NCBI RefSeq assembly: GCF_000215995.1
Contig: NC_015680.1
Span: 1,377,160-1,441,159, forward strand
Direction of reading: 5' to 3'
DNA length: 64,000 nucleotides
Source: Pyrococcus yayanosii CH1
Lineage (GTDB): Archaea; Methanobacteriota_B; Thermococci; Thermococcales; Thermococcaceae
In this document: piece after piece, positions 1 through 64,000 of the stretch
Layout of the letters: each line of letters begins with the position of its first letter
Position numbering within the stretch: the stretch's first letter is position 1
Program-made: the position numbers and the translations under genes
Notes under the pieces: generated by a model
What the model saw: the letters and a program-made list of their open reading frames with translations, nothing else
Databases searched by the model: none
Told to the model about the DNA's origin: nothing

Positions 1-105
1 AGAGGCTTCGCCTTCACGACGATACTCGGCGTCCTCATAGGTATTCTAATAACGAGGCCGGCCTACGGCGAGATGGCTAAAGTTCTCATAGGAGAGAGGA
101 GGTGA
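1..105 (+). CDS. C-terminal end of a membrane protein, probably SecD (partial)
   Basis: Only the last 34 codons are present; the gene enters from the left edge and stops at TGA 103-105. The visible tail has one hydrophobic segment (residues about 3-19 of the fragment) ending in ITRPAYGEM and a short basic tail. A GFAFTT start followed by a Gly/Ile-rich helix resembles the last transmembrane helix of SecD/SecF export proteins, and I recall SecD lying beside trkA and the ATP synthase genes in Pyrococcus. Both points are recall from family knowledge, so the name is tentative. It sits 4 nt before the next gene and probably shares its transcript. Confidence 0.5.
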
Positions 106-109
106 AGGA

Positions 110-799
110 ATGTTCGTCATAATCATGGGAGCAGGTAGGGTCGGAACGCTAGTTGCCAGAATGCTGGAGAACGGCGGGCACGACGTCACGATAATCGAGG
201 CAAACAAAGAGAGGGCGAGAGAAATTTCGGCAGTTATTGCGGGGCTCGTGATAGAGGGAGACGCCACGGACCAGAAGACGCTGGAGGAAGCTAATGTTAA
301 GCAGGCGGACGTTTTTGCCGCTCTCACAGGCAGGGACGACGCTAACATTCTCGCCTGCATCCTCGCCAAGCATATCAATCCCAAGATAACCACGATACTT
401 CGCATAAGCGACCCGAGAAACAAAAAAGTCTTCGAGGAGGTCGAGGACCTGAAGAGGTACTTCGACATAGTCATTAGCCCAGAAGAGACAGCGGCCAAAT
501 ATATATTCAGAACCATCGTGACCCCTGGCTTTGACAGGGTCCTTTTCCCGAAGGAAGGGGCCGAGATAGTTCAGTTTCAGATAACAGAAGAGTGTGCCGT
601 CGCTGGGAAGCCCATTAAGGAACTTGGACTTCCCAAGGATTCTCTTATAGTAGCCGTTTATGACGAGAAGGATTCCCTGACGATACCTTCTGGTGATACA
701 AGGATTCCAAATAGGGGAACGGTTGTCGTGTTCGCCAAGAACAGCGCCCTCCAAGAAGTGAAGAGGGTGTTCGAGGCAAAGAAAGGAGAGGAGGAATGA
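110..799 (+). CDS. TrkA-type K+ channel/transporter regulatory protein (RCK domains)
   Basis: A 229-residue cytoplasmic protein with an N-terminal Rossmann RCK_N domain (GAGRVG at residues 7-12, acidic E30 at the end of the second strand for nucleotide ribose) and a C-terminal RCK_C domain from about residue 140. TrkA proteins bind NAD(H) or ATP and gate Trk/Ktr potassium channels. No TrkH-like membrane partner is visible next to it, so which channel it serves is open. The start is ATG 110, with GGAGGTGAAGG just upstream, itself overlapping the end of the preceding gene. Family assignment is firm; the partner is unknown. Confidence 0.88.
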   Translation: MFVIIMGAGRVGTLVARMLENGGHDVTIIEANKERAREISAVIAGLVIEGDATDQKTLEEANVKQADVFAALTGRDDANILACILAKHINPKITTILRISDPRNKKVFEEVEDLKRYFDIVISPEETAAKYIFRTIVTPGFDRVLFPKEGAEIVQFQITEECAVAGKPIKELGLPKDSLIVAVYDEKDSLTIPSGDTRIPNRGTVVVFAKNSALQEVKRVFEAKKGEEE

Positions 800-803
800 G
801 CAA

Positions 804-815
804 AAGGTTATAAAC
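804..815 (+). promoter_or_regulatory. Promoter (TATA box) of the A-type ATP synthase operon
   Basis: An AAGGTTATAAAC element lies in the 68-nt gap between trkA and atpH. It is about 55 nt before the first start codon, predicting a leader of roughly 30 nt with an AAGGGG ribosome site. It is the only good TATA element before the nine-gene run. Confidence 0.65.
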
Positions 816-867
816 CCTCGTTGTTAGACCCCGACGTCCCATTTCATCCTCATAAAAGGGGATGGTC

Positions 868-1182
868 ATGATGGAAGATGTCATCAAGGCCATAGTCGAG
901 GCGGAGAAGGAAGCTGAGAGGAGGATTGAGGAAGCTAAGGAGAGAGCAAAGGCCATCGTCAGGGAGGCGAGAGGGGAAGCTAAGAAGATAGAGGAGGAGA
1001 TACTCAAGGAGGCCGAGAAGAAGGCTTCCGAAATCATCGAGGCCAAGAGGAGAGAAGGGGAGGAGGAAGCACGGAAGATTAAGGAGGAAGGGGAGAGAGA
1101 GTTGGAGGAGCTCAAGATAAGGGCCACTGAGAACCTTGAGAAGGCCGTCGAAGAGGGCGTAAAGCTCATCAGAGGGGTCTGA
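868..1182 (+). CDS. atpH: A-type ATP synthase subunit H (peripheral stalk)
   Basis: First gene of the ATP synthase operon, about 104 residues. It is almost entirely charged heptad sequence (Glu, Lys, Arg, Ala) and would form one long coiled coil; with subunit E it builds the peripheral stalks that hold A3B3 against the membrane motor. ATGs at 862, 868 and 871 are in frame; GGGG at 858-861 suits 868 or 871. The stop is 1 nt before atpI. Length and position match AhaH of other archaea; the sequence alone (low complexity) would not identify it, so context carries the call. Confidence 0.88.
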   Translation: MMEDVIKAIVEAEKEAERRIEEAKERAKAIVREARGEAKKIEEEILKEAEKKASEIIEAKRREGEEEARKIKEEGERELEELKIRATENLEKAVEEGVKLIRGV

Positions 1183-1183
1183 A

Positions 1184-3656
<2,473 letters not shown>

Positions 3657-3687
3657 CCCACCAATCTTTTCTTTAGGAGGAAGGACG

Positions 3688-4299
3688 ATGAACGGGGCCA
3701 AGCTGATAATCAACGAGATAAACAGGGAGGCCGAGCAGAAAATTAAGTATGTGCTCGAAGAAGCAGAGAAAGAGGCCGCGAAGATCAGAGAAGAGGCCAG
3801 GAAGAGGGCCGAAGACAGGGCCGAGTGGATACTGAGGAAGGCCCAGACACAGGGGGAGATGGAGAAGCAGAGGGTAATAGCCAACGCGAAGCTTGAAGTC
3901 AGGAGGAAAAGGCTCGCCCTCCAGGAGGAGCTCATAGAGGAGGCTCTGAATGCTATAAGAGACAGGCTGGCTAACCTCCCCAAAGCCGAGTACCTTGAGA
4001 CGATAAAGGGCCTCCTGAAGGCCTCTATAGAGGAGCTTGGAGAGGAGAAGGTGCGGGTCAGCTCGAACGAGGAGACCCTCAAACTCATAGCCGAAAACAT
4101 AGATGAGATTAAGGCCTTCCTCAGGGAAAGCCTTGGCAGGGAGGTAAGCTTGGAACTAGGAGAGAAGATAGAGACCATAGGAGGCGTCGTCGTCGAGAAC
4201 CAGGATGGAAGCGTCAGGGTTGACAACACGTTCGAGGCCAGGATGGAGAGGATGATAGGGGAGCTCAGGGCCACCATAGCCAGGATACTCTTCGGGTGA
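3688..4299 (+). CDS. atpE: A-type ATP synthase subunit E (peripheral stalk)
   Basis: A 203-residue protein with an N-terminal charged coiled coil (residues about 5-90) and a C-terminal globular domain ending in EARMERMIGELRATIARILFG. It pairs with subunit H to form the peripheral stalk and caps the A3B3 head through its C-terminal domain. The start ATG 3688 follows AGGAGGAAGG by about 5 nt. A 31-nt gap after atpK contains a short T-rich stretch (TTTTCTTT) that might lower readthrough, which would fit the need for excess K subunits over the rest; that is inference. Confidence 0.93.
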   Translation: MNGAKLIINEINREAEQKIKYVLEEAEKEAAKIREEARKRAEDRAEWILRKAQTQGEMEKQRVIANAKLEVRRKRLALQEELIEEALNAIRDRLANLPKAEYLETIKGLLKASIEELGEEKVRVSSNEETLKLIAENIDEIKAFLRESLGREVSLELGEKIETIGGVVVENQDGSVRVDNTFEARMERMIGELRATIARILFG

Positions 4300-4304
4300 T
4301 ACGG

Positions 4305-5417
4305 ATGGACGCCTCGACGATAACTACGCTCCTTAACACCACCATCGCGGTTGTCTTCACCTGGGTGGCCTACAAGACGGGCCAGATGATCTGGAAGTAC
4401 ACCCCCTACTCCTACCCCAATGCAAGGATAAGGGCTATGGAGGCCCGACTCCTCAGCGACCAAAGGATAAGCGAGCTCGCCGAGAGCAGGACGCTCTCGA
4501 ACTTCGTCGTTAACCTTGAGGACACGGACTACAGAGAGAGGCTCAGCGGTCTGGAGGAGAAAGGTGCAGAGGATATTGAAAGGGCCCTTGAGCTTAACCT
4601 CGCCGACCTCCAAGCCCTATTCATAAAGATAATGCCTAAGAGGGTCAAGGGATTCTTCGAATTGCTCTTCCAGGAGTGGGACATCAGGAACGTGGCCAAC
4701 GTTGTGAAGGCTAAAATGGTAGGGGAGCCCGCCATCGACTACGTGGTGCCCGCTGGTCTTCTCTTGGACAAGGTCAGAGCTATGGCAGAGGCCAAGACCA
4801 TGGAGGAGATGCTCGTAATACTGGAGGGAACCGACTATGAGGAGCCTCTTCGCAGGCTCCTCCTAAAAGAGATAGACCTCCAGGAGTTCGAGACGGAGCT
4901 CTACCGCATCTACTACGGTCGTCTCCTTAAATACGCCCTCTCAAGGAAGGGTGAGGAGAAGTTAATTTTAGAGGAGTTCGTGCGTCTGACGATAGATGCT
5001 AAGAACATCTCAACAATACTAAGGGCGAAAACCGCCAGTCTGTCGGCTGAATATATAAGGAGAAACCTAATTCCAGGGGGATACCTGGGGGAAAAGACGC
5101 TTGAAGCCCTAGCGAATACTGAGGACGCCGCCATGGCCCTCGGAGAGCTGGAGGAAACGAGGTACTCAGAAGTCGTTAAGGAAACCAGGGAGGCCATCGA
5201 GAAGGGAGACATAGGCGCCGTCGAGAAGGCACTATTAAGGTTCATCAAGAGGAGGATGAGGGAGCTAAGCCAATTCTACCCCCTCAGCGTGGCCGTTGCC
5301 CTTGCATATCTGCTGGAGAGAGAAGCGGAGGTCAGGAAGCTCAAAGCCATCGCAAAGCTCATAGAGGACGGCGTACCTCCGGAGAAGATTAGGGAGCTCG
5401 TAGGTGAGGTGGCATGA
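4305..5417 (+). CDS. atpC: A-type ATP synthase subunit C (rotor-ring socket, d-type)
   Basis: About 370 residues, all helical, homologous to bacterial V-type subunit C/d, the funnel that couples the central stalk (D/F) to the K ring. Two related halves with [16 protein letters not shown] and similar helices are visible. I chose ATG 4305 because GGGTGAT (4294-4300) is well spaced; a GTG at 4296 overlapping the atpE stop would add three residues. It ends 4 nt inside atpF, so coupling of translation is likely. Confidence 0.93.
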
Positions 5418-5722
5418 AGATCGTGGTTATCGGTGACCAAGATACTGCCCTAGGCTTCAGGCTAGCGGGTGCTCACGAGGTTTACGCCTTTGATGAGGCC
5501 CCCCTCTCGATAGAGAGGGCGAGGAACAAGCTCAAGGAGCTTATAGAGAGGGAGGACGTTGGCATTATCCTGATAACGGAGAGGCTGGCCGAAAAGGTTG
5601 GCGTTCCCGACGTCAAATTCCCGATAATCCTTCAGATTCCTGATAAGTTTGGCCCCGTAAGGGGCGAGGAAGTCCTTAAGGAAATCGTTAGGAGGGCAAT
5701 TGGGGTTGAGATAAGGAGGTGA
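5414..5722 (+). CDS. atpF: A-type ATP synthase subunit F (central stalk)
   Basis: A 102-residue small Rossmann-like protein beginning [15 protein letters not shown], the hallmark of NtpG/AhaF subunits. It binds subunit D in the rotating central shaft. It overlaps atpC by 4 nt (ATGA) and its last codons contain the AAGGAGGTGA ribosome site of atpA. Length is normal for the family. Confidence 0.94.
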
Positions 5723-5727
5723 ATCCC

Positions 5728-7491
5728 GTGCCAGCCAAGGGTAGGATAATTAGAGTTACTGGCCCCCTCGTGGTTGCCGATGATATGAAGGGGGCTAAGA
5801 TGTACGAGGTCGTTAAGGTCGGTGAGCTGGGCCTTATAGGGGAAATCATCAGGCTCGAGGGGGACAAGGCCGTCATACAGGTATACGAGGAAACGGCTGG
5901 TATCAGACCAGGGGAGCCCGTCGAAGGCACTGGAACCTCGCTTAGCGTTGAGCTCGGCCCCGGCCTGCTAACCTCGATATACGACGGAATACAAAGACCT
6001 CTTGAGGCCCTCAGGGAGCTCAGCGGCGACTTCATAGGAAGGGGCCTCACGGCCCCCGCCCTTCCAAGGGATAAAAAGTGGCACTTTACGCCTAAGGTCA
6101 AGGTCGGCGATAAAGTTGTCGGTGGCGACATCATCGGTGAGGTTCCCGAGACGAGCCTCATAGTTCACAAGATAATGGTTCCCCCAGGAATCGAGGGCGA
6201 GATAATCGAGATAGCCGAGGAGGGTGAGTACACGGTCGAGGAGGTCATAGCGAAGGTCAAGACGCCGAGCGGCGAGATCAAGGAGCTCAAGATGTACCAG
6301 AGGTGGCCCGTCCGTGTGAAGAGGCCCTACAAAGAGAAGCTACCGCCCGAAGTGCCCCTAATAACGGGCCAGAGGGTCATTGACACTTTCTTCCCCCAGG
6401 CCAAGGGCGGAACAGCGGCAATTCCCGGTCCCTTCGGTTCAGGAAAGACCGTCACACAGCACCAGTTAGCTAAGTGGAGCGACGCTCAGGTTGTGGTTTA
6501 CATAGGCTGCGGTGAGCGCGGAAACGAGATGACAGATGTTCTCGAGGAATTCCCGAAACTCAAGGACCCGAAGACAGGGAAGCCGCTCATGGAGAGAACG
6601 GTTCTCATAGCGAACACATCCAACATGCCGGTAGCGGCAAGGGAGGCTTCGATTTACACGGGAATAACCATAGCGGAATACTTCAGGGACATGGGCTACG
6701 ATGTCGCTCTCATGGCAGATTCAACGAGCAGGTGGGCGGAGGCTCTGAGGGAGATCTCCGGCCGTCTCGAAGAGATGCCCGGTGAGGAAGGTTATCCAGC
6801 TTATCTGGCCAGCAAGATAGCCGAGTTCTATGAAAGGGCGGGCAGAGTTGTAACGCTCGGAAGTGACTACCGTGTCGGAAGCGTCTCCGTTATAGGTGCC
6901 GTCTCTCCACCCGGTGGTGATTTCAGCGAGCCCGTCGTCCAGAACACGCTGAGAGTTGTGAAGGTCTTCTGGGCCCTCGATGCCGATTTAGCGAGAAGGA
7001 GGCACTTCCCCGCAATCAACTGGCTCACGAGCTACTCCCTGTACGTTGACTCGATAAAAGACTGGTGGCACCAGAACGTCGATCCCGAGTGGAAATCGAT
7101 GAGGGATTGGGCCATGGCCCTTCTCCAGAAGGAGGCAGAGCTTCAGGAGATAGTCAGGATAGTTGGGCCAGATGCACTTCCGGAGAGGGAGAGGGCGATA
7201 CTCCTTGTCGCCAGGATGCTCCGTGAGGACTACCTCCAGCAGGATGCATTCGATGAAGTTGATACTTACTGCCCACCCAAGAAGCAGGTTACCATGATGA
7301 GGGTTCTCCTCAACTTCTACGAGAAGACCATGCAGGCCATAGACAGGGGCATTCCTATCGAGGAAATCGCAAAGCTTCCCGTGAGAGAAGAGATAGGCAG
7401 AATGAAGTTCGAGCCCAACGTGGAGAAGATAGCCGCCCTCATTGATAAGACAAACGAGCAGTTTGAAGAGCTCTTCAGCAGGTATGGGTGA
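5728..7491 (+). CDS. atpA: A-type ATP synthase catalytic subunit A
   Basis: The catalytic nucleotide-binding subunit, 587 residues. The Walker A loop GPFGSGKT is at residues 234-241, followed by the A-subunit-specific GCGERGNEM and the [12 protein letters not shown] catalytic region. The N-terminal barrel and the non-homologous bulge (about 115-190) are intact. The start is GTG 5728, five bases after AAGGAGGTGA; a GTG at 5719 lies inside that site and is unlikely. The P-loop is uninterrupted, whereas some Pyrococcus species carry an intein there. ATP made or hydrolysed here drives or is driven by ion flow through I/K. Confidence 0.97.
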
Positions 7492-7496
7492 TGGCG

Positions 7497-8891
7497 ATGG
7501 CTGGTAAGGAGTACTCCACGATAAGCAAGATCTACGGACCTCTGATGATAGTTGAGGGAGTTAAGGGAGTGGCTTATGGAGAGGTCGTTGAGGTCGAGAC
7601 CGAGACCGGGGAGAAAAGGAAGGGGCAGGTGCTCGATGCAAGGGAGAACCTCGCGATAGTCCAGGTCTTTGAAGGAACAAGAGACCTAGACATAAAGACA
7701 ACCCGTGTCCGCTTTACAGGTGAGACTCTCAAAGTCCCCGTGAGCATGGACATGCTTGGAAGGATATTCAACGGCATCGGCAAGCCCATAGACGGCGGCC
7801 CCGAGATAATTCCTGAGGACAGGCGCGATGTCCACGGTGCCCCCCTCAACCCGGTCGCGAGGGCCTACCCAAGGGATTTCATCCAGACTGGCATTTCTGC
7901 CATAGACGGAATGAACACCTTGGTTAGGGGCCAGAAGCTGCCCATCTTCAGCGGTTCAGGTTTACCGCACAACAAGCTGGCAGCGCAAATAGCCAGGCAG
8001 GCGAAGGTCCTCGGTGAGGAGGAGAGCTTTGCCGTCGTCTTCGCGGCCATGGGAATAACCTATGAGGAGGCCAACTTCTTCAAGAAGAGCTTCGAGGAGA
8101 CAGGAGCAATAGAGAGGGCCGTGCTCTTCCTCAACCTCGCCGACGATCCGGCAATCGAGCGCATCATTACTCCCCGCATAGCCTTGACGGTAGCTGAATA
8201 CTTGGCATTCGACTACGATATGCACGTGCTCGTGATCCTTACCGACATGACCAACTACTGTGAAGCTTTAAGAGAGATTTCCGCGGCGAGGGAAGAGGTT
8301 CCTGGAAGGAGAGGCTATCCGGGCTACATGTACACTGACCTCGCCACCATATACGAGCGCGCCGGAAGGGTCAGGGGCAAGAAGGGAAGCATAACCCAGA
8401 TGCCTATCCTCACGATGCCCGATGACGACATAACTCACCCAATCCCCGATCTGACTGGATACATCACCGAGGGCCAGATAGTCCTCAGCAGGGAGCTCCA
8501 CAGGAAGGGAATCTATCCACCCATCGATGTCCTTCCGAGCCTCAGCCGTCTGATGAAGGACGGTATCGGCAAGGGTAGGACGAGAGACGACCATCCGCAG
8601 CTCGCCCAGCAGCTCTATGCAGCTTACGCTGAGGGACGCTCGCTGAGGGACCTCGTGGCAGTTGTGGGTGAGGAAGCTTTGAGCGAGACAGACAAGAAGT
8701 ACTTAGAGTTCGCCGACAGATTTGAGCGCGAATTCATCGCTCAGAGCTATGACGAGGATAGGAGCATAGAGGAGACCCTCGACCTCGGCTGGGAGCTCCT
8801 CGCGATACTCCCGGAGAGCGAACTCAAGAGGGTCAAGAGGGAGCAGATACTCAAGTATCACCCCAAGTACCGCAAGCGCTCCTCTCAATGA
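7497..8891 (+). CDS. atpB: A-type ATP synthase regulatory subunit B
   Basis: The 464-residue non-catalytic partner of AtpA in the A3B3 head. The P-loop region reads [14 protein letters not shown] instead of a GKT loop, as expected for B subunits, which bind nucleotide weakly. The [20 protein letters not shown] block is the conserved arginine-finger region. GTG 7488, ATG 7491 and ATG 7497 are in frame; GGGTGA at 7486-7491 favours ATG 7497 (MAGKEYSTI). The gene follows atpA by a few bases and is followed by a run of seven T. Confidence 0.96.
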
Positions 8892-8901
8892 TTTTTTTCT
8901 T
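8889..8901 (+). terminator. Possible weak terminator/attenuator between atpB and atpD
   Basis: The atpB stop is followed at once by TTTTTTTCTT. Archaeal RNA polymerase terminates on such U-runs without a hairpin. Since atpD follows 21 nt later with no visible promoter, partial termination would lower AtpD relative to AtpA/B, matching the 1:3:3 stoichiometry. Inference only. Confidence 0.3.
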
Positions 8902-8912
8902 AGGTGAGCGGC

Positions 8913-9554
8913 ATGCCGGAGATGCTAAAGGTCAAGCCGACCCGCATGGAGCTTCTCAAGCTCAAGAGACGCGTTAAGTTAGCTGAGAGGGGCCACAAGC
9001 TCCTCAAGGAGAAGCAGGATGCCCTCATAATGGAGTTCTTCACAGTCTACGACGAGGCCCTGGCCCTGAGGAGAGAGCTAAACCAGAAGATGGCTGCAGC
9101 CTTCGAGGTTCTCAGAAAGGCCCAATTAGAAGTGGGCACGCTCAGGCTCCGAGAGATAGCCTTGGGGGTCAAGAAGAACGAGGAGATAGAGGTAAAGACG
9201 AGGAACGTCATGGGTGTTAGAGTTCCCCTGATAGAGGTCCCCAAGCTCCGGAGAAAGCCGAGCGAGAGGGGTTATCCCCTCGTGGCAAGCACCGCGAGCG
9301 TGGACGCAGCCGCCGAAAAGTTCGAAGAGGTCTTAGAGCTGGCTATAAAACTGGCCGAGGTTGAGGAGGCCCTCAAGAGACTCGGGAAGGAGATAGAAAA
9401 GACGAAGCGCAGGGTCAACGCCCTTGAGTACATAATCATCCCAAGGATGAAGAACACCATAAAATTCATCGAGCAGCACCTCGATGAGATGGAGAGGGAG
9501 AACTTCTTCAGGCTGAAGAGAGTTAAGGCCCTCATAGAGGCGAGATCCGAATGA
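8913..9554 (+). CDS. atpD: A-type ATP synthase subunit D (central shaft)
   Basis: A 213-residue protein forming the rotating coiled-coil shaft inside A3B3. N- and C-terminal long helices ([13 protein letters not shown] at the start, [22 protein letters not shown] near the end) are the family signature. The start is ATG 8913 with TAGGTGAG 4 nt upstream; a GTG at 8904 inside that site is rejected. It is the last gene of the operon, separated from the next gene by a new promoter. Confidence 0.95.
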
Positions 9555-9581
9555 TTGTGTAGGTTTTTATGTAGGCACATT

Positions 9582-9592
9582 GCTTAAATATC
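9582..9592 (+). promoter_or_regulatory. Promoter of the flavodiiron-like/receptor/AlaX operon
   Basis: GCTTAAATATC lies about 27 nt before GTG 9614, matching the spacing of leaderless archaeal promoters elsewhere in this window. Confidence 0.6.
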
Positions 9593-9613
9593 CCCGTTTC
9601 CTAAATTTTTTTG

Positions 9614-10387
9614 GTGGTGAGATTGGGTGAGTACTTTATAGGGCCCGATCTCGATCCGAGAAAGGACCATGTTCTGTATAAGGACGATGAGCACATGGTT
9701 GTTTACCTTGGGACCCAAGAAGGAGGCGAAGACGTCGACGTCAACACCTACTTAATTGTGAGTAATGGGAAGGGCATTATCATAGATCCGGGAGGATACA
9801 AAATCTTCTCCAAGGTTCTCGCCAATGCCTCCAAGTACGTTGATCCTCAAGATATCGAGTACGTTTATATGTGCCACCAGGATCCTGACGTCGCCGGAAG
9901 CATCCCTCTCTGGAGGGAAGTCAGCAACGCCAAGATAATAATCCACTGGCTCTGGACGCGCTTTCTCCCGCACTTTGGTTTTGAGAACATAAGGGGAATA
10001 GTCCATGAGTTATCCGACGACGGGGAGAGCATGAAGTTCGGTGCAACGACGCTCGAGTTCATACCCGCCCACTTCCTCCACAGCCCCGGTCATTTCACAA
10101 TATATGACCGCAGGAGTAAGTTCTTGTTCTCGGGGGACATAGGAATAGCGTTTCCAGAGGAGTCTTATCTCGTCGTCGAAAACATGGAGAGACACATACA
10201 GGCCATGCGGCCTATTCATGAGAGGCTTATGGCAAGTAACAAGGCCATAAAGGCTTGGCTCAGCAAGGTCAGGCACCTTGACATAGAGGCGATACTACCC
10301 CAGCACGGAGCCATAATTCCCAGGAAGTACATACCCAGGTTCTTCGACTTCCTTGAAAATCTGAAGGTTGGAGTAGATCTGCTCTGA
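9614..10387 (+). CDS. Flavodiiron-like metallo-beta-lactamase-fold protein without flavodoxin domain (ODP-like)
   Basis: About 257 residues, the diiron half of a flavodiiron protein with no flavodoxin domain. The usual ligand motif HxExDH reads H88-Q-D90-P-D92-V93, so one Glu is replaced by Asp and one His ligand is lost. The remaining ligands align as H156 (HFLHSPGH), D175 (FSGDIG) and H231 (PQHG), with near-normal spacing. Known relatives either reduce O2/NO (FprA) or, when flavodoxin-less as in Treponema ODP, bind O2 as a sensor for a chemoreceptor. The next gene is a soluble receptor, which favours the sensor role (inference). The start is uncertain: GTG 9614 suits the TATA spacing, but TTG 9611, GTG 9617 and TTG 9623 are in frame. 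Confidence 0.82.
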
Positions 10388-10397
10388 GGTGAAAGGG

Positions 10398-11159
10398 ATG
10401 GATGTGAGAAGCATCGAAAAGGCATCGAACGCACTGGCCCAGTCCCTAAGAATAAAGACCTCCAGTAGGGAGGCCAGCAAAATAATCGACGAACTCGCGG
10501 AGGAAATCAGTGGCAAGTTCAGTGAAAACAACGCAGTGATAATCGAGAATATCGCTAAGTTATCCCAAGTCATGAAAGAGCTCGAGCGTTTTCAGAGAGA
10601 GTTCCTTCCCTTCTTTCAGAGGTTCGAGCTCTTCGCCCGCGAGTTCAATACTCTCGTAGAGAACCTCGAATACATATCAAGAATAAGCGATTCAATAGCA
10701 GGTGTGGCTAAGCAGACAAACCTCGTTGCCCTCAACGCCTCAATAGAAGCTGCAAGAGCTGGAGAGTCTGGCAGAGGCTTCGCCGTCGTTGCCGACGAGA
10801 TTAGGAGAATGGCCGTCCAGACGATGAACCTAGCCAAGGAGATAAAGGAGTTCAATGCAAAAGTCATGGGGCAGTTAGAAACCCTTAGGGATGCCCTGGA
10901 TGTCATAGACAGGATTAAAGAGGGGACGGAGATGCTCAGCAGGGATATAGGGGTTATAGTTGAGATAAGTAACATTCTTAGCAGCATCTCAAAGGAGCAG
11001 GAGGAGATCGTGAACAACATTAAAAGGATGAAGGGCATAGCACTCGCCCTTCGGAAGTTCTCGGATATGCAAGACAAATATAATAGGGAGCTCGCATCTC
11101 TTCTCCGCTTCATGGTAAGCGAGTATTCTCGCAAGCAGATGAGAGGTGAAACTCTATGA
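10398..11159 (+). CDS. Soluble chemoreceptor-like (methyl-accepting) signalling protein
   Basis: A 253-residue protein with no transmembrane segment. Residues about 100-145 carry the highly conserved MCP hairpin tip ([18 protein letters not shown], then [12 protein letters not shown]), the site that binds CheA and CheW in receptors. The N-terminal ~90 residues are helical with no recognisable ligand domain, so sensing probably comes from a partner. It starts 10 nt after the flavodiiron-like gene (GAGGTGAAAGGG before ATG 10398) and overlaps alaX by 4 nt. No che genes are in this window. The signalling fold is firm; a role in taxis rather than another output is not established. Confidence 0.88.
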
Positions 11160-12370
11160 CCAAGAGGCTCTACTACGAGGACCCATACCTTCGGGAGACC
11201 GAGGCAAGGGTTCTAGGCGTGAGGGAGAAGACTGGGAAGACCTGGGTTAGGCTCGACAAAACGATATTCTATCCTGAAGGAGGCGGCCAACCCGGCGATA
11301 GGGGTATTATCGAGGGTGACGGCTTCAGGTTAACCGTTGAGAATACCATCGAAGAGGGAGAAGACATTTGGCACGTCGGAAGGCTCGAGGGAAGGAAGCC
11401 GAAAGAGGGCGATATCGTGAGGATGCGACTCGACTGGGAGTGGAGATACGAGAACATGAGGCAACACACAGGCCAGCACATCTTGTCGGCGGTTCTAAAA
11501 AAGCTCTACGACCTCGACACAACGGGCTTCCAGATATTCGAGAGCCACAATAAGATAGAGGTGAACGGCCCCCTGAACTGGGAGATGATTGAGAAGGCCG
11601 AGCTCGAGGCCAGCAGACTCATTATCAAGGACATCCCAGTCACCATCGAGGAGTACAAGTACCTCCCAGACGATATCGTGGCTATCCTCAGGAAGCACGT
11701 GACGAAGGTCAAAGGCAAGATAAGGATAGTCCGTATAGGGGACGTTGACGTAACTCCTTGCGGCGGTACCCACGTGAGGAGCACGAGAGAGGTAGGGCTG
11801 ATAAAGGTGCTTCGGTTTTACAAGAAGGGGAAGAACCTCTGGCGCATCGAGTTCGTCTGCGGCGGCAGGGCTATAAGGAAGCTCAACGAGCTTCTCAGGG
11901 ACTACTGGGAAAGCCTCGAGGGTATGCCCAATAAGAATCCACCCCTGAGAGAGCGCGTCAAAGAGCTTCGGGAAACCATGAAGGGACTGGAAGATAGGAT
12001 AGACGAACTGAGGCACGAGCTGTGGAGATGGAAAGGAGAGGCCCTGCTGGGAAGAGCTCAAGAGGTTGGACACTACAACATCGTGACCCTCGTCGAAAAG
12101 TGGGACATGAAGAACGCCCAAGCCTTCGCCGTGGACTTCGTGAGCAAGAACCCGGGAACCGTGCTCCTTCTGGCCAGTGAGAAGTACGTGCTCTTCGTAA
12201 GGAACGAGGAGGTCCCCGTTTCGATGAAGGAGCTCCTTCAGAGGGTTATAGATGAGCTGGGTGGAAAGGGAGGGGGAACTGACAACCTCGCCAAAGGCAG
12301 GGTAGAGGCTGACCCAGAAGACGTTCTTGAGGTAGCCAAGGAAAAGCTAAGGGAGCTCCTCGAGGCCTAA
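11156..12370 (+). CDS. alaX: Alanyl-tRNA editing protein AlaX-L (trans-editing of Ser/Gly-tRNAAla)
   Basis: A 404-residue free-standing relative of the AlaRS editing domain. The zinc site is complete: H104 and H108 in RQHTGQH, C202 and H206 in CGGTH. Residues from about 260 form a coiled coil and a DHHA1-like C-terminal domain with the GGKGGG motif, which marks the long (L) form. It hydrolyses mischarged tRNAAla in the cytoplasm. Its start overlaps the receptor gene by 4 nt, so it is in the same operon, though no functional link is evident. Its 3' end overlaps the convergent PP-loop gene by 24 nt. Confidence 0.93.
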
Positions 12371-13168
12371 ACGCTCATAAACTATCTTTTTCTGCCATTC
12401 TGGAACCTCTGGCCTCTTAACTTTTTCAAGGGCTCTCTCCCTGCTTATGAGCCCATGGCGAACGAGGGCCGCTATACGTCCGTGTTCAAAGGAGTGGCCG
12501 TGCTTTTCCCAGTAGCGCTCAAGGGCCGGCCCAAGTATGAGGCAGTTTGTCGTGTAGCCCGGCAGTTCGGGAAGCTTGAAGGGGAGCCTCTCGAGGATTC
12601 TAAGCCTCTCCTCCTCCATCATCATGGCCAGTAACCGCACCTGGACAACGCCACCGCTCATGAGCCTGTATGGGTGATGGCCAAAAGGGAGCTCGTGGCC
12701 CGTTATTATGTAACGATAACCCTTTCTGATGGCGTATTTCCTTAGGGTCTCCATGGTCCTCCGGGAGCAACGTCTGCAGGGCGAGTTACCCTTGAGGAGA
12801 GCATCGCGGAATATGTCCGAGTAATCCCTTCTTATCAGTGTGAAGGGGACACCAAGGTGCTCGGCGACACGGCGGGCGTTCTCTATAGCTTCTAAGGCCA
12901 TAAAGCCATGATCCACTATAACGGCCTCGACATCGACGTCATAAACTTCTCTGGCTAGGTAAAGGGCAACTGTGCTATCCTTACCCCCTGAGTAAGCCAC
13001 TATCGCCCTGTCCACGTCCTTCATGAGCTCCTCCAGCTCTGCCCTAACTTTTTCCCTGTCAACGGGATGCTTAAGGAAAACCTGACACTCCCTGCAGAGC
13101 GGCTTCCCGTCCACGATATCTATCCTCGCGACCCTCTCGTCGTTGATGCAGAGGGAGCAAGTGAGCAT
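12347..13168 (-). CDS. PP-loop ATPase of the TtuA/TtcA tRNA-thiolation type
   Basis: About 273 residues. An N-terminal zinc-binding region (CSLC near residue 4, CREC near 25) is followed by the PP-loop SGGKDST that adenylates substrate, and by a CRRC pair that in TtuA/TtcA enzymes holds an iron-sulfur cluster. Such enzymes thiolate tRNA bases; the exact target here is not shown by sequence, and the C-terminal zinc finger of classical TtuA is not evident. I chose ATG 13168 because a TTTAAA element centred about 25 nt upstream predicts a leaderless mRNA; a longer reading from 13231 runs through that promoter. The 3' end overlaps alaX. Confidence 0.85.
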   Translation of the reverse strand: MLTCSLCINDERVARIDIVDGKPLCRECQVFLKHPVDREKVRAELEELMKDVDRAIVAYSGGKDSTVALYLAREVYDVDVEAVIVDHGFMALEAIENARRVAEHLGVPFTLIRRDYSDIFRDALLKGNSPCRRCSRRTMETLRKYAIRKGYRYIITGHELPFGHHPYRLMSGGVVQVRLLAMMMEEERLRILERLPFKLPELPGYTTNCLILGPALERYWEKHGHSFEHGRIAALVRHGLISRERALEKVKRPEVPEWQKKIVYERLGLEELP

Positions 13169-13187
13169 GAGGAAGGGATACCGTGAG

Positions 13188-13223
13188 GGTTTAAAAATCA
13201 TCCTCTCCGAGAAGTGTTTTATA
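13188..13223. promoter_or_regulatory. Divergent promoters for the PP-loop gene and the DUF116 gene
   Basis: A minus-strand TTTTTAAAC (13190-13198) is 25 nt before ATG 13168. A plus-strand TTTTATA (13217-13223) is 26 nt before ATG 13246. Both genes should be leaderless. Confidence 0.65.
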
Positions 13224-13245
13224 CCAGGCAAACTTCCGTTGAAGC

Positions 13246-13845
13246 ATGAAGATAGAGAACACGATTGCTAAGTTGCTTTCCCTAGGGACAGATCTAAGCA
13301 CCAGGAACGCTATTAGGGCCGCTCTTTCCCTTATAAGTGAAAACGAGGAGCTGGCTGATCAGATATACGTTGAGCTCAAGAATAAGGCCTTTCGAGAGGA
13401 CTTCGCAAAGGTTCCCCCAGAAAAGAGAGCGGTATTCATCCCCCAGTGCCTTAGAAACGTCAGGAACTGCAAAGCGGAGTTCACAGAGTACGGATGGAAG
13501 TGTAAGAAGTGCGGCAGCTGTCCTATCGGCGAGATAATCGAGTACGGAGAGAGTCTTGGCTACACACAGTTCTACATAGTGCCCGGTGGGAGTTTAGTCA
13601 AAAAGATACTGAAGAACAAGGTCCCGAAGGGCGAAATAAAAGCCGCCCTCGGAATAGCTTGCTGGCCCGAGCTCGCCGAGGCAGGAGAAAAGCTCTCCCA
13701 TCTCAAAATACCTATCCAGGCCGTTCCGCTCCTCCGGGCCGGATGCATAAACACCCTCGTTGACGTTGAGGTAGTTAAGGAGTTCCTGAGGATTGGAATT
13801 GATGACATCAAAGGGCCCAAAAGAAGCTCCTCCCAATCATTATGA
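13246..13845 (+). CDS. DUF116 family protein
   Basis: A 199-residue protein with the DUF116 layout: FIPQCLRN (about residues 64-71), then a cysteine cluster WKCKKCGSCPIGE (about 84-96), then YIVPGGSLVKK and LGIACWPEL with a further Cys. The clustered cysteines suggest a metal or Fe-S site. Function is unknown. It is leaderless by promoter spacing. It ends at the base before the stop codon of the convergent radical SAM gene. The family is often found with lipoate- or radical-SAM-related genes, but I would not assign a pathway. Confidence 0.82.
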   Translation: MKIENTIAKLLSLGTDLSTRNAIRAALSLISENEELADQIYVELKNKAFREDFAKVPPEKRAVFIPQCLRNVRNCKAEFTEYGWKCKKCGSCPIGEIIEYGESLGYTQFYIVPGGSLVKKILKNKVPKGEIKAALGIACWPELAEAGEKLSHLKIPIQAVPLLRAGCINTLVDVEVVKEFLRIGIDDIKGPKRSSSQSL

Positions 13846-14757
13846 CTATTTCAGCTCCATCCTCTCCCTCTTCACTAGCGGGGCGACTTCCCTCGCTACC
13901 CTCCTGACGCCGAAGAGCGTCAATGCATCCATGCGCTTGAGCTGGGCCAGAAGACAACCGCTTATCCTCACGTCTATGTACTTCTTCGCCTCCATGGCCG
14001 CCTTCAGGAGCTCCTTTATGCTCTCGGCCCTATCAAAGTCAAGGCCAGCCTTCCTGAGCCGCTCGACGTTGAGCTCGTGGATGGTGAGGGGCTGGAGCAT
14101 CATCTCATCCACGCCAAGGGAAGCGGCCAATTCCGCTATTTTCGGAATATCCTCGTCATTTATGCCCGGCATGAAAATTGTTCTCACAACGGAGCGGACC
14201 GATTTATCACTGCCAACTATCTTCAGGGCGTTCACAACCCTGTCAAAGGTGTCTGCCCTCGTTATTGCCAGGTGTTTCTCCCTGCTGGCCGCGTCGAGGC
14301 TTATCATGACTATGTCAAAGTCGAGCTTCCGCCACAGCTTCTCGGTAAGGAGGGAGCCGTTCGTCTGGAGGTCGAGCCTTGCGTCAGGGAAGCGCTCCCT
14401 CAAAAGCTTGTTTACCTCAACTATCCTTGGCGAGAGCAGAGGCTCACCGTACTGTGAAACCGTTATCGCCTTCGGGTTGTCCCAACCGTAATAGCCAGGC
14501 CTGGGGGCATTTCCGAGCTTGACGGCCACGTTGGAGTAGCAGAATATGCAGTCATGATTGCAGGCGGGCGTTAACTCATAGCTCGGGTGGTGAACGGGAT
14601 TCAGATTGCTTAAATCAAGACCCTGACAGAACTTGCAGTGAGAGGGATACGTCAAATCATCGACGAACTTCTTGAGTAGCCTCGCCTCCTTATTCTCCAA
14701 GACCTGGGGCTCTACACCCATCATCCTCGCGAACTCCTCCCATGAATACCGCATCAT
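13846..14757 (-). CDS. Radical SAM protein
   Basis: About 303 residues. The cluster motif CNHDCIFC (Cx3Cx2C) is near residue 65, followed by radical SAM features: ITVSQYGEPLLS (the GGE-like motif), DLQTNGSLL and MISLDAASREKHLAITR. Two extra cysteines precede the motif (CKFCQG). The substrate is not recognisable. The start ATG 14757 has GGGTGAG 4 nt upstream, while ATG 14769 would fall at the predicted transcript start. A TATA element is at 14787-14796. It is a single gene between convergent DUF116 and the pyr genes. Confidence 0.85.
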   Translation of the reverse strand: MMRYSWEEFARMMGVEPQVLENKEARLLKKFVDDLTYPSHCKFCQGLDLSNLNPVHHPSYELTPACNHDCIFCYSNVAVKLGNAPRPGYYGWDNPKAITVSQYGEPLLSPRIVEVNKLLRERFPDARLDLQTNGSLLTEKLWRKLDFDIVMISLDAASREKHLAITRADTFDRVVNALKIVGSDKSVRSVVRTIFMPGINDEDIPKIAELAASLGVDEMMLQPLTIHELNVERLRKAGLDFDRAESIKELLKAAMEAKKYIDVRISGCLLAQLKRMDALTLFGVRRVAREVAPLVKRERMELK

Positions 14758-14786
14758 GAACTCACCCATGAGAGGGTTAGTTTTGG

Positions 14787-14796
14787 GGTTAAAAAG
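14787..14796 (-). promoter_or_regulatory. Promoter of the radical SAM gene
   Basis: Minus-strand CTTTTTAACC, about 35 nt before ATG 14757, giving a short leader that contains GGGTGAG. Confidence 0.55.
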
Positions 14797-14830
14797 TTGC
14801 CCAGCCCAACTCTGGGAGGCTCTCCCCTTG

Positions 14831-15580
14831 TTACCCGAGTAGTCTAATCCTCCCGTCTGGACCCCTCGTGAAGCGACCGAGCTCCGTCCCGATCAAGTGC
14901 TCACCTCTGAAAACGGGCCCGTCCCTGCAGACGAGATAGGGACCGAGGGCACAGCTCCCGCAGACCCCTATGCCGCACTTCATATATCGCTCCGACGATA
15001 CCTGAACGTTCCTGTACTCCATTATCTCAAGGACCTTGGCAAGCATGACCTCGGGCCCACAAGCATAGATGTAATCGAACTCATCCTTCCTCTCCCCCAG
15101 AACATCCGTGGGAAAGCCCTTTCTCCCAGCGCTCCCATCGTCCGTCGTAACAACAAGTTCGTCCACGAACTCTTCGACGTCGAGCAGTGCAAGTTCCTCC
15201 CTTGTCCTTGCCCCGTAGATGAGGGTTATTTGACCGAACTTATCGCGGTAGTGCTTAGCAAGGGCGTAGAGGGGTGGTATCCCAATGCCGCCAGCGACGA
15301 GAGCTACCCTATTGCCAAGGGGTTCAAAGCCGTGCCCATAAGGGCCCCTTATCCAGACGTAATCTCCTTCCTCGAGCTTAAAGAGCCTCGACGTGAATGG
15401 GCCGACCCTCTTGACGACTATCAAATCATCATCCGCCAGGCTGAAGGGCTTCTCCCCAACGCCGGGTAGCCAGAGCATTATGAACTGCCCCGGGACGAAG
15501 TCGAGCCTCTCCTCGAAGCGAAAGGCCTTGACGTTATCCGCTACCTCGAAGACCTCCCTAAGCACCATTCTCCTTAGCAA
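14831..15580 (-). CDS. pyrK: Dihydroorotate dehydrogenase electron-transfer subunit (PyrK-like)
   Basis: About 249 residues of the ferredoxin-reductase type: an FAD-binding barrel (VPGQFIMLWLPG, KPFSLAD), an NAD-binding domain (VAGGIGIPPLYAL, ACGPEVMLAK) and a C-terminal [2Fe-2S] site (CGIGVCGSC plus a later Cys, Cx4Cx2Cx7C). PyrK passes electrons from the PyrD flavin to NAD+. pyrD is not in the window. TTG 15580 has GGTGAG 5 nt upstream; ATG 15568 has its purine run too close. The start overlaps the end of pyrC, so the two are co-translated in pyrimidine synthesis. Confidence 0.88.
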   Translation of the reverse strand: MLRRMVLREVFEVADNVKAFRFEERLDFVPGQFIMLWLPGVGEKPFSLADDDLIVVKRVGPFTSRLFKLEEGDYVWIRGPYGHGFEPLGNRVALVAGGIGIPPLYALAKHYRDKFGQITLIYGARTREELALLDVEEFVDELVVTTDDGSAGRKGFPTDVLGERKDEFDYIYACGPEVMLAKVLEIMEYRNVQVSSERYMKCGIGVCGSCALGPYLVCRDGPVFRGEHLIGTELGRFTRGPDGRIRLLG

Positions 15581-16784
15581 CCCTCTCACCCCTCGGCCTC
15601 CCAATTATCTCGTCCTCCTCCATAACAAGTTCTCCCCTGAGAAACGTCATTATAACCTTTCCCTTTAGCCTCCAACCCTCGTAGGGACTCCAGCCAGCTT
15701 TGGTGTAGAAGTCATCAGCCCTTACGACCCACTCCCTCTTCAAATCCACGACTATTATGTCAGCGTCCTTGCCCTCTGAGAAGCCCTTGGTTTTCAGGCA
15801 GAAGAGCCTTGCCGGGTTAAGGGCAGTTTTCTCCACGACGTCCCAGAGGGTCAGCAACCCCCTGTTTACAGCGTCGAGGAGCAAGGCAAGCTCAGTCTCA
15901 AGGCCCGGGAGCCCCGCGGCCCCTCCCTCTTTGTCCTCAGGAGTGTGAGGGGCATGGTCACTCGCGATGACTGGAACGTCCTTTATGTGCTCCCAGAGGA
16001 AGCGCCTATCTTTCTCATCCCTCAGCGGAGGATAAACCTTGAGGAAAGGATTCCTCTCGTAATCCCTCCTCGTGAGGAAAAGGTGATGGGGGGTTACCTC
16101 GAAGCTCACCCACGAGAATCCCCTTTTGAGGATCTCTTTCAGGCCCTCCGCGGTGGATACGTGGCAGATGTGGAGCCTCTTCTTGATCCTTTCCGCCGCA
16201 TCGAGGGCCTTCCTTATGGCAACCACCTCGACTATTGGAGGCCTCTCAGGAAACCGAATTATCAGGGATGCTTCCTCAGCATGGACGTGGAGGGGGCCGG
16301 GAGCGCAGGAATAATCTGCCTCGAAGTCTTCCGAAAAGATTCCACCCGTGGAGGCTCCCATAAAGGCCTTGTAAAAATCGGCCTTTACCGCCTTAGCCTC
16401 TTCGCAGTTGCCAGCTAGGAGAAAACCGAGGGCGTAGTCGGCGTAGCTCCTCCTGAAGATCCTCCCCCGGAGCCGAAACGTTCTCTCATCCATCACAGGC
16501 GGCCTCGTATTTGGCATGTCAAAGACCGTCGTTATCCCGCCATGGATTGCCGCCATGGTCCCGCTCTTGACAGTCTCCTTATGACTCTCTTCAAAGTCCC
16601 TCAGGTGGACATGAACATCTATCATGCCCGGCAGAAGAACCTGACCGCGTCCAAGCCGTAGGATTTTTTCTCCCTTGAGCTCGCCCTTTGAGAACCTCAC
16701 TATCTTTCCTTCCTCTATTGCAACGCTGCCTTCCACAACTTGTCCGTTGTAAGGAAACTTGCCAACGAAGACTAAGTCAAACAT
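15558..16784 (-). CDS. pyrC: Dihydroorotase
   Basis: A 408-residue amidohydrolase that closes carbamoyl-aspartate to dihydroorotate. The metal motif DVHVHLRD is near residue 57, HGGITTVFDMPNTRPP follows, HICHVSTAEGL near the middle and SDHAPHTPEDK near residue 290 supply the remaining ligands. The lysine usually carboxylated to bridge the metals appears replaced in the YKAFMGAS segment, as in other class I archaeal enzymes. ATG 16784 is preceded by GGCGGGAG. A TATA element (16816-16825) predicts a leader of about 10 nt. A longer reading to 16835 runs over the promoter. Confidence 0.92.
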   Translation of the reverse strand: MFDLVFVGKFPYNGQVVEGSVAIEEGKIVRFSKGELKGEKILRLGRGQVLLPGMIDVHVHLRDFEESHKETVKSGTMAAIHGGITTVFDMPNTRPPVMDERTFRLRGRIFRRSYADYALGFLLAGNCEEAKAVKADFYKAFMGASTGGIFSEDFEADYSCAPGPLHVHAEEASLIIRFPERPPIVEVVAIRKALDAAERIKKRLHICHVSTAEGLKEILKRGFSWVSFEVTPHHLFLTRRDYERNPFLKVYPPLRDEKDRRFLWEHIKDVPVIASDHAPHTPEDKEGGAAGLPGLETELALLLDAVNRGLLTLWDVVEKTALNPARLFCLKTKGFSEGKDADIIVVDLKREWVVRADDFYTKAGWSPYEGWRLKGKVIMTFLRGELVMEEDEIIGRPRGERVAKENGA

Positions 16785-17152
16785 CTTGGCTCCCGCCTTC
16801 CTTGAACCTAACGAAGATATAAAGGTTTGCCGCAATCGTTGTTATGCCCAACACTAAACCCCGATTCTTAAGTTTTTTCTGCGTTTCTACAAACCTCCCG
16901 CATCCTTTAGTGCCCATATGAGCAATTTTTGCTATCATCCAATTCAAACTGAGGTTCCAATAGCTCTCATGGCTAATAGAAACCTTAGTTATCCTTAGTT
17001 ACGATAAAAAACCCACGGATCCAGCCAGAAGTTCAGGGGATTTAAAGGGCCTTCGTAATCCTTAAATAGGGCCTCTTATGTATAAATCCATGCCGCGGCC
17101 CCTATGGGCCGACACCGCTGTCTGAACTAAATACACGGCAGGTGGTTAGGAG
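16785..17152. other. Intergenic region between pyrC and the ABC transporter operon
   Basis: About 370 nt without a convincing gene. The left end holds the pyrC promoter. Around 16982-17001 the octamer CTTAGTTA is repeated directly. The right 110 nt hold the transporter promoter: candidate TATA elements CCTTAAATAG (about 17060-17069) and ATGTATAAATCC (about 17078-17089), then an inverted repeat GGCCCCTATGGGCC at 17097-17110, and AGGTGGTTAGGAG before ATG 17153. The inverted repeat lies just downstream of the second TATA, where a repressor could act; this is inference. Confidence 0.5.
16816..16825 (-). promoter_or_regulatory. Promoter of pyrC-pyrK
   Basis: Minus-strand CCTTTATATC, 36 nt before ATG 16784. 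Confidence 0.55.
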
Positions 17153-19621
17153 ATGAAGAGGAGTCTGGCCGTTGTGCTGGCAATATTTATGGCATTTAGC
17201 ATACTGGCGACTCCAATAGCCAAACCGGTGGCGGCAGAGGAGCAGAAGACCCTCAAGATAGCAATGTATTCCGCCACTGGTTCGCTCTTCATGGGTGTCT
17301 GGAACCCCAGCTCCTCTGGATTCACCGACGTTTACTCCGTCAGGGCTGCTGGTATAGCCACCGATGAGGGTGCCAGTGTTTGGGGCATCGACGGTGTTCC
17401 GCACCCCTACAGGTGTACTATAGTTGAGGCCAAGGAGAACGTTCCCGTTCCAGAGGACGCCGTGATATTCAACTCCACCACTGACACTTGGGTGGCAGCG
17501 CACGCCGGCGAGATCGCCCCGACCTACGTCAGGTTCAAGTGCCAGAAGATATACTTCCACGATGGCCACAAGCTTAGCGTCGCCGATGTCATGTTCGCCT
17601 ACGCCTGGGCCTTCGAGTGGATTACCCAGGATGGCCCGGACGACCCGTACTACGATGCCACCGAGGCCGACTGGAGCGGTGACTACTACTCTAAGCTTCT
17701 CGGTATAAGGGTCGTTAGCGAGGACGACAACTACTTCGAGGTCGAGCTTTACCACACCTACACCTTCGCGGCCTACAAGCCCAACCAGTGGTGGTACTTC
17801 ACACCCTACACCAGCTATCCCTGGCAGCTCACTTACGCGATAGCCGAGGTCGTCGCCCACGATCCGGCCTACTCCTACAGCGAGGCCACCGAAGAGGTTC
17901 AGCAGATTGATATGCTTACCCCTGCCCACGCCCAGAGGGTTCTAGAGGAGCTCGAGAAGCTCAAGAAGGAGAAGCCCATACCAGACTACCTCAAGCCTTA
18001 CATATACGACGAGCAGGACGAGATAAAGGAGTATGACGACATAATCAACTTCATTAAGGAGCACAACCACATGTACATCTCCAACGGTCCCTACATCATC
18101 GACGTTTACAAGCCCGAGAACCTCTACCTCAGGTACGTTAAGTTCGACAAGTGGGTCCTCCCAGAGTTCGCTGAGGACGAGTACAAGTTCGGTCCCGACT
18201 TCGATGTCATCGAGCTTTACGGTATCCAGAACGAGCAGACCATAATTCTCGGCGTCGCCAGCGGTGAGTATGACCTCTCGCTGTACTCGTTCCCGGCCTT
18301 CAAGTTCGCCGGGCTCAGCGAGGAGGACAAGGCCAAGATAGACATGTACAAGAACATCGGTGGCTTCTGGGACATGGTCTGGAACCCGGTCCATGATAAG
18401 GACAACCCGTACCTTATAACCGTCGGTGACAAGAAGTACTTCAACCCGTTCGCCATCAGGGAAATCAGGTTTGCCCTAGAGTACCTCATCAACAGGAACT
18501 ACATTGTCCAGAACATCCTCCAGGGTTCCGGTGGTCCGATGTACATCCCCTGGACCAGCGGTGATGAGATCGCCCTCAAGAAGCTCCAAGTCGTTATGGA
18601 CGCCTTCGGAATCGATGCCCAAGGCGATGAAGAGTACGCCCTCCAGCTCATAGATGAGGCCATGCAAAAGGCCGCCGCCGACCTTAAGGCCATGGGTTAC
18701 ACCCTTAAAAAGGAGAATGGCAAGTGGTACTTCGAGGGTGAGCCTGTCAAGATAGTCGGTATCGGCAGGCAGGAGGACGAGAGGAAGGACGAGGCTTACT
18801 ACATTGCCGAAATTCTCAAGAAAGCCGGCTTCGAGGTAGAGGTCAAGATAGTTGACAGAAGGACGGCCAGCCAGATGGTCTACCTCTCCGATCCGGCTAA
18901 TTACGAGTGGGGCTACTACACCGAGGGTTGGGTTGCTAGTGGTAGCAACCCGTACTCGATAAGCAGGATACTCCAGTACTACACCACAGCCTGGTTCGGA
19001 CCCGGCTTCGTTGGCTGGAAGTTCACGCCCGAGAACACTTACAGAGCAACGGTCGAGGAAGTTCTCAAGTTCCTCGGCGACGGCGACATCCAAACAGCAA
19101 TTGACCTGCTTGAGCTTGAGTACTACACCACACCCGAGAAGCTCCAGGAGATACTCAACTGGACTGCCGACGACATTGGAACTCTCATCTACACGAGCGA
19201 TTACAACGGCGTCAAGGTTGACTCTACCGAGAAGTACTGGGACCTCAACAAGATAGGAGCTGCCCTCGGAATCTACGAGAGCTTCAGGGTCTTCACTGCC
19301 GAGACCTGGGAGTTCTTCCCCGTCAACAAGAAGATTAAGTTCAGGATCATGGACCCAGCAGTCGGCCTCGGAAACTCCATCGTCCTGAAGGGCGCTTACC
19401 TTGCTGAGGCCCCAACAACCGAGACTCCAACCAAGACTGAGACACAAACCGCCACCGAGACCCCGACGAAGACTGAAACACAGACCCAGACTGTTACAGA
19501 GACCGTCACCGAAACTGCCACCCAGACAGCTACCGAGACCGAGACCGGCGGAGGGATCTGCGGACCGGCGGCCCTAATCGGGCTTGCCATAATACCGCTA
19601 CTCCTCAGGAGGAGGCGTTGA
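17153..19621 (+). CDS. ABC transporter substrate-binding protein (Opp/Dpp family) with CGP-CTERM tail
   Basis: An 822-residue extracellular binding protein of the SBP_bac_5 family. Residues 1 to about 28 are a signal peptide ending near VAA-EE. The binding domain runs to about 745. Then comes a Thr/Glu-rich stalk (about 750-795, repeats of TPTKTETQ and TATETPT) and a final ICGPAALIGLAIIPLLLRRRR. That tail is the CGP-CTERM sorting signal of Thermococcaceae surface proteins: Cys-Gly-Pro, hydrophobic helix, Arg cluster. Ligand is unknown: the family binds peptides, but archaeal members also bind oligosaccharides, and a sugar isomerase lies downstream. It is unusually long compared with bacterial DppA (about 530). 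Confidence 0.93.
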   Translation: MKRSLAVVLAIFMAFSILATPIAKPVAAEEQKTLKIAMYSATGSLFMGVWNPSSSGFTDVYSVRAAGIATDEGASVWGIDGVPHPYRCTIVEAKENVPVPEDAVIFNSTTDTWVAAHAGEIAPTYVRFKCQKIYFHDGHKLSVADVMFAYAWAFEWITQDGPDDPYYDATEADWSGDYYSKLLGIRVVSEDDNYFEVELYHTYTFAAYKPNQWWYFTPYTSYPWQLTYAIAEVVAHDPAYSYSEATEEVQQIDMLTPAHAQRVLEELEKLKKEKPIPDYLKPYIYDEQDEIKEYDDIINFIKEHNHMYISNGPYIIDVYKPENLYLRYVKFDKWVLPEFAEDEYKFGPDFDVIELYGIQNEQTIILGVASGEYDLSLYSFPAFKFAGLSEEDKAKIDMYKNIGGFWDMVWNPVHDKDNPYLITVGDKKYFNPFAIREIRFALEYLINRNYIVQNILQGSGGPMYIPWTSGDEIALKKLQVVMDAFGIDAQGDEEYALQLIDEAMQKAAADLKAMGYTLKKENGKWYFEGEPVKIVGIGRQEDERKDEAYYIAEILKKAGFEVEVKIVDRRTASQMVYLSDPANYEWGYYTEGWVASGSNPYSISRILQYYTTAWFGPGFVGWKFTPENTYRATVEEVLKFLGDGDIQTAIDLLELEYYTTPEKLQEILNWTADDIGTLIYTSDYNGVKVDSTEKYWDLNKIGAALGIYESFRVFTAETWEFFPVNKKIKFRIMDPAVGLGNSIVLKGAYLAEAPTTETPTKTETQTATETPTKTETQTQTVTETVTETATQTATETETGGGICGPAALIGLAIIPLLLRRRR

Positions 19622-19660
19622 CCTCCTCCCTTTTCTTCCAAGTTTTTGAAAATTTTCCTT
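19622..19660 (+). terminator. Pyrimidine-rich terminator after the binding protein
   Basis: The stop is followed by CCTCCCTTTTCTTCC, GTTTTTG and TTTTCCTTCTT, T-rich runs typical of archaeal termination. A fresh TATA-like ATATTTAAAG lies near 19718-19727 for the permease genes, so the binding protein may be made in excess from its own transcript. Confidence 0.45.
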
Positions 19661-19803
19661 CTTCGATGGTCTTTCATAGTAATCTGTTCTGAACGTTTCG
19701 ACGATTCTCGAGGATAAGATATTTAAAGTAGTTTTACAAGCCTGAAAAGGATAATGCTCAAAATTGAGCTTCAAAGCCTATGTGCGACAGGGGAGGATGA
19801 AAA

Positions 19804-20853
19804 ATGGGGATGGGTAAATACCTGCTCATAAGAGCTATCAACGCTCTAATAGTTCTTGGAATAGTGACACTGGTGGTGGCAGCGCTCTTCGTGAAGGTCG
19901 CTGAGAAGAACTTGACTGACCAGATAATCTCTCAAGTAAATGCCGAATATCAAAGCCTGCTCCAAAAAGGTAGGGCACCCGAAGACCCTGAGGCTTGGAA
20001 GCAGGCGAGAATTGAGTACTACAAGCAGCTCTACCATCTCGATAAGCCATACTGGTGGAGGGTCTTTTACTATGCCAAGAGGACGATAACCCTCGACTTC
20101 GGAAACACAAGGATTCCAATCTTCGGAACCGAGAGGAACGTCAAGAACATTATAGCCCTGGCCCTTCCAAGAACGATTCTCCTGTTTACAACGGCCCAGA
20201 TAATAGTCATAATCATAGGGCTGTTACTCGGTGTCAAAGCGGCTCAGAAGGTTGGTAGCTTCTTCGACAGGGCCCTCTCAATATTGGCATTGCTAACGAC
20301 CAGCATACCGATGTGGTGGTTCGGAATGATAATGTTACTCATCTTCGCATTCAAGCTTGGCTGGTTCCCCGCGAACTCGATGCCTGATCCGAATCTCACC
20401 GGCCTCGCCCACGTCCTCGACGTCGCAAAGAGGCTAGTCTTGCCAATAATTACAATAGTGTTCGTCCTCTTTGGAGGATGGGCCTGGGTCACCAGGAACA
20501 TAATGGTCGGAACCATGCAGGAGGACTTCATCATGGCGGCAAGGGCCAAGGGCGTCCCTGAGAGAAAGGTAATTTATGGCCACGCCCTTCGTGCATCGGC
20601 CCCGCCAATCGTGACCATGACGATATTTTCCCTACTTGCCTCATTAGGTGGTGCAATAATCACTGAGAGCGTCTTCAACTGGCCCGGAATGGGCAGAGTT
20701 TACTGGATAGCAATCGAAACCAACGAAATAAACCTCGTCATGGGACTGACGTTCATAAACGTTGCCCTATATCTAGCCGGAGTAATAATAGCCGACATAT
20801 CTTATGGGTTCCTCGACCCAAGAGTCAGGGTAGGCGCCTCGGCCAGGGTGTGA
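19804..20853 (+). CDS. ABC transporter permease (DppB/OppB type)
   Basis: A 349-residue inner permease. One N-terminal transmembrane helix (about 9-30) is followed by a ~90-residue external region and five more helices. The coupling-helix motif that contacts the ATPases is RAKGVPERKVIYGHALR (about 240-256). WPGMGRVYWIAI and FLDPRVR near the end are typical of DppB. GGGGAGGATGA precedes ATG 19804. It is followed 10 nt later by the second permease. Confidence 0.93.
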   Translation: MGMGKYLLIRAINALIVLGIVTLVVAALFVKVAEKNLTDQIISQVNAEYQSLLQKGRAPEDPEAWKQARIEYYKQLYHLDKPYWWRVFYYAKRTITLDFGNTRIPIFGTERNVKNIIALALPRTILLFTTAQIIVIIIGLLLGVKAAQKVGSFFDRALSILALLTTSIPMWWFGMIMLLIFAFKLGWFPANSMPDPNLTGLAHVLDVAKRLVLPIITIVFVLFGGWAWVTRNIMVGTMQEDFIMAARAKGVPERKVIYGHALRASAPPIVTMTIFSLLASLGGAIITESVFNWPGMGRVYWIAIETNEINLVMGLTFINVALYLAGVIIADISYGFLDPRVRVGASARV

Positions 20854-20863
20854 GGTGGTTAAA

Positions 20864-22294
20864 ATGAGGTGGGTCGACATAAAGGACTCCATCTCAAACT
20901 TTTGGTTCGAGTTTAAGAGACAGAAGACTGGGCTGCTCGGTATAGCCCTCTTAATATTTTGGATACTCGTTGCTATAGGGGCACCTTATATCACGGAACC
21001 TAACATTCCTGAGAAGTGGAGGCAATCCGCATGGATTGATTATCCCAAGACCGTTCCCCCAACGTGGACAGGGATATTTACGGGTGTGAAGGAGGCTCCT
21101 CACGAGATCATACCAATGGAGGAGCTCCAGAAGTACACAAGCGTGGAGGACGGTATCATAAAGATAGACATACCCTACAATATGAAGTATGATATTCCAC
21201 CTCAGGACATCGTCATAAGGAATATAAGCGGGAACTCCACCAACAGGAGACTCAGGCCCTCCCTAAGCTTGTACATCGTAAGACCAGATGGAAAGACCGT
21301 GACCTTGCTCTCAGGAATCAAGATCAAGGGTGCCACCGACATCCAGATTGCCAGGGATAATGAGGTAAGGAAGAATGTAATAGAGTGGGTCAAGCAAGAG
21401 ACAGGAATTCAGCTCGACCCCAATAAGGAGTTCCAGCTCATGACAACTCTTGACACACTGAGAATAGTCTTCGCCCAACTCACCCCCGACATCTTCGATT
21501 CACCTCAACCACTCATGGGCGAGTACCACATAATCATCGAGGTAAAGACCCCCAAGGGGACCAGCGTTGATCTCTCAGGAACAGAAGTCATACTAACCGG
21601 AAGAACATATGGCCATCTCGGAACGGATGACAAGGGCAGAGACCTCTTCGCTGGCATAGTTTGGGGTTCCAGGGTGTCCCTGACCATAGGCATTGCAACG
21701 GCCGTGCTCACAGTCCTCGTCGGAATATTCTATGGCGTCACGGCAGCATACTTTGGAGGCTGGACGGACGAGATAATGATGAGGTTCCAGGAGTTCATGG
21801 CCTCCATCCCGAGCCTCCCGATACTCATCCTGCTGGGAACCTACTTCGGAGGCCACATAGCCCTTTGGCAGATAGTGCTCTTACTGGTGCTCTTCGGATG
21901 GGTCGGAATAGCGAGAGTTGCGAGGAGTATGGCTTACCAAATTAAGGAGCAGACGTACGTTGAGGCCGCAGTAGCCCTCGGCGCTGGAACCGGCAGGATA
22001 ATATTCAAGCACATGATGCCACAGCTACTGCCCTATGCATTCGCCCAGATGGCCCTCAGCGTCCCAGGAGCCGTCCTCGCGGAGGCCTCACTGAGCTTCC
22101 TTGGTCTCGGCGATCCGACCCAGGTTACGTGGGGTCAGATACTCCACGATGCTCAGGTTGCAGGTGCCGCCGTAAACGGATACTGGTGGTGGGTCATTCC
22201 GCCAGGACTCGCGATAGCTTTGGTTGCATTAACGTTCGTGCTGCTCGGTACGGCCCTCGATAGGGTACTGAACCCGAGGCTCAGGAGGCTGTGA
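20864..22294 (+). CDS. ABC transporter permease (DppC/OppC type) with large external insert
   Basis: A 476-residue permease. TM1 is at about 25-47. The usual block LGTDDKGRDLFAGIVWGSR that opens the transport domain begins only near residue 250, so about 200 residues lie between, against roughly 60 in bacterial DppC. This insert has alternating beta-like segments and probably folds as a domain outside the membrane. The coupling motif is EAAVALGAGTGRIIFKHMMPQ, and LDRVLNPRLRRL ends the protein. ATG 20864 has GAGGTGGT upstream; an in-frame GTG 20855 lies in that site. Confidence 0.92.
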   Translation: MRWVDIKDSISNFWFEFKRQKTGLLGIALLIFWILVAIGAPYITEPNIPEKWRQSAWIDYPKTVPPTWTGIFTGVKEAPHEIIPMEELQKYTSVEDGIIKIDIPYNMKYDIPPQDIVIRNISGNSTNRRLRPSLSLYIVRPDGKTVTLLSGIKIKGATDIQIARDNEVRKNVIEWVKQETGIQLDPNKEFQLMTTLDTLRIVFAQLTPDIFDSPQPLMGEYHIIIEVKTPKGTSVDLSGTEVILTGRTYGHLGTDDKGRDLFAGIVWGSRVSLTIGIATAVLTVLVGIFYGVTAAYFGGWTDEIMMRFQEFMASIPSLPILILLGTYFGGHIALWQIVLLLVLFGWVGIARVARSMAYQIKEQTYVEAAVALGAGTGRIIFKHMMPQLLPYAFAQMALSVPGAVLAEASLSFLGLGDPTQVTWGQILHDAQVAGAAVNGYWWWVIPPGLAIALVALTFVLLGTALDRVLNPRLRRL

Positions 22295-22304
22295 GGTGGG
22301 TGAG

Positions 22305-23264
22305 ATGGCAAAGAAGGTGCTCGAAGTTAAGAATCTCAAGATGTATTACTTCACCTCAAGGGGCCCCGTGAAGGCCGTAGACGATGTCAGCTTCGACCTC
22401 AAGAAAGGTGAAGTGCTCGGTCTTGCAGGAGAAAGCGGATGTGGAAAGTCCTCCATAGGCTTCACACTCATGGGCATGCCTCAGCCTCCAGGCAAGATAG
22501 TCAGCGGTAGCATAAAGATAGACGGTAGAGAAATAGTCGGCCTCCCCGAAGACGTCCTCAGGAAGGAGATACGCTGGCAGAAGATATCAATGATATTCCA
22601 AGGTGCAATGAACGCCCTCAACCCCGTCTACACAATTGGTTATCAAATGATAGAGCCCCTAATCTACCACAAGGGCATGGAAAGGGAAGAGGCTCTTAAT
22701 AGGGCCATGAAGTACCTCGAGCTAGTGGGCCTTGATCCCGAAATAGTTTATCGCTATCCCCACGAGCTGAGCGGTGGTATGAAGCAGCGTGTAGTAATAG
22801 CCACCGCTCTACTCCTCGAGCCCGACATCGTCATAGCCGACGAGCCGACGACAGCTCTCGACGTCGTCGTCCAGGCCCAAATAATCAACCTCATGAAGAG
22901 GCTCAAGAAGAAACTCGGCCTCTCCATGATATTCATTACCCACGACCTGAGCATCCTTGCAGAGATAAGCGACCGCGTCGCCATAATGTACGCCGGAAAG
23001 ATCGTGGAGATAGGACCCAGCGACAAGATATACTACGAGCCGGCGCACCCCTACACCCAGAAGCTTCTCGCCGCCATTCCGAGGCTCCACGAGGACGTCG
23101 AGAAGCTCGAGTTCATCCCAGGACAGCCACCCAACCTCATCAATCCACCCAGTGGATGCCGCTTCCACCCCAGGTGCCCCTACGCTATGGACGTTTGCAA
23201 GCAGCAGGAGCCAACGATGAAGGAGATTGGTGATGGACACCACGCCGCATGCTGGCTGCTGTGA
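22305..23264 (+). CDS. ABC transporter ATPase (DppD/OppD type)
   Basis: A 319-residue nucleotide-binding subunit. Walker A is GESGCGKSS (about 43-51), the Q-loop is MIFQGAMNALNP, the signature is LSGGMKQR, Walker B is DIVIADEPTTALD, and the H-loop is ITHDLSIL. The C-terminal oligopeptide-transporter extension (about 265-319) contains a Cys cluster, GCRFHPRCPYAMDVC plus a late Cys, that may bind an Fe-S cluster as in other Opp/Dpp ATPases. ATG 22305 is preceded by GAGGTGGGTGAG. It pairs with the next ATPase. Confidence 0.94.
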   Translation: MAKKVLEVKNLKMYYFTSRGPVKAVDDVSFDLKKGEVLGLAGESGCGKSSIGFTLMGMPQPPGKIVSGSIKIDGREIVGLPEDVLRKEIRWQKISMIFQGAMNALNPVYTIGYQMIEPLIYHKGMEREEALNRAMKYLELVGLDPEIVYRYPHELSGGMKQRVVIATALLLEPDIVIADEPTTALDVVVQAQIINLMKRLKKKLGLSMIFITHDLSILAEISDRVAIMYAGKIVEIGPSDKIYYEPAHPYTQKLLAAIPRLHEDVEKLEFIPGQPPNLINPPSGCRFHPRCPYAMDVCKQQEPTMKEIGDGHHAACWLL

Positions 23265-23274
23265 GGTGTTAAAG

Positions 23275-24282
23275 ATGGCGGAGCCGATACTGAAGGTAGT
23301 CAACCTCAAGAAGTACTTCCCCATAAGGAGGGGCCTGCTAGCCTCACTCAGGGGAGAATCAGAGAAGTACGTCAGGGCCGTGGACGGTGTCAGTTTCGAA
23401 GTTCACAAGCAAGAGGTCTTCGCACTCGTCGGTGAGAGCGGCTGTGGAAAAACGACGACGGGTAAGCTTGTCATGAAGCTCCTCGAGCCAACGGAAGGAA
23501 AGATATACCTCGAGGGCCAAGACGTCACGGAGCTCAAGACGAAGGAGGAGATAAAGGCCTACAGAAGGAAGGTTCAGATGATATTCCAGGACCCCTTCAG
23601 CTCCATGAACCCGAGATTCAGGATATACGACGTCCTCGAGGAGCCCCTCCTCATCCACGGCATAGGCGAGACGAGAGCTGAGCGTGAGGAGCTCATTTAC
23701 AAAGCCCTCGAGATGGTCAAGATCGTGCCACCAGAGGATTACGTCCACAGATTCCCGCACATGCTCTCTGGTGGTCAGAGGCAACGTGTAGCCATAGCTA
23801 GGGCTCTCATTCTCAACCCGACGTTCATAGTGGCTGATGAGCCCGTCTCGATGCTCGATGTCTCAATCAGGGCTGAAATCCTCGAGCTTATGAAGGAGCT
23901 CAAGGAGAAAATGGGCGTTACTTACCTCTACATCACCCACGACCTTTCAACTGCCAGATACTTCGCCGACTGGATTGCAGTGATGTATCTCGGAAGGATA
24001 GTGGAGATGGGACCCGCCAAGGAAGTCATAGACAATCCACTCCATCCCTACACCAGAGCACTACTCGCGGCGGTTCCGGAGCCTATACCGGAAAGGAAGG
24101 ACATAATCAAGGAAGTCCCAATTAAGGGTGAGGTGCCCAGTGCCGTTAACATACCTCCCGGCTGTAGATTCCACCCGAGGTGCCTTTACTTCAAGAAGGG
24201 CCTCTGCGACGTCGAGCACCCCAAGCTCGTGGAACATGAACACAACCACTGGGTCGAGTGCCACCTTGTAGGGAAGATTTAG
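23275..24282 (+). CDS. ABC transporter ATPase (DppF/OppF type)
   Basis: A 335-residue partner of DppD. Walker A is GESGCGKTTT (about 52-61), the Q-loop is MIFQDPFSSMNPR, the signature is LSGGQRQRV, Walker B is FIVADEPVSMLD, and the H-loop ITHDLSTAR. The C-terminal extension again has the GCRFHPRC...C cluster. An earlier in-frame ATG (23227) lies inside dppD; ATG 23275 has GAGGTGTTAAAG and is the better start. A binding protein, two permeases and two ATPases make a complete importer. Confidence 0.94.
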   Translation: MAEPILKVVNLKKYFPIRRGLLASLRGESEKYVRAVDGVSFEVHKQEVFALVGESGCGKTTTGKLVMKLLEPTEGKIYLEGQDVTELKTKEEIKAYRRKVQMIFQDPFSSMNPRFRIYDVLEEPLLIHGIGETRAEREELIYKALEMVKIVPPEDYVHRFPHMLSGGQRQRVAIARALILNPTFIVADEPVSMLDVSIRAEILELMKELKEKMGVTYLYITHDLSTARYFADWIAVMYLGRIVEMGPAKEVIDNPLHPYTRALLAAVPEPIPERKDIIKEVPIKGEVPSAVNIPPGCRFHPRCLYFKKGLCDVEHPKLVEHEHNHWVECHLVGKI

Positions 24283-24293
24283 CGGTGTGTGGA

Positions 24294-24797
24294 ATGGTCA
24301 GCTTCTGGAAGGCCCTAAGGTATCCGACGATTGCCACAGGCCTTGTGCTTCTTTTCATTTCTCTTCTCCTCGCCTTTGCGTCCATGACCTCAGAGGTCGT
24401 CAAGACAACGGAGAGTGGTGTTCTCGAGCCAGGCTCATACTATCTCGAGCCAAAGTCCATTGTCGTTCTCACATCAGCCAACCTAACCCTCTCGGCGGAG
24501 AAGGCAACCGTAACCGTTACTTGGGCAAACAACTTTGTGCACTTAACGCTCGCCAACTCGACGGAGAAAGTTAAGAACATCACGGAGCCTCCAACCCTCG
24601 TAACAGATGGCTCCCTCAAATACAGGTTGGATGCAGTCGGAGTGAGATACCCCTACTCTTGGCTCTCGGTTGTAGGCTTCGTAACGATGATAGCCGGAAG
24701 CGTGCTCTCCCTCTTGGGGTTTGCAAGCTACATGCAAGGAGAGCTAGAGAAGACCAAAAAGAAGAAAAAGACGGAGAAAGGAAGGAATGAGAGGTGA
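24294..24797 (+). CDS. Small membrane protein of unknown function
   Basis: A 167-residue protein with two transmembrane segments (about 8-30 and 122-145) bracketing a ~90-residue Thr/Ser-rich beta-like domain, and a very basic tail (KKTKKKKKTEKGR). Topology would place the middle domain outside and both ends inside. I do not recognise the family. It lies 11 nt after the transporter ATPase with its own GGTGTGTGG site and only a few bases before the isomerase gene, so it is probably co-transcribed with both. Confidence 0.7.
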   Translation: MVSFWKALRYPTIATGLVLLFISLLLAFASMTSEVVKTTESGVLEPGSYYLEPKSIVVLTSANLTLSAEKATVTVTWANNFVHLTLANSTEKVKNITEPPTLVTDGSLKYRLDAVGVRYPYSWLSVVGFVTMIAGSVLSLLGFASYMQGELEKTKKKKKTEKGRNER

Positions 24798-24802
24798 GGG
24801 GG

Positions 24803-25372
24803 ATGTACAAGGAGCCAGCCAGCTTTAAGTTAGACATCGAAAGCGGCGTGATAGAAGATTCCAAAAGGCTCGTCAGGAGACTGAGCGACATGAAGGGATA
24901 CTTCGTGGACGAGGAGGCGTGGAAGGAGCTCGTCGAGAAGGAGAATCCCGTGGTCTACGAGGTCTACGCCGTCGAGCAGGAGGAGAGGGAGGGCGACCTT
25001 AACTTTGCGACCACCATCCTTTACCCAGGTAAAGTCGGCAAGGAGTTCTTCTTCACCAAGGGACACTTCCATGCCAAGCCCGACAGGGCTGAGGTCTATG
25101 TGGCCCTTAAGGGCAGGGGAGGCATGCTCCTCCAGACCCCTGAGGGTGAGGCCCGCTGGATACCCATGGAGCCCGGTACAATCATTTACGTTCCACCCTA
25201 CTGGGCTCACAGAACGGTGAATACTGGGAGGGAGCCCTTCATATTCCTCGCAATATACCCGGCCGACGCAGGCCACGACTACGGAACCATAGCCAAGAAG
25301 GGCTTCTCTAAGATAGTAATCGAGGAGGACGGAGAAGTCAAAGTCATCAACAACCCGCGCTGGAAGGCCTGA
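24803..25372 (+). CDS. pgi: Cupin-type phosphoglucose isomerase
   Basis: A 189-residue cupin enzyme interconverting glucose-6-phosphate and fructose-6-phosphate, as characterised in P. furiosus and unrelated to the classic PGI. Metal ligands are intact: H88 and H90 (GHFHAK), E97 and H136 (YWAHRTVN). The length equals the P. furiosus enzyme, whose N-terminus MYKEP is shared. ATG 24803 is preceded by GAGGTGAGGGG; GTG 24794 lies in that site. It overlaps or abuts the preceding small gene and ends the transporter transcript; ATTTTAACGTTTTTATATG follows. Confidence 0.95.
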   Translation: MYKEPASFKLDIESGVIEDSKRLVRRLSDMKGYFVDEEAWKELVEKENPVVYEVYAVEQEEREGDLNFATTILYPGKVGKEFFFTKGHFHAKPDRAEVYVALKGRGGMLLQTPEGEARWIPMEPGTIIYVPPYWAHRTVNTGREPFIFLAIYPADAGHDYGTIAKKGFSKIVIEEDGEVKVINNPRWKA

Positions 25373-25455
25373 TTTTAACGTTTTTATATGCCCCTCGAGC
25401 CACTGGGACTATCTTCTCCGAGAGCTTTTCGGCTTCGGACTTCCAGCTTATTTAA

Positions 25456-25485
25456 CATATTTCTGTTAAAACAATCCTTAAAAAG
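25456..25485 (+). promoter_or_regulatory. pur element plus TATA box of purS-purQ
   Basis: CATATTTCTGTTA (25456-25468) lies 7 nt before the TATA-like CCTTAAAAAG (25476-25485), which is about 41 nt before ATG 25522. The same element and spacing occur before purL, purT and purD (see findings). Confidence 0.7.
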
Positions 25486-25521
25486 CTAAGATTTTTACAC
25501 TTTCATGATAAGGTGAGGCCA

Positions 25522-25764
25522 ATGAAGTGGAAGGTTAGGGTCATCGTTCGCCTCAAGGAAGGACTCAACGATCCTGAAGGGAGGGTCATTGGAAAAGCCC
25601 TGAGAAACCTCGGCTACGCCGTGGAAAACCTCAGGGTTCCCAAGTGTTTCGAGTTCGAGCTTGAGAGCGAAGAGCCGGAAAAGGAAGTTGAGGAAATGTG
25701 CAGAAAACTTCTCGCGAACCCCCTCATCCACGCGTGGGAATACAGCATAGAGAGGGTTGAATGA
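25522..25764 (+). CDS. purS: Phosphoribosylformylglycinamidine synthase subunit PurS
   Basis: An 80-residue subunit that bridges PurQ and PurL so ammonia can pass between them in step four of purine synthesis. It has the typical [23 protein letters not shown] start and ends with [14 protein letters not shown] 25522 follows AAGGTGAGG; a GTG at 25513 lies inside that site. The stop overlaps the purQ start. Confidence 0.94.
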
Positions 25765-26435
25765 TGCCGCGGTTCGCTGTCATCGTGTTCCCAGGGACGA
25801 ACTGCGACTTCGAGACGGAGAGGGCGATAAGAAAGGCCGGAGGAAAAGCGGAGCGGGTATGGTACAAGACATCGCTAAAGGACTTCGACGGAGTCATCCT
25901 ACCCGGAGGCTTCAGCTATGCCGACTACCTAAGGGCAGGAGCCATAGCGGCTAGGCAGGAGATAATTGAGGAAGTTAAGGAGTTCGCCCGGGACGGCAGA
26001 CCCGTCCTTGGCATCTGCAACGGCTTTCAAATCCTAACGGAGGCAGGCCTTTTGCCCGGAGCCTTGAGGCCCAACAAAAATCCAAGGTTCCTCTGCAAAT
26101 GGGTTCATCTCCGCGTTAACGATGTGGAGACGCCGTTCACTTCTCTCTACGAGCCCGGAGAGATAATAAGAATGCCCATAGCCCATGCCGAAGGCAACTA
26201 CTACGTGGACGACCCATCAAAGGTCAGAATAGTCTTCCAGTACAGCGACGAAAAGGGCAACGTGACAGAGGAAGCTAATCCAAATGGCTCGGTGCTAAAC
26301 ATAGCCGGAGTTGCAAACGAGAAAGGGAACATCCTTGGGATGATGCCGCATCCGGAAAGGGCGAGCGACCGCTTTTTGGGAAGTGAGGACGGCCTGAGGC
26401 TCTTTAGGAGCATGGTGGAGTGGGCAAGGAGATAG
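25764..26435 (+). CDS. purQ: Phosphoribosylformylglycinamidine synthase glutaminase subunit PurQ
   Basis: A 223-residue class I glutamine amidotransferase that releases ammonia from glutamine for PurL. The nucleophile is C85 in GICNGFQ, and the His/Glu of the triad are in PHPERASD near residue 197. The N-terminus [14 protein letters not shown] is diagnostic. ATGs at 25761 and 25764 are both possible and overlap the purS stop. purL, its partner, does not follow directly: about 880 nt of decayed genes intervene. Confidence 0.95.
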
Positions 26436-26446
26436 CTTCTTCTATT

Positions 26447-26797
26447 TTATTTTCTGCAGAGATATGTGAAGGCTTCTTCAAGAGTCACTTGAGATGTTTG
26501 GATATCAACAAGGTTGTACTGGGATAAAAGGCCAAGCACGTCTTTAAGGTCTTCATTTTTGAAGTACAGCTGGAGGTACGTAAACTTCCCATCACTTTGA
26601 ACCTCGATTTTTTGAGCTATCCCCTCAAAATCTCTGAGATTGATTTCTCCTTTAATTTTGGCGATGATTTTCCGCTCCGCTTTGAGTGTCTGAACTTTCT
26701 CGATAAGCTCTTTTGGAGTTCCTTCGGCGATTTTGCTTTTGTTGAATAACAGAACCCTGTCGCATAGAAGTTCGGCCTTCCTTAGATGCGGGCAAGC
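26447..26797 (-). pseudogene. Remnant of an ABC transporter ATPase (C-terminal third)
   Basis: On the minus strand an open stretch of about 117 codons begins at the H-loop region (ACPHLRKAELLCDRVLLFN), continues SKIAEGTPKELIEK and ends at TAA 26447-26449. The first two thirds, with Walker A, signature and Walker B, are missing, and a stop codon (26798-26800) precedes it. There is no start. It is therefore the tail of an ATPase of the multidrug/drug-exporter type left by a deletion. Confidence 0.8.
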
Positions 26798-26845
26798 TCA
26801 GGTGGCTGGTGAGGATAAAAATCTAAGCGCATATGAGGTGAGTTT

Positions 26846-27240
26846 ATGTTCGTCCGCACAATCTCTGCAGGAGGCTCAATCGAGGAAATCTGTGGCAAAG
26901 CGCACCGCCTTTCTCTCCTGACGAGGTACTTCAACTTTCCTGAAGGCTTTGTGGTAACAACGAAGGCCTATGAGCTCTGGAAAGAAACAGGGAGCCTGAT
27001 AGGGCATTAGTCGAGTTTGTGGAAGGTTCTCCCGAAAACTCGTTAATGGAAAAGAGGACGTTAAGCGTATCCTTCTTCCACGCGACCCTACCGAGGTCAA
27101 AGACCCCCTGATGAGGGAGCTGATCGAAACTGGCCTCGAAGTTGAAGAGCTCTTCCGCAAACCTCAGGATATCGAGTGGGCCTACAACGAACCCTTATGG
27201 CTCCCCCAGTCGAGGAAGGTAACAGTTCCCATAGTTCTTT
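26846..27240 (+). pseudogene. Decayed PEP synthase/PPDK N-terminal-domain gene
   Basis: ATG 26846, after GAGGTGAG, opens 54 codons (FVRTISAGGSIEEICGKA, then LTRYFNFPEGFVVTT) ending at TAG 27008-27010. A short piece in a second frame (ALVEFVEGSPENS, from 27004) follows. A third frame from about 27042 gives ILLPRDPTEVKDPLM and ends with QDIEWAYNEP and LPQSRKVTV. The first and last pieces match the beginning and end of the pyruvate phosphate dikinase nucleotide-binding domain, so the centre has been deleted and frames shifted at least twice. Confidence 0.75.
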
Positions 27241-27246
27241 ATTTGC

Positions 27247-27276
27247 CATTTTTCTGTCAAAATAAACCTTAAGAAC
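27247..27276 (+). promoter_or_regulatory. pur element plus TATA box of purL
   Basis: CATTTTTCTGTCA (27247-27259), 7 nt spacer, then CCTTAAGAAC (27267-27276), about 48 nt before ATG 27320. purL therefore has its own regulated promoter in spite of lying downstream of purSQ. Confidence 0.72.
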
Positions 27277-27319
27277 AAAACTTTTTTACATTAATTCGTC
27301 AACCAATGGAGGGTTCACG

Positions 27320-32206
<4,887 letters not shown>

Positions 32207-32306
32207 ACAAATACCTTACCCATATCCTCCTTGCCAGCCTGACAAGAATTAATGTTCATTGGTCGTCGCATGGAGAAGGAGGTTATAAAGGGAGAAGCGG
32301 GATATT

Positions 32307-32717
32307 TTATCCAAGTGCTTCGTAAATGAGCTTCAGCCTGTACCCGTGCCTGAGCGCCTCGCCTGCCATCATCCTAAAGATGCCCGCCAACGCCCCTTCC
32401 AGCTCCCTTGAGAGCCTCAAATAGGCCTGATACAGACCCTCTTCAGTCAGAAGAGCCTCCTCAATGAGCTCTTGGAGGTCTTCCGGCCGGTTCTTCGGGT
32501 GCGTTAGGGCGGTGCCATCAACGTAGGGCCCCGGTCCTGCGTTCCCAAGGAGGTCCTCAAGTGTCCTCGCGTGCCTGAGGCTCTCCTCCGCGAGTATCCT
32601 GAAGGTCTCGATGAAGGAGGGTTTCTCATAGGTCGCGAACGTCTCCCCCAGCTTGTAGAGGGAGTAGAGCTCCCGTTCCAAGGCTATCAGCTCCCTGATG
32701 AGTTCTTTAAGCCTCAT
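32307..32717 (-). CDS. Ferritin-like (rubrerythrin-type) diiron protein
   Basis: A 136-residue four-helix protein. Two ExxH motifs stand out: E-SLRH (about residues 45-49) and GEALRH (about 120-125), with extra glutamates in helices 1 and 3 (ALERELYSLY, TEEGLYQAY), the pattern of a carboxylate-bridged diiron site. No rubredoxin domain is attached. It overlaps the HAD phosphatase start/stop by 4 nt (ATGA). A peroxide- or iron-handling role is inferred from fold only. Confidence 0.72.
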   Translation of the reverse strand: MRLKELIRELIALERELYSLYKLGETFATYEKPSFIETFRILAEESLRHARTLEDLLGNAGPGPYVDGTALTHPKNRPEDLQELIEEALLTEEGLYQAYLRLSRELEGALAGIFRMMAGEALRHGYRLKLIYEALG

Positions 32718-33511
32718 AGGATCACCTTCAGATAGTCAAGCAGTTCTCCAATGCTTGGAAGCACGAGGTCGGGGACAATTCCGCTTTTTTCAACATCCTC
32801 CATGGTACTCACGCCTGTAAGGACCATGATAGCCTTCATCCCAAAACGTTTCGCAAAGGCTATGTCGGTGTCGAGTCTATCCCCAACCATCCATATCTCA
32901 TCAACCTTTCCGAGCTTGCTCACTACAACCTCGTATACGGGCTCGTTGGGCTTCCCGATAATTAAGGGCTCCCTATCAGTGGCCGCCCTGAGGGCGGCTA
33001 TTATCGAGCCAGCTCCGGGGCAGAGGCCTTCCTCAGCCGGATACGTCGTGTCCGGGTTCGTTCCTATGAAGGTGGCTCCCTTCCGTATGGCAAGAGTTGC
33101 GTACTTGAGCTTCTCGTAGGTTAAATCAGGATCGAGGCCAACGACGACATAGCGGACTTGTCTCCAGACACCTTTTCTTGCCTCCTCGATACCCACGATT
33201 CCCCAACCCAGCCTTTCCATTTCCCTGTGGAGCCCTTCCCCGCCGAGGACGAAAATCTTTCCGGGTTCAAAATGCCTCTTCATGTAGAGCCTCGTTGCCA
33301 GGCCGGATGTGACTATAACTTCCTCGGGAACGTCGATGCCCATAGAGAGCAACTTTTCCCGGTACATGGCGGGGTCTCTGGTCGAGTTGTTGGTGAGGAA
33401 GATAAAGGGGATTCCCGTCTCCTTCAGGAACTCAATTACCTCCCTCGCGCCCTTGATGGGCGTGTTCCCCCTGTAAAGAACGCCGTCCATGTCGAAGATT
33501 ATGCCGAGCAT
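32714..33511 (-). CDS. HAD-superfamily phosphatase (NagD/p-nitrophenylphosphatase type)
   Basis: A 265-residue HAD hydrolase. Motif I is DMDGVLYRG (residues 7-15, two catalytic Asp), motif II is FLTNNSTR, a lysine in GKPNEPVY serves motif III, and motif IV is VGDRLDTDIAFAK. The middle C2B cap (about 80-185) marks the NagD group, which dephosphorylate small sugar phosphates or nucleotides. ATG 33511 is 26 nt from a TATA overlapping the purM stop (leaderless). Confidence 0.9.
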   Translation of the reverse strand: MLGIIFDMDGVLYRGNTPIKGAREVIEFLKETGIPFIFLTNNSTRDPAMYREKLLSMGIDVPEEVIVTSGLATRLYMKRHFEPGKIFVLGGEGLHREMERLGWGIVGIEEARKGVWRQVRYVVVGLDPDLTYEKLKYATLAIRKGATFIGTNPDTTYPAEEGLCPGAGSIIAALRAATDREPLIIGKPNEPVYEVVVSKLGKVDEIWMVGDRLDTDIAFAKRFGMKAIMVLTGVSTMEDVEKSGIVPDLVLPSIGELLDYLKVIL

Positions 33512-33530
33512 GGAAGGCTCCTCGACGGAT

Positions 33531-33542
33531 GCGTTTAAAAGA
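33531..33542 (-). promoter_or_regulatory. Promoter of the HAD/ferritin-like operon, overlapping the purM stop codon
   Basis: Minus-strand CTTTTAAACGC overlaps the purM TAA (33535-33537) and is 26 nt before ATG 33511, so the two-gene unit can be transcribed apart from purM. Confidence 0.55.
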
Positions 33543-34536
33543 CTATCCCGTAGTTCACGACCCTTATCCCGGGCTCCTTCGTAATACTCCCAAGCTCGAA
33601 GCTCTCATAGTGCTTGTTAAGGATGTCCAAGGCCTCCTCCTTCTCCTCCGGGGGAACTATGACAACGAAGCCGACGCCCATGTTGAAGACACGGAACATC
33701 TCACCCAAGGGTACCCCGTTCTCGTGGATTAGTTTGAATATCCCCCCAATTGGTGGCATCTTGAGCTTGAAGCCGTAGCCCGTCAGCCGCCTGAGATTCA
33801 GCAACCCACCGCCGGTTATGTGAGCTAGGCCATGGACCTCGACCGTTTCGAGGAGCTCAAGAACAGCCTTAACGTAAATCCTCGTAGGCTCAAGAAGGTG
33901 TTCCCAGAGCTTCTTTCCTTCATACTCATAGTCGAGGCCATACTTCGGAATCAAGAGCTTCCTTGCCAGCGTAAGACCATTGGAGTGAATTCCAGAGGAG
34001 GATATTCCGATGACGACGTCGCCGGGCCTTATCTTTTCTCCGGTGATAACCTTGTCCTTTTCTACTATGCCGATTCCCATTCCGACCAGGTCGAAGCCGT
34101 TGACGAGGTCTGGCATAACGGCCGTTTCTCCTCCAACTATCGCTATCCCAGCCTGCCTTGCCCCCTCATAGAGGCCCTTCGCTATCTGGCCAAAGACATC
34201 CTCATCCGGTTCCTTTACGGCGAGATAATCGACCAGCGCTACAGGCTCTGCGCCGACGCACAGTAAATCGTTCACATTCATGGCTACCATGTCGATGCCT
34301 ATAGTGTCGAACTTGCCGACGGCCTCAGCGACGAGCACCTTCGTCCCAACACCGTCCGTCGTCATGGCGAGGTAAAAGGTGCTGAAATCGAGAAGGGCGG
34401 CATAGTGGCCTATGTCCCCGGGCTCGCCGAGCTTTCCTTTTCTGAAGGAAAAGGTTCTCGTCGCGGCTTCGATAATTGCCTTCAGGGCTCTGGATGTCTT
34501 GGCTTCATCAACTCCGGCCTGGGCATAGGTGAGCAT
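33535..34536 (-). CDS. purM: Phosphoribosylformylglycinamidine cyclo-ligase
   Basis: A 333-residue AIRS synthetase that closes FGAM to AIR with ATP. Visible: [14 protein letters not shown] (about 60-73), [25 protein letters not shown], and [12 protein letters not shown] near residue 240. ATG 34536 with GGTGGTGC upstream is preferred; a longer frame to 34584 runs into the shared purM/purT control region. It is divergent from purT. Confidence 0.94.
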
Positions 34537-34565
34537 TAGCACCACCGGAGGATGTTGGAAGGATT

Positions 34566-34610
34566 GCTTAAAAATGTTTGCCATATTTATGGCTAAAAAA
34601 CCTTAAATAT
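34566..34610. promoter_or_regulatory. Shared purM/purT control region with palindromic pur element
   Basis: GCCATATTTATGGC (34580-34593) is a near-perfect palindrome. To its right, 6 nt beyond the motif, is the purT TATA CCTTAAATAT (34601-34610). To its left, on the minus strand, is the purM TATA-like ATTTTTAAGC (about 34566-34575). One operator could therefore serve both genes. Confidence 0.7.
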
Positions 34611-34655
34611 CTGGACAATTTTAACATTTTAACGTCAAAGTTTAGGGGGGTCCCC

Positions 34656-35945
34656 ATGATAGGCTTGAGGAATGAGCTCGGAACTGCTACCACAGATTCA
34701 GCCCAAAAAATACTCCTCCTTGGAAGCGGCGAGCTTGGGAAGGAGATAGCGATTGAGGCCCAGAGGCTCGGCGTTGAAGTTATAGCGGTTGACCGCTATG
34801 CCAACGCCCCAGCGATGCAGGTGGCCCATAGGGCCTACGTCGGCAACATGCGTAAAGCTGACTTTCTCTGGAGCGTCGTCGAGAGGGAGAAGCCGGACGC
34901 GATAATCCCCGAGATAGAGGCCATAAACCTCGACGCACTGTTCGAGTTCGAAAAGGAGGGCTACTTCGTCGTCCCGAACGCCAAGGCCACTTGGATAGCC
35001 ATGCACCGCGAAAGGCTTAGGGAGACCCTCGTTAAAGAGGCAAAGGTTCCCACATCGAGGTACGCCTATGCAACGACCCTCGACGAGCTCTATGAGGCCT
35101 GCGAGAAGATAGGCTATCCCTGCCACACAAAGGCCATAATGAGCTCCTCTGGAAAGGGTTCTTACTTCGTTAGGGGACCAGAGGACATCCCCAAAGCTTG
35201 GGAGGAAGCCAAGAAAAAGGCCCGCGGAAGTGCCGACAAGATAATCGTTGAGGAGCACATAGACTTCGACGTTGAGATAACTGAATTGGCGGTCAGGCAC
35301 TACGACGAGAACGGTGAAATCGTCACGACCTTCCCGAAACCCGTAGGCCACTACCAGATTGACGGCGATTACCACGCGAGCTGGCAACCGGTCGAGATAA
35401 GCGAGAAAGCGGAAAGGGAAGTTTATAAGATAGCCAAGCGCATAACCGACGTCCTCGGCGGCCTTGGTTTATTTGGTGTAGAGATGTTCGTGAAAGGGGA
35501 TAAAGTTTACGCCAACGAGGTTTCGCCAAGGCCCCACGACACTGGCATGGTTACCCTCGCCTCCCACCCGCCGGGCTTCTCCGAGTTCGGCCTCCACCTC
35601 AGAGCCGTCCTGGGCCTCCCAATACCTGGAGAATGGGTAGATGGCTACCGCCTCTTCCCGATGCTCACGCCCGCGGCAACGCACGTTATAAAAGCCAACG
35701 TTAACGGCTATTCTCCGCGCTTCCGTGGGCTTGCAAAGGCTCTGAGCGTCCAGAACGCCACCGTGAGGTTCTTCGGAAAGCCCGAGGCCTATCCCGGAAG
35801 GAGGCTTGGCGTCGTCCTCGCTTGGGACAAGGACGTCCAGGAGGCCAAGAGGAGGGCCGAGATGGTTGCCCACATGATAGAGCTGAGGACTAGGAGCAGC
35901 GATTGGCACGACCAGAATTACGAGAAGAGGAAGCACCTACTTTAA
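34656..35945 (+). CDS. purT: Formate-dependent phosphoribosylglycinamide formyltransferase
   Basis: A 429-residue ATP-grasp enzyme that formylates GAR with formate and ATP, avoiding folate. The start MIGLRNELGTATTDSAQK is followed by LLGSGELGKEIAIEAQRLG; the ATP-grasp centre has KAIMSSSGKGSYFVRG and the metal site VEMFVKGDKVYANEVSPRPHD. TTAGGGGGGTCCCC precedes ATG 34656; the longer frame from 34578 runs through the promoter. PurT and PurP below both use formate, in line with a formate-based C1 supply. Confidence 0.96.
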   Translation: MIGLRNELGTATTDSAQKILLLGSGELGKEIAIEAQRLGVEVIAVDRYANAPAMQVAHRAYVGNMRKADFLWSVVEREKPDAIIPEIEAINLDALFEFEKEGYFVVPNAKATWIAMHRERLRETLVKEAKVPTSRYAYATTLDELYEACEKIGYPCHTKAIMSSSGKGSYFVRGPEDIPKAWEEAKKKARGSADKIIVEEHIDFDVEITELAVRHYDENGEIVTTFPKPVGHYQIDGDYHASWQPVEISEKAEREVYKIAKRITDVLGGLGLFGVEMFVKGDKVYANEVSPRPHDTGMVTLASHPPGFSEFGLHLRAVLGLPIPGEWVDGYRLFPMLTPAATHVIKANVNGYSPRFRGLAKALSVQNATVRFFGKPEAYPGRRLGVVLAWDKDVQEAKRRAEMVAHMIELRTRSSDWHDQNYEKRKHLL

Positions 35946-36002
35946 ATTTCCAAATTATTTTTTGGACGTGTAAAAGAAACATGTAATGATTGCAGACTCT
36001 AT

Positions 36003-36434
36003 TCAGCCTCTCATTCTCTCCCTGTACTCTTCGAGCTTTTTCCTCAGGTTCTCGTCCTTCAGAGCGAGTATTTCGATGGCAAGCAGGGCAGCATTCTTCC
36101 CGTTGTCTATGCCGACGGCCGCCACGGGTACACCAGGAGGCATCTGGGCGATGCTCAGCAGGGCATCAAGGCCACCGAGCTTAGCCGAGACCGGAACTCC
36201 TATGACAGGCTTCGTGGTGTGGGCTGCTATGACACCAGGCAGGGCGGCGCTCAGACCAGCTATGGCTATGAAGACGTCATAATTCTTCTTGGCCAGCTCT
36301 TCAACTTTCTTCGGGTTTCTGTGGGCCGATGCAATCTCCACATCGTATGGAACACCGAACTCATTCAGAACGGCCGTGACTTTCTCGGCAATATGAGCAT
36401 CGCTTTTACTACCCATGACCACGAGCACCCTCAT
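36003..36434 (-). CDS. purE: N5-carboxyaminoimidazole ribonucleotide mutase PurE
   Basis: A 143-residue protein with the PurE signature [10 protein letters not shown] at the N-terminus, [12 protein letters not shown] (about 43-54), [23 protein letters not shown] and [15 protein letters not shown]. It rearranges the carboxylated AIR intermediate to CAIR; purK is not in the window. It is shorter than bacterial PurE (about 160-170), mainly at the C-terminus. ATG 36434 has GGTGGTCC upstream. A frame to 36530 overlaps the control region. Confidence 0.92.
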
Positions 36435-36488
36435 TGGACCACCGATAGACGCAAGAATGTAGAAATTAAAAAAGTTTTGGTAATTATC

Positions 36489-36501
36489 TGACACGAAAAT
36501 G
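36489..36501 (-). promoter_or_regulatory. pur element upstream of purE
   Basis: Minus-strand CATTTTCGTGTCA, touching the stop codon of the upstream gene (36502-36504). CTTTTTTAATT (about 36466-36476) downstream is the likely TATA. The spacer is longer than at the other pur promoters. Confidence 0.5.
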
Positions 36502-37266
36502 TCAATCAACTCGCCAGGCCTCAACGCCATCCTTCGTGAAGGTGTACTCGAACCTTATCAAGCGGCTCCCCATCTCAGGGGTCTTCAGGACTATCAACTC
36601 CCTCTTCACACCATCCTCTGCCAGATAGCTCCTGGTCCTGAGGACGTAGTCCGCCCTTCTGTAAACGGAGGCGAAGACCTTAGGACTTTTCATGCCACTC
36701 CACACCCAGAAGTTCGTCCCCCTCGGATACTTCCTGTAGGCACTATGGACAGCCCGAATATCAGCGGACACCTCCAGATAGCGGAGGGTCTCCTCTTCGC
36801 TGTTGAAAAGATCTATATATGTGGTCATATCAACGGCAAACCCAAAAAGCTCCCTGCCCTCAAACATCCCCCTCTCCGCCCACACCTTCTTGTGAGCCTC
36901 TATGACCCTCGCGTACTTGGCCGCCAAAGTCTCTGAGGAAAGAGAACCCTCAAGATACCAAACACTCTCGACGTTGTACTTTATTCCATAGAAGCTACCA
37001 AAAGTGTCCACCATGGCGAGTCTCCTCTCTGCTAATGCTCCGTCTACATCAATTCCAACCCGCCTCATGGTCCGGAACACGACATTCAGAGGATAGGATA
37101 TGTTAAAGTACCCCACGAGATTATCCTCTTCAAGCTTCCTCTTGATTATGTGGTATATCAGCTCCTTCCCCCGAGACCTCGGATCCACCTCGTGGAGGAG
37201 CACAAGCGAATACCTCCTTATCCCACCAAGAACTTCATCGAGACCATCTATTTCCCACGGTATCAT
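36502..37266 (-). CDS. RecA/KaiC-fold-like protein with degenerate nucleotide site
   Basis: A 254-residue protein. The N-terminus [10 protein letters not shown] matches the GLDELLGGG start of KaiC/RadA-type RecA domains, but where Walker A should be there is [16 protein letters not shown], keeping only a [23 protein letters not shown] and [11 protein letters not shown] may correspond to later strands. It may belong to the Pyrococcus-specific DUF257 group (recall, not tested). It starts at the base after the stop of 37267-37929, with GGAGGTGAGT as ribosome site, so the two form an operon. Confidence 0.6.
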
Positions 37267-37929
37267 TTACTCACCTCCAAAGAGCTCAAAGATTTCACCC
37301 TCATAGGGTCCCTTGGTAATTATCCCGACTCTTCTCCCCTTTAAGATCATTGTTTCTATAATTACATCCGAGACAAAGTATATCATATCTTCGATATCGG
37401 GGCACTCAATCGGCGAGAACATCACTATTGTGTTCACCCTCAAAAGTCCCGTAAGAAGCTCTTCCCTCATCGCCCATATCATTTTGTACGTCAGCAGGGG
37501 ATTCGAAAAGAGCTTGCACATACCGGAGGTAGTGTAGGTGAATATCCACAAAGATTCTGGCATCTCAGATTCCAGAACTTCTCTCCCCAACTCCTTCAGC
37601 TTGGTCACGAAGACAACATCATCCAAGTACCCCGAGAGAGTGTAGACACCTGGGATGTTCCTTTCCAAATGATTTACACTGGCAAAAACGTCGAATATGA
37701 CAAGTTCTTTCCCAAGATGACCTTCGACGTCTATGCCCATCATCTTGGCATTCCCAAGAAACACGTGAAACGGCTCGTAGAGAAGCACAAATACCTTTTC
37801 CCCAGCCTCTAAAAGATGTTTGAGAAATGAAAGCGAGTATAGATCTCCATTGGATTCCAGATCTCTTTGGATTATCGAGAGAACACCATTATGAGGTATC
37901 TCCCTAATGAGCTGTTCGAATTTAACCAT
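37267..37929 (-). CDS. RecA-fold-like protein, paralogue-like partner of the downstream gene
   Basis: A 220-residue protein without a recognisable P-loop. Its order of segments (VLSIIQRDLES, LEAGEKVFVLLYEPFHVFLGNAKMMGIDVEG, ELVIFDVFAS) parallels the neighbour's ([46 protein letters not shown]), so the pair look like diverged duplicates. Function is unknown. ATG 37929 has GGGGGAAG upstream and a TATA at 37965-37976. It lies between purE and purD without an evident link to purines. Confidence 0.6.
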   Translation of the reverse strand: MVKFEQLIREIPHNGVLSIIQRDLESNGDLYSLSFLKHLLEAGEKVFVLLYEPFHVFLGNAKMMGIDVEGHLGKELVIFDVFASVNHLERNIPGVYTLSGYLDDVVFVTKLKELGREVLESEMPESLWIFTYTTSGMCKLFSNPLLTYKMIWAMREELLTGLLRVNTIVMFSPIECPDIEDMIYFVSDVIIETMILKGRRVGIITKGPYEGEIFELFGGE

Positions 37930-37964
37930 GAAGCTTCCCCCAATTGATAATATCATAGGGAAGA

Positions 37965-37976
37965 GGTATAAAATGC
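37965..37976 (-). promoter_or_regulatory. Promoter of the RecA-fold-like gene pair
   Basis: Minus-strand GCATTTTATACC, about 41 nt before ATG 37929. Confidence 0.5.
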
Positions 37977-38030
37977 TTTTGGTTAGATATATTTTAAAAT
38001 TTTAACTTATCCACAACATCCCTGTTTGAA

Positions 38031-38060
38031 CATTTTTATGTCAACGAAAACCATTAATAC
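38031..38060 (+). promoter_or_regulatory. pur element plus TATA box of purD-purP
   Basis: CATTTTTATGTCA (38031-38043), 7 nt spacer, CCATTAATAC (38051-38060). Confidence 0.72.
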
Positions 38061-38092
38061 TGCCATATTTTGACTGGAAAATGGTGAAACTC

Positions 38093-39409
38093 ATGAAGGT
38101 TCTGCTCGTTGGAGGGGGCGGAAGGGAGCATGCCATTGGGGAGGCTCTCGCTAGGGCAGGGGCCGAGCTTTACGTTGTCTCAAAGCACAAGAACCCCGGC
38201 CTCGCAAGGCTTGCAAAGGACTACAGCCTCGCCAAGGAAACAGACGTTCCTAAGGTCGTGGGGTACGCCGAGAGGTTGAGTGTCGAGCTGGCCTTCATAG
38301 GTCCTGAGGCACCACTTGAGGCAGGCATCGTGAACGCCCTCGAGGAAGCGGGCATCCCTACCGTGGGGCCAACCAAAGAGGCCGCCCGATTGGAAACTAA
38401 CAAGGCCTTTGCAAGGGCCTTCATGGAGAAACATAAAATTCCGGGAAGGAAGCTCTTCCGCGTCTTTGATGACATAGGTGAGATGAGGGCTTGGATAGAC
38501 GAGTTCGGGAAGCCCGTCGTAGTTAAGCCCCTCGGCCTAACCGGAGGTAAAGGTGTCAAAGTCGTGGGCTATCAGTTAAAAGACAACGAGGAAGCAAAGG
38601 CTTACGCCGAGGAGCTCATCAGGAAGGATGGGAAGGTCCTCATCGAGGAGAGAACCGATGGAGTAGAGTTTACTTTCCAGGTTTTCACGGACGGGAAGCA
38701 TGTTGTTCCAATGCCCCTCGCCCAGGATTATCCCCACGCCTATGAGGGCGACGAGGGACCAATAACGGGTGGAATGGGCTCCTATTCTTGTGCAAATCAC
38801 CTGCTCCCCTTCGTTACGAGAGAGGACTACGAGAGGGCCCTTGAAACTCTCAAGGCCACTGTTGAGGCCATGCGTAAGGAGGGAACCCCCTACAAGGGCA
38901 TTCTCTACGGCCAGTTCATGCTGAGCAGGGACGGGCCGGTGATAATCGAATACAATGCCCGCTTCGGCGACCCGGAGGCCATGAACGTTCTACCCCTGCT
39001 GAAGACCAGCCTTCTCGAGATAGCCGAGGGGATAGTGGACGGGAACCTTAAGGGTGCCGAGTTCGAGAGGAAGGCAACGGTCGTGAAGTACATTGCCCCA
39101 AAGGGTTACCCGACCAGCCCAGTCAAAGGTGTTAGAATTGAGCTCGACGAAAAGGCAATAGCCGAGACGGGAGCAAGGCTCTACTATGCTTCAGTTGACG
39201 AGAATCTCATCTTGCTCGGCTCCCGCGCCCTGGCCGTCGTCGGTATTGCGGACACGCTCGAGGAGGCCGAGAGGATAGCACAGGCCGCGATAGGGTACGT
39301 GAAGGGCAAAATTTTCTACCGTAGGGACGTTGGGACAAAGGAAAGCGTCGAGAAAAGGGTCAGGATTCTGATAGAGCTCGGAAAGGATTTCAAACCTCTC
39401 GCCTGCTGA
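38093..39409 (+). CDS. purD: Phosphoribosylamine-glycine ligase
   Basis: A 438-residue ATP-grasp ligase making GAR, step two of purine synthesis. It opens with MKVLLVGGGGREHAI; ATP-grasp features are VVKPLGLTGGKGVKVV (about 139-154), PITGGMGSYSC, and YNARFGDPEAMNVLPLL. GGTGAAACTC before ATG 38093 supports that start, but ATG 38081 lies 26 nt from the TATA and would give a leaderless product four residues longer. purP follows after 10 nt. Confidence 0.95.
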   Translation: MKVLLVGGGGREHAIGEALARAGAELYVVSKHKNPGLARLAKDYSLAKETDVPKVVGYAERLSVELAFIGPEAPLEAGIVNALEEAGIPTVGPTKEAARLETNKAFARAFMEKHKIPGRKLFRVFDDIGEMRAWIDEFGKPVVVKPLGLTGGKGVKVVGYQLKDNEEAKAYAEELIRKDGKVLIEERTDGVEFTFQVFTDGKHVVPMPLAQDYPHAYEGDEGPITGGMGSYSCANHLLPFVTREDYERALETLKATVEAMRKEGTPYKGILYGQFMLSRDGPVIIEYNARFGDPEAMNVLPLLKTSLLEIAEGIVDGNLKGAEFERKATVVKYIAPKGYPTSPVKGVRIELDEKAIAETGARLYYASVDENLILLGSRALAVVGIADTLEEAERIAQAAIGYVKGKIFYRRDVGTKESVEKRVRILIELGKDFKPLAC

Positions 39410-39419
39410 GGTGGTCTGG

Positions 39420-40562
39420 ATGATAAGCCGCGAGGAGATTTTAGCCGTCCTCGAGAAGTACGATGCTAAGAGGATAACGATAGGTGTCATAGGGAGCCAC
39501 TCAGCCTTGGACATAGCCGATGGTGCGAAGGAAGAAGGCCTTCCAACGCTCGTGGTTGCACAGAGGGGCAGGCACAGAACTTATGCCTACTACTTCAAGC
39601 TCAGGAGGACGAGAGACGGTCTCACGAAGGGCTTCATAGACGAGGTCATAGTCCTGGACAAGTTCGCCCAGATAATCGATATCCAGGAGGAGCTCAGGAA
39701 GAGGAACGTCATCTTCGTTCCTAATCGCTCCTTCGTCGTTTACACCGGTATAGACCGGGTTGAGAAAGACTTCCTCGTGCCGCTCTTCGGGAGCCGGAAC
39801 CTCCTTAGGAGTGAGGAGCGCAGCGAGGAGAAGAGCTACTACTGGCTCTTAGATAAGGCCGGCCTTCCATATCCCGAACCCGTCGAGCCTGAGGAGATAG
39901 ACGAGGTAGGCCTCGTTATAGTCAAGCTCCCCCACGCAAAGAAGAGGCTCGAGAGGGGCTTTTTCACGGCGGCTTCATATAAAGAGTTCCGCGAGAAGGC
40001 CGAGAAGCTCAAGAGGCTCGGCGTCATCACTGAGGAGGACCTCGCCAAGGCAAGGATAGAACGCTACATAATCGGGCCCGTTTTCAACTTCGACTTCTTC
40101 TACTCGCCTATCGACGAAGAGATAGAGCTTTTGGGCATCGACTGGCGCTTCGAGACGAGTTTAGACGGCCACGTAAGGCTTCCTGCAGCTCAGCAACTGA
40201 CTCTTCCGGAGCATCAGTTTGAGCCCGAATACACCGTCTGCGGTCACGCCGCTTCGACCCTCCGCGAGTCCCTCCTCGAAAAGGTCTTCAACATGGCTGA
40301 GAAGTACGTCGAGGCCACGAAGAAGTACTACCCACCGGGCATAATAGGCCCCTTCACTCTGCAAACCGCTGTAGACAAGGACCTAAACTTCTACATCTAC
40401 GACGTCGCACCGAGAACGGGCGGCGGAACGAACATTCACATGGCCATGGGGCACCCCTATGGCAACTCCCTCTGGAGAAAGCCCATGAGCACGGGCAGAA
40501 GAATTGCCCTCGAAATAAAGAGGGCAATAGAGCTGGATGAGCTTGAGAAGCTCGTCACATAA
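39420..40562 (+). CDS. purP: Formate-dependent AICAR formyltransferase (FAICAR synthetase) PurP
   Basis: A 380-residue archaeal ATP-grasp enzyme that formylates AICAR with formate. Diagnostic parts: ITIGVIGSHSALDIADGAK near the start, VAQRGRHRTY, GPVFNFDFFYSP, and the closing YDVAPRTGGGTNIHM. It is the archaeal replacement for half of PurH. GAGGTGGTCTGG precedes ATG 39420; GTG 39411 lies in that site. Some Thermococcales have more than one PurP copy, so this could be either paralogue. Confidence 0.93.
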   Translation: MISREEILAVLEKYDAKRITIGVIGSHSALDIADGAKEEGLPTLVVAQRGRHRTYAYYFKLRRTRDGLTKGFIDEVIVLDKFAQIIDIQEELRKRNVIFVPNRSFVVYTGIDRVEKDFLVPLFGSRNLLRSEERSEEKSYYWLLDKAGLPYPEPVEPEEIDEVGLVIVKLPHAKKRLERGFFTAASYKEFREKAEKLKRLGVITEEDLAKARIERYIIGPVFNFDFFYSPIDEEIELLGIDWRFETSLDGHVRLPAAQQLTLPEHQFEPEYTVCGHAASTLRESLLEKVFNMAEKYVEATKKYYPPGIIGPFTLQTAVDKDLNFYIYDVAPRTGGGTNIHMAMGHPYGNSLWRKPMSTGRRIALEIKRAIELDELEKLVT

Positions 40563-40614
40563 CTGCCTAGTTTTTAACAAGGGTTATTGAATCCCTCTTT
40601 CATGTTTCGACCCT

Positions 40615-42321
40615 TTAGGCCCTCTTTTTCACCTTTACGGCTATCCCTCTCTTGGCCTTCACCATCTCAGGACCGCTCAACACGGCCCGGCCGACGGCCA
40701 CAACCTCTCCATCCCGAACCACGCCCACCCAGTCACCCGGTCTTATACGCTCGTCCGCCCTCTCGACGCCTACCGCGAAGACGTCTCCCCTCAGCTGGAA
40801 GTCTATCTCCACCCAGTAAGCCTTAAGGGCCCCATAGATGCAAGCCATGCCAAAGGGAGTCACACTTATGACGCCATCCTTGTAGGTACCCGTCTGCTTG
40901 TTCCCAATGATTAGACGGAGCATCTTGGAGCCTATTATTTGAGCGCCATCAGGGAGAACTGCCCTTCCGGCTCCGAGGCCAAAGTAGAAGTCGAAGACCT
41001 TCCTGACGTTCTCGTAGAACCTGTAGCGCCTGTCCTCCTTCGTTCCTTCCTTGGGACCAAACTCTTCGAGGGTCTCCTTCAAGCTCTCTAGGGACCGGGA
41101 GGATGTCGCGGAACCCCTAATCTCCGTGAATATAATCTCCCTGCCGCTCAGCTCGGCCGCCAGCTCGACGGCCCTCCTGTAACCCCCCTCCACATGAGCC
41201 ACGATTGGAACGTCCCCGTATTTTTCGAGCGTTTTGGCAATAAGCTCGGCCGCCCACTTCACCTCCTCCTCGCTCCAGTGCCCCGTGACCACGATGTCGT
41301 AGCGGGCGAGCCACTCCCACTCCCTTGGGACGAGGCCATAGGGAGATGTCACTATGAGCTCGTGGACCCTGTGGACGCCGTCGCCGAGGACCTCTCTCAT
41401 GACCTTCCTAAAGAGGATGTGGGAGCGAGATTGAGAGTAGGGCTTCTTTGCCGAGCATGGTAGTATTAAAACGAGCTCAACGTTCTCAGGCGGCTCAAAC
41501 CTCTCCCTGACCCGGGCGTGCCACCTGAAGACCTCAGGCCTTGTCATGGAGTGATCACTCACGAATAGGACGGTGTTCAGGTGAACGGGCGTGTACCTTT
41601 CAAGGTAGTCGGCATGCTCCCTATCCGCGATCCTAAGGATCCCGGCGTTCGCGGGCGTCGGCAGGAAGTTCTCGACGAGGTACCTCAGCTTCCCCTCATC
41701 TATTGCCATACGAACGAGCCGGATAACGTTCTTGGCGTACTCGATGGGATCCTGGGGCTCGTCCCATAGTAGGGGTGAGAACTGTGTGAAGCCCTTACCT
41801 TCAAAGGTGTAAACCTTGAGAGATCTCGTGTCGAAAGCATCCACACCGAGGTAAACGGCCAGTGGATAGAAGAAGGGCTCCAAATCGGCTATTATCACAA
41901 GGTTGGGAAACCTCTCCCTAATCCTCCTCACGGTCTCCACAAAGATTCTGTAATCCCTCACAAGCACCTTAGAGTTGCCGAGGTAGATTGCCTCAAAATC
42001 GTAGGACTCGACGATGGATAGGAGGCGATCGAGGTATTCAATTCTCTTGAGGGCGGGAAGGTAGAAGGCGTTGAAGCCGGAATAATTGATGGACTCGAGA
42101 CGGGGAAGGGCCTTTTCTATAATTTCGCGGGGCGTGTAGTAGCTAAGGGGAATGGAAGGGGCGAGGTTGAAGTCGTACTCCGAGTAATTCTTTGGATAGA
42201 AAAAGGAGTTGAATGGGGAGAGCGTGAAGTCGACGCCGGCGAGAGCGGGAGTCTGGACAGCCCGCTTCTCGAACCTTATAACTCCTAACCTGCCGGGACC
42301 GTCGTGCTTGATGATTTCCAT
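40615..42321 (-). CDS. arcS: Archaeosine synthase ArcS (TgtA2)
   Basis: A 568-residue relative of archaeal tRNA-guanine transglycosylase that completes archaeosine at position 15 of tRNA D-loops by acting on preQ0. The N-terminal TGT-like barrel lacks the usual transglycosylase catalytic context. The ArcS-specific PCSAKKPYSQSRSH is near residue 288. A C-terminal PUA RNA-binding domain (about 490-568, IRPGDWVGVVRDGEVVAVGRA) ends the protein. GGTGTGAAAC precedes ATG 42321, 3 nt after the coiled-coil gene, so the two are co-transcribed. Confidence 0.92.
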   Translation of the reverse strand: MEIIKHDGPGRLGVIRFEKRAVQTPALAGVDFTLSPFNSFFYPKNYSEYDFNLAPSIPLSYYTPREIIEKALPRLESINYSGFNAFYLPALKRIEYLDRLLSIVESYDFEAIYLGNSKVLVRDYRIFVETVRRIRERFPNLVIIADLEPFFYPLAVYLGVDAFDTRSLKVYTFEGKGFTQFSPLLWDEPQDPIEYAKNVIRLVRMAIDEGKLRYLVENFLPTPANAGILRIADREHADYLERYTPVHLNTVLFVSDHSMTRPEVFRWHARVRERFEPPENVELVLILPCSAKKPYSQSRSHILFRKVMREVLGDGVHRVHELIVTSPYGLVPREWEWLARYDIVVTGHWSEEEVKWAAELIAKTLEKYGDVPIVAHVEGGYRRAVELAAELSGREIIFTEIRGSATSSRSLESLKETLEEFGPKEGTKEDRRYRFYENVRKVFDFYFGLGAGRAVLPDGAQIIGSKMLRLIIGNKQTGTYKDGVISVTPFGMACIYGALKAYWVEIDFQLRGDVFAVGVERADERIRPGDWVGVVRDGEVVAVGRAVLSGPEMVKAKRGIAVKVKKRA

Positions 42322-42324
42322 GTT

Positions 42325-43227
42325 TCACACCAAATTATACCTCTGCAGTAGCAGTATCTCGTCAAGTGTGAGCTTCTCGCCACGCTTGAACTTCTCGAGA
42401 GCCTGAACAGCCTTCTCGAAGTTCGCATCTCTCCTGGCCCTCATCCTCGCGACGAGCTTGTAGGCTATGAGCTCCTTGTGCCTCTGGTCATACTCAAGTA
42501 TCTTCCTCTCTATCTCGCGAAGCTGCCTCCTTACCTCCCTTATCTTCTCCCTGAGCTCCACAACCTTCTGATGGTACTCGTCAGCCTCTTTCTTGACCTC
42601 GTCAGCCCTCTGGTATGTCTTAATCATCTGCTCATGGAACTGCTGGCTCTGATTAGCCAGCTTCTGTATCTCAAGGTTTATAGCCCTCCTAGCCTTCTTC
42701 AGCTGGTCTATCTTCTTCCTGACCTCCTGAAGCTTGTTGTTGAATCTCTCAATCTGCTGGAGAATTTCTAGCTCAGTCGCCAGCACCTGTATCTGATCAA
42801 CTATCTGCTTCTCCCTCTCGGGCGTTATGTTGGGATTCGTCTGAAGTTCCCACTCCAGCTTCTCTATTCTCTCCTCTATCTTCTCCTTTGGTATTCTCAG
42901 CCTCCTAAGCTGCCTGTACTCATCTCTCTTCGTCCTGTACTCCAGGGCCTCCTGGTAAAGGAGGTCAAGCTTCGCGTTTATCTCCTCCCTGTTTTTCTTG
43001 AGAGCCTTTATCTTCTCGTTTATCTCATCCCTCTTCGCCCTGTATTCCCTGGCCTTCTCTCTCAGCTGCCTCACTTCGTTGTTCTTCTCATCCCTCTTCT
43101 GAACCCAAGTGTTAAGCTCCTTCTGGAGCTCCTCAAGCTTCATCTCAATCTCTCTCTTCTCCTTCTCCAGGGCCTCGAGCTCCTGCTTGATTCTCCTAAT
43201 CTCCTCTGGGTCAACTTTCACTTGCAT
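42325..43227 (-). CDS. Long coiled-coil protein (COG1340 type)
   Basis: A 300-residue protein that is one almost continuous coiled coil (residues about 5-245), rich in Glu, Lys, Arg and Gln, with a breaking segment LRRLRIPKEKIEERI near 110 and a short helical tail (EKAVQALEKFKRGEKLTLDEILLLQRYNLV region). Proteins of this group are often mislabelled phosphoserine phosphatase; nothing here supports enzyme activity. GGGGAAGGGGT precedes ATG 43227. A ~58-nt leader holds a hairpin. The conserved pairing with arcS is of unknown meaning. Confidence 0.82.
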   Translation of the reverse strand: MQVKVDPEEIRRIKQELEALEKEKREIEMKLEELQKELNTWVQKRDEKNNEVRQLREKAREYRAKRDEINEKIKALKKNREEINAKLDLLYQEALEYRTKRDEYRQLRRLRIPKEKIEERIEKLEWELQTNPNITPEREKQIVDQIQVLATELEILQQIERFNNKLQEVRKKIDQLKKARRAINLEIQKLANQSQQFHEQMIKTYQRADEVKKEADEYHQKVVELREKIREVRRQLREIERKILEYDQRHKELIAYKLVARMRARRDANFEKAVQALEKFKRGEKLTLDEILLLQRYNLV

Positions 43228-43278
43228 ACCCCTTCCCCTTCCCCAATTTTAGAACAGGGGTCTCCATTGGGCCATCAG

Positions 43279-43316
43279 CCCCGCTATTGTGGGGAAAAGC
43301 TATGCAAATAAAAACT
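43279..43316 (-). promoter_or_regulatory. Promoter and leader hairpin of the coiled-coil/arcS operon
   Basis: Minus-strand TATA GTTTTTATTTGC (43305-43316). Downstream at 43279-43294, CCCC and GGGG arms flank an 8-nt loop at about the transcript start. Confidence 0.45.
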
Positions 43317-43335
43317 TTTCCCTTCTTTACTCAAA

Positions 43336-43343
43336 CTTTTTAA
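43336..43343 (+). promoter_or_regulatory. Promoter of the ECF ATPase/EcfT operon
   Basis: CTTTTTAA centred about 26 nt before ATG 43366, implying a leaderless mRNA. Confidence 0.6.
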
Positions 43344-43365
43344 TCCCAGTGCGGACATCACCGTG

Positions 43366-44142
43366 ATGATAGAGGTCCAAGACGTCTGGTTTGGCTACGA
43401 GGGAAGGGATGTCCTAAAGGGCGTGAGCTTCAAGTTTGATGGAGGAGTTATGGCGATAGTTGGCCCAAATGGAAGCGGGAAGACAACACTCGTGAAGCAC
43501 CTAAACGGCCTTCTGAAGCCGAGGAAGGGGAAGGTAATCGTGGATGGCCTCGACACGAGGGAGCACACCGTCGCCGAGCTTAGCAGGATCGTCGGCTACG
43601 TCTTTCAGAACCCGGAGACGATGTTCTTTGAGGAAAGCGTTTACAGAGAGGTAGCCTTTGGACCAAAGAACCTTGGGCTCGATGATGATGAAGTTGAGAG
43701 AAACGTTCAATGGGCACTCGAAATGGTGGGGTTGTCTGGCTACGAGGACAGAAGCCCCTTTTCCCTGAGCGGTGGGGAAAAGCAGAGGCTGGCTATAGCA
43801 TGCATCCTCGCCATGAGGCCAAAGTACCTAGTACTTGACGAGCCCACCACCGGACTCGATGGGAGGGCTGTAAGGGGCCTAGTGAAAGTCATCAAGGGAC
43901 TCGTGGAAGAGGGACATGGCGTGATACTCGTTACCCACGACATGGAACTCGTTTTGGAGCTCGCCGACCGGGTGATGCTCTTAAGGGAGGGCAGGGTAAC
44001 CTTCGACGGGCCTGTCGACGAATTCTTCTCCCTCGACCTTGAAAGCCTCGGCCTGGAGAAGCCGGAGCTCCTTAAGATAGCCGAAGAAGCAGGCATTGGC
44101 TTCGTCAGAACCGTTGATGACGTCGCGAGGCTGATAACATGA
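43366..44142 (+). CDS. ECF transporter ATPase (EcfA/CbiO type)
   Basis: A 258-residue ATPase of an energy-coupling-factor importer for a vitamin or metal. Walker A is GPNGSGKTT (about 34-42), the Q-loop is YVFQNPETMFFEE (the ECF-specific variant), the signature is LSGGEKQR, Walker B is YLVLDEPTTGLD, and the H-loop is VTHDMELV. Only one ATPase gene is present, so it would act as a homodimer. ATG 43366 fits the promoter; GTG 43363 is an alternative. ecfT overlaps by 4 nt. No S component is next to it. Confidence 0.92.
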   Translation: MIEVQDVWFGYEGRDVLKGVSFKFDGGVMAIVGPNGSGKTTLVKHLNGLLKPRKGKVIVDGLDTREHTVAELSRIVGYVFQNPETMFFEESVYREVAFGPKNLGLDDDEVERNVQWALEMVGLSGYEDRSPFSLSGGEKQRLAIACILAMRPKYLVLDEPTTGLDGRAVRGLVKVIKGLVEEGHGVILVTHDMELVLELADRVMLLREGRVTFDGPVDEFFSLDLESLGLEKPELLKIAEEAGIGFVRTVDDVARLIT

Positions 44143-44894
44143 TGCACACGATGTACGTTGAGAAGGACTCCCCTCTCCACTCTCTCGATCCGAGGGTTAA
44201 GGTTATCTCAACTGCTCTCCTAACAATTATAGTCATACTAACAACCCACCCCGTATTTTCTCCCTTGATGTTCCTTACAATCGCTCTAGGGCTCCGCATC
44301 CTCGGAGGGATAAAGGTCGGCTATCAGCTAAGGGTTCTCAAGCCCCTTCTTCCCCTTTTTCTCCTAACCTTTGCCATATGGCCCTTCATAATAGACCCGT
44401 GGAAGAGGGGAGTCCTCGTTGGCATCGGCTACACCTTCAGGCTGGCCTCCATGGCCCTCCTTGCCTTAGGTCTTCTTATGACGACTACCCAGAAGGATCT
44501 AATACTCGGCCTCGTGAAGCTGGGCCTCCCCTATGAGCTCGGGCTCGCCACCACGATGGCCCTCCGCTACATCCCGACACTCTACGCCCTCACCCAGAAC
44601 ATCATGGATGCCCAGAAGAGCAGAGGGCTTGAGCTTGAAAAGGGAAAGTTCCTTGAGAGAATGAGGAAGATGGCGGCCATCGTAATTCCCCTGATAGCCC
44701 TGACCATAAAGACTGCCCACGAGCTCAGCATAGCAATGGAAAGCAGGGGCTTCGGTGCATCAAAGAAGAGGACGTTCCTGAGAGACATAAAGATGCAGAG
44801 AAATGACTACCTAGCACTATCTCTCGTAACAATCCTTGCAATCATCTACCTTTACCTCCACCTTTCCCTCGGTCTTGGGAGCTTCTCCCCATAA
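44139..44894 (+). CDS. ECF transporter transmembrane subunit EcfT
   Basis: A 251-residue membrane scaffold with about five to six helices. It has the EcfT start LHSLDPRVKVIS and coupling-helix motifs with Ala-Arg-Gly character: DAQKSRGLELE (about 165-175) and AMESRGFGASKKRT (about 198-211). It joins the ATPase dimer to the substrate-specific subunit. ATGs at 44139, 44142 and 44151 are in frame. Its 3' end overlaps the convergent gene by 53 nt. Confidence 0.9.
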   Translation: MMHTMYVEKDSPLHSLDPRVKVISTALLTIIVILTTHPVFSPLMFLTIALGLRILGGIKVGYQLRVLKPLLPLFLLTFAIWPFIIDPWKRGVLVGIGYTFRLASMALLALGLLMTTTQKDLILGLVKLGLPYELGLATTMALRYIPTLYALTQNIMDAQKSRGLELEKGKFLERMRKMAAIVIPLIALTIKTAHELSIAMESRGFGASKKRTFLRDIKMQRNDYLALSLVTILAIIYLYLHLSLGLGSFSP

Positions 44895-45531
44895 GGAGGG
44901 CCACGGTGGAATCTATCGGAACGTCATGCTCCCCTAAACCCTCAAGCCTCTCAGCATACGTCCTGAGAACCGTGAACCTCAGCCTGTAGTGGCCCCTGTA
45001 GGAGCCCGTCCTAAGAACGAGGAGCTGCTCGAACATCTCAGGTAGGAGAAAGCTTTTCCTGACTTCTCCCATAAGATCTAGCTCATTCAGGGTCGTGTTC
45101 TCGGTGAGTAGAACCAGAAAGAGGGCTTTTAAATCAACGAGCCTCCTCAGCTCAAGCATGCCGTCACTGTCGGCCCCCTTGAGGAGCGGAAAGCTGGAAA
45201 CGAAGACAAAGGAGCCATCCGACACCATTTCTACACCCTCAAGGAGCTCTCGGAAGGAGTACACCCTGGCCATGAGGACGGAGGACGGATCCCCGCCGAA
45301 GCGCTCGAGAAGGGATGGGGAGAGGCCATTCATAACGTCGAGATAATAAACGGGGATGCCGGAAGCCTGGGCTTTTGCCATCGAGGAATACTTCAGGAGG
45401 GCCGTAGAGAGAGGATCGGCAGTTATCACGCCAGCCATGCTACCCTCTTCCAGCTCACCCGCGACCCTCGAAACCTCATCAAGGAGGGATAGGGATTTAA
45501 CGTCCCTAATGGGAGTGTAAAAGACCGGCAT
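44842..45531 (-). CDS. Unknown protein, possibly RecA-fold without P-loop
   Basis: A 229-residue protein I do not recognise. It alternates predicted strands and helices (GVITADPLSTALLKYSS, GIPVYYLDVMNGLSPSLLERFGG, FVFVSSFPLLKG, ALFLVLLTENTTLNELD) as a RecA-like domain would, but has no Walker A. The order resembles the middle and end of RadB/KaiC domains, which is a weak similarity. It ends in a basic Gly-rich tail. A TATA at 45553-45563 gives a leaderless start at ATG 45531. The last 53 nt overlap ecfT. Confidence 0.65.
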   Translation of the reverse strand: MPVFYTPIRDVKSLSLLDEVSRVAGELEEGSMAGVITADPLSTALLKYSSMAKAQASGIPVYYLDVMNGLSPSLLERFGGDPSSVLMARVYSFRELLEGVEMVSDGSFVFVSSFPLLKGADSDGMLELRRLVDLKALFLVLLTENTTLNELDLMGEVRKSFLLPEMFEQLLVLRTGSYRGHYRLRFTVLRTYAERLEGLGEHDVPIDSTVALLMGRSSQDRGKGGGKGR

Positions 45532-45552
45532 TGATGATGCTTCGATGAGCCC

Positions 45553-45563
45553 CTATTTATACT
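45553..45563 (-). promoter_or_regulatory. Promoter of the 44842-45531 gene
   Basis: Minus-strand AGTATAAATAG, 26 nt before ATG 45531 and only a few bases after the D box of the sRNA. Confidence 0.6.
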
Positions 45564-45565
45564 TT

Positions 45566-45623
45566 AGCGTCAGACAACCGAGTGTTCATCACCAATCAGC
45601 CAGTGCCGGTTTCATCATCCACA
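45566..45623 (-). ncRNA. C/D box sRNA (2'-O-methylation guide)
   Basis: On the minus strand, in order: C box GATGATGA (45619-45612), guide AACCGGCACTGG, D' box CTGA (45599-45596), 4-nt linker, C' box TGATGA (45591-45586), guide ACACTCGGTTGT, D box CTGA (45573-45570). Both guides are 12 nt, as in archaeal box C/D sRNAs of about 55-60 nt. The C box contains the TGA stop (45617-45615) of the DUF63 gene, so the RNA is probably processed from that transcript. Targets would be CCAGUGCCGGUU and ACAACCGAGUGU in rRNA or tRNA; I could not identify them. Confidence 0.85.
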
Positions 45624-46412
45624 GACTATCTGCAACACCATTTGAGCGGGGTCGCGTATGGCCGGTCCAAGGCCAAGAATATATATGGCCAGATACCAGA
45701 AATTCCTCTCCTCTTTATCAGGAACCAAGTATTTGAGGCCGTAGTAAACGGTCACGAGGATGAGGGTTATCCAAGGATAGTAGGCATAGGGGCCGAGAGC
45801 CCTCACGAGGTGGTTCTCAATCCAGTGGACCTCCCTGTACCCGTAAATATCTATCGCTACGACGGTGGAGGCTATGTCGAAGTAGTGGGCAAGAGTGGGG
45901 TATAAGTAGAGTTTCTCAAAGGGCCTAAACCTGTAGAGGGTAAAGACGGCGGCCCAGCTGATTGCCGTGTGGATTAGCGTTAGGATGTAAGGCTCCCAGC
46001 ACCTCGCGTTCGTTACAAGGAGGTAGTTCGCCCAGAGAGCCAGGAGAGTGCCCCACCCGATTGTAATCCTTGGATACGTTTCCAGCTTGGCATCGGCAAT
46101 TAGGGCAGGGAGGATGAGAAAGAAGGCCGTGAAGAATATTCCAGGGGTGAGTATCCAAGGGTTGGGCTCCAGAACACCCCCATCCACGAGGGCCCTCACG
46201 GTGGCTCCAAAGACCACCATTGGCGTAACCGCCAGGAAGAGCCTCTCATCCACCTTAATTCTCAGAGGCCTTATTATGTATCTGTACGTGTATATGACGG
46301 CGAAGCCAAAAATCAGGGCATAGACAAGGGTGTTTACGGGGTTGTAGCCTTCTCTCGTGTACATGGGCCTCACAAAGTACTCCCAAAGGAAGTCCCGTAA
46401 GACATCTAACAT
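45615..46412 (-). CDS. DUF63 family membrane protein
   Basis: A 265-residue archaeal membrane protein with about eight transmembrane segments. Family-typical segments are YNPVNTLVYALI near residue 24, FGATVRALVDGGVL, TPGIFFTAFF, LAHYFDIASTVVAID and the closing GLGPAIRDPAQMVLQI. Function is unknown. GGGGGTCGATGA precedes ATG 46412. The coding region is divergent from nucS and the two may share a TATA-containing gap. The last codon and stop form part of the C/D sRNA. Confidence 0.85.
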   Translation of the reverse strand: MLDVLRDFLWEYFVRPMYTREGYNPVNTLVYALIFGFAVIYTYRYIIRPLRIKVDERLFLAVTPMVVFGATVRALVDGGVLEPNPWILTPGIFFTAFFLILPALIADAKLETYPRITIGWGTLLALWANYLLVTNARCWEPYILTLIHTAISWAAVFTLYRFRPFEKLYLYPTLAHYFDIASTVVAIDIYGYREVHWIENHLVRALGPYAYYPWITLILVTVYYGLKYLVPDKEERNFWYLAIYILGLGPAIRDPAQMVLQIVCG

Positions 46413-46442
46413 TCATCGACCCCCTTCCCTTTTAGGGGATAC

Positions 46443-46453
46443 GCTTTTTAACG
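46443..46453. promoter_or_regulatory. nucS promoter, possibly bidirectional
   Basis: CTTTTTAAC (plus strand) is 26 nt before the nucS ATG 46474. The same A/T core read on the minus strand (GTTAAAAAG) is 36 nt before the DUF63 ATG. Confidence 0.5.
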
Positions 46454-46473
46454 TATCGGTGGTTCCTGAGTCC

Positions 46474-47235
46474 ATGAGAAAGGCAGAGGTGAGGATGGAG
46501 CCAACACCAAAGGAGCTCGCTGAGCTTTTTGACCTCGCCAGGAAGCTCGAGGGAATGCTTATCATCTTTGCGAGGTGCCGCGTTCATTACGAGGGAAGGG
46601 CCAAGAGCGAGCTAGGGGAAGGGGACAGGATCATCATGATAAAGCCGGACGGGAGCTTCTTAATTCACCAGAAAAAGAAGAGAGAGCCTGTGAATTGGCA
46701 ACCACCAGGGAGCAAGGTGAGGCTTGAGCTCAGGAATGTCCCGACAATCGTCAGTGTGAGGAGGAAGCCCAGAGAGATTCTGGAAGTTGAGCTCCTAGAG
46801 ACATACATGGTATCCGCATTCTTCGCCGAAGATTACGAGGCCCTTAAGCTTTCGGGCAGCGAGGCCGAGATGGCGGCCCTTATATTTTCCAACCCAGATG
46901 TCATAGAGCCAGGATTCAAGCCACTCTTCAGGGAGAAGCCCGTGAGACACGGAATAGTGGACGTGCTTGGCGTTGACAAAGAGGGGAACCTTGTTGTCCT
47001 AGAGCTGAAGAGAAGGAAGGCGGATCTACACGCCGTCAGCCAGCTGAAAAGGTACGTGGAGGCTCTTAGGGAGGAGAACCCTGGCAAGATAGTTAGGGGG
47101 ATTCTCGTGGCTCCCTCGATAACCGCCGGAGCCCAGAGACTCTTGGAGAAAGAGGGACTGGAGTTTAGGAGGATGGAGCCTCCAAAGAGGAAGGAGAAGA
47201 GAAAGAGCAGACAGAAAACGCTGGACTTCCTCTAG
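46474..47235 (+). CDS. nucS: Mismatch/branched-DNA endonuclease NucS (EndoMS)
   Basis: A 253-residue nuclease acting in PCNA-linked repair of mismatched or branched DNA. The N-terminal DNA-binding domain has FARCRVHYEGRAKSELG and FLIHQKKKREPVNWQPPG. The RecB-like catalytic residues are D163 (GIVDV), E177 and K179 (LELKRRKAD), spaced exactly as D160/E174/K176 of P. abyssi NucS. The tail QKTLDFL is a PCNA-interacting (PIP) motif. ATG 46474 matches the leaderless promoter; the frame upstream lies in the divergent gene. Confidence 0.95.
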   Translation: MRKAEVRMEPTPKELAELFDLARKLEGMLIIFARCRVHYEGRAKSELGEGDRIIMIKPDGSFLIHQKKKREPVNWQPPGSKVRLELRNVPTIVSVRRKPREILEVELLETYMVSAFFAEDYEALKLSGSEAEMAALIFSNPDVIEPGFKPLFREKPVRHGIVDVLGVDKEGNLVVLELKRRKADLHAVSQLKRYVEALREENPGKIVRGILVAPSITAGAQRLLEKEGLEFRRMEPPKRKEKRKSRQKTLDFL

Positions 47236-47612
47236 CCCATGCTCATCTCATGAGGCATCATCTCCCTCACGCGAACCCTAAGCCCGGAGAAGGACTCCTC
47301 GACTTCAACGACTTTTCCCAGACCCACGAGGCGGAGTTGAACCCTGCAGACGCTCACCTCCCTCTCGTCGCTTTCCTCCCATAGGACGCGCTGGTGCGTC
47401 TTCTCTATCTTAAGCACCCTTGCTATCATCCCCTCGGTTCCCCTTGTTACATCCTCGAGGGCCTCATACGTCAGGAAGACTAGGTCTCCTTCCCTCAGGC
47501 TTTCAAGAACGATGTAGTTGCGGGCGCTCCTAATTTCAAGGGTCCTGTAGGGGTTTCTCATTAGGGCATCAAGGGTCCGGCGGGAGATGCCCGTTAGGAT
47601 GGGAAGCTCCAT
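47232..47612 (-). CDS. DUF473 family protein
   Basis: A 126-residue archaeal protein with LTGISRRTLDALMRNPYRTLEIRS at the N-terminus, GDLVFLTYEALEDVTRGTEG in the middle and a beta-rich end. I recall this arrangement as DUF473, found only in archaea and without a known role. It overlaps the nucS stop by 4 nt (convergent) and lies 9 nt after pbaB, with which it is probably co-transcribed. Confidence 0.72.
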   Translation of the reverse strand: MELPILTGISRRTLDALMRNPYRTLEIRSARNYIVLESLREGDLVFLTYEALEDVTRGTEGMIARVLKIEKTHQRVLWEESDEREVSVCRVQLRLVGLGKVVEVEESFSGLRVRVREMMPHEMSMG

Positions 47613-47621
47613 AATCCCACC

Positions 47622-48347
47622 TCACAGGTACATGCTCTCGTACTGCCTCTCCATCTTCTTCCTCGCTGCCTCCATCTCCTCGTGCATCCTCCGCAACTGC
47701 TCCTCTATCATCTCAGCCTCCTTAATGAGGGGCTCCGTCGAGACCTCTATACCGAGCATCTTCTTGAGGACCTCGATGACGTTGGCTGCGGCCCTTGGGT
47801 CGGGCCTATCCCCAAAGGTCTCACCGAGCAGGACGTAGGCCTTCAGCCCAGCTCTACTGGCCTCCCATAGAAGCTTCCCGCTCATCCCGGTTATAGAGCC
47901 ATACTGGAGAAGCTTAACGCCGAGGCCTTCCAGCTCTTTGGTCTCTTCCTCACCGCCCCCAACCCCCCATACTTCCATCCTCTCCTTGAACATTCCAACA
48001 CCCATACCGCCCAAGGATATCACGCGCTGGGCCCCGCTATCCTTCAGGTAGCGCACGACCTCCTTCGCAATTTCGTTCACGAGGGTCGGTGGGAGGTAGA
48101 TATCAGCCACGGCCACTATCAAGTTGTCCTTCCCGTAAAAGCGTAGGGGTGGGTTAGGCTTCCCCTCCAGTATCAGGCTCATCGGGGGTATAAAGGGACT
48201 CTCTATGTAGCCTATCATCTCCATTCCAAGCTCCTTCGCGAGGAAGTTCGCCGCTATGTGGCCTACAAGGCCTATCCCCGGGTAGCCCTCTATTAGGATG
48301 GGATTCCCTATCTTGGGGAGGACTATTTGGACAGGCTTCTCAACCAT
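47622..48347 (-). CDS. pbaB: Proteasome assembly-chaperone homologue PbaB (PAC2 family)
   Basis: A 241-residue PAC2-family protein: ILIEGYPGIGLVGHIAANFL (about 17-36), RVISLGGMGVG, YGSITGMSGKLLWEASRAGL and a C-terminal coiled coil. The last residues MYL form a hydrophobic-Tyr-X tail like the one by which PbaB of P. furiosus docks on the 20S proteasome and activates it. In P. furiosus the gene also adjoins MTAP and cdc6 (recall), as here. GGTGGTAGT precedes ATG 48347. Confidence 0.85.
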   Translation of the reverse strand: MVEKPVQIVLPKIGNPILIEGYPGIGLVGHIAANFLAKELGMEMIGYIESPFIPPMSLILEGKPNPPLRFYGKDNLIVAVADIYLPPTLVNEIAKEVVRYLKDSGAQRVISLGGMGVGMFKERMEVWGVGGGEEETKELEGLGVKLLQYGSITGMSGKLLWEASRAGLKAYVLLGETFGDRPDPRAAANVIEVLKKMLGIEVSTEPLIKEAEMIEEQLRRMHEEMEAARKKMERQYESMYL

Positions 48348-48405
48348 ACTACCACCGAAAGATTATATGGGGGGCAAGATTATTAGGGGTTTCGCCCAAT
48401 TTTGA

Positions 48406-48418
48406 TTTCCACTGGAAA
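48406..48418. repeat. Origin recognition box (ORB) upstream of MTAP
   Basis: TTTCCACTGGAAA, 7 nt before the MTAP TATA (CTTATATTT, 48425-48433), in the pbaB/MTAP divergent gap and about 0.9 kb left of the main origin. Confidence 0.7.
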
Positions 48419-48424
48419 GGCAAC

Positions 48425-48433
48425 CCTTATATT
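48425..48433 (+). promoter_or_regulatory. Promoter of the MTAP gene
   Basis: CTTATATTT, about 36 nt before ATG 48465, giving a ~10-nt leader with GGTGAT. Confidence 0.55.
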
Positions 48434-48464
48434 TCCCGCCTTCGGTATTAACACGGTGATTACC

Positions 48465-49238
48465 ATGCCTAAGATAGGGATAATCGGAGGTTCCGGCGTC
48501 TATGGAGTTTTCGAGCCAAAGGAGACCGTGAAGGTGCACACTCCCTACGGCAGACCCTCAGCTCCAGTGGAAATAGGGGAGATAGAGGGAGTTGAAGTTG
48601 CATTCATCCCAAGACACGGCAAGCACCATGAGTTCCCACCCCACGAAGTCCCCTATAGGGCAAACATATGGGCCCTCAAGGAGCTCGGAGTGGAGAGAGT
48701 AATAGGCATAACAGCCGTCGGCTCCCTTAGGGAAGAGTACAAGCCGGGTGACATAGTGATTGCCGACCAGTTCATAGACTTCACCAAGAAGAGAGAGTAC
48801 ACCTTCTACAATGGGCCGCGCGTTGCCCACGTCAGCATGGCCGATCCCTTCTGCCCGGAGCTCAGGAGGATATTCATCGAAGCCGCCAAGGAGCTTAGCC
48901 TTCCCCTCCACGAGAAAGGCACCTATATTTGCATAGAGGGCCCACGCTTCTCCACGAGAGCCGAGAGCAGGATGTTCCGCCAGTTCGCCGACATAATAGG
49001 GATGACCCTCATCCCCGAGGTCAACCTCGCTAGGGAGCTTGGTATGTGCTACGTGAACGTTTCAACGGTCACGGACTACGACGTCTGGGCTGAGAAGCCC
49101 GTCGACGCCCAAGAAGTCATACGTGTCATGAAGGAGAACGAAGAAAAGGTTCAGAGGCTCCTCAAGAGGGCCATTCCGAGGATTCCGGAGGAAAGGACCT
49201 GCGGTTGTGCTGATATCCTCAAGACAGCTTTCGTTTAG
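48465..49238 (+). CDS. mtnP: 5'-methylthioadenosine phosphorylase (MTAP II type)
   Basis: A 257-residue purine nucleoside phosphorylase that splits methylthioadenosine into adenine and methylthioribose-1-phosphate, recycling products of polyamine and tRNA-modification chemistry. Motifs: [11 protein letters not shown] at the start, [20 protein letters not shown] (phosphate and ribose site), [20 protein letters not shown] and [11 protein letters not shown] near residue 205. The C-terminal RTCGCAD pair resembles the CxC disulfide of P. furiosus MTAPII. ATG 48465 follows GGTGATTACC; the frame from 48402 spans the promoter and ORB. Confidence 0.93.
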
Positions 49239-49269
49239 ATTATCTTCTTACCGCTTCTACAAATATTTG

Positions 49270-49302
49270 ACAAGCCCCCCAGAGTTTCATTTCCACTGGA
49301 AC
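49270..49302 (-). repeat. Full-length ORB, left inward-facing
   Basis: Core TTTCCACTGGAA at 49290-49301. Read on the minus strand it continues AATGAAACTCTGGGGGG, the G-string that sets the polarity of Orc1 binding. Confidence 0.85.
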
Positions 49303-49553
49303 AGGGATACAGAGGTTCCCCTAGGAAATACGTCTTGACAAACATAGAAAATTTTATGAGTTTTTCTTTACATTTGTTGCGTGAACATTTTTCAGTTAAG
49401 GGGAGCTTTTATCGACATGTTATGAACGCTTGTCTAATTTCTCTGCGTTTTCTTTTTAAATCTGTTCATAGAAACATTTATATATGCCCTCGCAGATAGA
49501 AAACGGGAGCGTTTGCACCAAAAAATAAAGATCTCTTGGGCGTTTGGCGGCCG

Positions 49554-49584
49554 GTTCCAGTGGAAATGAAACTCTGGGGGGTTC
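49554..49584 (+). repeat. Full-length ORB, right inward/outward partner
   Basis: Core TTCCAGTGGAAA at 49555-49566, then ATGAAACTCTGGGGGG, base for base the same extension as the left copy but on the opposite strand; the G-strings point away from the AT-rich centre. Confidence 0.85.
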
Positions 49585-49689
49585 AAAACCATTTAACTTC
49601 CGCCAAATTATTAAGTTGTTATGTTTAATCAAATGCTCTAAAACATCCATTGGTGAACAGCTTTAAATGAACATTTATGCACATTTTCC

Positions 49690-49701
49690 TTCCACTGGAA
49701 A
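49690..49701. repeat. Short ORB
   Basis: TTCCACTGGAAA without the G-string. Confidence 0.7.
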
Positions 49702-49763
49702 GGTTTCCCGGCTTTTCTAAATGCAAACACTTAATGCTCATCTATGTGCATCAACCTGTGGGA

Positions 49764-49775
49764 TTTCCAGTGGAA
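49764..49775. repeat. Short ORB
   Basis: TTTCCAGTGGAA without the G-string. Confidence 0.7.
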
Positions 49776-49834
49776 CCTTTGACATGGAGTTGCTCAACAA
49801 AGCATAAAAACCTCGGAGGAAAAAGGTTCCTTGC

Positions 49835-49865
49835 TTTCCACTGCTTCCCCTGCTTCCAGTGGAAG
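49835..49865. repeat. Short ORB with adjacent half-site
   Basis: CTTCCAGTGGAAG at 49853-49865, preceded by a half-site TTTCCACTG at 49835-49843. Confidence 0.65.
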
Positions 49866-49951
49866 AGGAATGCTTACATGTTAATTATATCGGCCAGGCT
49901 TCGTTACTAAGTGTGATAATATCTACGAAATTTATGCTCCTGTGAGCAATG

Positions 49952-49964
49952 TTTCCACTGGAAA
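49952..49964. repeat. Short ORB
   Basis: TTTCCACTGGAAA, about 50 nt before the cdc6 start. Confidence 0.7.
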
Positions 49965-49992
49965 TGCTGGGAAGTGAACCTATGGGGTACGA

Positions 49993-50006
49993 TTTCCAGT
50001 GGAGGT
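49993..50006 (+). repeat. ORB overlapping the cdc6 ribosome-binding site
   Basis: TTTCCAGTGGAGGT: the last ORB bases (GGAA to GGAG) are changed so the repeat becomes GGAGGT, 7 nt before ATG 50013. Confidence 0.7.
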
Positions 50007-50012
50007 ACGACG

Positions 50013-51272
50013 ATGAACGAGGGTGAGCAGCTCCACCTTGACCAGCTCTTCGAGAGACTGCTTAGGGCAAGGAAGATATTCAAGAATAAGGAGGTACTGA
50101 GACACAGCTATACGCCCAAGGACCTTCCCCACAGGCACGAGCAGATTGAGACCCTTGCCCAGATACTTGTGCCCGTCCTCCGTGGGGAAACCCCTTCCAA
50201 CATCTTCGTCTATGGGAAGACGGGGACCGGTAAAACGGTAACCGTCAAGTTCGTGACCGAGGAATTGAAGAAGATTTCGAGGAAGTTCAACATCCCCGTG
50301 GACGTTATCTACATCAACTGCGAAATTGTGGACACGCAGTACCGTGTCCTCGCCAACATAGTAAACTACTTCAAGGACGAGACCGGTATAGAGGTCCCGC
50401 TCGTGGGCTGGCCTACGGATGAGGTCTACGCGAAGCTTAAGCAGGTCATAGACGCCAAGGAGCGCTTTGTAATAATCGTCTTGGATGAGATAGATAAATT
50501 AATCAAGAAGAGTGGCGACGAGGTCCTATACAGCCTCACCAGGATAAACTCAGAGCTCAAGAGGGCTAAGGTGAGTGTCATCGGGATATCCAACGACTTG
50601 AAGTTTAAGGAATATCTCGATCCACGCGTTCTCTCGAGCCTGAGCGAGGAGGAGGTTGTGTTCCCGCCCTACGATGCCAATCAGCTCCGCGACATCTTGA
50701 TGCAAAGAGCCGAGGAGGCTTTCTATCCGGGCGTTCTGGGCGAAGGCGTTGTCCCCCTATGTGCCGCCCTCGCCGCGAGGGAGCACGGTGATGCTAGGAG
50801 GGCCCTCGATCTGCTCCGTGTTGCCGGCGAAATAGCAGAGAGGGAAGGGGCAAGCAAGGTAACGGAGAGGCACGTCTGGAAGGCCCAGGAGAAGATAGAG
50901 CAGGACACCATGGAGGAAGTCATAAAGACCCTTCCACTCCAATCGAAGGTTCTCCTTTATGCCATAGTACTTCTCGACGAGAATGGTGAGCTACCTGCCA
51001 ATACGGGTGAGGTTTACTCGGTTTACAGGGAGCTATGCGAGTACATAGATCTCGAACCGCTCACCCAAAGGCGCATAAGCGACCTCATAAACGAGCTGGA
51101 TATGTTGGGCATAATAAACGCGAAGGTCGTCAGCAAGGGTCGCTACGGCAGGACAAAGGAGATAAGGCTTAACGTAACCCCCTACAAGATTAGGAACGTC
51201 TTCCGCCTTGACTACTCCATCCAGCCCCTTCTGGCTGTGTCTCTTAAAAGCGAGCAGAGGAGGCTCGTGTGA
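50013..51272 (+). CDS. cdc6: Orc1/Cdc6 replication initiator
   Basis: A 419-residue AAA+ initiator that binds ORBs and loads MCM. Walker A GKTGTGKT is at residues 69-76 region (GGG at 68), Walker B is VLDEIDKL, sensor 1 VIGISNDL, and sensor 2 lies in EHGDARRALDLLR. The C-terminal winged helix (about 305-410) recognises ORB DNA. ATG 50013 follows GGAGGTACGACG, itself part of an ORB, so Orc1 binding and translation signals overlap. Its stop overlaps the DP1 start by 1 nt, linking initiator and polymerase in one operon. Confidence 0.96.
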   Translation: MNEGEQLHLDQLFERLLRARKIFKNKEVLRHSYTPKDLPHRHEQIETLAQILVPVLRGETPSNIFVYGKTGTGKTVTVKFVTEELKKISRKFNIPVDVIYINCEIVDTQYRVLANIVNYFKDETGIEVPLVGWPTDEVYAKLKQVIDAKERFVIIVLDEIDKLIKKSGDEVLYSLTRINSELKRAKVSVIGISNDLKFKEYLDPRVLSSLSEEEVVFPPYDANQLRDILMQRAEEAFYPGVLGEGVVPLCAALAAREHGDARRALDLLRVAGEIAEREGASKVTERHVWKAQEKIEQDTMEEVIKTLPLQSKVLLYAIVLLDENGELPANTGEVYSVYRELCEYIDLEPLTQRRISDLINELDMLGIINAKVVSKGRYGRTKEIRLNVTPYKIRNVFRLDYSIQPLLAVSLKSEQRRLV

Positions 51273-53176
51273 TGGGGGACGAGTTCGTGAGGGCCCTAAT
51301 GGCGAACCGCTACTTAATCACGCCCCCTGCCTACTTTCTCCTCGTGGGCCACTACGGTAAGTCCTTTACGCTCGCTGAGCTTGTGAAGTTCGCTAAGTCT
51401 AAGGGAACATTCATAATAGACGAGGGCATCGCGAGAGAGTTCCTAGCTTGGAAGGGCCTTCCAATGGAAGTGGGTCCCTCAGAGGTTGATAAGGAAGAAA
51501 GCACTCCTGAGCCAGAATCGACTGTGGAAAAAGTTGGGGTAGCCGAAGAAGCCGGAAACGATGTTATTAGTATGGAACCCGCCGAAATTCAGCAGGATAT
51601 TTCTGCTTCTTCATCCGCCTCCCAGACATCTATTTCCACTGGAGAATCCCTTCAAGAAGAGGAATTTAACGGCCTCTCAGTTCATGAAGAAGCCATGAAT
51701 GGGGAGATTTCTGAGGGGGAGTCCTTTGTTTCCACTGGAACCGACGCCGAGGAGAACAGGGTAAACTGTGAGGACTATGACATTCTGAGGATCTACGAGC
51801 CGGAGGAAATAAAGAAGGAGGCTAGGGAATACTCAAAATACGAGGATGTCCTGATAGAGCTGAACCCTGACTTCGAGTTCAGGAGTAGGGTCATTAAACC
51901 TAAGTATGAGGTTAAGTTTGACGTCAGGAAGGTTAAGCTTAGGCCGCCAAAGGTGAAGAACGGCAACGGAAAGGAGGGTGAGGTGATAGTTGAGGCTTAC
52001 GCGAGCCTCTTTAGGAGCAGGCTTAAGAAACTCCGGAAGATATTGAGAGAGAACCCCGACGTGAGGGACGTGGTGGATATAGGGAAGTTAAGCTACGTTC
52101 GAGCCGAAGAGGAAGTCACGATAATCGGGCTCGTTAACTCTAAGAAGGAGACGAACAGGGGCCTGATCTTCGAGGTCGAGGATGCAACAGGCACCGTCAA
52201 GGTCTTCCTCCCGAAGGACTCGGAAGATTACAGGGATGCCTTCAAGGTTCTACCCGATGCCGTGGTTGCCTTCAGGGGCTTCTACTCCAAGAAGGGTATC
52301 TTCTTCGCCAATCGCTTTTACCTACCGGACGTTCCCATCTACAGGAAGCAGAAGCCTCCGATCGAGGAGAAGGTCTATGCTATACTGATAAGCGACATTC
52401 ACATCGGTAGCAGGGAGTTCTGTGAGAAGGCCTTCTTGAGGTTCCTTGAGTGGCTCAACGGTTATGTCTCGAGCAAGGAAGAGGAGGAAATCGTCAGCAG
52501 GGTAAAATACCTGATAATAGCTGGAGACGTCGTTGATGGTGTTGGCATATATCCAGGCCAGTACAACGACCTAATAATACCTGACATCTTCGACCAGTAC
52601 GAGGCCCTCGCGAACCTCTTGGCGAATGTGCCTGAGCACATAACTATGTTTATAGGGCCTGGTAACCACGACGCCGCGAGACCAGCAATCCCTCAGCCGG
52701 AGTTCTACAAGGAGTACGCTAAGCCCCTGTACGAGCTGAAGAACGCCGTCATAATAAGCAACCCGGCCATCATAAACCTCCACGGCAGGGATTTTTTGAT
52801 AGCTCACGGACGTGGCATAGAGGATGTCGTCTCCTTCGTTCCAGGCCTGAGTCACCACAAGCCGGCCCTTCCAATGGTTGAGCTGCTTAAGATGAGGCAT
52901 CTCGCGCCGACCTTTGGCGGTAAGGTGCCTATAGCCCCTGACCCGGAGGATCTGCTTGTGATAGAGGAGGTGCCCGACCTCGTTCATATGGGCCACGTCC
53001 ATGTTTACGATGCTATTGTTTATAGGGGTGTCCAGCTTGTGAACTCCGCCACGTGGCAGGCGCAGACTGAGTTCCAAAAGATGGTGAACATAGTCCCGAC
53101 ACCTGCTAAGGTTCCCGTCGTGGACGTGGAAAGCGCAAGGGTCGTTAAGGTTCTTGACTTCAGCAGGTGGTGTTGA
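51272..53176 (+). CDS. polB: DNA polymerase D small subunit DP1 (3'-5' exonuclease)
   Basis: A 634-residue proofreading subunit of replicative PolD. Residues about 70-180 are an acidic, Ser/Glu-rich linker. An OB fold (about 275-350, VTIIGLVNSKKETNRG) follows, then a calcineurin-like phosphodiesterase: SDIHIGSREF (about 374), GDVVDGVG, GPGNHDAAR (about 463), AHGRG, GHVHVYD (about 574). All metal ligands seem intact. ATG 51272 shares its A with the cdc6 stop (GTG 51269 possible). Two ORB-like repeats lie in the linker DNA. Confidence 0.96.
   Translation: MGDEFVRALMANRYLITPPAYFLLVGHYGKSFTLAELVKFAKSKGTFIIDEGIAREFLAWKGLPMEVGPSEVDKEESTPEPESTVEKVGVAEEAGNDVISMEPAEIQQDISASSSASQTSISTGESLQEEEFNGLSVHEEAMNGEISEGESFVSTGTDAEENRVNCEDYDILRIYEPEEIKKEAREYSKYEDVLIELNPDFEFRSRVIKPKYEVKFDVRKVKLRPPKVKNGNGKEGEVIVEAYASLFRSRLKKLRKILRENPDVRDVVDIGKLSYVRAEEEVTIIGLVNSKKETNRGLIFEVEDATGTVKVFLPKDSEDYRDAFKVLPDAVVAFRGFYSKKGIFFANRFYLPDVPIYRKQKPPIEEKVYAILISDIHIGSREFCEKAFLRFLEWLNGYVSSKEEEEIVSRVKYLIIAGDVVDGVGIYPGQYNDLIIPDIFDQYEALANLLANVPEHITMFIGPGNHDAARPAIPQPEFYKEYAKPLYELKNAVIISNPAIINLHGRDFLIAHGRGIEDVVSFVPGLSHHKPALPMVELLKMRHLAPTFGGKVPIAPDPEDLLVIEEVPDLVHMGHVHVYDAIVYRGVQLVNSATWQAQTEFQKMVNIVPTPAKVPVVDVESARVVKVLDFSRWC
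51633..51645. repeat. ORB-like repeat inside the DP1 gene (1)
   Basis: TTTCCACTGGAGA within the linker-coding part of DP1, encoding Ser-Thr-Gly. Confidence 0.6.
51729..51740. repeat. ORB-like repeat inside the DP1 gene (2)
   Basis: TTTCCACTGGAA, a perfect core, 96 nt after the first and in the same reading frame (Val-Ser-Thr-Gly). Confidence 0.65.
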
Positions 53177-56100
53177 TGGAGTTGCCGGAGGATATGAAGG
53201 CTTACTTTGAATGGCTCCAGCGCGAGATTGATAAGGCCTATGAGGTGGCGAGGAAGGCGAGGGCTCAGGGTAAGGATCCGAGCACCGACGTTGAAGTCCC
53301 TCAAGCAACAGACATGGCGGGCCGCGTTGAGAGTCTCGTGGGCCCACCGGGTGTGGCTAAGAGAATTAGGGAGCTCGTGAAGGAGCACGGCAAGGAAATC
53401 GCCGCCCTGAAGATAGTAGACGAGATTATAGATGGAAAGTTTGGGGACTTTGGGAGTAGGGAGAAGCTCGCGGAGCAGGCCGTCAGAACGGCTTTGGCGA
53501 TTCTCACGGAGGGAATAGTTTCGGCTCCGATAGAGGGAATAGCCGACGTCAAGATAAAGCGCAACACGTGGGCCGACAATTCCGAATACCTCGCCCTCTA
53601 CTACGCCGGCCCCATAAGAAGCTCTGGTGGAACGGCCCAGGCCCTGAGCGTTCTCGTGGGTGACTACGTGAGGAGAAAGCTCGGCCTTGACCGCTTCAAG
53701 CCTAGTGAGAAACACATAGAGAGGATGGTTGAGGAAGTTGACCTCTACCACAGGACCGTCTCGAGACTTCAGTATCATCCATCCCCCGAAGAGGTTCGTC
53801 TCGCCATGAGAAACATACCAATCGAGATAACCGGCGAGGCCACGGATGACGTCGAGGTTTCCCACAGGGACGTTCCTGGTGTTGAGACTAACCAGCTCCG
53901 TGGAGGAGCGATACTTGTTCTTGCTGAGGGTGTCCTTCAGAAGGCCAAGAAGCTCGTCAAGTACATAGATAAGATGGGCATCGAGGGCTGGGAATGGCTG
54001 AAAGAATTCGTGGAGAGTAAGGAGAAGGGGGAAGAAGAGGGTGCAAAGAGCTCCTCGCCGGCCGAGAGCTCCGTGGCCGAGACGAGGGTGGAAGTCAAGA
54101 AGGGCTTCTACTACGCTCTTTACGAGCGGTTCAAGAAGGAAATAGCTCCAAACGACAAGTATACTAAGGAGATCATCGGTGGGAGACCGCTCTTCGCTGG
54201 ACCTTCGACGAACGGTGGCTTCCGCCTCCGCTATGGAAGAAGCCGTGTCAGCGGATTTGCAACGTGGAGCATCAACCCGGCCACGATGATACTCCTCGAC
54301 GAGTTCCTCGCTGTGGGAACCCAAATGAAGACCGAGCGGCCCGGAAAAGGTGCCGTAGTTACGCCGGCCACGACGGCTGAAGGGCCCATAGTGAAGCTGA
54401 AGGACGGGTCAGTTGTTAGGGTGGACGATTACGAGACGGCCCTGCGGGTAAAGGAGCAGGTGGAAGAGATACTCTACCTCGGGGATGCCATAGTGGCCTT
54501 CGGTGACTTCGTTGAGAATAACCAAACCCTCCTTCCGGCCAACTACGTGGAGGAGTGGTGGATTCAGGAGTTCGTTAAGGCCGTGAGGGACGTTTATGAA
54601 GTCGAGCTCAGGCCCTTCGAGGAGAACCCAAGGGAGGCCGTGGAGGAAGCAGCGGAGTATCTCGACATTGACCCTGATTTCCTCGCGAGGATGCTCCATG
54701 ACCCGCTCCGCATGAGGCCAAGCGTCGAGCTCGCGATACATATATCCAAAATCCTCGACATTCCCTTCCACCCATACTACACCCTCTACTGGAACACACT
54801 CAAGTCAGAAGAAGTCGAGAAGCTCGCCCAGATATTGAAGGAGGCGGAGGTTGAGTGGGGCGAGTTCAGGGGGATAAAGTTCGCCAAGAAGATTGTCATC
54901 TCCCTCGAAAGGCTTGGGAAGGCAAAGAGACATCTGGAGCTTCTCGGCTTACCGCACAAGGTCGAGGCAGAAAAAGTCATCGTAGATTATCCATGGAGCG
55001 CCGCCCTCCTCACACCACTTGGCAACTTGGAATGGACCTTTAGGGCCAAACCCCTCTTCACGGTCATCGACATCATCAATGAGAACAATGACATCAAGCT
55101 GAGGGATAGAGGGATAAGCTGGATCGGCGCGAGGATGGGTAGGCCTGAGAAGGCCAAGGAGAGGAAGATGAAGCCGCCGGTTCAAGTGCTATTCCCAATA
55201 GGCCTGGCTGGAGGAAACTCCCGTGACATAAAGAAAGCTGCCGAGGAGGGAAAGGTTGCCGAGGTGGAGATAGCCTTCTTCAGGTGTCCCGAGTGTGGCC
55301 ACACAGGTCCAGAGCACCTGTGTCCTAAGTGCGGAACGCGGAAGGTGCTGCTCTGGCACTGTCCCAAGTGCAACGCTGACTACCCCCATGATCAGGCCGA
55401 AGGGTACGGCTTCCACTGCCCCAAGTGTAACGTCGAGCTGAGGCCCTTCGCGAAGAGGAAGATAAAGCCGAGCGAGCTCCTGAACAGGGCCATGGAGAAC
55501 GTCAAGGTCTACGGAGTGGATAAGCTCAAGGGCGTCATGGGAATGACCTCTGGCTGGAAGATGGCTGAGCCCCTCGAGAAGGGCCTGCTTCGTGTTAAAA
55601 ACGACGTCTACGTTTTCAAGGATGGAACCATAAGGTTCGACGCTACCGACGCGCCCATAACCCACTTCAAGCCGAGGGAGATAGGTGTTTCCGTCGAGAA
55701 GCTTCGCGAACTGGGCTATACCCACGACTTTGAAGGGAAGTCCCTCGTCAGCGAAGACCAGATAGTCGAGCTCAAGCCTCAGGACGTGATACTCTCGAAG
55801 GAGGCTGGGAAGTATCTGTTGAAGGTCGCACGCTTCGTGGATGATCTCCTCGAGAAGTTCTATGGATTGCCGAGATTCTACAATGCCGAGAAAATTGAAG
55901 ACCTCATTGGCCACCTCGTCATAGGGCTGGCTCCCCACACCTCGGCCGGCATAGTGGGCAGGATAATAGGCTTCGTGGACGCCCTTGTCGGGTACGCGCA
56001 TCCGTATTATCACGCGGCCAAGAGAAGGAACTGCGATGGAGACGAGGACAGTGTAATGTTGCTCCTTGATGCTCTCCTCAATTTCTCCCGCTACTACCTG

Positions 56101-56952
56101 CCTGAGAAGCGCGGCGGGAAGATGGACGCGCCCCTCGTCATAACCACGAGGCTCGATCCGAGGGAAGTTGACAGCGAGGTCCACAACATGGACATCGCCC
56201 GCTACTATCCGCTCGAGTTCTACGAGGCTACATACGAGCTAAGGTCACCGAAGGAGCTCGTCGGAGTCGTGGAGAGGGTTGAAGACAGGCTTGGAAAGCC
56301 CGAGATGTACTACGGCATAAAGTTCACCCATGATACAGATGACATAGCCCTCGGACCCAAGATGAGCCTGTACAAACAGCTCGGCGACATGGAGGAGAAG
56401 GTTAGGAGACAGCTCGCCCTCGCCGAGAGGATAAGGGCCGTTGACGAGCATCGTGTTGCTGAAACCGTTCTGAACTCCCATCTGATTCCTGACCTCAGGG
56501 GCAACCTGAGGAGCTTTACGAGACAAGAGTTCCGGTGCGTCAAGTGCAATACGAAGTTCAGGAGGCCGCCGCTTGGGGGTAAATGTCCTGTCTGCGGCGG
56601 GAAAATAGTTCTGACGGTCAGCAAGGGCGCCATAGAGAAGTACCTGGGAACCGCCAAGATGCTCGTCTCTGAGTACAGGACCCTGAACTACACGAGGCAG
56701 AGGATATGTTTAACTGAGAGGGACATAAAGGCCCTCTTCGAGTTCCTATTCCCCGAGACCCAGAAAACTCTCTTCGCCAACGTTCATGATGTCTGCCAGC
56801 GCATGGTGGCTGAGAGGGCGGGTGCTAGGAAAGCCTCGGGCCTACTTGAGACCCTTATGAAGGATGCGGGGGCAAAGCCAAAGGAGAAAAAGAGAAAGGA
56901 GAGGCCTAGGAAGAAGAGAATAAGCCTTGACGATTTCTTCGGGGTGAGATGA
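53176..56952 (+). CDS. polC: DNA polymerase D large subunit DP2 (catalytic)
   Basis: A 1258-residue polymerase subunit with a double-psi-barrel core like RNA polymerase. The catalytic aspartates D954 and D956 lie in NCDGDED. Zinc motifs are at about 704-755 ([16 protein letters not shown] and two more CPKC pairs) and near 1120 (CVKC...CPVC). The C-terminus is basic and ends [10 protein letters not shown], a PCNA-binding motif. Length equals the intein-free P. furiosus protein; P. horikoshii and P. abyssi carry an intein here. It overlaps DP1 by 1 nt (TGATG). Confidence 0.97.
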
Positions 56953-56960
56953 CCGCAACG

Positions 56961-56975
56961 TTTATAGTTTATAAA
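56961..56975 (+). promoter_or_regulatory. Promoter of the UPF0173 gene and radB
   Basis: Two overlapping TATA-like elements, TTTATAGT and TTTATAAAT, beyond the DP2 stop and about 35 nt before GTG 57003. Confidence 0.5.
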
Positions 56976-57002
56976 TGTAAAAAATCTTTGGAGGCTGCGG
57001 CC

Positions 57003-57638
57003 GTGAAGATAACGTGGTTCGGTCACGCGTGCTTTCTCATCGAAACGGGGGGCATCAGGATCCTGATAGACCCCTACCCCGAGGTAGACGACGACAGGAT
57101 AGGAAAGGTGGACTATATTCTCGTGACCCATGAGCACATGGACCACTACGGAAAGGTTCCCCTTATAGCAAAACTTAGCGACGCCACGGTCATAGGGCCG
57201 AAGACCGTTTACCTTATGGCCGTCAGTGATGGCCTAACTAAAGTCAAGGAGATAAACGCCGGAGAAGAAGTTGAACTCAGCGACGGCGTTAGGGTTAAGG
57301 CCTTCTACACTGAGCATCCCACGAGCCAGTATCCCCTCGGTTACCTAATCATAGGGGATAAGAGGGTGGCCCACCTCGGCGATACCTACTACAGCCCGGG
57401 CTTCAAGGGGCTCAGGGGGCGGGTTGACGTTCTCCTTGTGCCCATAGGTGGCCGCTCGACGGCAAGCGAAAGGGAAGCGGCGGAGATAGCGGACATAATA
57501 AGGCCGAGGATCGTTGTGCCAATGCACTATGGTGTCTATGGGGAGGGCAACGTCGAGGGCTTCATTCAGGAGCTCCAGAAGAAGCGTGTATGGGTTCTCG
57601 TGAAAGCCTTGAATATGTATGAGGGCTTCGAAATCTGA
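57003..57638 (+). CDS. UPF0173 metallo-beta-lactamase-fold hydrolase
   Basis: About 211 residues of the UPF0173 family: [12 protein letters not shown] at the start, the metal motif THEHMDHYG (about 40-48), [25 protein letters not shown] and PMHYGVYG near residue 180. All usual zinc ligands are present. The substrate is unknown. I chose GTG 57003, 8 nt after GGAGG, as the longer frame from 56949 runs through the TATA. radB follows 10 nt after its stop, so the two share a transcript beside polD. Confidence 0.88.
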
Positions 57639-57648
57639 GGGATTCTGT

Positions 57649-58314
57649 ATGCCCCTGACTACGGGTGTAAAAGGATTAGATGAGCTTCTGGGCGGCGGTG
57701 TGGGTAGGGGTGTCCTAACCCAGGTTTACGGGCCCTTCGCAACAGGTAAGACGACCCTAGCGATGCAGGTGGGTCTCCTTAATCCCGGCAAGGTTGCCTA
57801 CGTGGATACTGAGGCGGGCTTCTCCCCGGAGAGACTGAGGCAGATGGCTGAGACGAGGGGCCTTGATCCTGATAGGGCCCTCGAAAAGTTCATAATATTC
57901 GAGCCGATGGATCTCGTGGAGCAGAGGAGGATTATAGGGAAGCTGAAGAGTGTTGTCAATGAGAAGTTCTCCCTCGTCGTTGTGGACTCAATCACGGCCC
58001 ACTATCGGGCGGAGGGAAACAAGGATTATGGGGAGATTGCAAGGCAGCTTCAAGTTCTGCAGTGGCTTGCGAGGAAGGTCAACGTCGCTGTGATAGTCGT
58101 AAACCAGGTCTACTTCGACTCCAACTCCGGCAACCTGAGGCCCATAGCTGAGCACACCCTTGGCTACAAGACCAAGGACATACTCAGGCTCGAGAGACTC
58201 AGGGGGGGTCTAAGGATAGCCGTCCTTGAGAGGCACCGCTTCAGGCCCGAGGGTGGTGTGGTTTACTTCAGGATAACGGACAGGGGTATTGAGGACGCCA
58301 AAGGTGGGGAGTAG
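57649..58314 (+). CDS. radB: RadB recombinase paralogue
   Basis: A 221-residue RecA-family protein consisting of the ATPase core only, without the helix-hairpin-helix N-domain of RadA. GVKGLDELLGGG opens the protein; Walker A GPFATGKT is at residues 28-35; Walker B is LVVVDSITAHYR near 115; the end VVYFRITDRGIED is typical. RadB modulates RadA recombination and binds DNA and the Hjc resolvase. GAGGGAT precedes ATG 57649. Its position after polD fits other Pyrococcus genomes. Confidence 0.95.
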   Translation: MPLTTGVKGLDELLGGGVGRGVLTQVYGPFATGKTTLAMQVGLLNPGKVAYVDTEAGFSPERLRQMAETRGLDPDRALEKFIIFEPMDLVEQRRIIGKLKSVVNEKFSLVVVDSITAHYRAEGNKDYGEIARQLQVLQWLARKVNVAVIVVNQVYFDSNSGNLRPIAEHTLGYKTKDILRLERLRGGLRIAVLERHRFRPEGGVVYFRITDRGIEDAKGGE

Positions 58315-58333
58315 TTCAAAAAAGTTTAGAAAA

Positions 58334-59743
58334 TTAGACCCTCTCAAAGATCTCTTGTGCGATCTTCAACGTCGCTCTGTAGAGCTTTTCGCTAATTATT
58401 CCGTCCTCATAGTGCTCCTTGAGCTTGTCCTTGTCAATAATCTCCTTCTTACCATCTGGCCATTTGACGATATCAACCTCGAGGTCGACATAGCGGGCCC
58501 TGTCAGGGTATATCTCGACGGGTGTGTTGATGTTGTAGAACTCCCCCTTCAGGTTCCCGTTCCTGTCGTAGTAGCGGTGGACGAACCACCACTTTCCTGC
58601 CTCTATCTCAGTTATTGCGTAGTCGCCGGGCTCTATCGGGATTTCTAGCCCGTCGTAGAACTTGCCCGGCTTGAGGTGGCGCCTTATCTTTACCCTAAGC
58701 GGGTTCGTGGAGACCTCGATAACCTCGCCAGGCCCTATCTTTATCCTCTGCCCATCAGGCTTGACATGGTCGAGGCTGAAGAGCCACCCCTGTTTGGGCC
58801 CCTTGTTCCTGACGACCGTCTCGAGGAAGCCTTCGCTGATCTTCATCCTCTGGGCCGGCATCTTGGCGAGAATTCCCTCGGCAACCTCTACGGCGAAGCC
58901 GAACTCGGGGTCATAGGACTTAAACTGATGGTGACCTTCGATGGTGGGAGTTACCCTGTTCCTTATCTCATCAAGCTTCTTCTTGGCCCCGCCGCCGAAC
59001 TCCACCTCGTATATTTCCCTCCCCTCGATTATCTCGGTAGGAGCTGAGTACTTGTCGGCCTCCTTGAGTCTGTCAGCTATCTTCGAGAGCCTCACGAGCT
59101 CATCCCTGAGGATGTTCCAGTCCTTGTATGCCGCAGCCGTCCTCCAGAGGACGCCCCACTCTCCAAGGTCAACGCTGAGGCCGAGTATCCTGAGCCTCTC
59201 CCTCTCTTCAGGATCCTTTATCTTTCTTGAAATCTTAACATGCCTCTGGACGCCGATGGGCTTTGGAATAAGCACGGCGTAGTCGCCTGGAATCGTTATG
59301 AGGACGCTGAGGTGGGGGAGAACGTTGTGCTTCTTCACTTGGACGACAACTTCGTCACCCTCGGTAGCATCGGGAAGCTCCTCTATGAGGACCGTCCCTA
59401 TGGCGTTCCCTATGTCCACGTAAACGTACCTGTCGTCCCTCTTCACGACGAGCCCCTTGTAGACCCCGTAGAGCCTGTAGGGGAGCCTCCTGAAGAAGAC
59501 GTCTATGAACTCCTCTTCAAGGACCTTCCTTACATCCTCAACCCTCGTCCCAACTATCGTTATCCCATTGTTTCTGTCGTAGATGTCCACGTCGAAGTCG
59601 TCATAGCTCTTCTCTATGCCAAGCCTCTCAGCTATGACGTCGCTCGGCTGGACTATGCGGAAGCCCCTGTCGAGGAGTAGCTTGCTGAGGGCCGTGCTGT
59701 ATATCCCCCTAATCCTCACCGCTACTCCTGAGTTTGTAGACAC
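58334..59743 (-). CDS. fau-1: Probable ribonuclease FAU-1 (RNase E/G-like, AU-rich RNA binding)
   Basis: About 469 residues. The N-terminal half has an S1-like RNA-binding fold ([30 protein letters not shown] near residue 110) as in RNase E/G. The C-terminal half holds a DUF402 domain ([25 protein letters not shown] and the acidic [16 protein letters not shown]), which binds phosphate-rich ligands with a metal. FAU-1 of P. furiosus binds AU-rich RNA and can cut 5S rRNA precursors. GGGGTGGTGAAG suggests GTG 59743; ATG 59773 is an alternative. It overlaps the upstream gene by 35 nt. Confidence 0.9.
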
Positions 59744-60455
59744 CTTCACCACCCCTTTCCTTTCTTTCCACAACGCCTATGAGTGTGAGCCCTTCGAGTA
59801 TCTCCCTCACGGTCTCCCTATCTATTCCGGTATCGGCCGAAACGTTTCTCGCCTCAACCCAACCTAGTCCGCGCTCGTGCCATCTCTTAAGCGAGTCTTC
59901 AACCTTATGGACGAGGGAGGGATTCGAATAGAGCCAGTGGGCAAGGCTTGCAAGGATGTTTATCTTCCTTTCAATATCCTCAATCCTATTTAGACGCTCC
60001 AGTATTCCGGGTGGTAGCTTTTTCTCCTTTTCGCCATCCCCGAGCAGTTCCAGTAGCTCCACTTCCCCTACCACCTTTGCAAGCGCCTGGGACACGGAGT
60101 AATCGTAGACCCTGTGGAACTGCCACATTCTTCTCAGAACTCCCTTCAGCCTTTCTCTGTCCGAGAACCCCTTGATAGAACTGACTATTTCAAGGGCTTC
60201 CTCTATCCGGAACTTCATCTGATGTTCGGCCTTCTGTAGCTCCCTCACCGCCGTCTCAAATTCCCCTCCCACCTTAGAGGCCTCGGCGAGGAGCTGGGCC
60301 ACTACAGACGCCTTCTCCTTAGAGATCGAATGGAGATCTGAGAGAATGACTTTAATTTCATCGAGGGCTTCAGCACTTATTAACTTCGTGAAAAGCTTCT
60401 CAAACCTTCTGTGAAGGTCCTCAAACCTTTTAACAAGCATTTTCATCTTGCTCAA
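59709..60455 (-). CDS. Coiled-coil protein with C-terminal winged helix, unknown function
   Basis: About 248 residues. Residues 1-110 are charged helices with heptads ([30 protein letters not shown]). Residues about 150-240 look like a winged-helix DNA- or RNA-binding domain ([25 protein letters not shown], then IGVVERKER). I do not recognise the family. TTG 60455 has GGGGGAACCAG well spaced; ATG 60446 is the alternative. It overlaps fau-1, so a role in RNA metabolism or its regulation is conceivable but unproven. Confidence 0.7.
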
Positions 60456-60507
60456 CTGGTTCCCCCAGAACCTTAGAAGGGCGAACTGATACTTTTACTT
60501 TTTGGCC

Positions 60508-60519
60508 AAATTTATTTAC
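60508..60519 (+). promoter_or_regulatory. Promoter of the Trm5-like gene
   Basis: AAATTTATTTAC, about 56 nt before ATG 60570; the leader contains GGAGGTG. Confidence 0.5.
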
Positions 60520-60551
60520 TATGGGGGCCAACCACCGCCTTGGAACCATAG

Positions 60552-61589
<1,038 letters not shown>

Positions 61590-61638
61590 CTCAAAAGGCT
61601 TTTCTAAAATTTTGTGCAGACCAATACCGGGGAAGCCG

Positions 61639-62559
61639 ATGCTGATAGACAGATTCGGAAGGCCTGTGACAAACCTCCGGATATCCCTGACGAAGGAGTG
61701 CAACTTAGCCTGCTTCTACTGCCACAGGGAGGGGCAGGACGACGGAGAAAGGGTCATGACACCCGAGGAAATCGAGCGGGTTGTAAGAATAGCCTCAAGG
61801 CTTGGAATAAGGAAGGTCAAGCTCACAGGTGGGGAGCCAACGGTAAGGGAGGACATCGTCGAGATAGTGAGGAGAATAAGGCCCTACGTGGTCGATCTCT
61901 CGATGACTACCAACGGGACCACTCTCTACAGGCTTGCGGAGGAGCTCAGAGAGGCTGGCCTCGACAGGGTGAACGTCAGCCTTGACACCCTCGACAGGAA
62001 GAAGTACAAGAAGATTACCGGCTTTGACGTCCTTCCCTGGATTCTCAGGGGGATTGAGAAGGCCGTGAAACTCTTTCATCCCGTGAAGCTTAACATGGTT
62101 GTCATGAGGGGAATAAATGATGATGAGATATGGGACATGATTCGATTTGCGGCCGAGATCGGGGCCGTGCTCCAGCTCATAGAGATAGAAGTTCCGAGGG
62201 AGATGGAAGATAGTCCTTTCTTCAGGGAGTTTTTCTACCCCTTGAAGCCCCTCGAGGAGGAGTTCGAGAGGCTGGCCCTCGAAGTGAGGGAAAGGCGGAT
62301 GCATAGGCGGAGAAAGTACTTCATTCCAATCGATGGAAAGGTCGCGGAGGTTGAGGTCGTAAGGTCGATGCACAACACGGTCTTCTGCATGAACTGCACG
62401 CGCTTGAGGCTCACGGCCGACGGCTACCTGAAGACATGCCTCCTTAGGAAGAACGACCTCATAGATATTCTCGGTCCAATGAGAGAGGGTGCGAGCGATG
62501 CGAAGCTCGTGGAGATATTCAAAGAGGCAATACTCATGAGGCGGCCGTATTGGAAGTGA
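61639..62559 (+). CDS. moaA: GTP 3',8-cyclase MoaA (molybdopterin/tungstopterin synthesis)
   Basis: A 306-residue radical SAM enzyme for the first step of pterin cofactor synthesis, needed by tungsten enzymes in these archaea. The SAM cluster is C21/C25/C28 (CNLACFYC), [12 protein letters not shown] follows, and the second cluster uses FCMNC and a later Cys (LKTCLL). The C-terminal Gly-Gly tail of bacterial MoaA is absent, as usual in archaea. GGGGAAGCCG precedes ATG 61639. No intein interrupts it. Confidence 0.93.
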
Positions 62560-62821
62560 AAGCAGCCTTATGAATTATGGGAGCTTCTTCTGCTACATTT
62601 TACCATAACTGTTGTGCCGCAGGGTTCCTCTTAGTGCAGTCCTAGCAGAACAGTCAAGCTGGGAAGGAAATGTAAATATTACTTCTTCAGAAAGTTAGAG
62701 GAGATTACTTGCTTGCCCTTTTCTTCTCCTTGGATTTCTCTCCCTATTCCTTCCTCCTCTGATCCGTCTTTTTTGAACACAAAAAAATTTATATTAATAA
62801 AACAAATAATAATGATTTGAA
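62560..62821. other. Gene-free stretch with a possible decayed rfcL 3' end
   Basis: No intact gene. On the minus strand from about 62770 to TAA 62679-62681 the reading is acidic/basic (SEEEGIGREIQGEEKGKQ) and ends KQVISSNFLKK, similar in position and composition to the real rfcL end at 63768 ([13 protein letters not shown]). The right end is very AT-rich (AAAAAAATTTATATTAATAAAAC, 62780-62802 region) and could be a promoter for the short plus-strand frame that follows. Confidence 0.4.
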
Positions 62822-63061
62822 GTGACTGCGCATGAAAAAATCGTGGTCATAATTTTGGTTAACTATATTATCCTTGCTCGTGTAATACTTAAGGTTCTGG
62901 CTCAGAGTTACGACGTGATATTGACTGACGGCCCAGGGCCGTATTTCTCGGCAAGTACATCCGTTGGCCTTTGTACCTTTGGCCTTAGCGGGAGCATATC
63001 TTATCCTGTGCCGGGAGATTTTACAAATGGAAGAGTTACGGTAATAGGTAAGGGATGTTAA
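62822..63061 (+). CDS. Doubtful short secreted-type open frame, perhaps frameshifted
   Basis: A 79-codon frame from GTG 62822. It has a hydrophobic segment near its start (IVVIILVNYIILARVIL) and then DGPGPYFSASTSVGLCTFGLSG. An ATG at 62833 is out of frame; one extra A in the following A6 run would join ATG-AAA-AAA to this frame and give a normal signal peptide MKKIVVIIL. It may therefore be a broken gene for a small secreted protein. An AT-rich promoter-like stretch precedes it. Function is unknown and the call is weak. Confidence 0.35.
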   Translation: MTAHEKIVVIILVNYIILARVILKVLAQSYDVILTDGPGPYFSASTSVGLCTFGLSGSISYPVPGDFTNGRVTVIGKGC

Positions 63062-63104
63062 TAGGGTGGCACTATGAAAGAATTTATTGAGGGAGGTGGG
63101 TAAG

Positions 63105-63784
63105 ATGAAGAGAAAATTATTCGTGTCTTAATACTATCCATTTCGAGCTTTGTTTTTGCTTATGCCTCAGGAGCTCCTGGAGAATATGAACTTTTAAAAG
63201 CAATTAAAACCCTTGAAGAATATAAATATATTCAGATTGTGGAGTTTGACAACTATCTAGTTACCTCGGACGAAGGGAAAACGTGAAGGAGATATTTTTG
63301 TATCACGGAAAGCTAATCGAAAGGGGCTACGTCAACTCAAGGGAAGGAATATTGGAGCAATCTCAGGAGTTTTACATCAATGGTTCGCTGGTAAGCAGGG
63401 GATACATCAAAATTGTTAACGGAAAGGTAGTCATGGGCCATCTTGAGCAACATGGTAATAGAATTGAGTAAACTAAGGAAAATTCCATTAAGTTAACGGG
63501 TCACACCCTTGATTTTGTGGCATCTAAGCTTGTGAAGCTCGAGCCTCTTAAGGTTGTGAAGATGGCAAGGTACATTAAACTAAAGACACCTTTAATTGAC
63601 AGGTTCCTTATGAAGCTCGGACTCAAAGCAGAAAGCTATGAATATGATAATAGTTATGCCCTCTGGCCAGAAGTGGATAGTGAAAACCAACGAAAAAGGT
63701 GTTCCAATGAGCTTAGAAAACATTCCAGGCAATGATAAAGAACCAAAGGTGAGAATATTAATTGAGCCTATTTCTTCCCAATGA
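63105..63784 (+). pseudogene. Decayed gene for a secreted protein of unknown function
   Basis: GGGAGGTGGGT and ATG 63105 begin MKRKLF, then the frame breaks; the next frame gives a signal peptide LILSISSFVFAYA, then GEYELLKAIKTLEEY and ends at a TGA near 63287. A further shift gives KEIFLYHGKLIERGY and ends at TAA 63469-63471. The same frame resumes after the stop (GHTLDFVASKLVKLEPL). A last shift near 63670 gives KWIVKTNEKGVPMSLEN and ends at TGA 63782-63784. Three shifts and one stop make it a clear pseudogene. Its end overlaps the convergent rfcL stop. Confidence 0.72.
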
Positions 63785-64000
63785 AGTCGAAGAGGGTAAC
63801 CTGCCTTCCTTTCTTCTCCTTGGGCTTCTCTTTCTCTTCCCTCCTCTTCTCCTCAGGCTTCTTCTCCTTTTCCTCCCCTTCTTCGGCCTCTTCTTCCACT
63901 TCGACTTCTTCCTCTTCTATCTCTTCTATTTCCCCTTCAGGAATTTCCCTTTCTTCCTCCTTGGGTCTCATCTCCTTAAGTTTCCTTCTAAGGGCAAGGG
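63768..64000 (-). CDS. rfcL: C-terminal end of probable replication factor C large subunit (partial)
   Basis: The last 76 or so codons of a gene entering from the right edge; the frame stays open past Met 63971 to the window end (LALRRKLKE before it). The tail is an acidic run ([15 protein letters not shown]), then a Lys-rich run, then [11 protein letters not shown], a PCNA-interacting motif. This acidic-basic-PIP layout is that of archaeal RFC large subunit, the clamp loader, and rfc genes lie near the origin in some Pyrococcus. Identification rests on the tail and context only. Confidence 0.7.

Follow-up and report, generated by a model that had tools for sequence, protein, structure and literature searches.

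The locus considered here raises the question of whether the sequence in which a protein gene ends is at the same time the start of a guide RNA and, if so, what this double use means for the two products. It lies on the minus strand of a window of 64,000 nt (the whole stretch of DNA that was analysed) from the complete genome of Pyrococcus yayanosii, which comprises 1,716,818 bases; in what follows, Pyrococcus stands for the window's own genus (g1). The explanation to which the evidence leads, and which we regard as highly probable, is that of a dual-guide C/D sRNA hosted by a DUF63 gene, with targets in helix 68 of 23S rRNA and a lineage-specific move of the sRNA gene. The features of the locus, in window coordinates, are the following:

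45615–46412, minus strand: DUF63 membrane protein gene (PF01889, E 2.8e-76), the probable host transcript
45567–45622, minus strand: C/D box methylation-guide sRNA (RF00095 match; 27 aligned Thermococcales copies)
45620–45622, minus strand: 5' half of the terminal stem, GUG, pairing with 45569–45567; compensatory changes in relatives
45612–45618, minus strand: C box, ATGATGA; its first UGA and final GA are invariant in the alignment
45615–45617, minus strand: stop codon TGA of DUF63, the first UGA of the C box; a second in-frame TGA follows at 45614–45612
45600–45611, minus strand: D' guide, AACCGGCACTGG; predicted target 23S U1970 (E. coli U1841), 11 of 12 Watson-Crick pairs
45596–45599, minus strand: D' box, CTGA; the D'/C' pair changes from C-G to A-U in 11 of 27 sequences
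45586–45592, minus strand: C' box, GTGATGA, from the sequence
45574–45585, minus strand: D guide, ACACTCGGTTGT; predicted target 23S C1996 (H68), 10 Watson-Crick pairs and one G-U of 12
45570–45573, minus strand: D box, CTGA, from the sequence
45567–45569, minus strand: 3' half of the terminal stem, CGC; compensatory changes in relatives
45554–45561, minus strand: TATA-like TATAAATA, presumably that of the next gene, 23–30 nt before the ATG at 45531
44842–45531, minus strand: downstream gene, ORF start at 45531

Anatomy and identity of the RNA

The preliminary description of this DNA had read perfect C, D', C' and D boxes and two 12-nt guides on the minus strand, and all of them are present. 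The four boxes, of which the C box conforms to RUGAUGA and the D' box to CUGA, follow one another in the order of an archaeal C/D guide, within the 50–70 nt expected of such an RNA and with a spacer of 3 nt from the D' to the C' box, and a guide of about 12 nt complementary to rRNA stands beside each of D and D' (targets 23S C1996 and U1970, respectively). This perfect C-D'-C'-D pattern is found once in the window and in none of 60 first-order Markov copies. The Rfam model RF00095 (snoPyro_CD) matches positions 45622–45567 of the minus strand over its full length with 53.4 bits (E 2.4e-8). This is the sole Rfam match of the window and ranks third among the 23 matches to RF00095 in the whole genome at E ≤ 0.001; its score lies above the curated cut-off of 45 bits.

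The C/D and C'/D' motifs have K-turn and K-loop potential, respectively, with covariation and with tandem G-A columns that are nearly invariant. Minimum free energy folding of the sRNA is no better than that of shuffles (z 0.18) and is uninformative, which is to be expected of a short RNA of the K-turn/K-loop type. The main texts of the publications list neither a numbered sR family nor expression of the P. abyssi or T. kodakarensis homologue. The probable T. kodakarensis locus (G031, 1368414–1368481) does not appear among the circular sRNAs tabulated in the main text of PMC9014305, and the P. abyssi homologue may well be among the 59 C/D guides listed in PMC3124441.

Predicted targets and conservation

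When rRNA and tRNA were searched with the D/D'+5 rule, a check put forward in the preliminary description, plausible targets were obtained for the two guides, both in 23S rRNA. The D' guide pairs with positions 1966–1977 of the P. yayanosii 23S rRNA (11 of 12 pairs) and the D guide with positions 1992–2003 (10 pairs and one G-U of 12), the two sites being 26 nt apart. The predicted 2'-O-methylation sites are most likely U1970 and C1996 in helix 68, in this genome's numbering. By alignment to the E. coli 23S rRNA, U1970 corresponds to U1841; C1996 belongs to helix 68, which is shorter in archaea, and its counterpart lies near E. coli position 1882, although the alignment is uncertain at this point. 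Helix 68 counts among the methylation hotspots described in the literature (PMC4644070), and P. furiosus RiboMeth-seq data are deposited as GSE153501 (PMC7758197). Among 20,000 shuffled guide pairs, three equalled both matches within 100 nt of 23S rRNA. The motif targeted by the D guide, ACAACCGRGTG, occurs genome-wide only in 23S rRNA and, antisense, in the sRNA itself, and a tRNA target for this guide was rejected on this ground. It counts against the prediction, however, that in several Pyrococcus genomes the D guide is mismatched next to the D box (TTGG) and the D box reads CCGA. Bound by L7Ae, Nop5 and fibrillarin, the dual-guide sRNA would most likely direct 2'-O-methylation of 23S U1970 and C1996.

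Boxes that are not conserved in relatives had been named in advance as a finding that would speak against an sRNA. In fact, the sRNA is present in eight of the nine Pyrococcus genomes, the exception being a genome with a completeness of 77%, and in most of the other Thermococcales genomes searched, and the copy of another Pyrococcus genome reaches 57.9 bits with RF00095. Throughout the 27 aligned copies the core of the D' guide is nearly invariant, as is that of the D guide except in two copies from the Palaeococcus-like g4. Compensatory changes are seen in the terminal stem (GUC/GAC, UGC/GCA, GCC/GGC), and at the U-U position of the K-turn eight sequences have CC, GC or CG in place of UU. The 27-copy alignment, which includes related sequences, has a covariation score of 0.552, compared with 0.183 in shuffles (0 of 500); the score drops when the pairing partners are slid. 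These coordinated changes of stem and K-turn are good evidence for a K-turn-structured RNA under selection. The reading as a C/D box guide sRNA is thus supported by the RF00095 match, the rRNA targets and the conservation.

Six near-complete genomes of other genera are without an intact copy, none being detected in four of them and an interrupted one being found in two, and the function of the sRNA is therefore dispensable, that is, not essential to Thermococcales. Weak matches of the model in other orders (33–38 bits) were rejected as a different sRNA, since the five copies read carry other guides. At two loci of g4 (L064 and L117) the D' guide is kept and the D guide is replaced (GGCGCTACCCAA, GGCGCTACCGGG); no convincing target of the replacement guide was found in the rRNA of the window genome.

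The DUF63 stop codon and the change of neighbours

As had been claimed, the stop codon TGA of DUF63 (45617–45615) lies inside the C box (45618–45612); an upstream ORF on the same strand thus ends in the C box, and the 5' half of the terminal stem (45620–45622) is part of its last two sense codons, TGT GGA. A TATA-like GTTAAAAAG is located about 40 nt upstream of the DUF63 ATG. At the other end of the sRNA, the preliminary description had placed the TATA of the next gene just past the D box, the RNA being fitted between two genes with no spare base. The position of the TATA-like element past the D box is correct, but the absence of any spare base is slightly overstated, as TATAAATA starts 8 bases after the D box. 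The downstream gene itself (44842–45531) has no Pfam or NCBIfam match and, among the genomes searched, is found in Thermococcales only.

In each of the 8 Pyrococcus loci that could be read, DUF63 terminates at the first UGA of the C box, and the last two codons of the Pyrococcus DUF63 genes, which encode C and then Q, R or G, share bases with the 5' stem of the sRNA. The 15 DUF63 loci from outside Pyrococcus have an unrelated stop codon of their own (TAA, TAG or TGA), within a few residues of the same place, and no sRNA. In other genera, including g4, the sRNA adjoins a gene of the MarC family (PF01914), and the Pyrococcus MarC gene is without an adjoining sRNA. The g4 lineage is thought to branch outside Pyrococcus plus Thermococcus, and the MarC neighbourhood is therefore probably ancestral and the DUF63 site derived. 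On the most economical reading, the sRNA gene left its place beside MarC in the Pyrococcus lineage and came to lie behind DUF63, whose stop codon it captured; after this shift, DUF63 would read into the 5' stem of the sRNA and terminate at the C box. In Thermococcus the downstream gene is also near DUF63, but stands divergently on its other side, whereas in Pyrococcus it follows DUF63, which places the Pyrococcus sRNA at a local rearrangement junction. Moreover, neither the sRNA nor DUF63 depends on a coupling of the two, because each occurs without the other outside Pyrococcus. The guide pair is kept through most Thermococcales while the host gene changes and the C box becomes the stop of another gene, which illustrates clearly how guide RNA genes of archaea switch neighbours.

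A separate observation concerns an element with a TnpB-family ORF that is inserted at the identical place of the sRNA in two genomes of different genera (L065 in G036, where the element measures about 1.45 kb, and L133 in G023; MarC loci L136 and L138). The insertion point lies after ...GAAACCGG and before GCACTGG and parts the C box from the rest of the sRNA. Other copies of the element (L142–L146) are preceded elsewhere by a CGG- or AGG-like flank, and the invariant ACCGG of the sRNA may therefore be a preferred insertion site of the element.

Probable release, possible coupling and comparable overlaps

By eye, no TATA-like stretch is visible before the sRNA in P. yayanosii and in other Pyrococcus genomes. 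Since no promoter is evident at this place, the sRNA is probably released from the DUF63 transcript, which bears out, as probable, the origin from the 3' end of the DUF63 mRNA given in the preliminary description. The sRNA would be transcribed as the 3' end of this mRNA, and the sRNP would shield its body while the flanks are trimmed, leading to its release, as in the published maturation model, in which the body is protected by the sRNP and the flanks are trimmed (PMC7994747). That the sRNA has a promoter of its own inside the DUF63 coding region, with mRNA and sRNA as separate transcripts, is unlikely: a TATA-like motif is present within 50 nt upstream of about 20% of archaeal C/D sRNA genes (PMC7994747), but here, to the eye, the upstream stretch is without an AT-rich TATA-like run, in this as in other Pyrococcus genomes.

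If the sRNA is released from the DUF63 mRNA, processing must strip the stop codon from that mRNA molecule, and the overlap could be viewed as a regulatory device, in which release of the sRNA, or binding of L7Ae to the K-turn that covers the stop codon, lowers the stability of the DUF63 mRNA or the termination of its translation, and the supply of sRNP controls DUF63. Some mRNAs do contain K-turns through which L7Ae regulates their translation, the best-documented case being the 5' UTR of the L7Ae mRNA itself (PMC5539422), and the overlap is retained in all eight readable Pyrococcus genomes. We nevertheless hold such a device to be very unlikely. As the bases serve both products, the overlap is retained without any need for regulation; the loss of the stop codon from one mRNA with each released sRNA is no evidence of regulation either; the same genome has such overlaps on unrelated host genes; and in reporter tests of C/D sRNAs overlapping 3' ends (Tripp et al., 2017, as summarised in PMC7994747) the effects were neutral or slightly negative. 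The idea that maturation links the levels of the sRNA and of DUF63 in a regulatory sense thus finds no support, in view of these reporter effects, of the frequency of published overlaps and of the fact that each partner is kept without the other outside Pyrococcus; nor is the arrangement special, as the stop-in-C-box overlap is common and published. A reading that adds a regulatory role to the proposed move from MarC to DUF63 in the Pyrococcus ancestor and to the replacement of the stop codon, such that the fate of the DUF63 mRNA now depends on whether an sRNP assembles on the shared K-turn, is very unlikely; if true, a signal from ribosome biogenesis would control the membrane protein DUF63. 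Finally, UGA-rich boxes can arise around stop codons and the folding of the sRNA does not exceed that of shuffles, but the alternative that box-like words surround a TGATGA stop by mere chance and that no RNA exists is contradicted by the Rfam E-value, the order-wide conservation, the covariation and the paired 23S targets, and can be practically dismissed.

The Pyrococcus C/D box sRNA families behind RF00095 (snoPyro_CD) were reportedly described by Gaspin and co-workers in 2000. The present sRNA resembles RF00095 in the order of its boxes, its length of about 56–58 nt, its Pyrococcus origin and its score over the cut-off, whereas the family pools many guides. At least two more of the genome's 23 RF00095 matches contain the stop of a real gene in the C box (L007, behind a DUF2666 gene, and L008, behind a DUF7411 gene). 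In both, the stop occupies precisely the C-box position that it has in the DUF63 sRNA (sRNA positions 6–8); the guides and the host genes are different. In another family of the class (L131, L132 and L135), a C/D sRNA with quite different guides provides, within its C box, the stop codon of an ORF of 407 aa, and a related copy (L130) lies 59 nt behind an enolase-like ORF, with no overlap.

Among archaeal C/D sRNA genes in general, about 25% overlap the 3' end of an ORF, almost half of these with the stop codon in the C box (PMC7994747), and insertion into a transcribed place is thought, in the account reviewed there, to be enough for maturation of a C/D sRNA (Tripp et al., 2017). The change of neighbours described above supports the view, already published, that a C/D sRNA can be hosted wherever there is transcription, and leaves the known mechanism unchanged. 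With the stop-in-C-box sRNAs of Tripp et al. (2017), as far as they are reviewed in PMC7994747, the DUF63 sRNA shares the UGA in the C box, the lack of an evident promoter of its own and the coding neighbours; there is no mechanistic difference. In the present case, comparison with relatives reveals the change of neighbour from MarC to DUF63. The RNA is genuine and conserved, the type of overlap is already well documented in archaea and, in the light of the published figure of 25%, of L007 and L008 and of L131, L132 and L135, the DUF63 sRNA is a well-supported further case of this known overlap.
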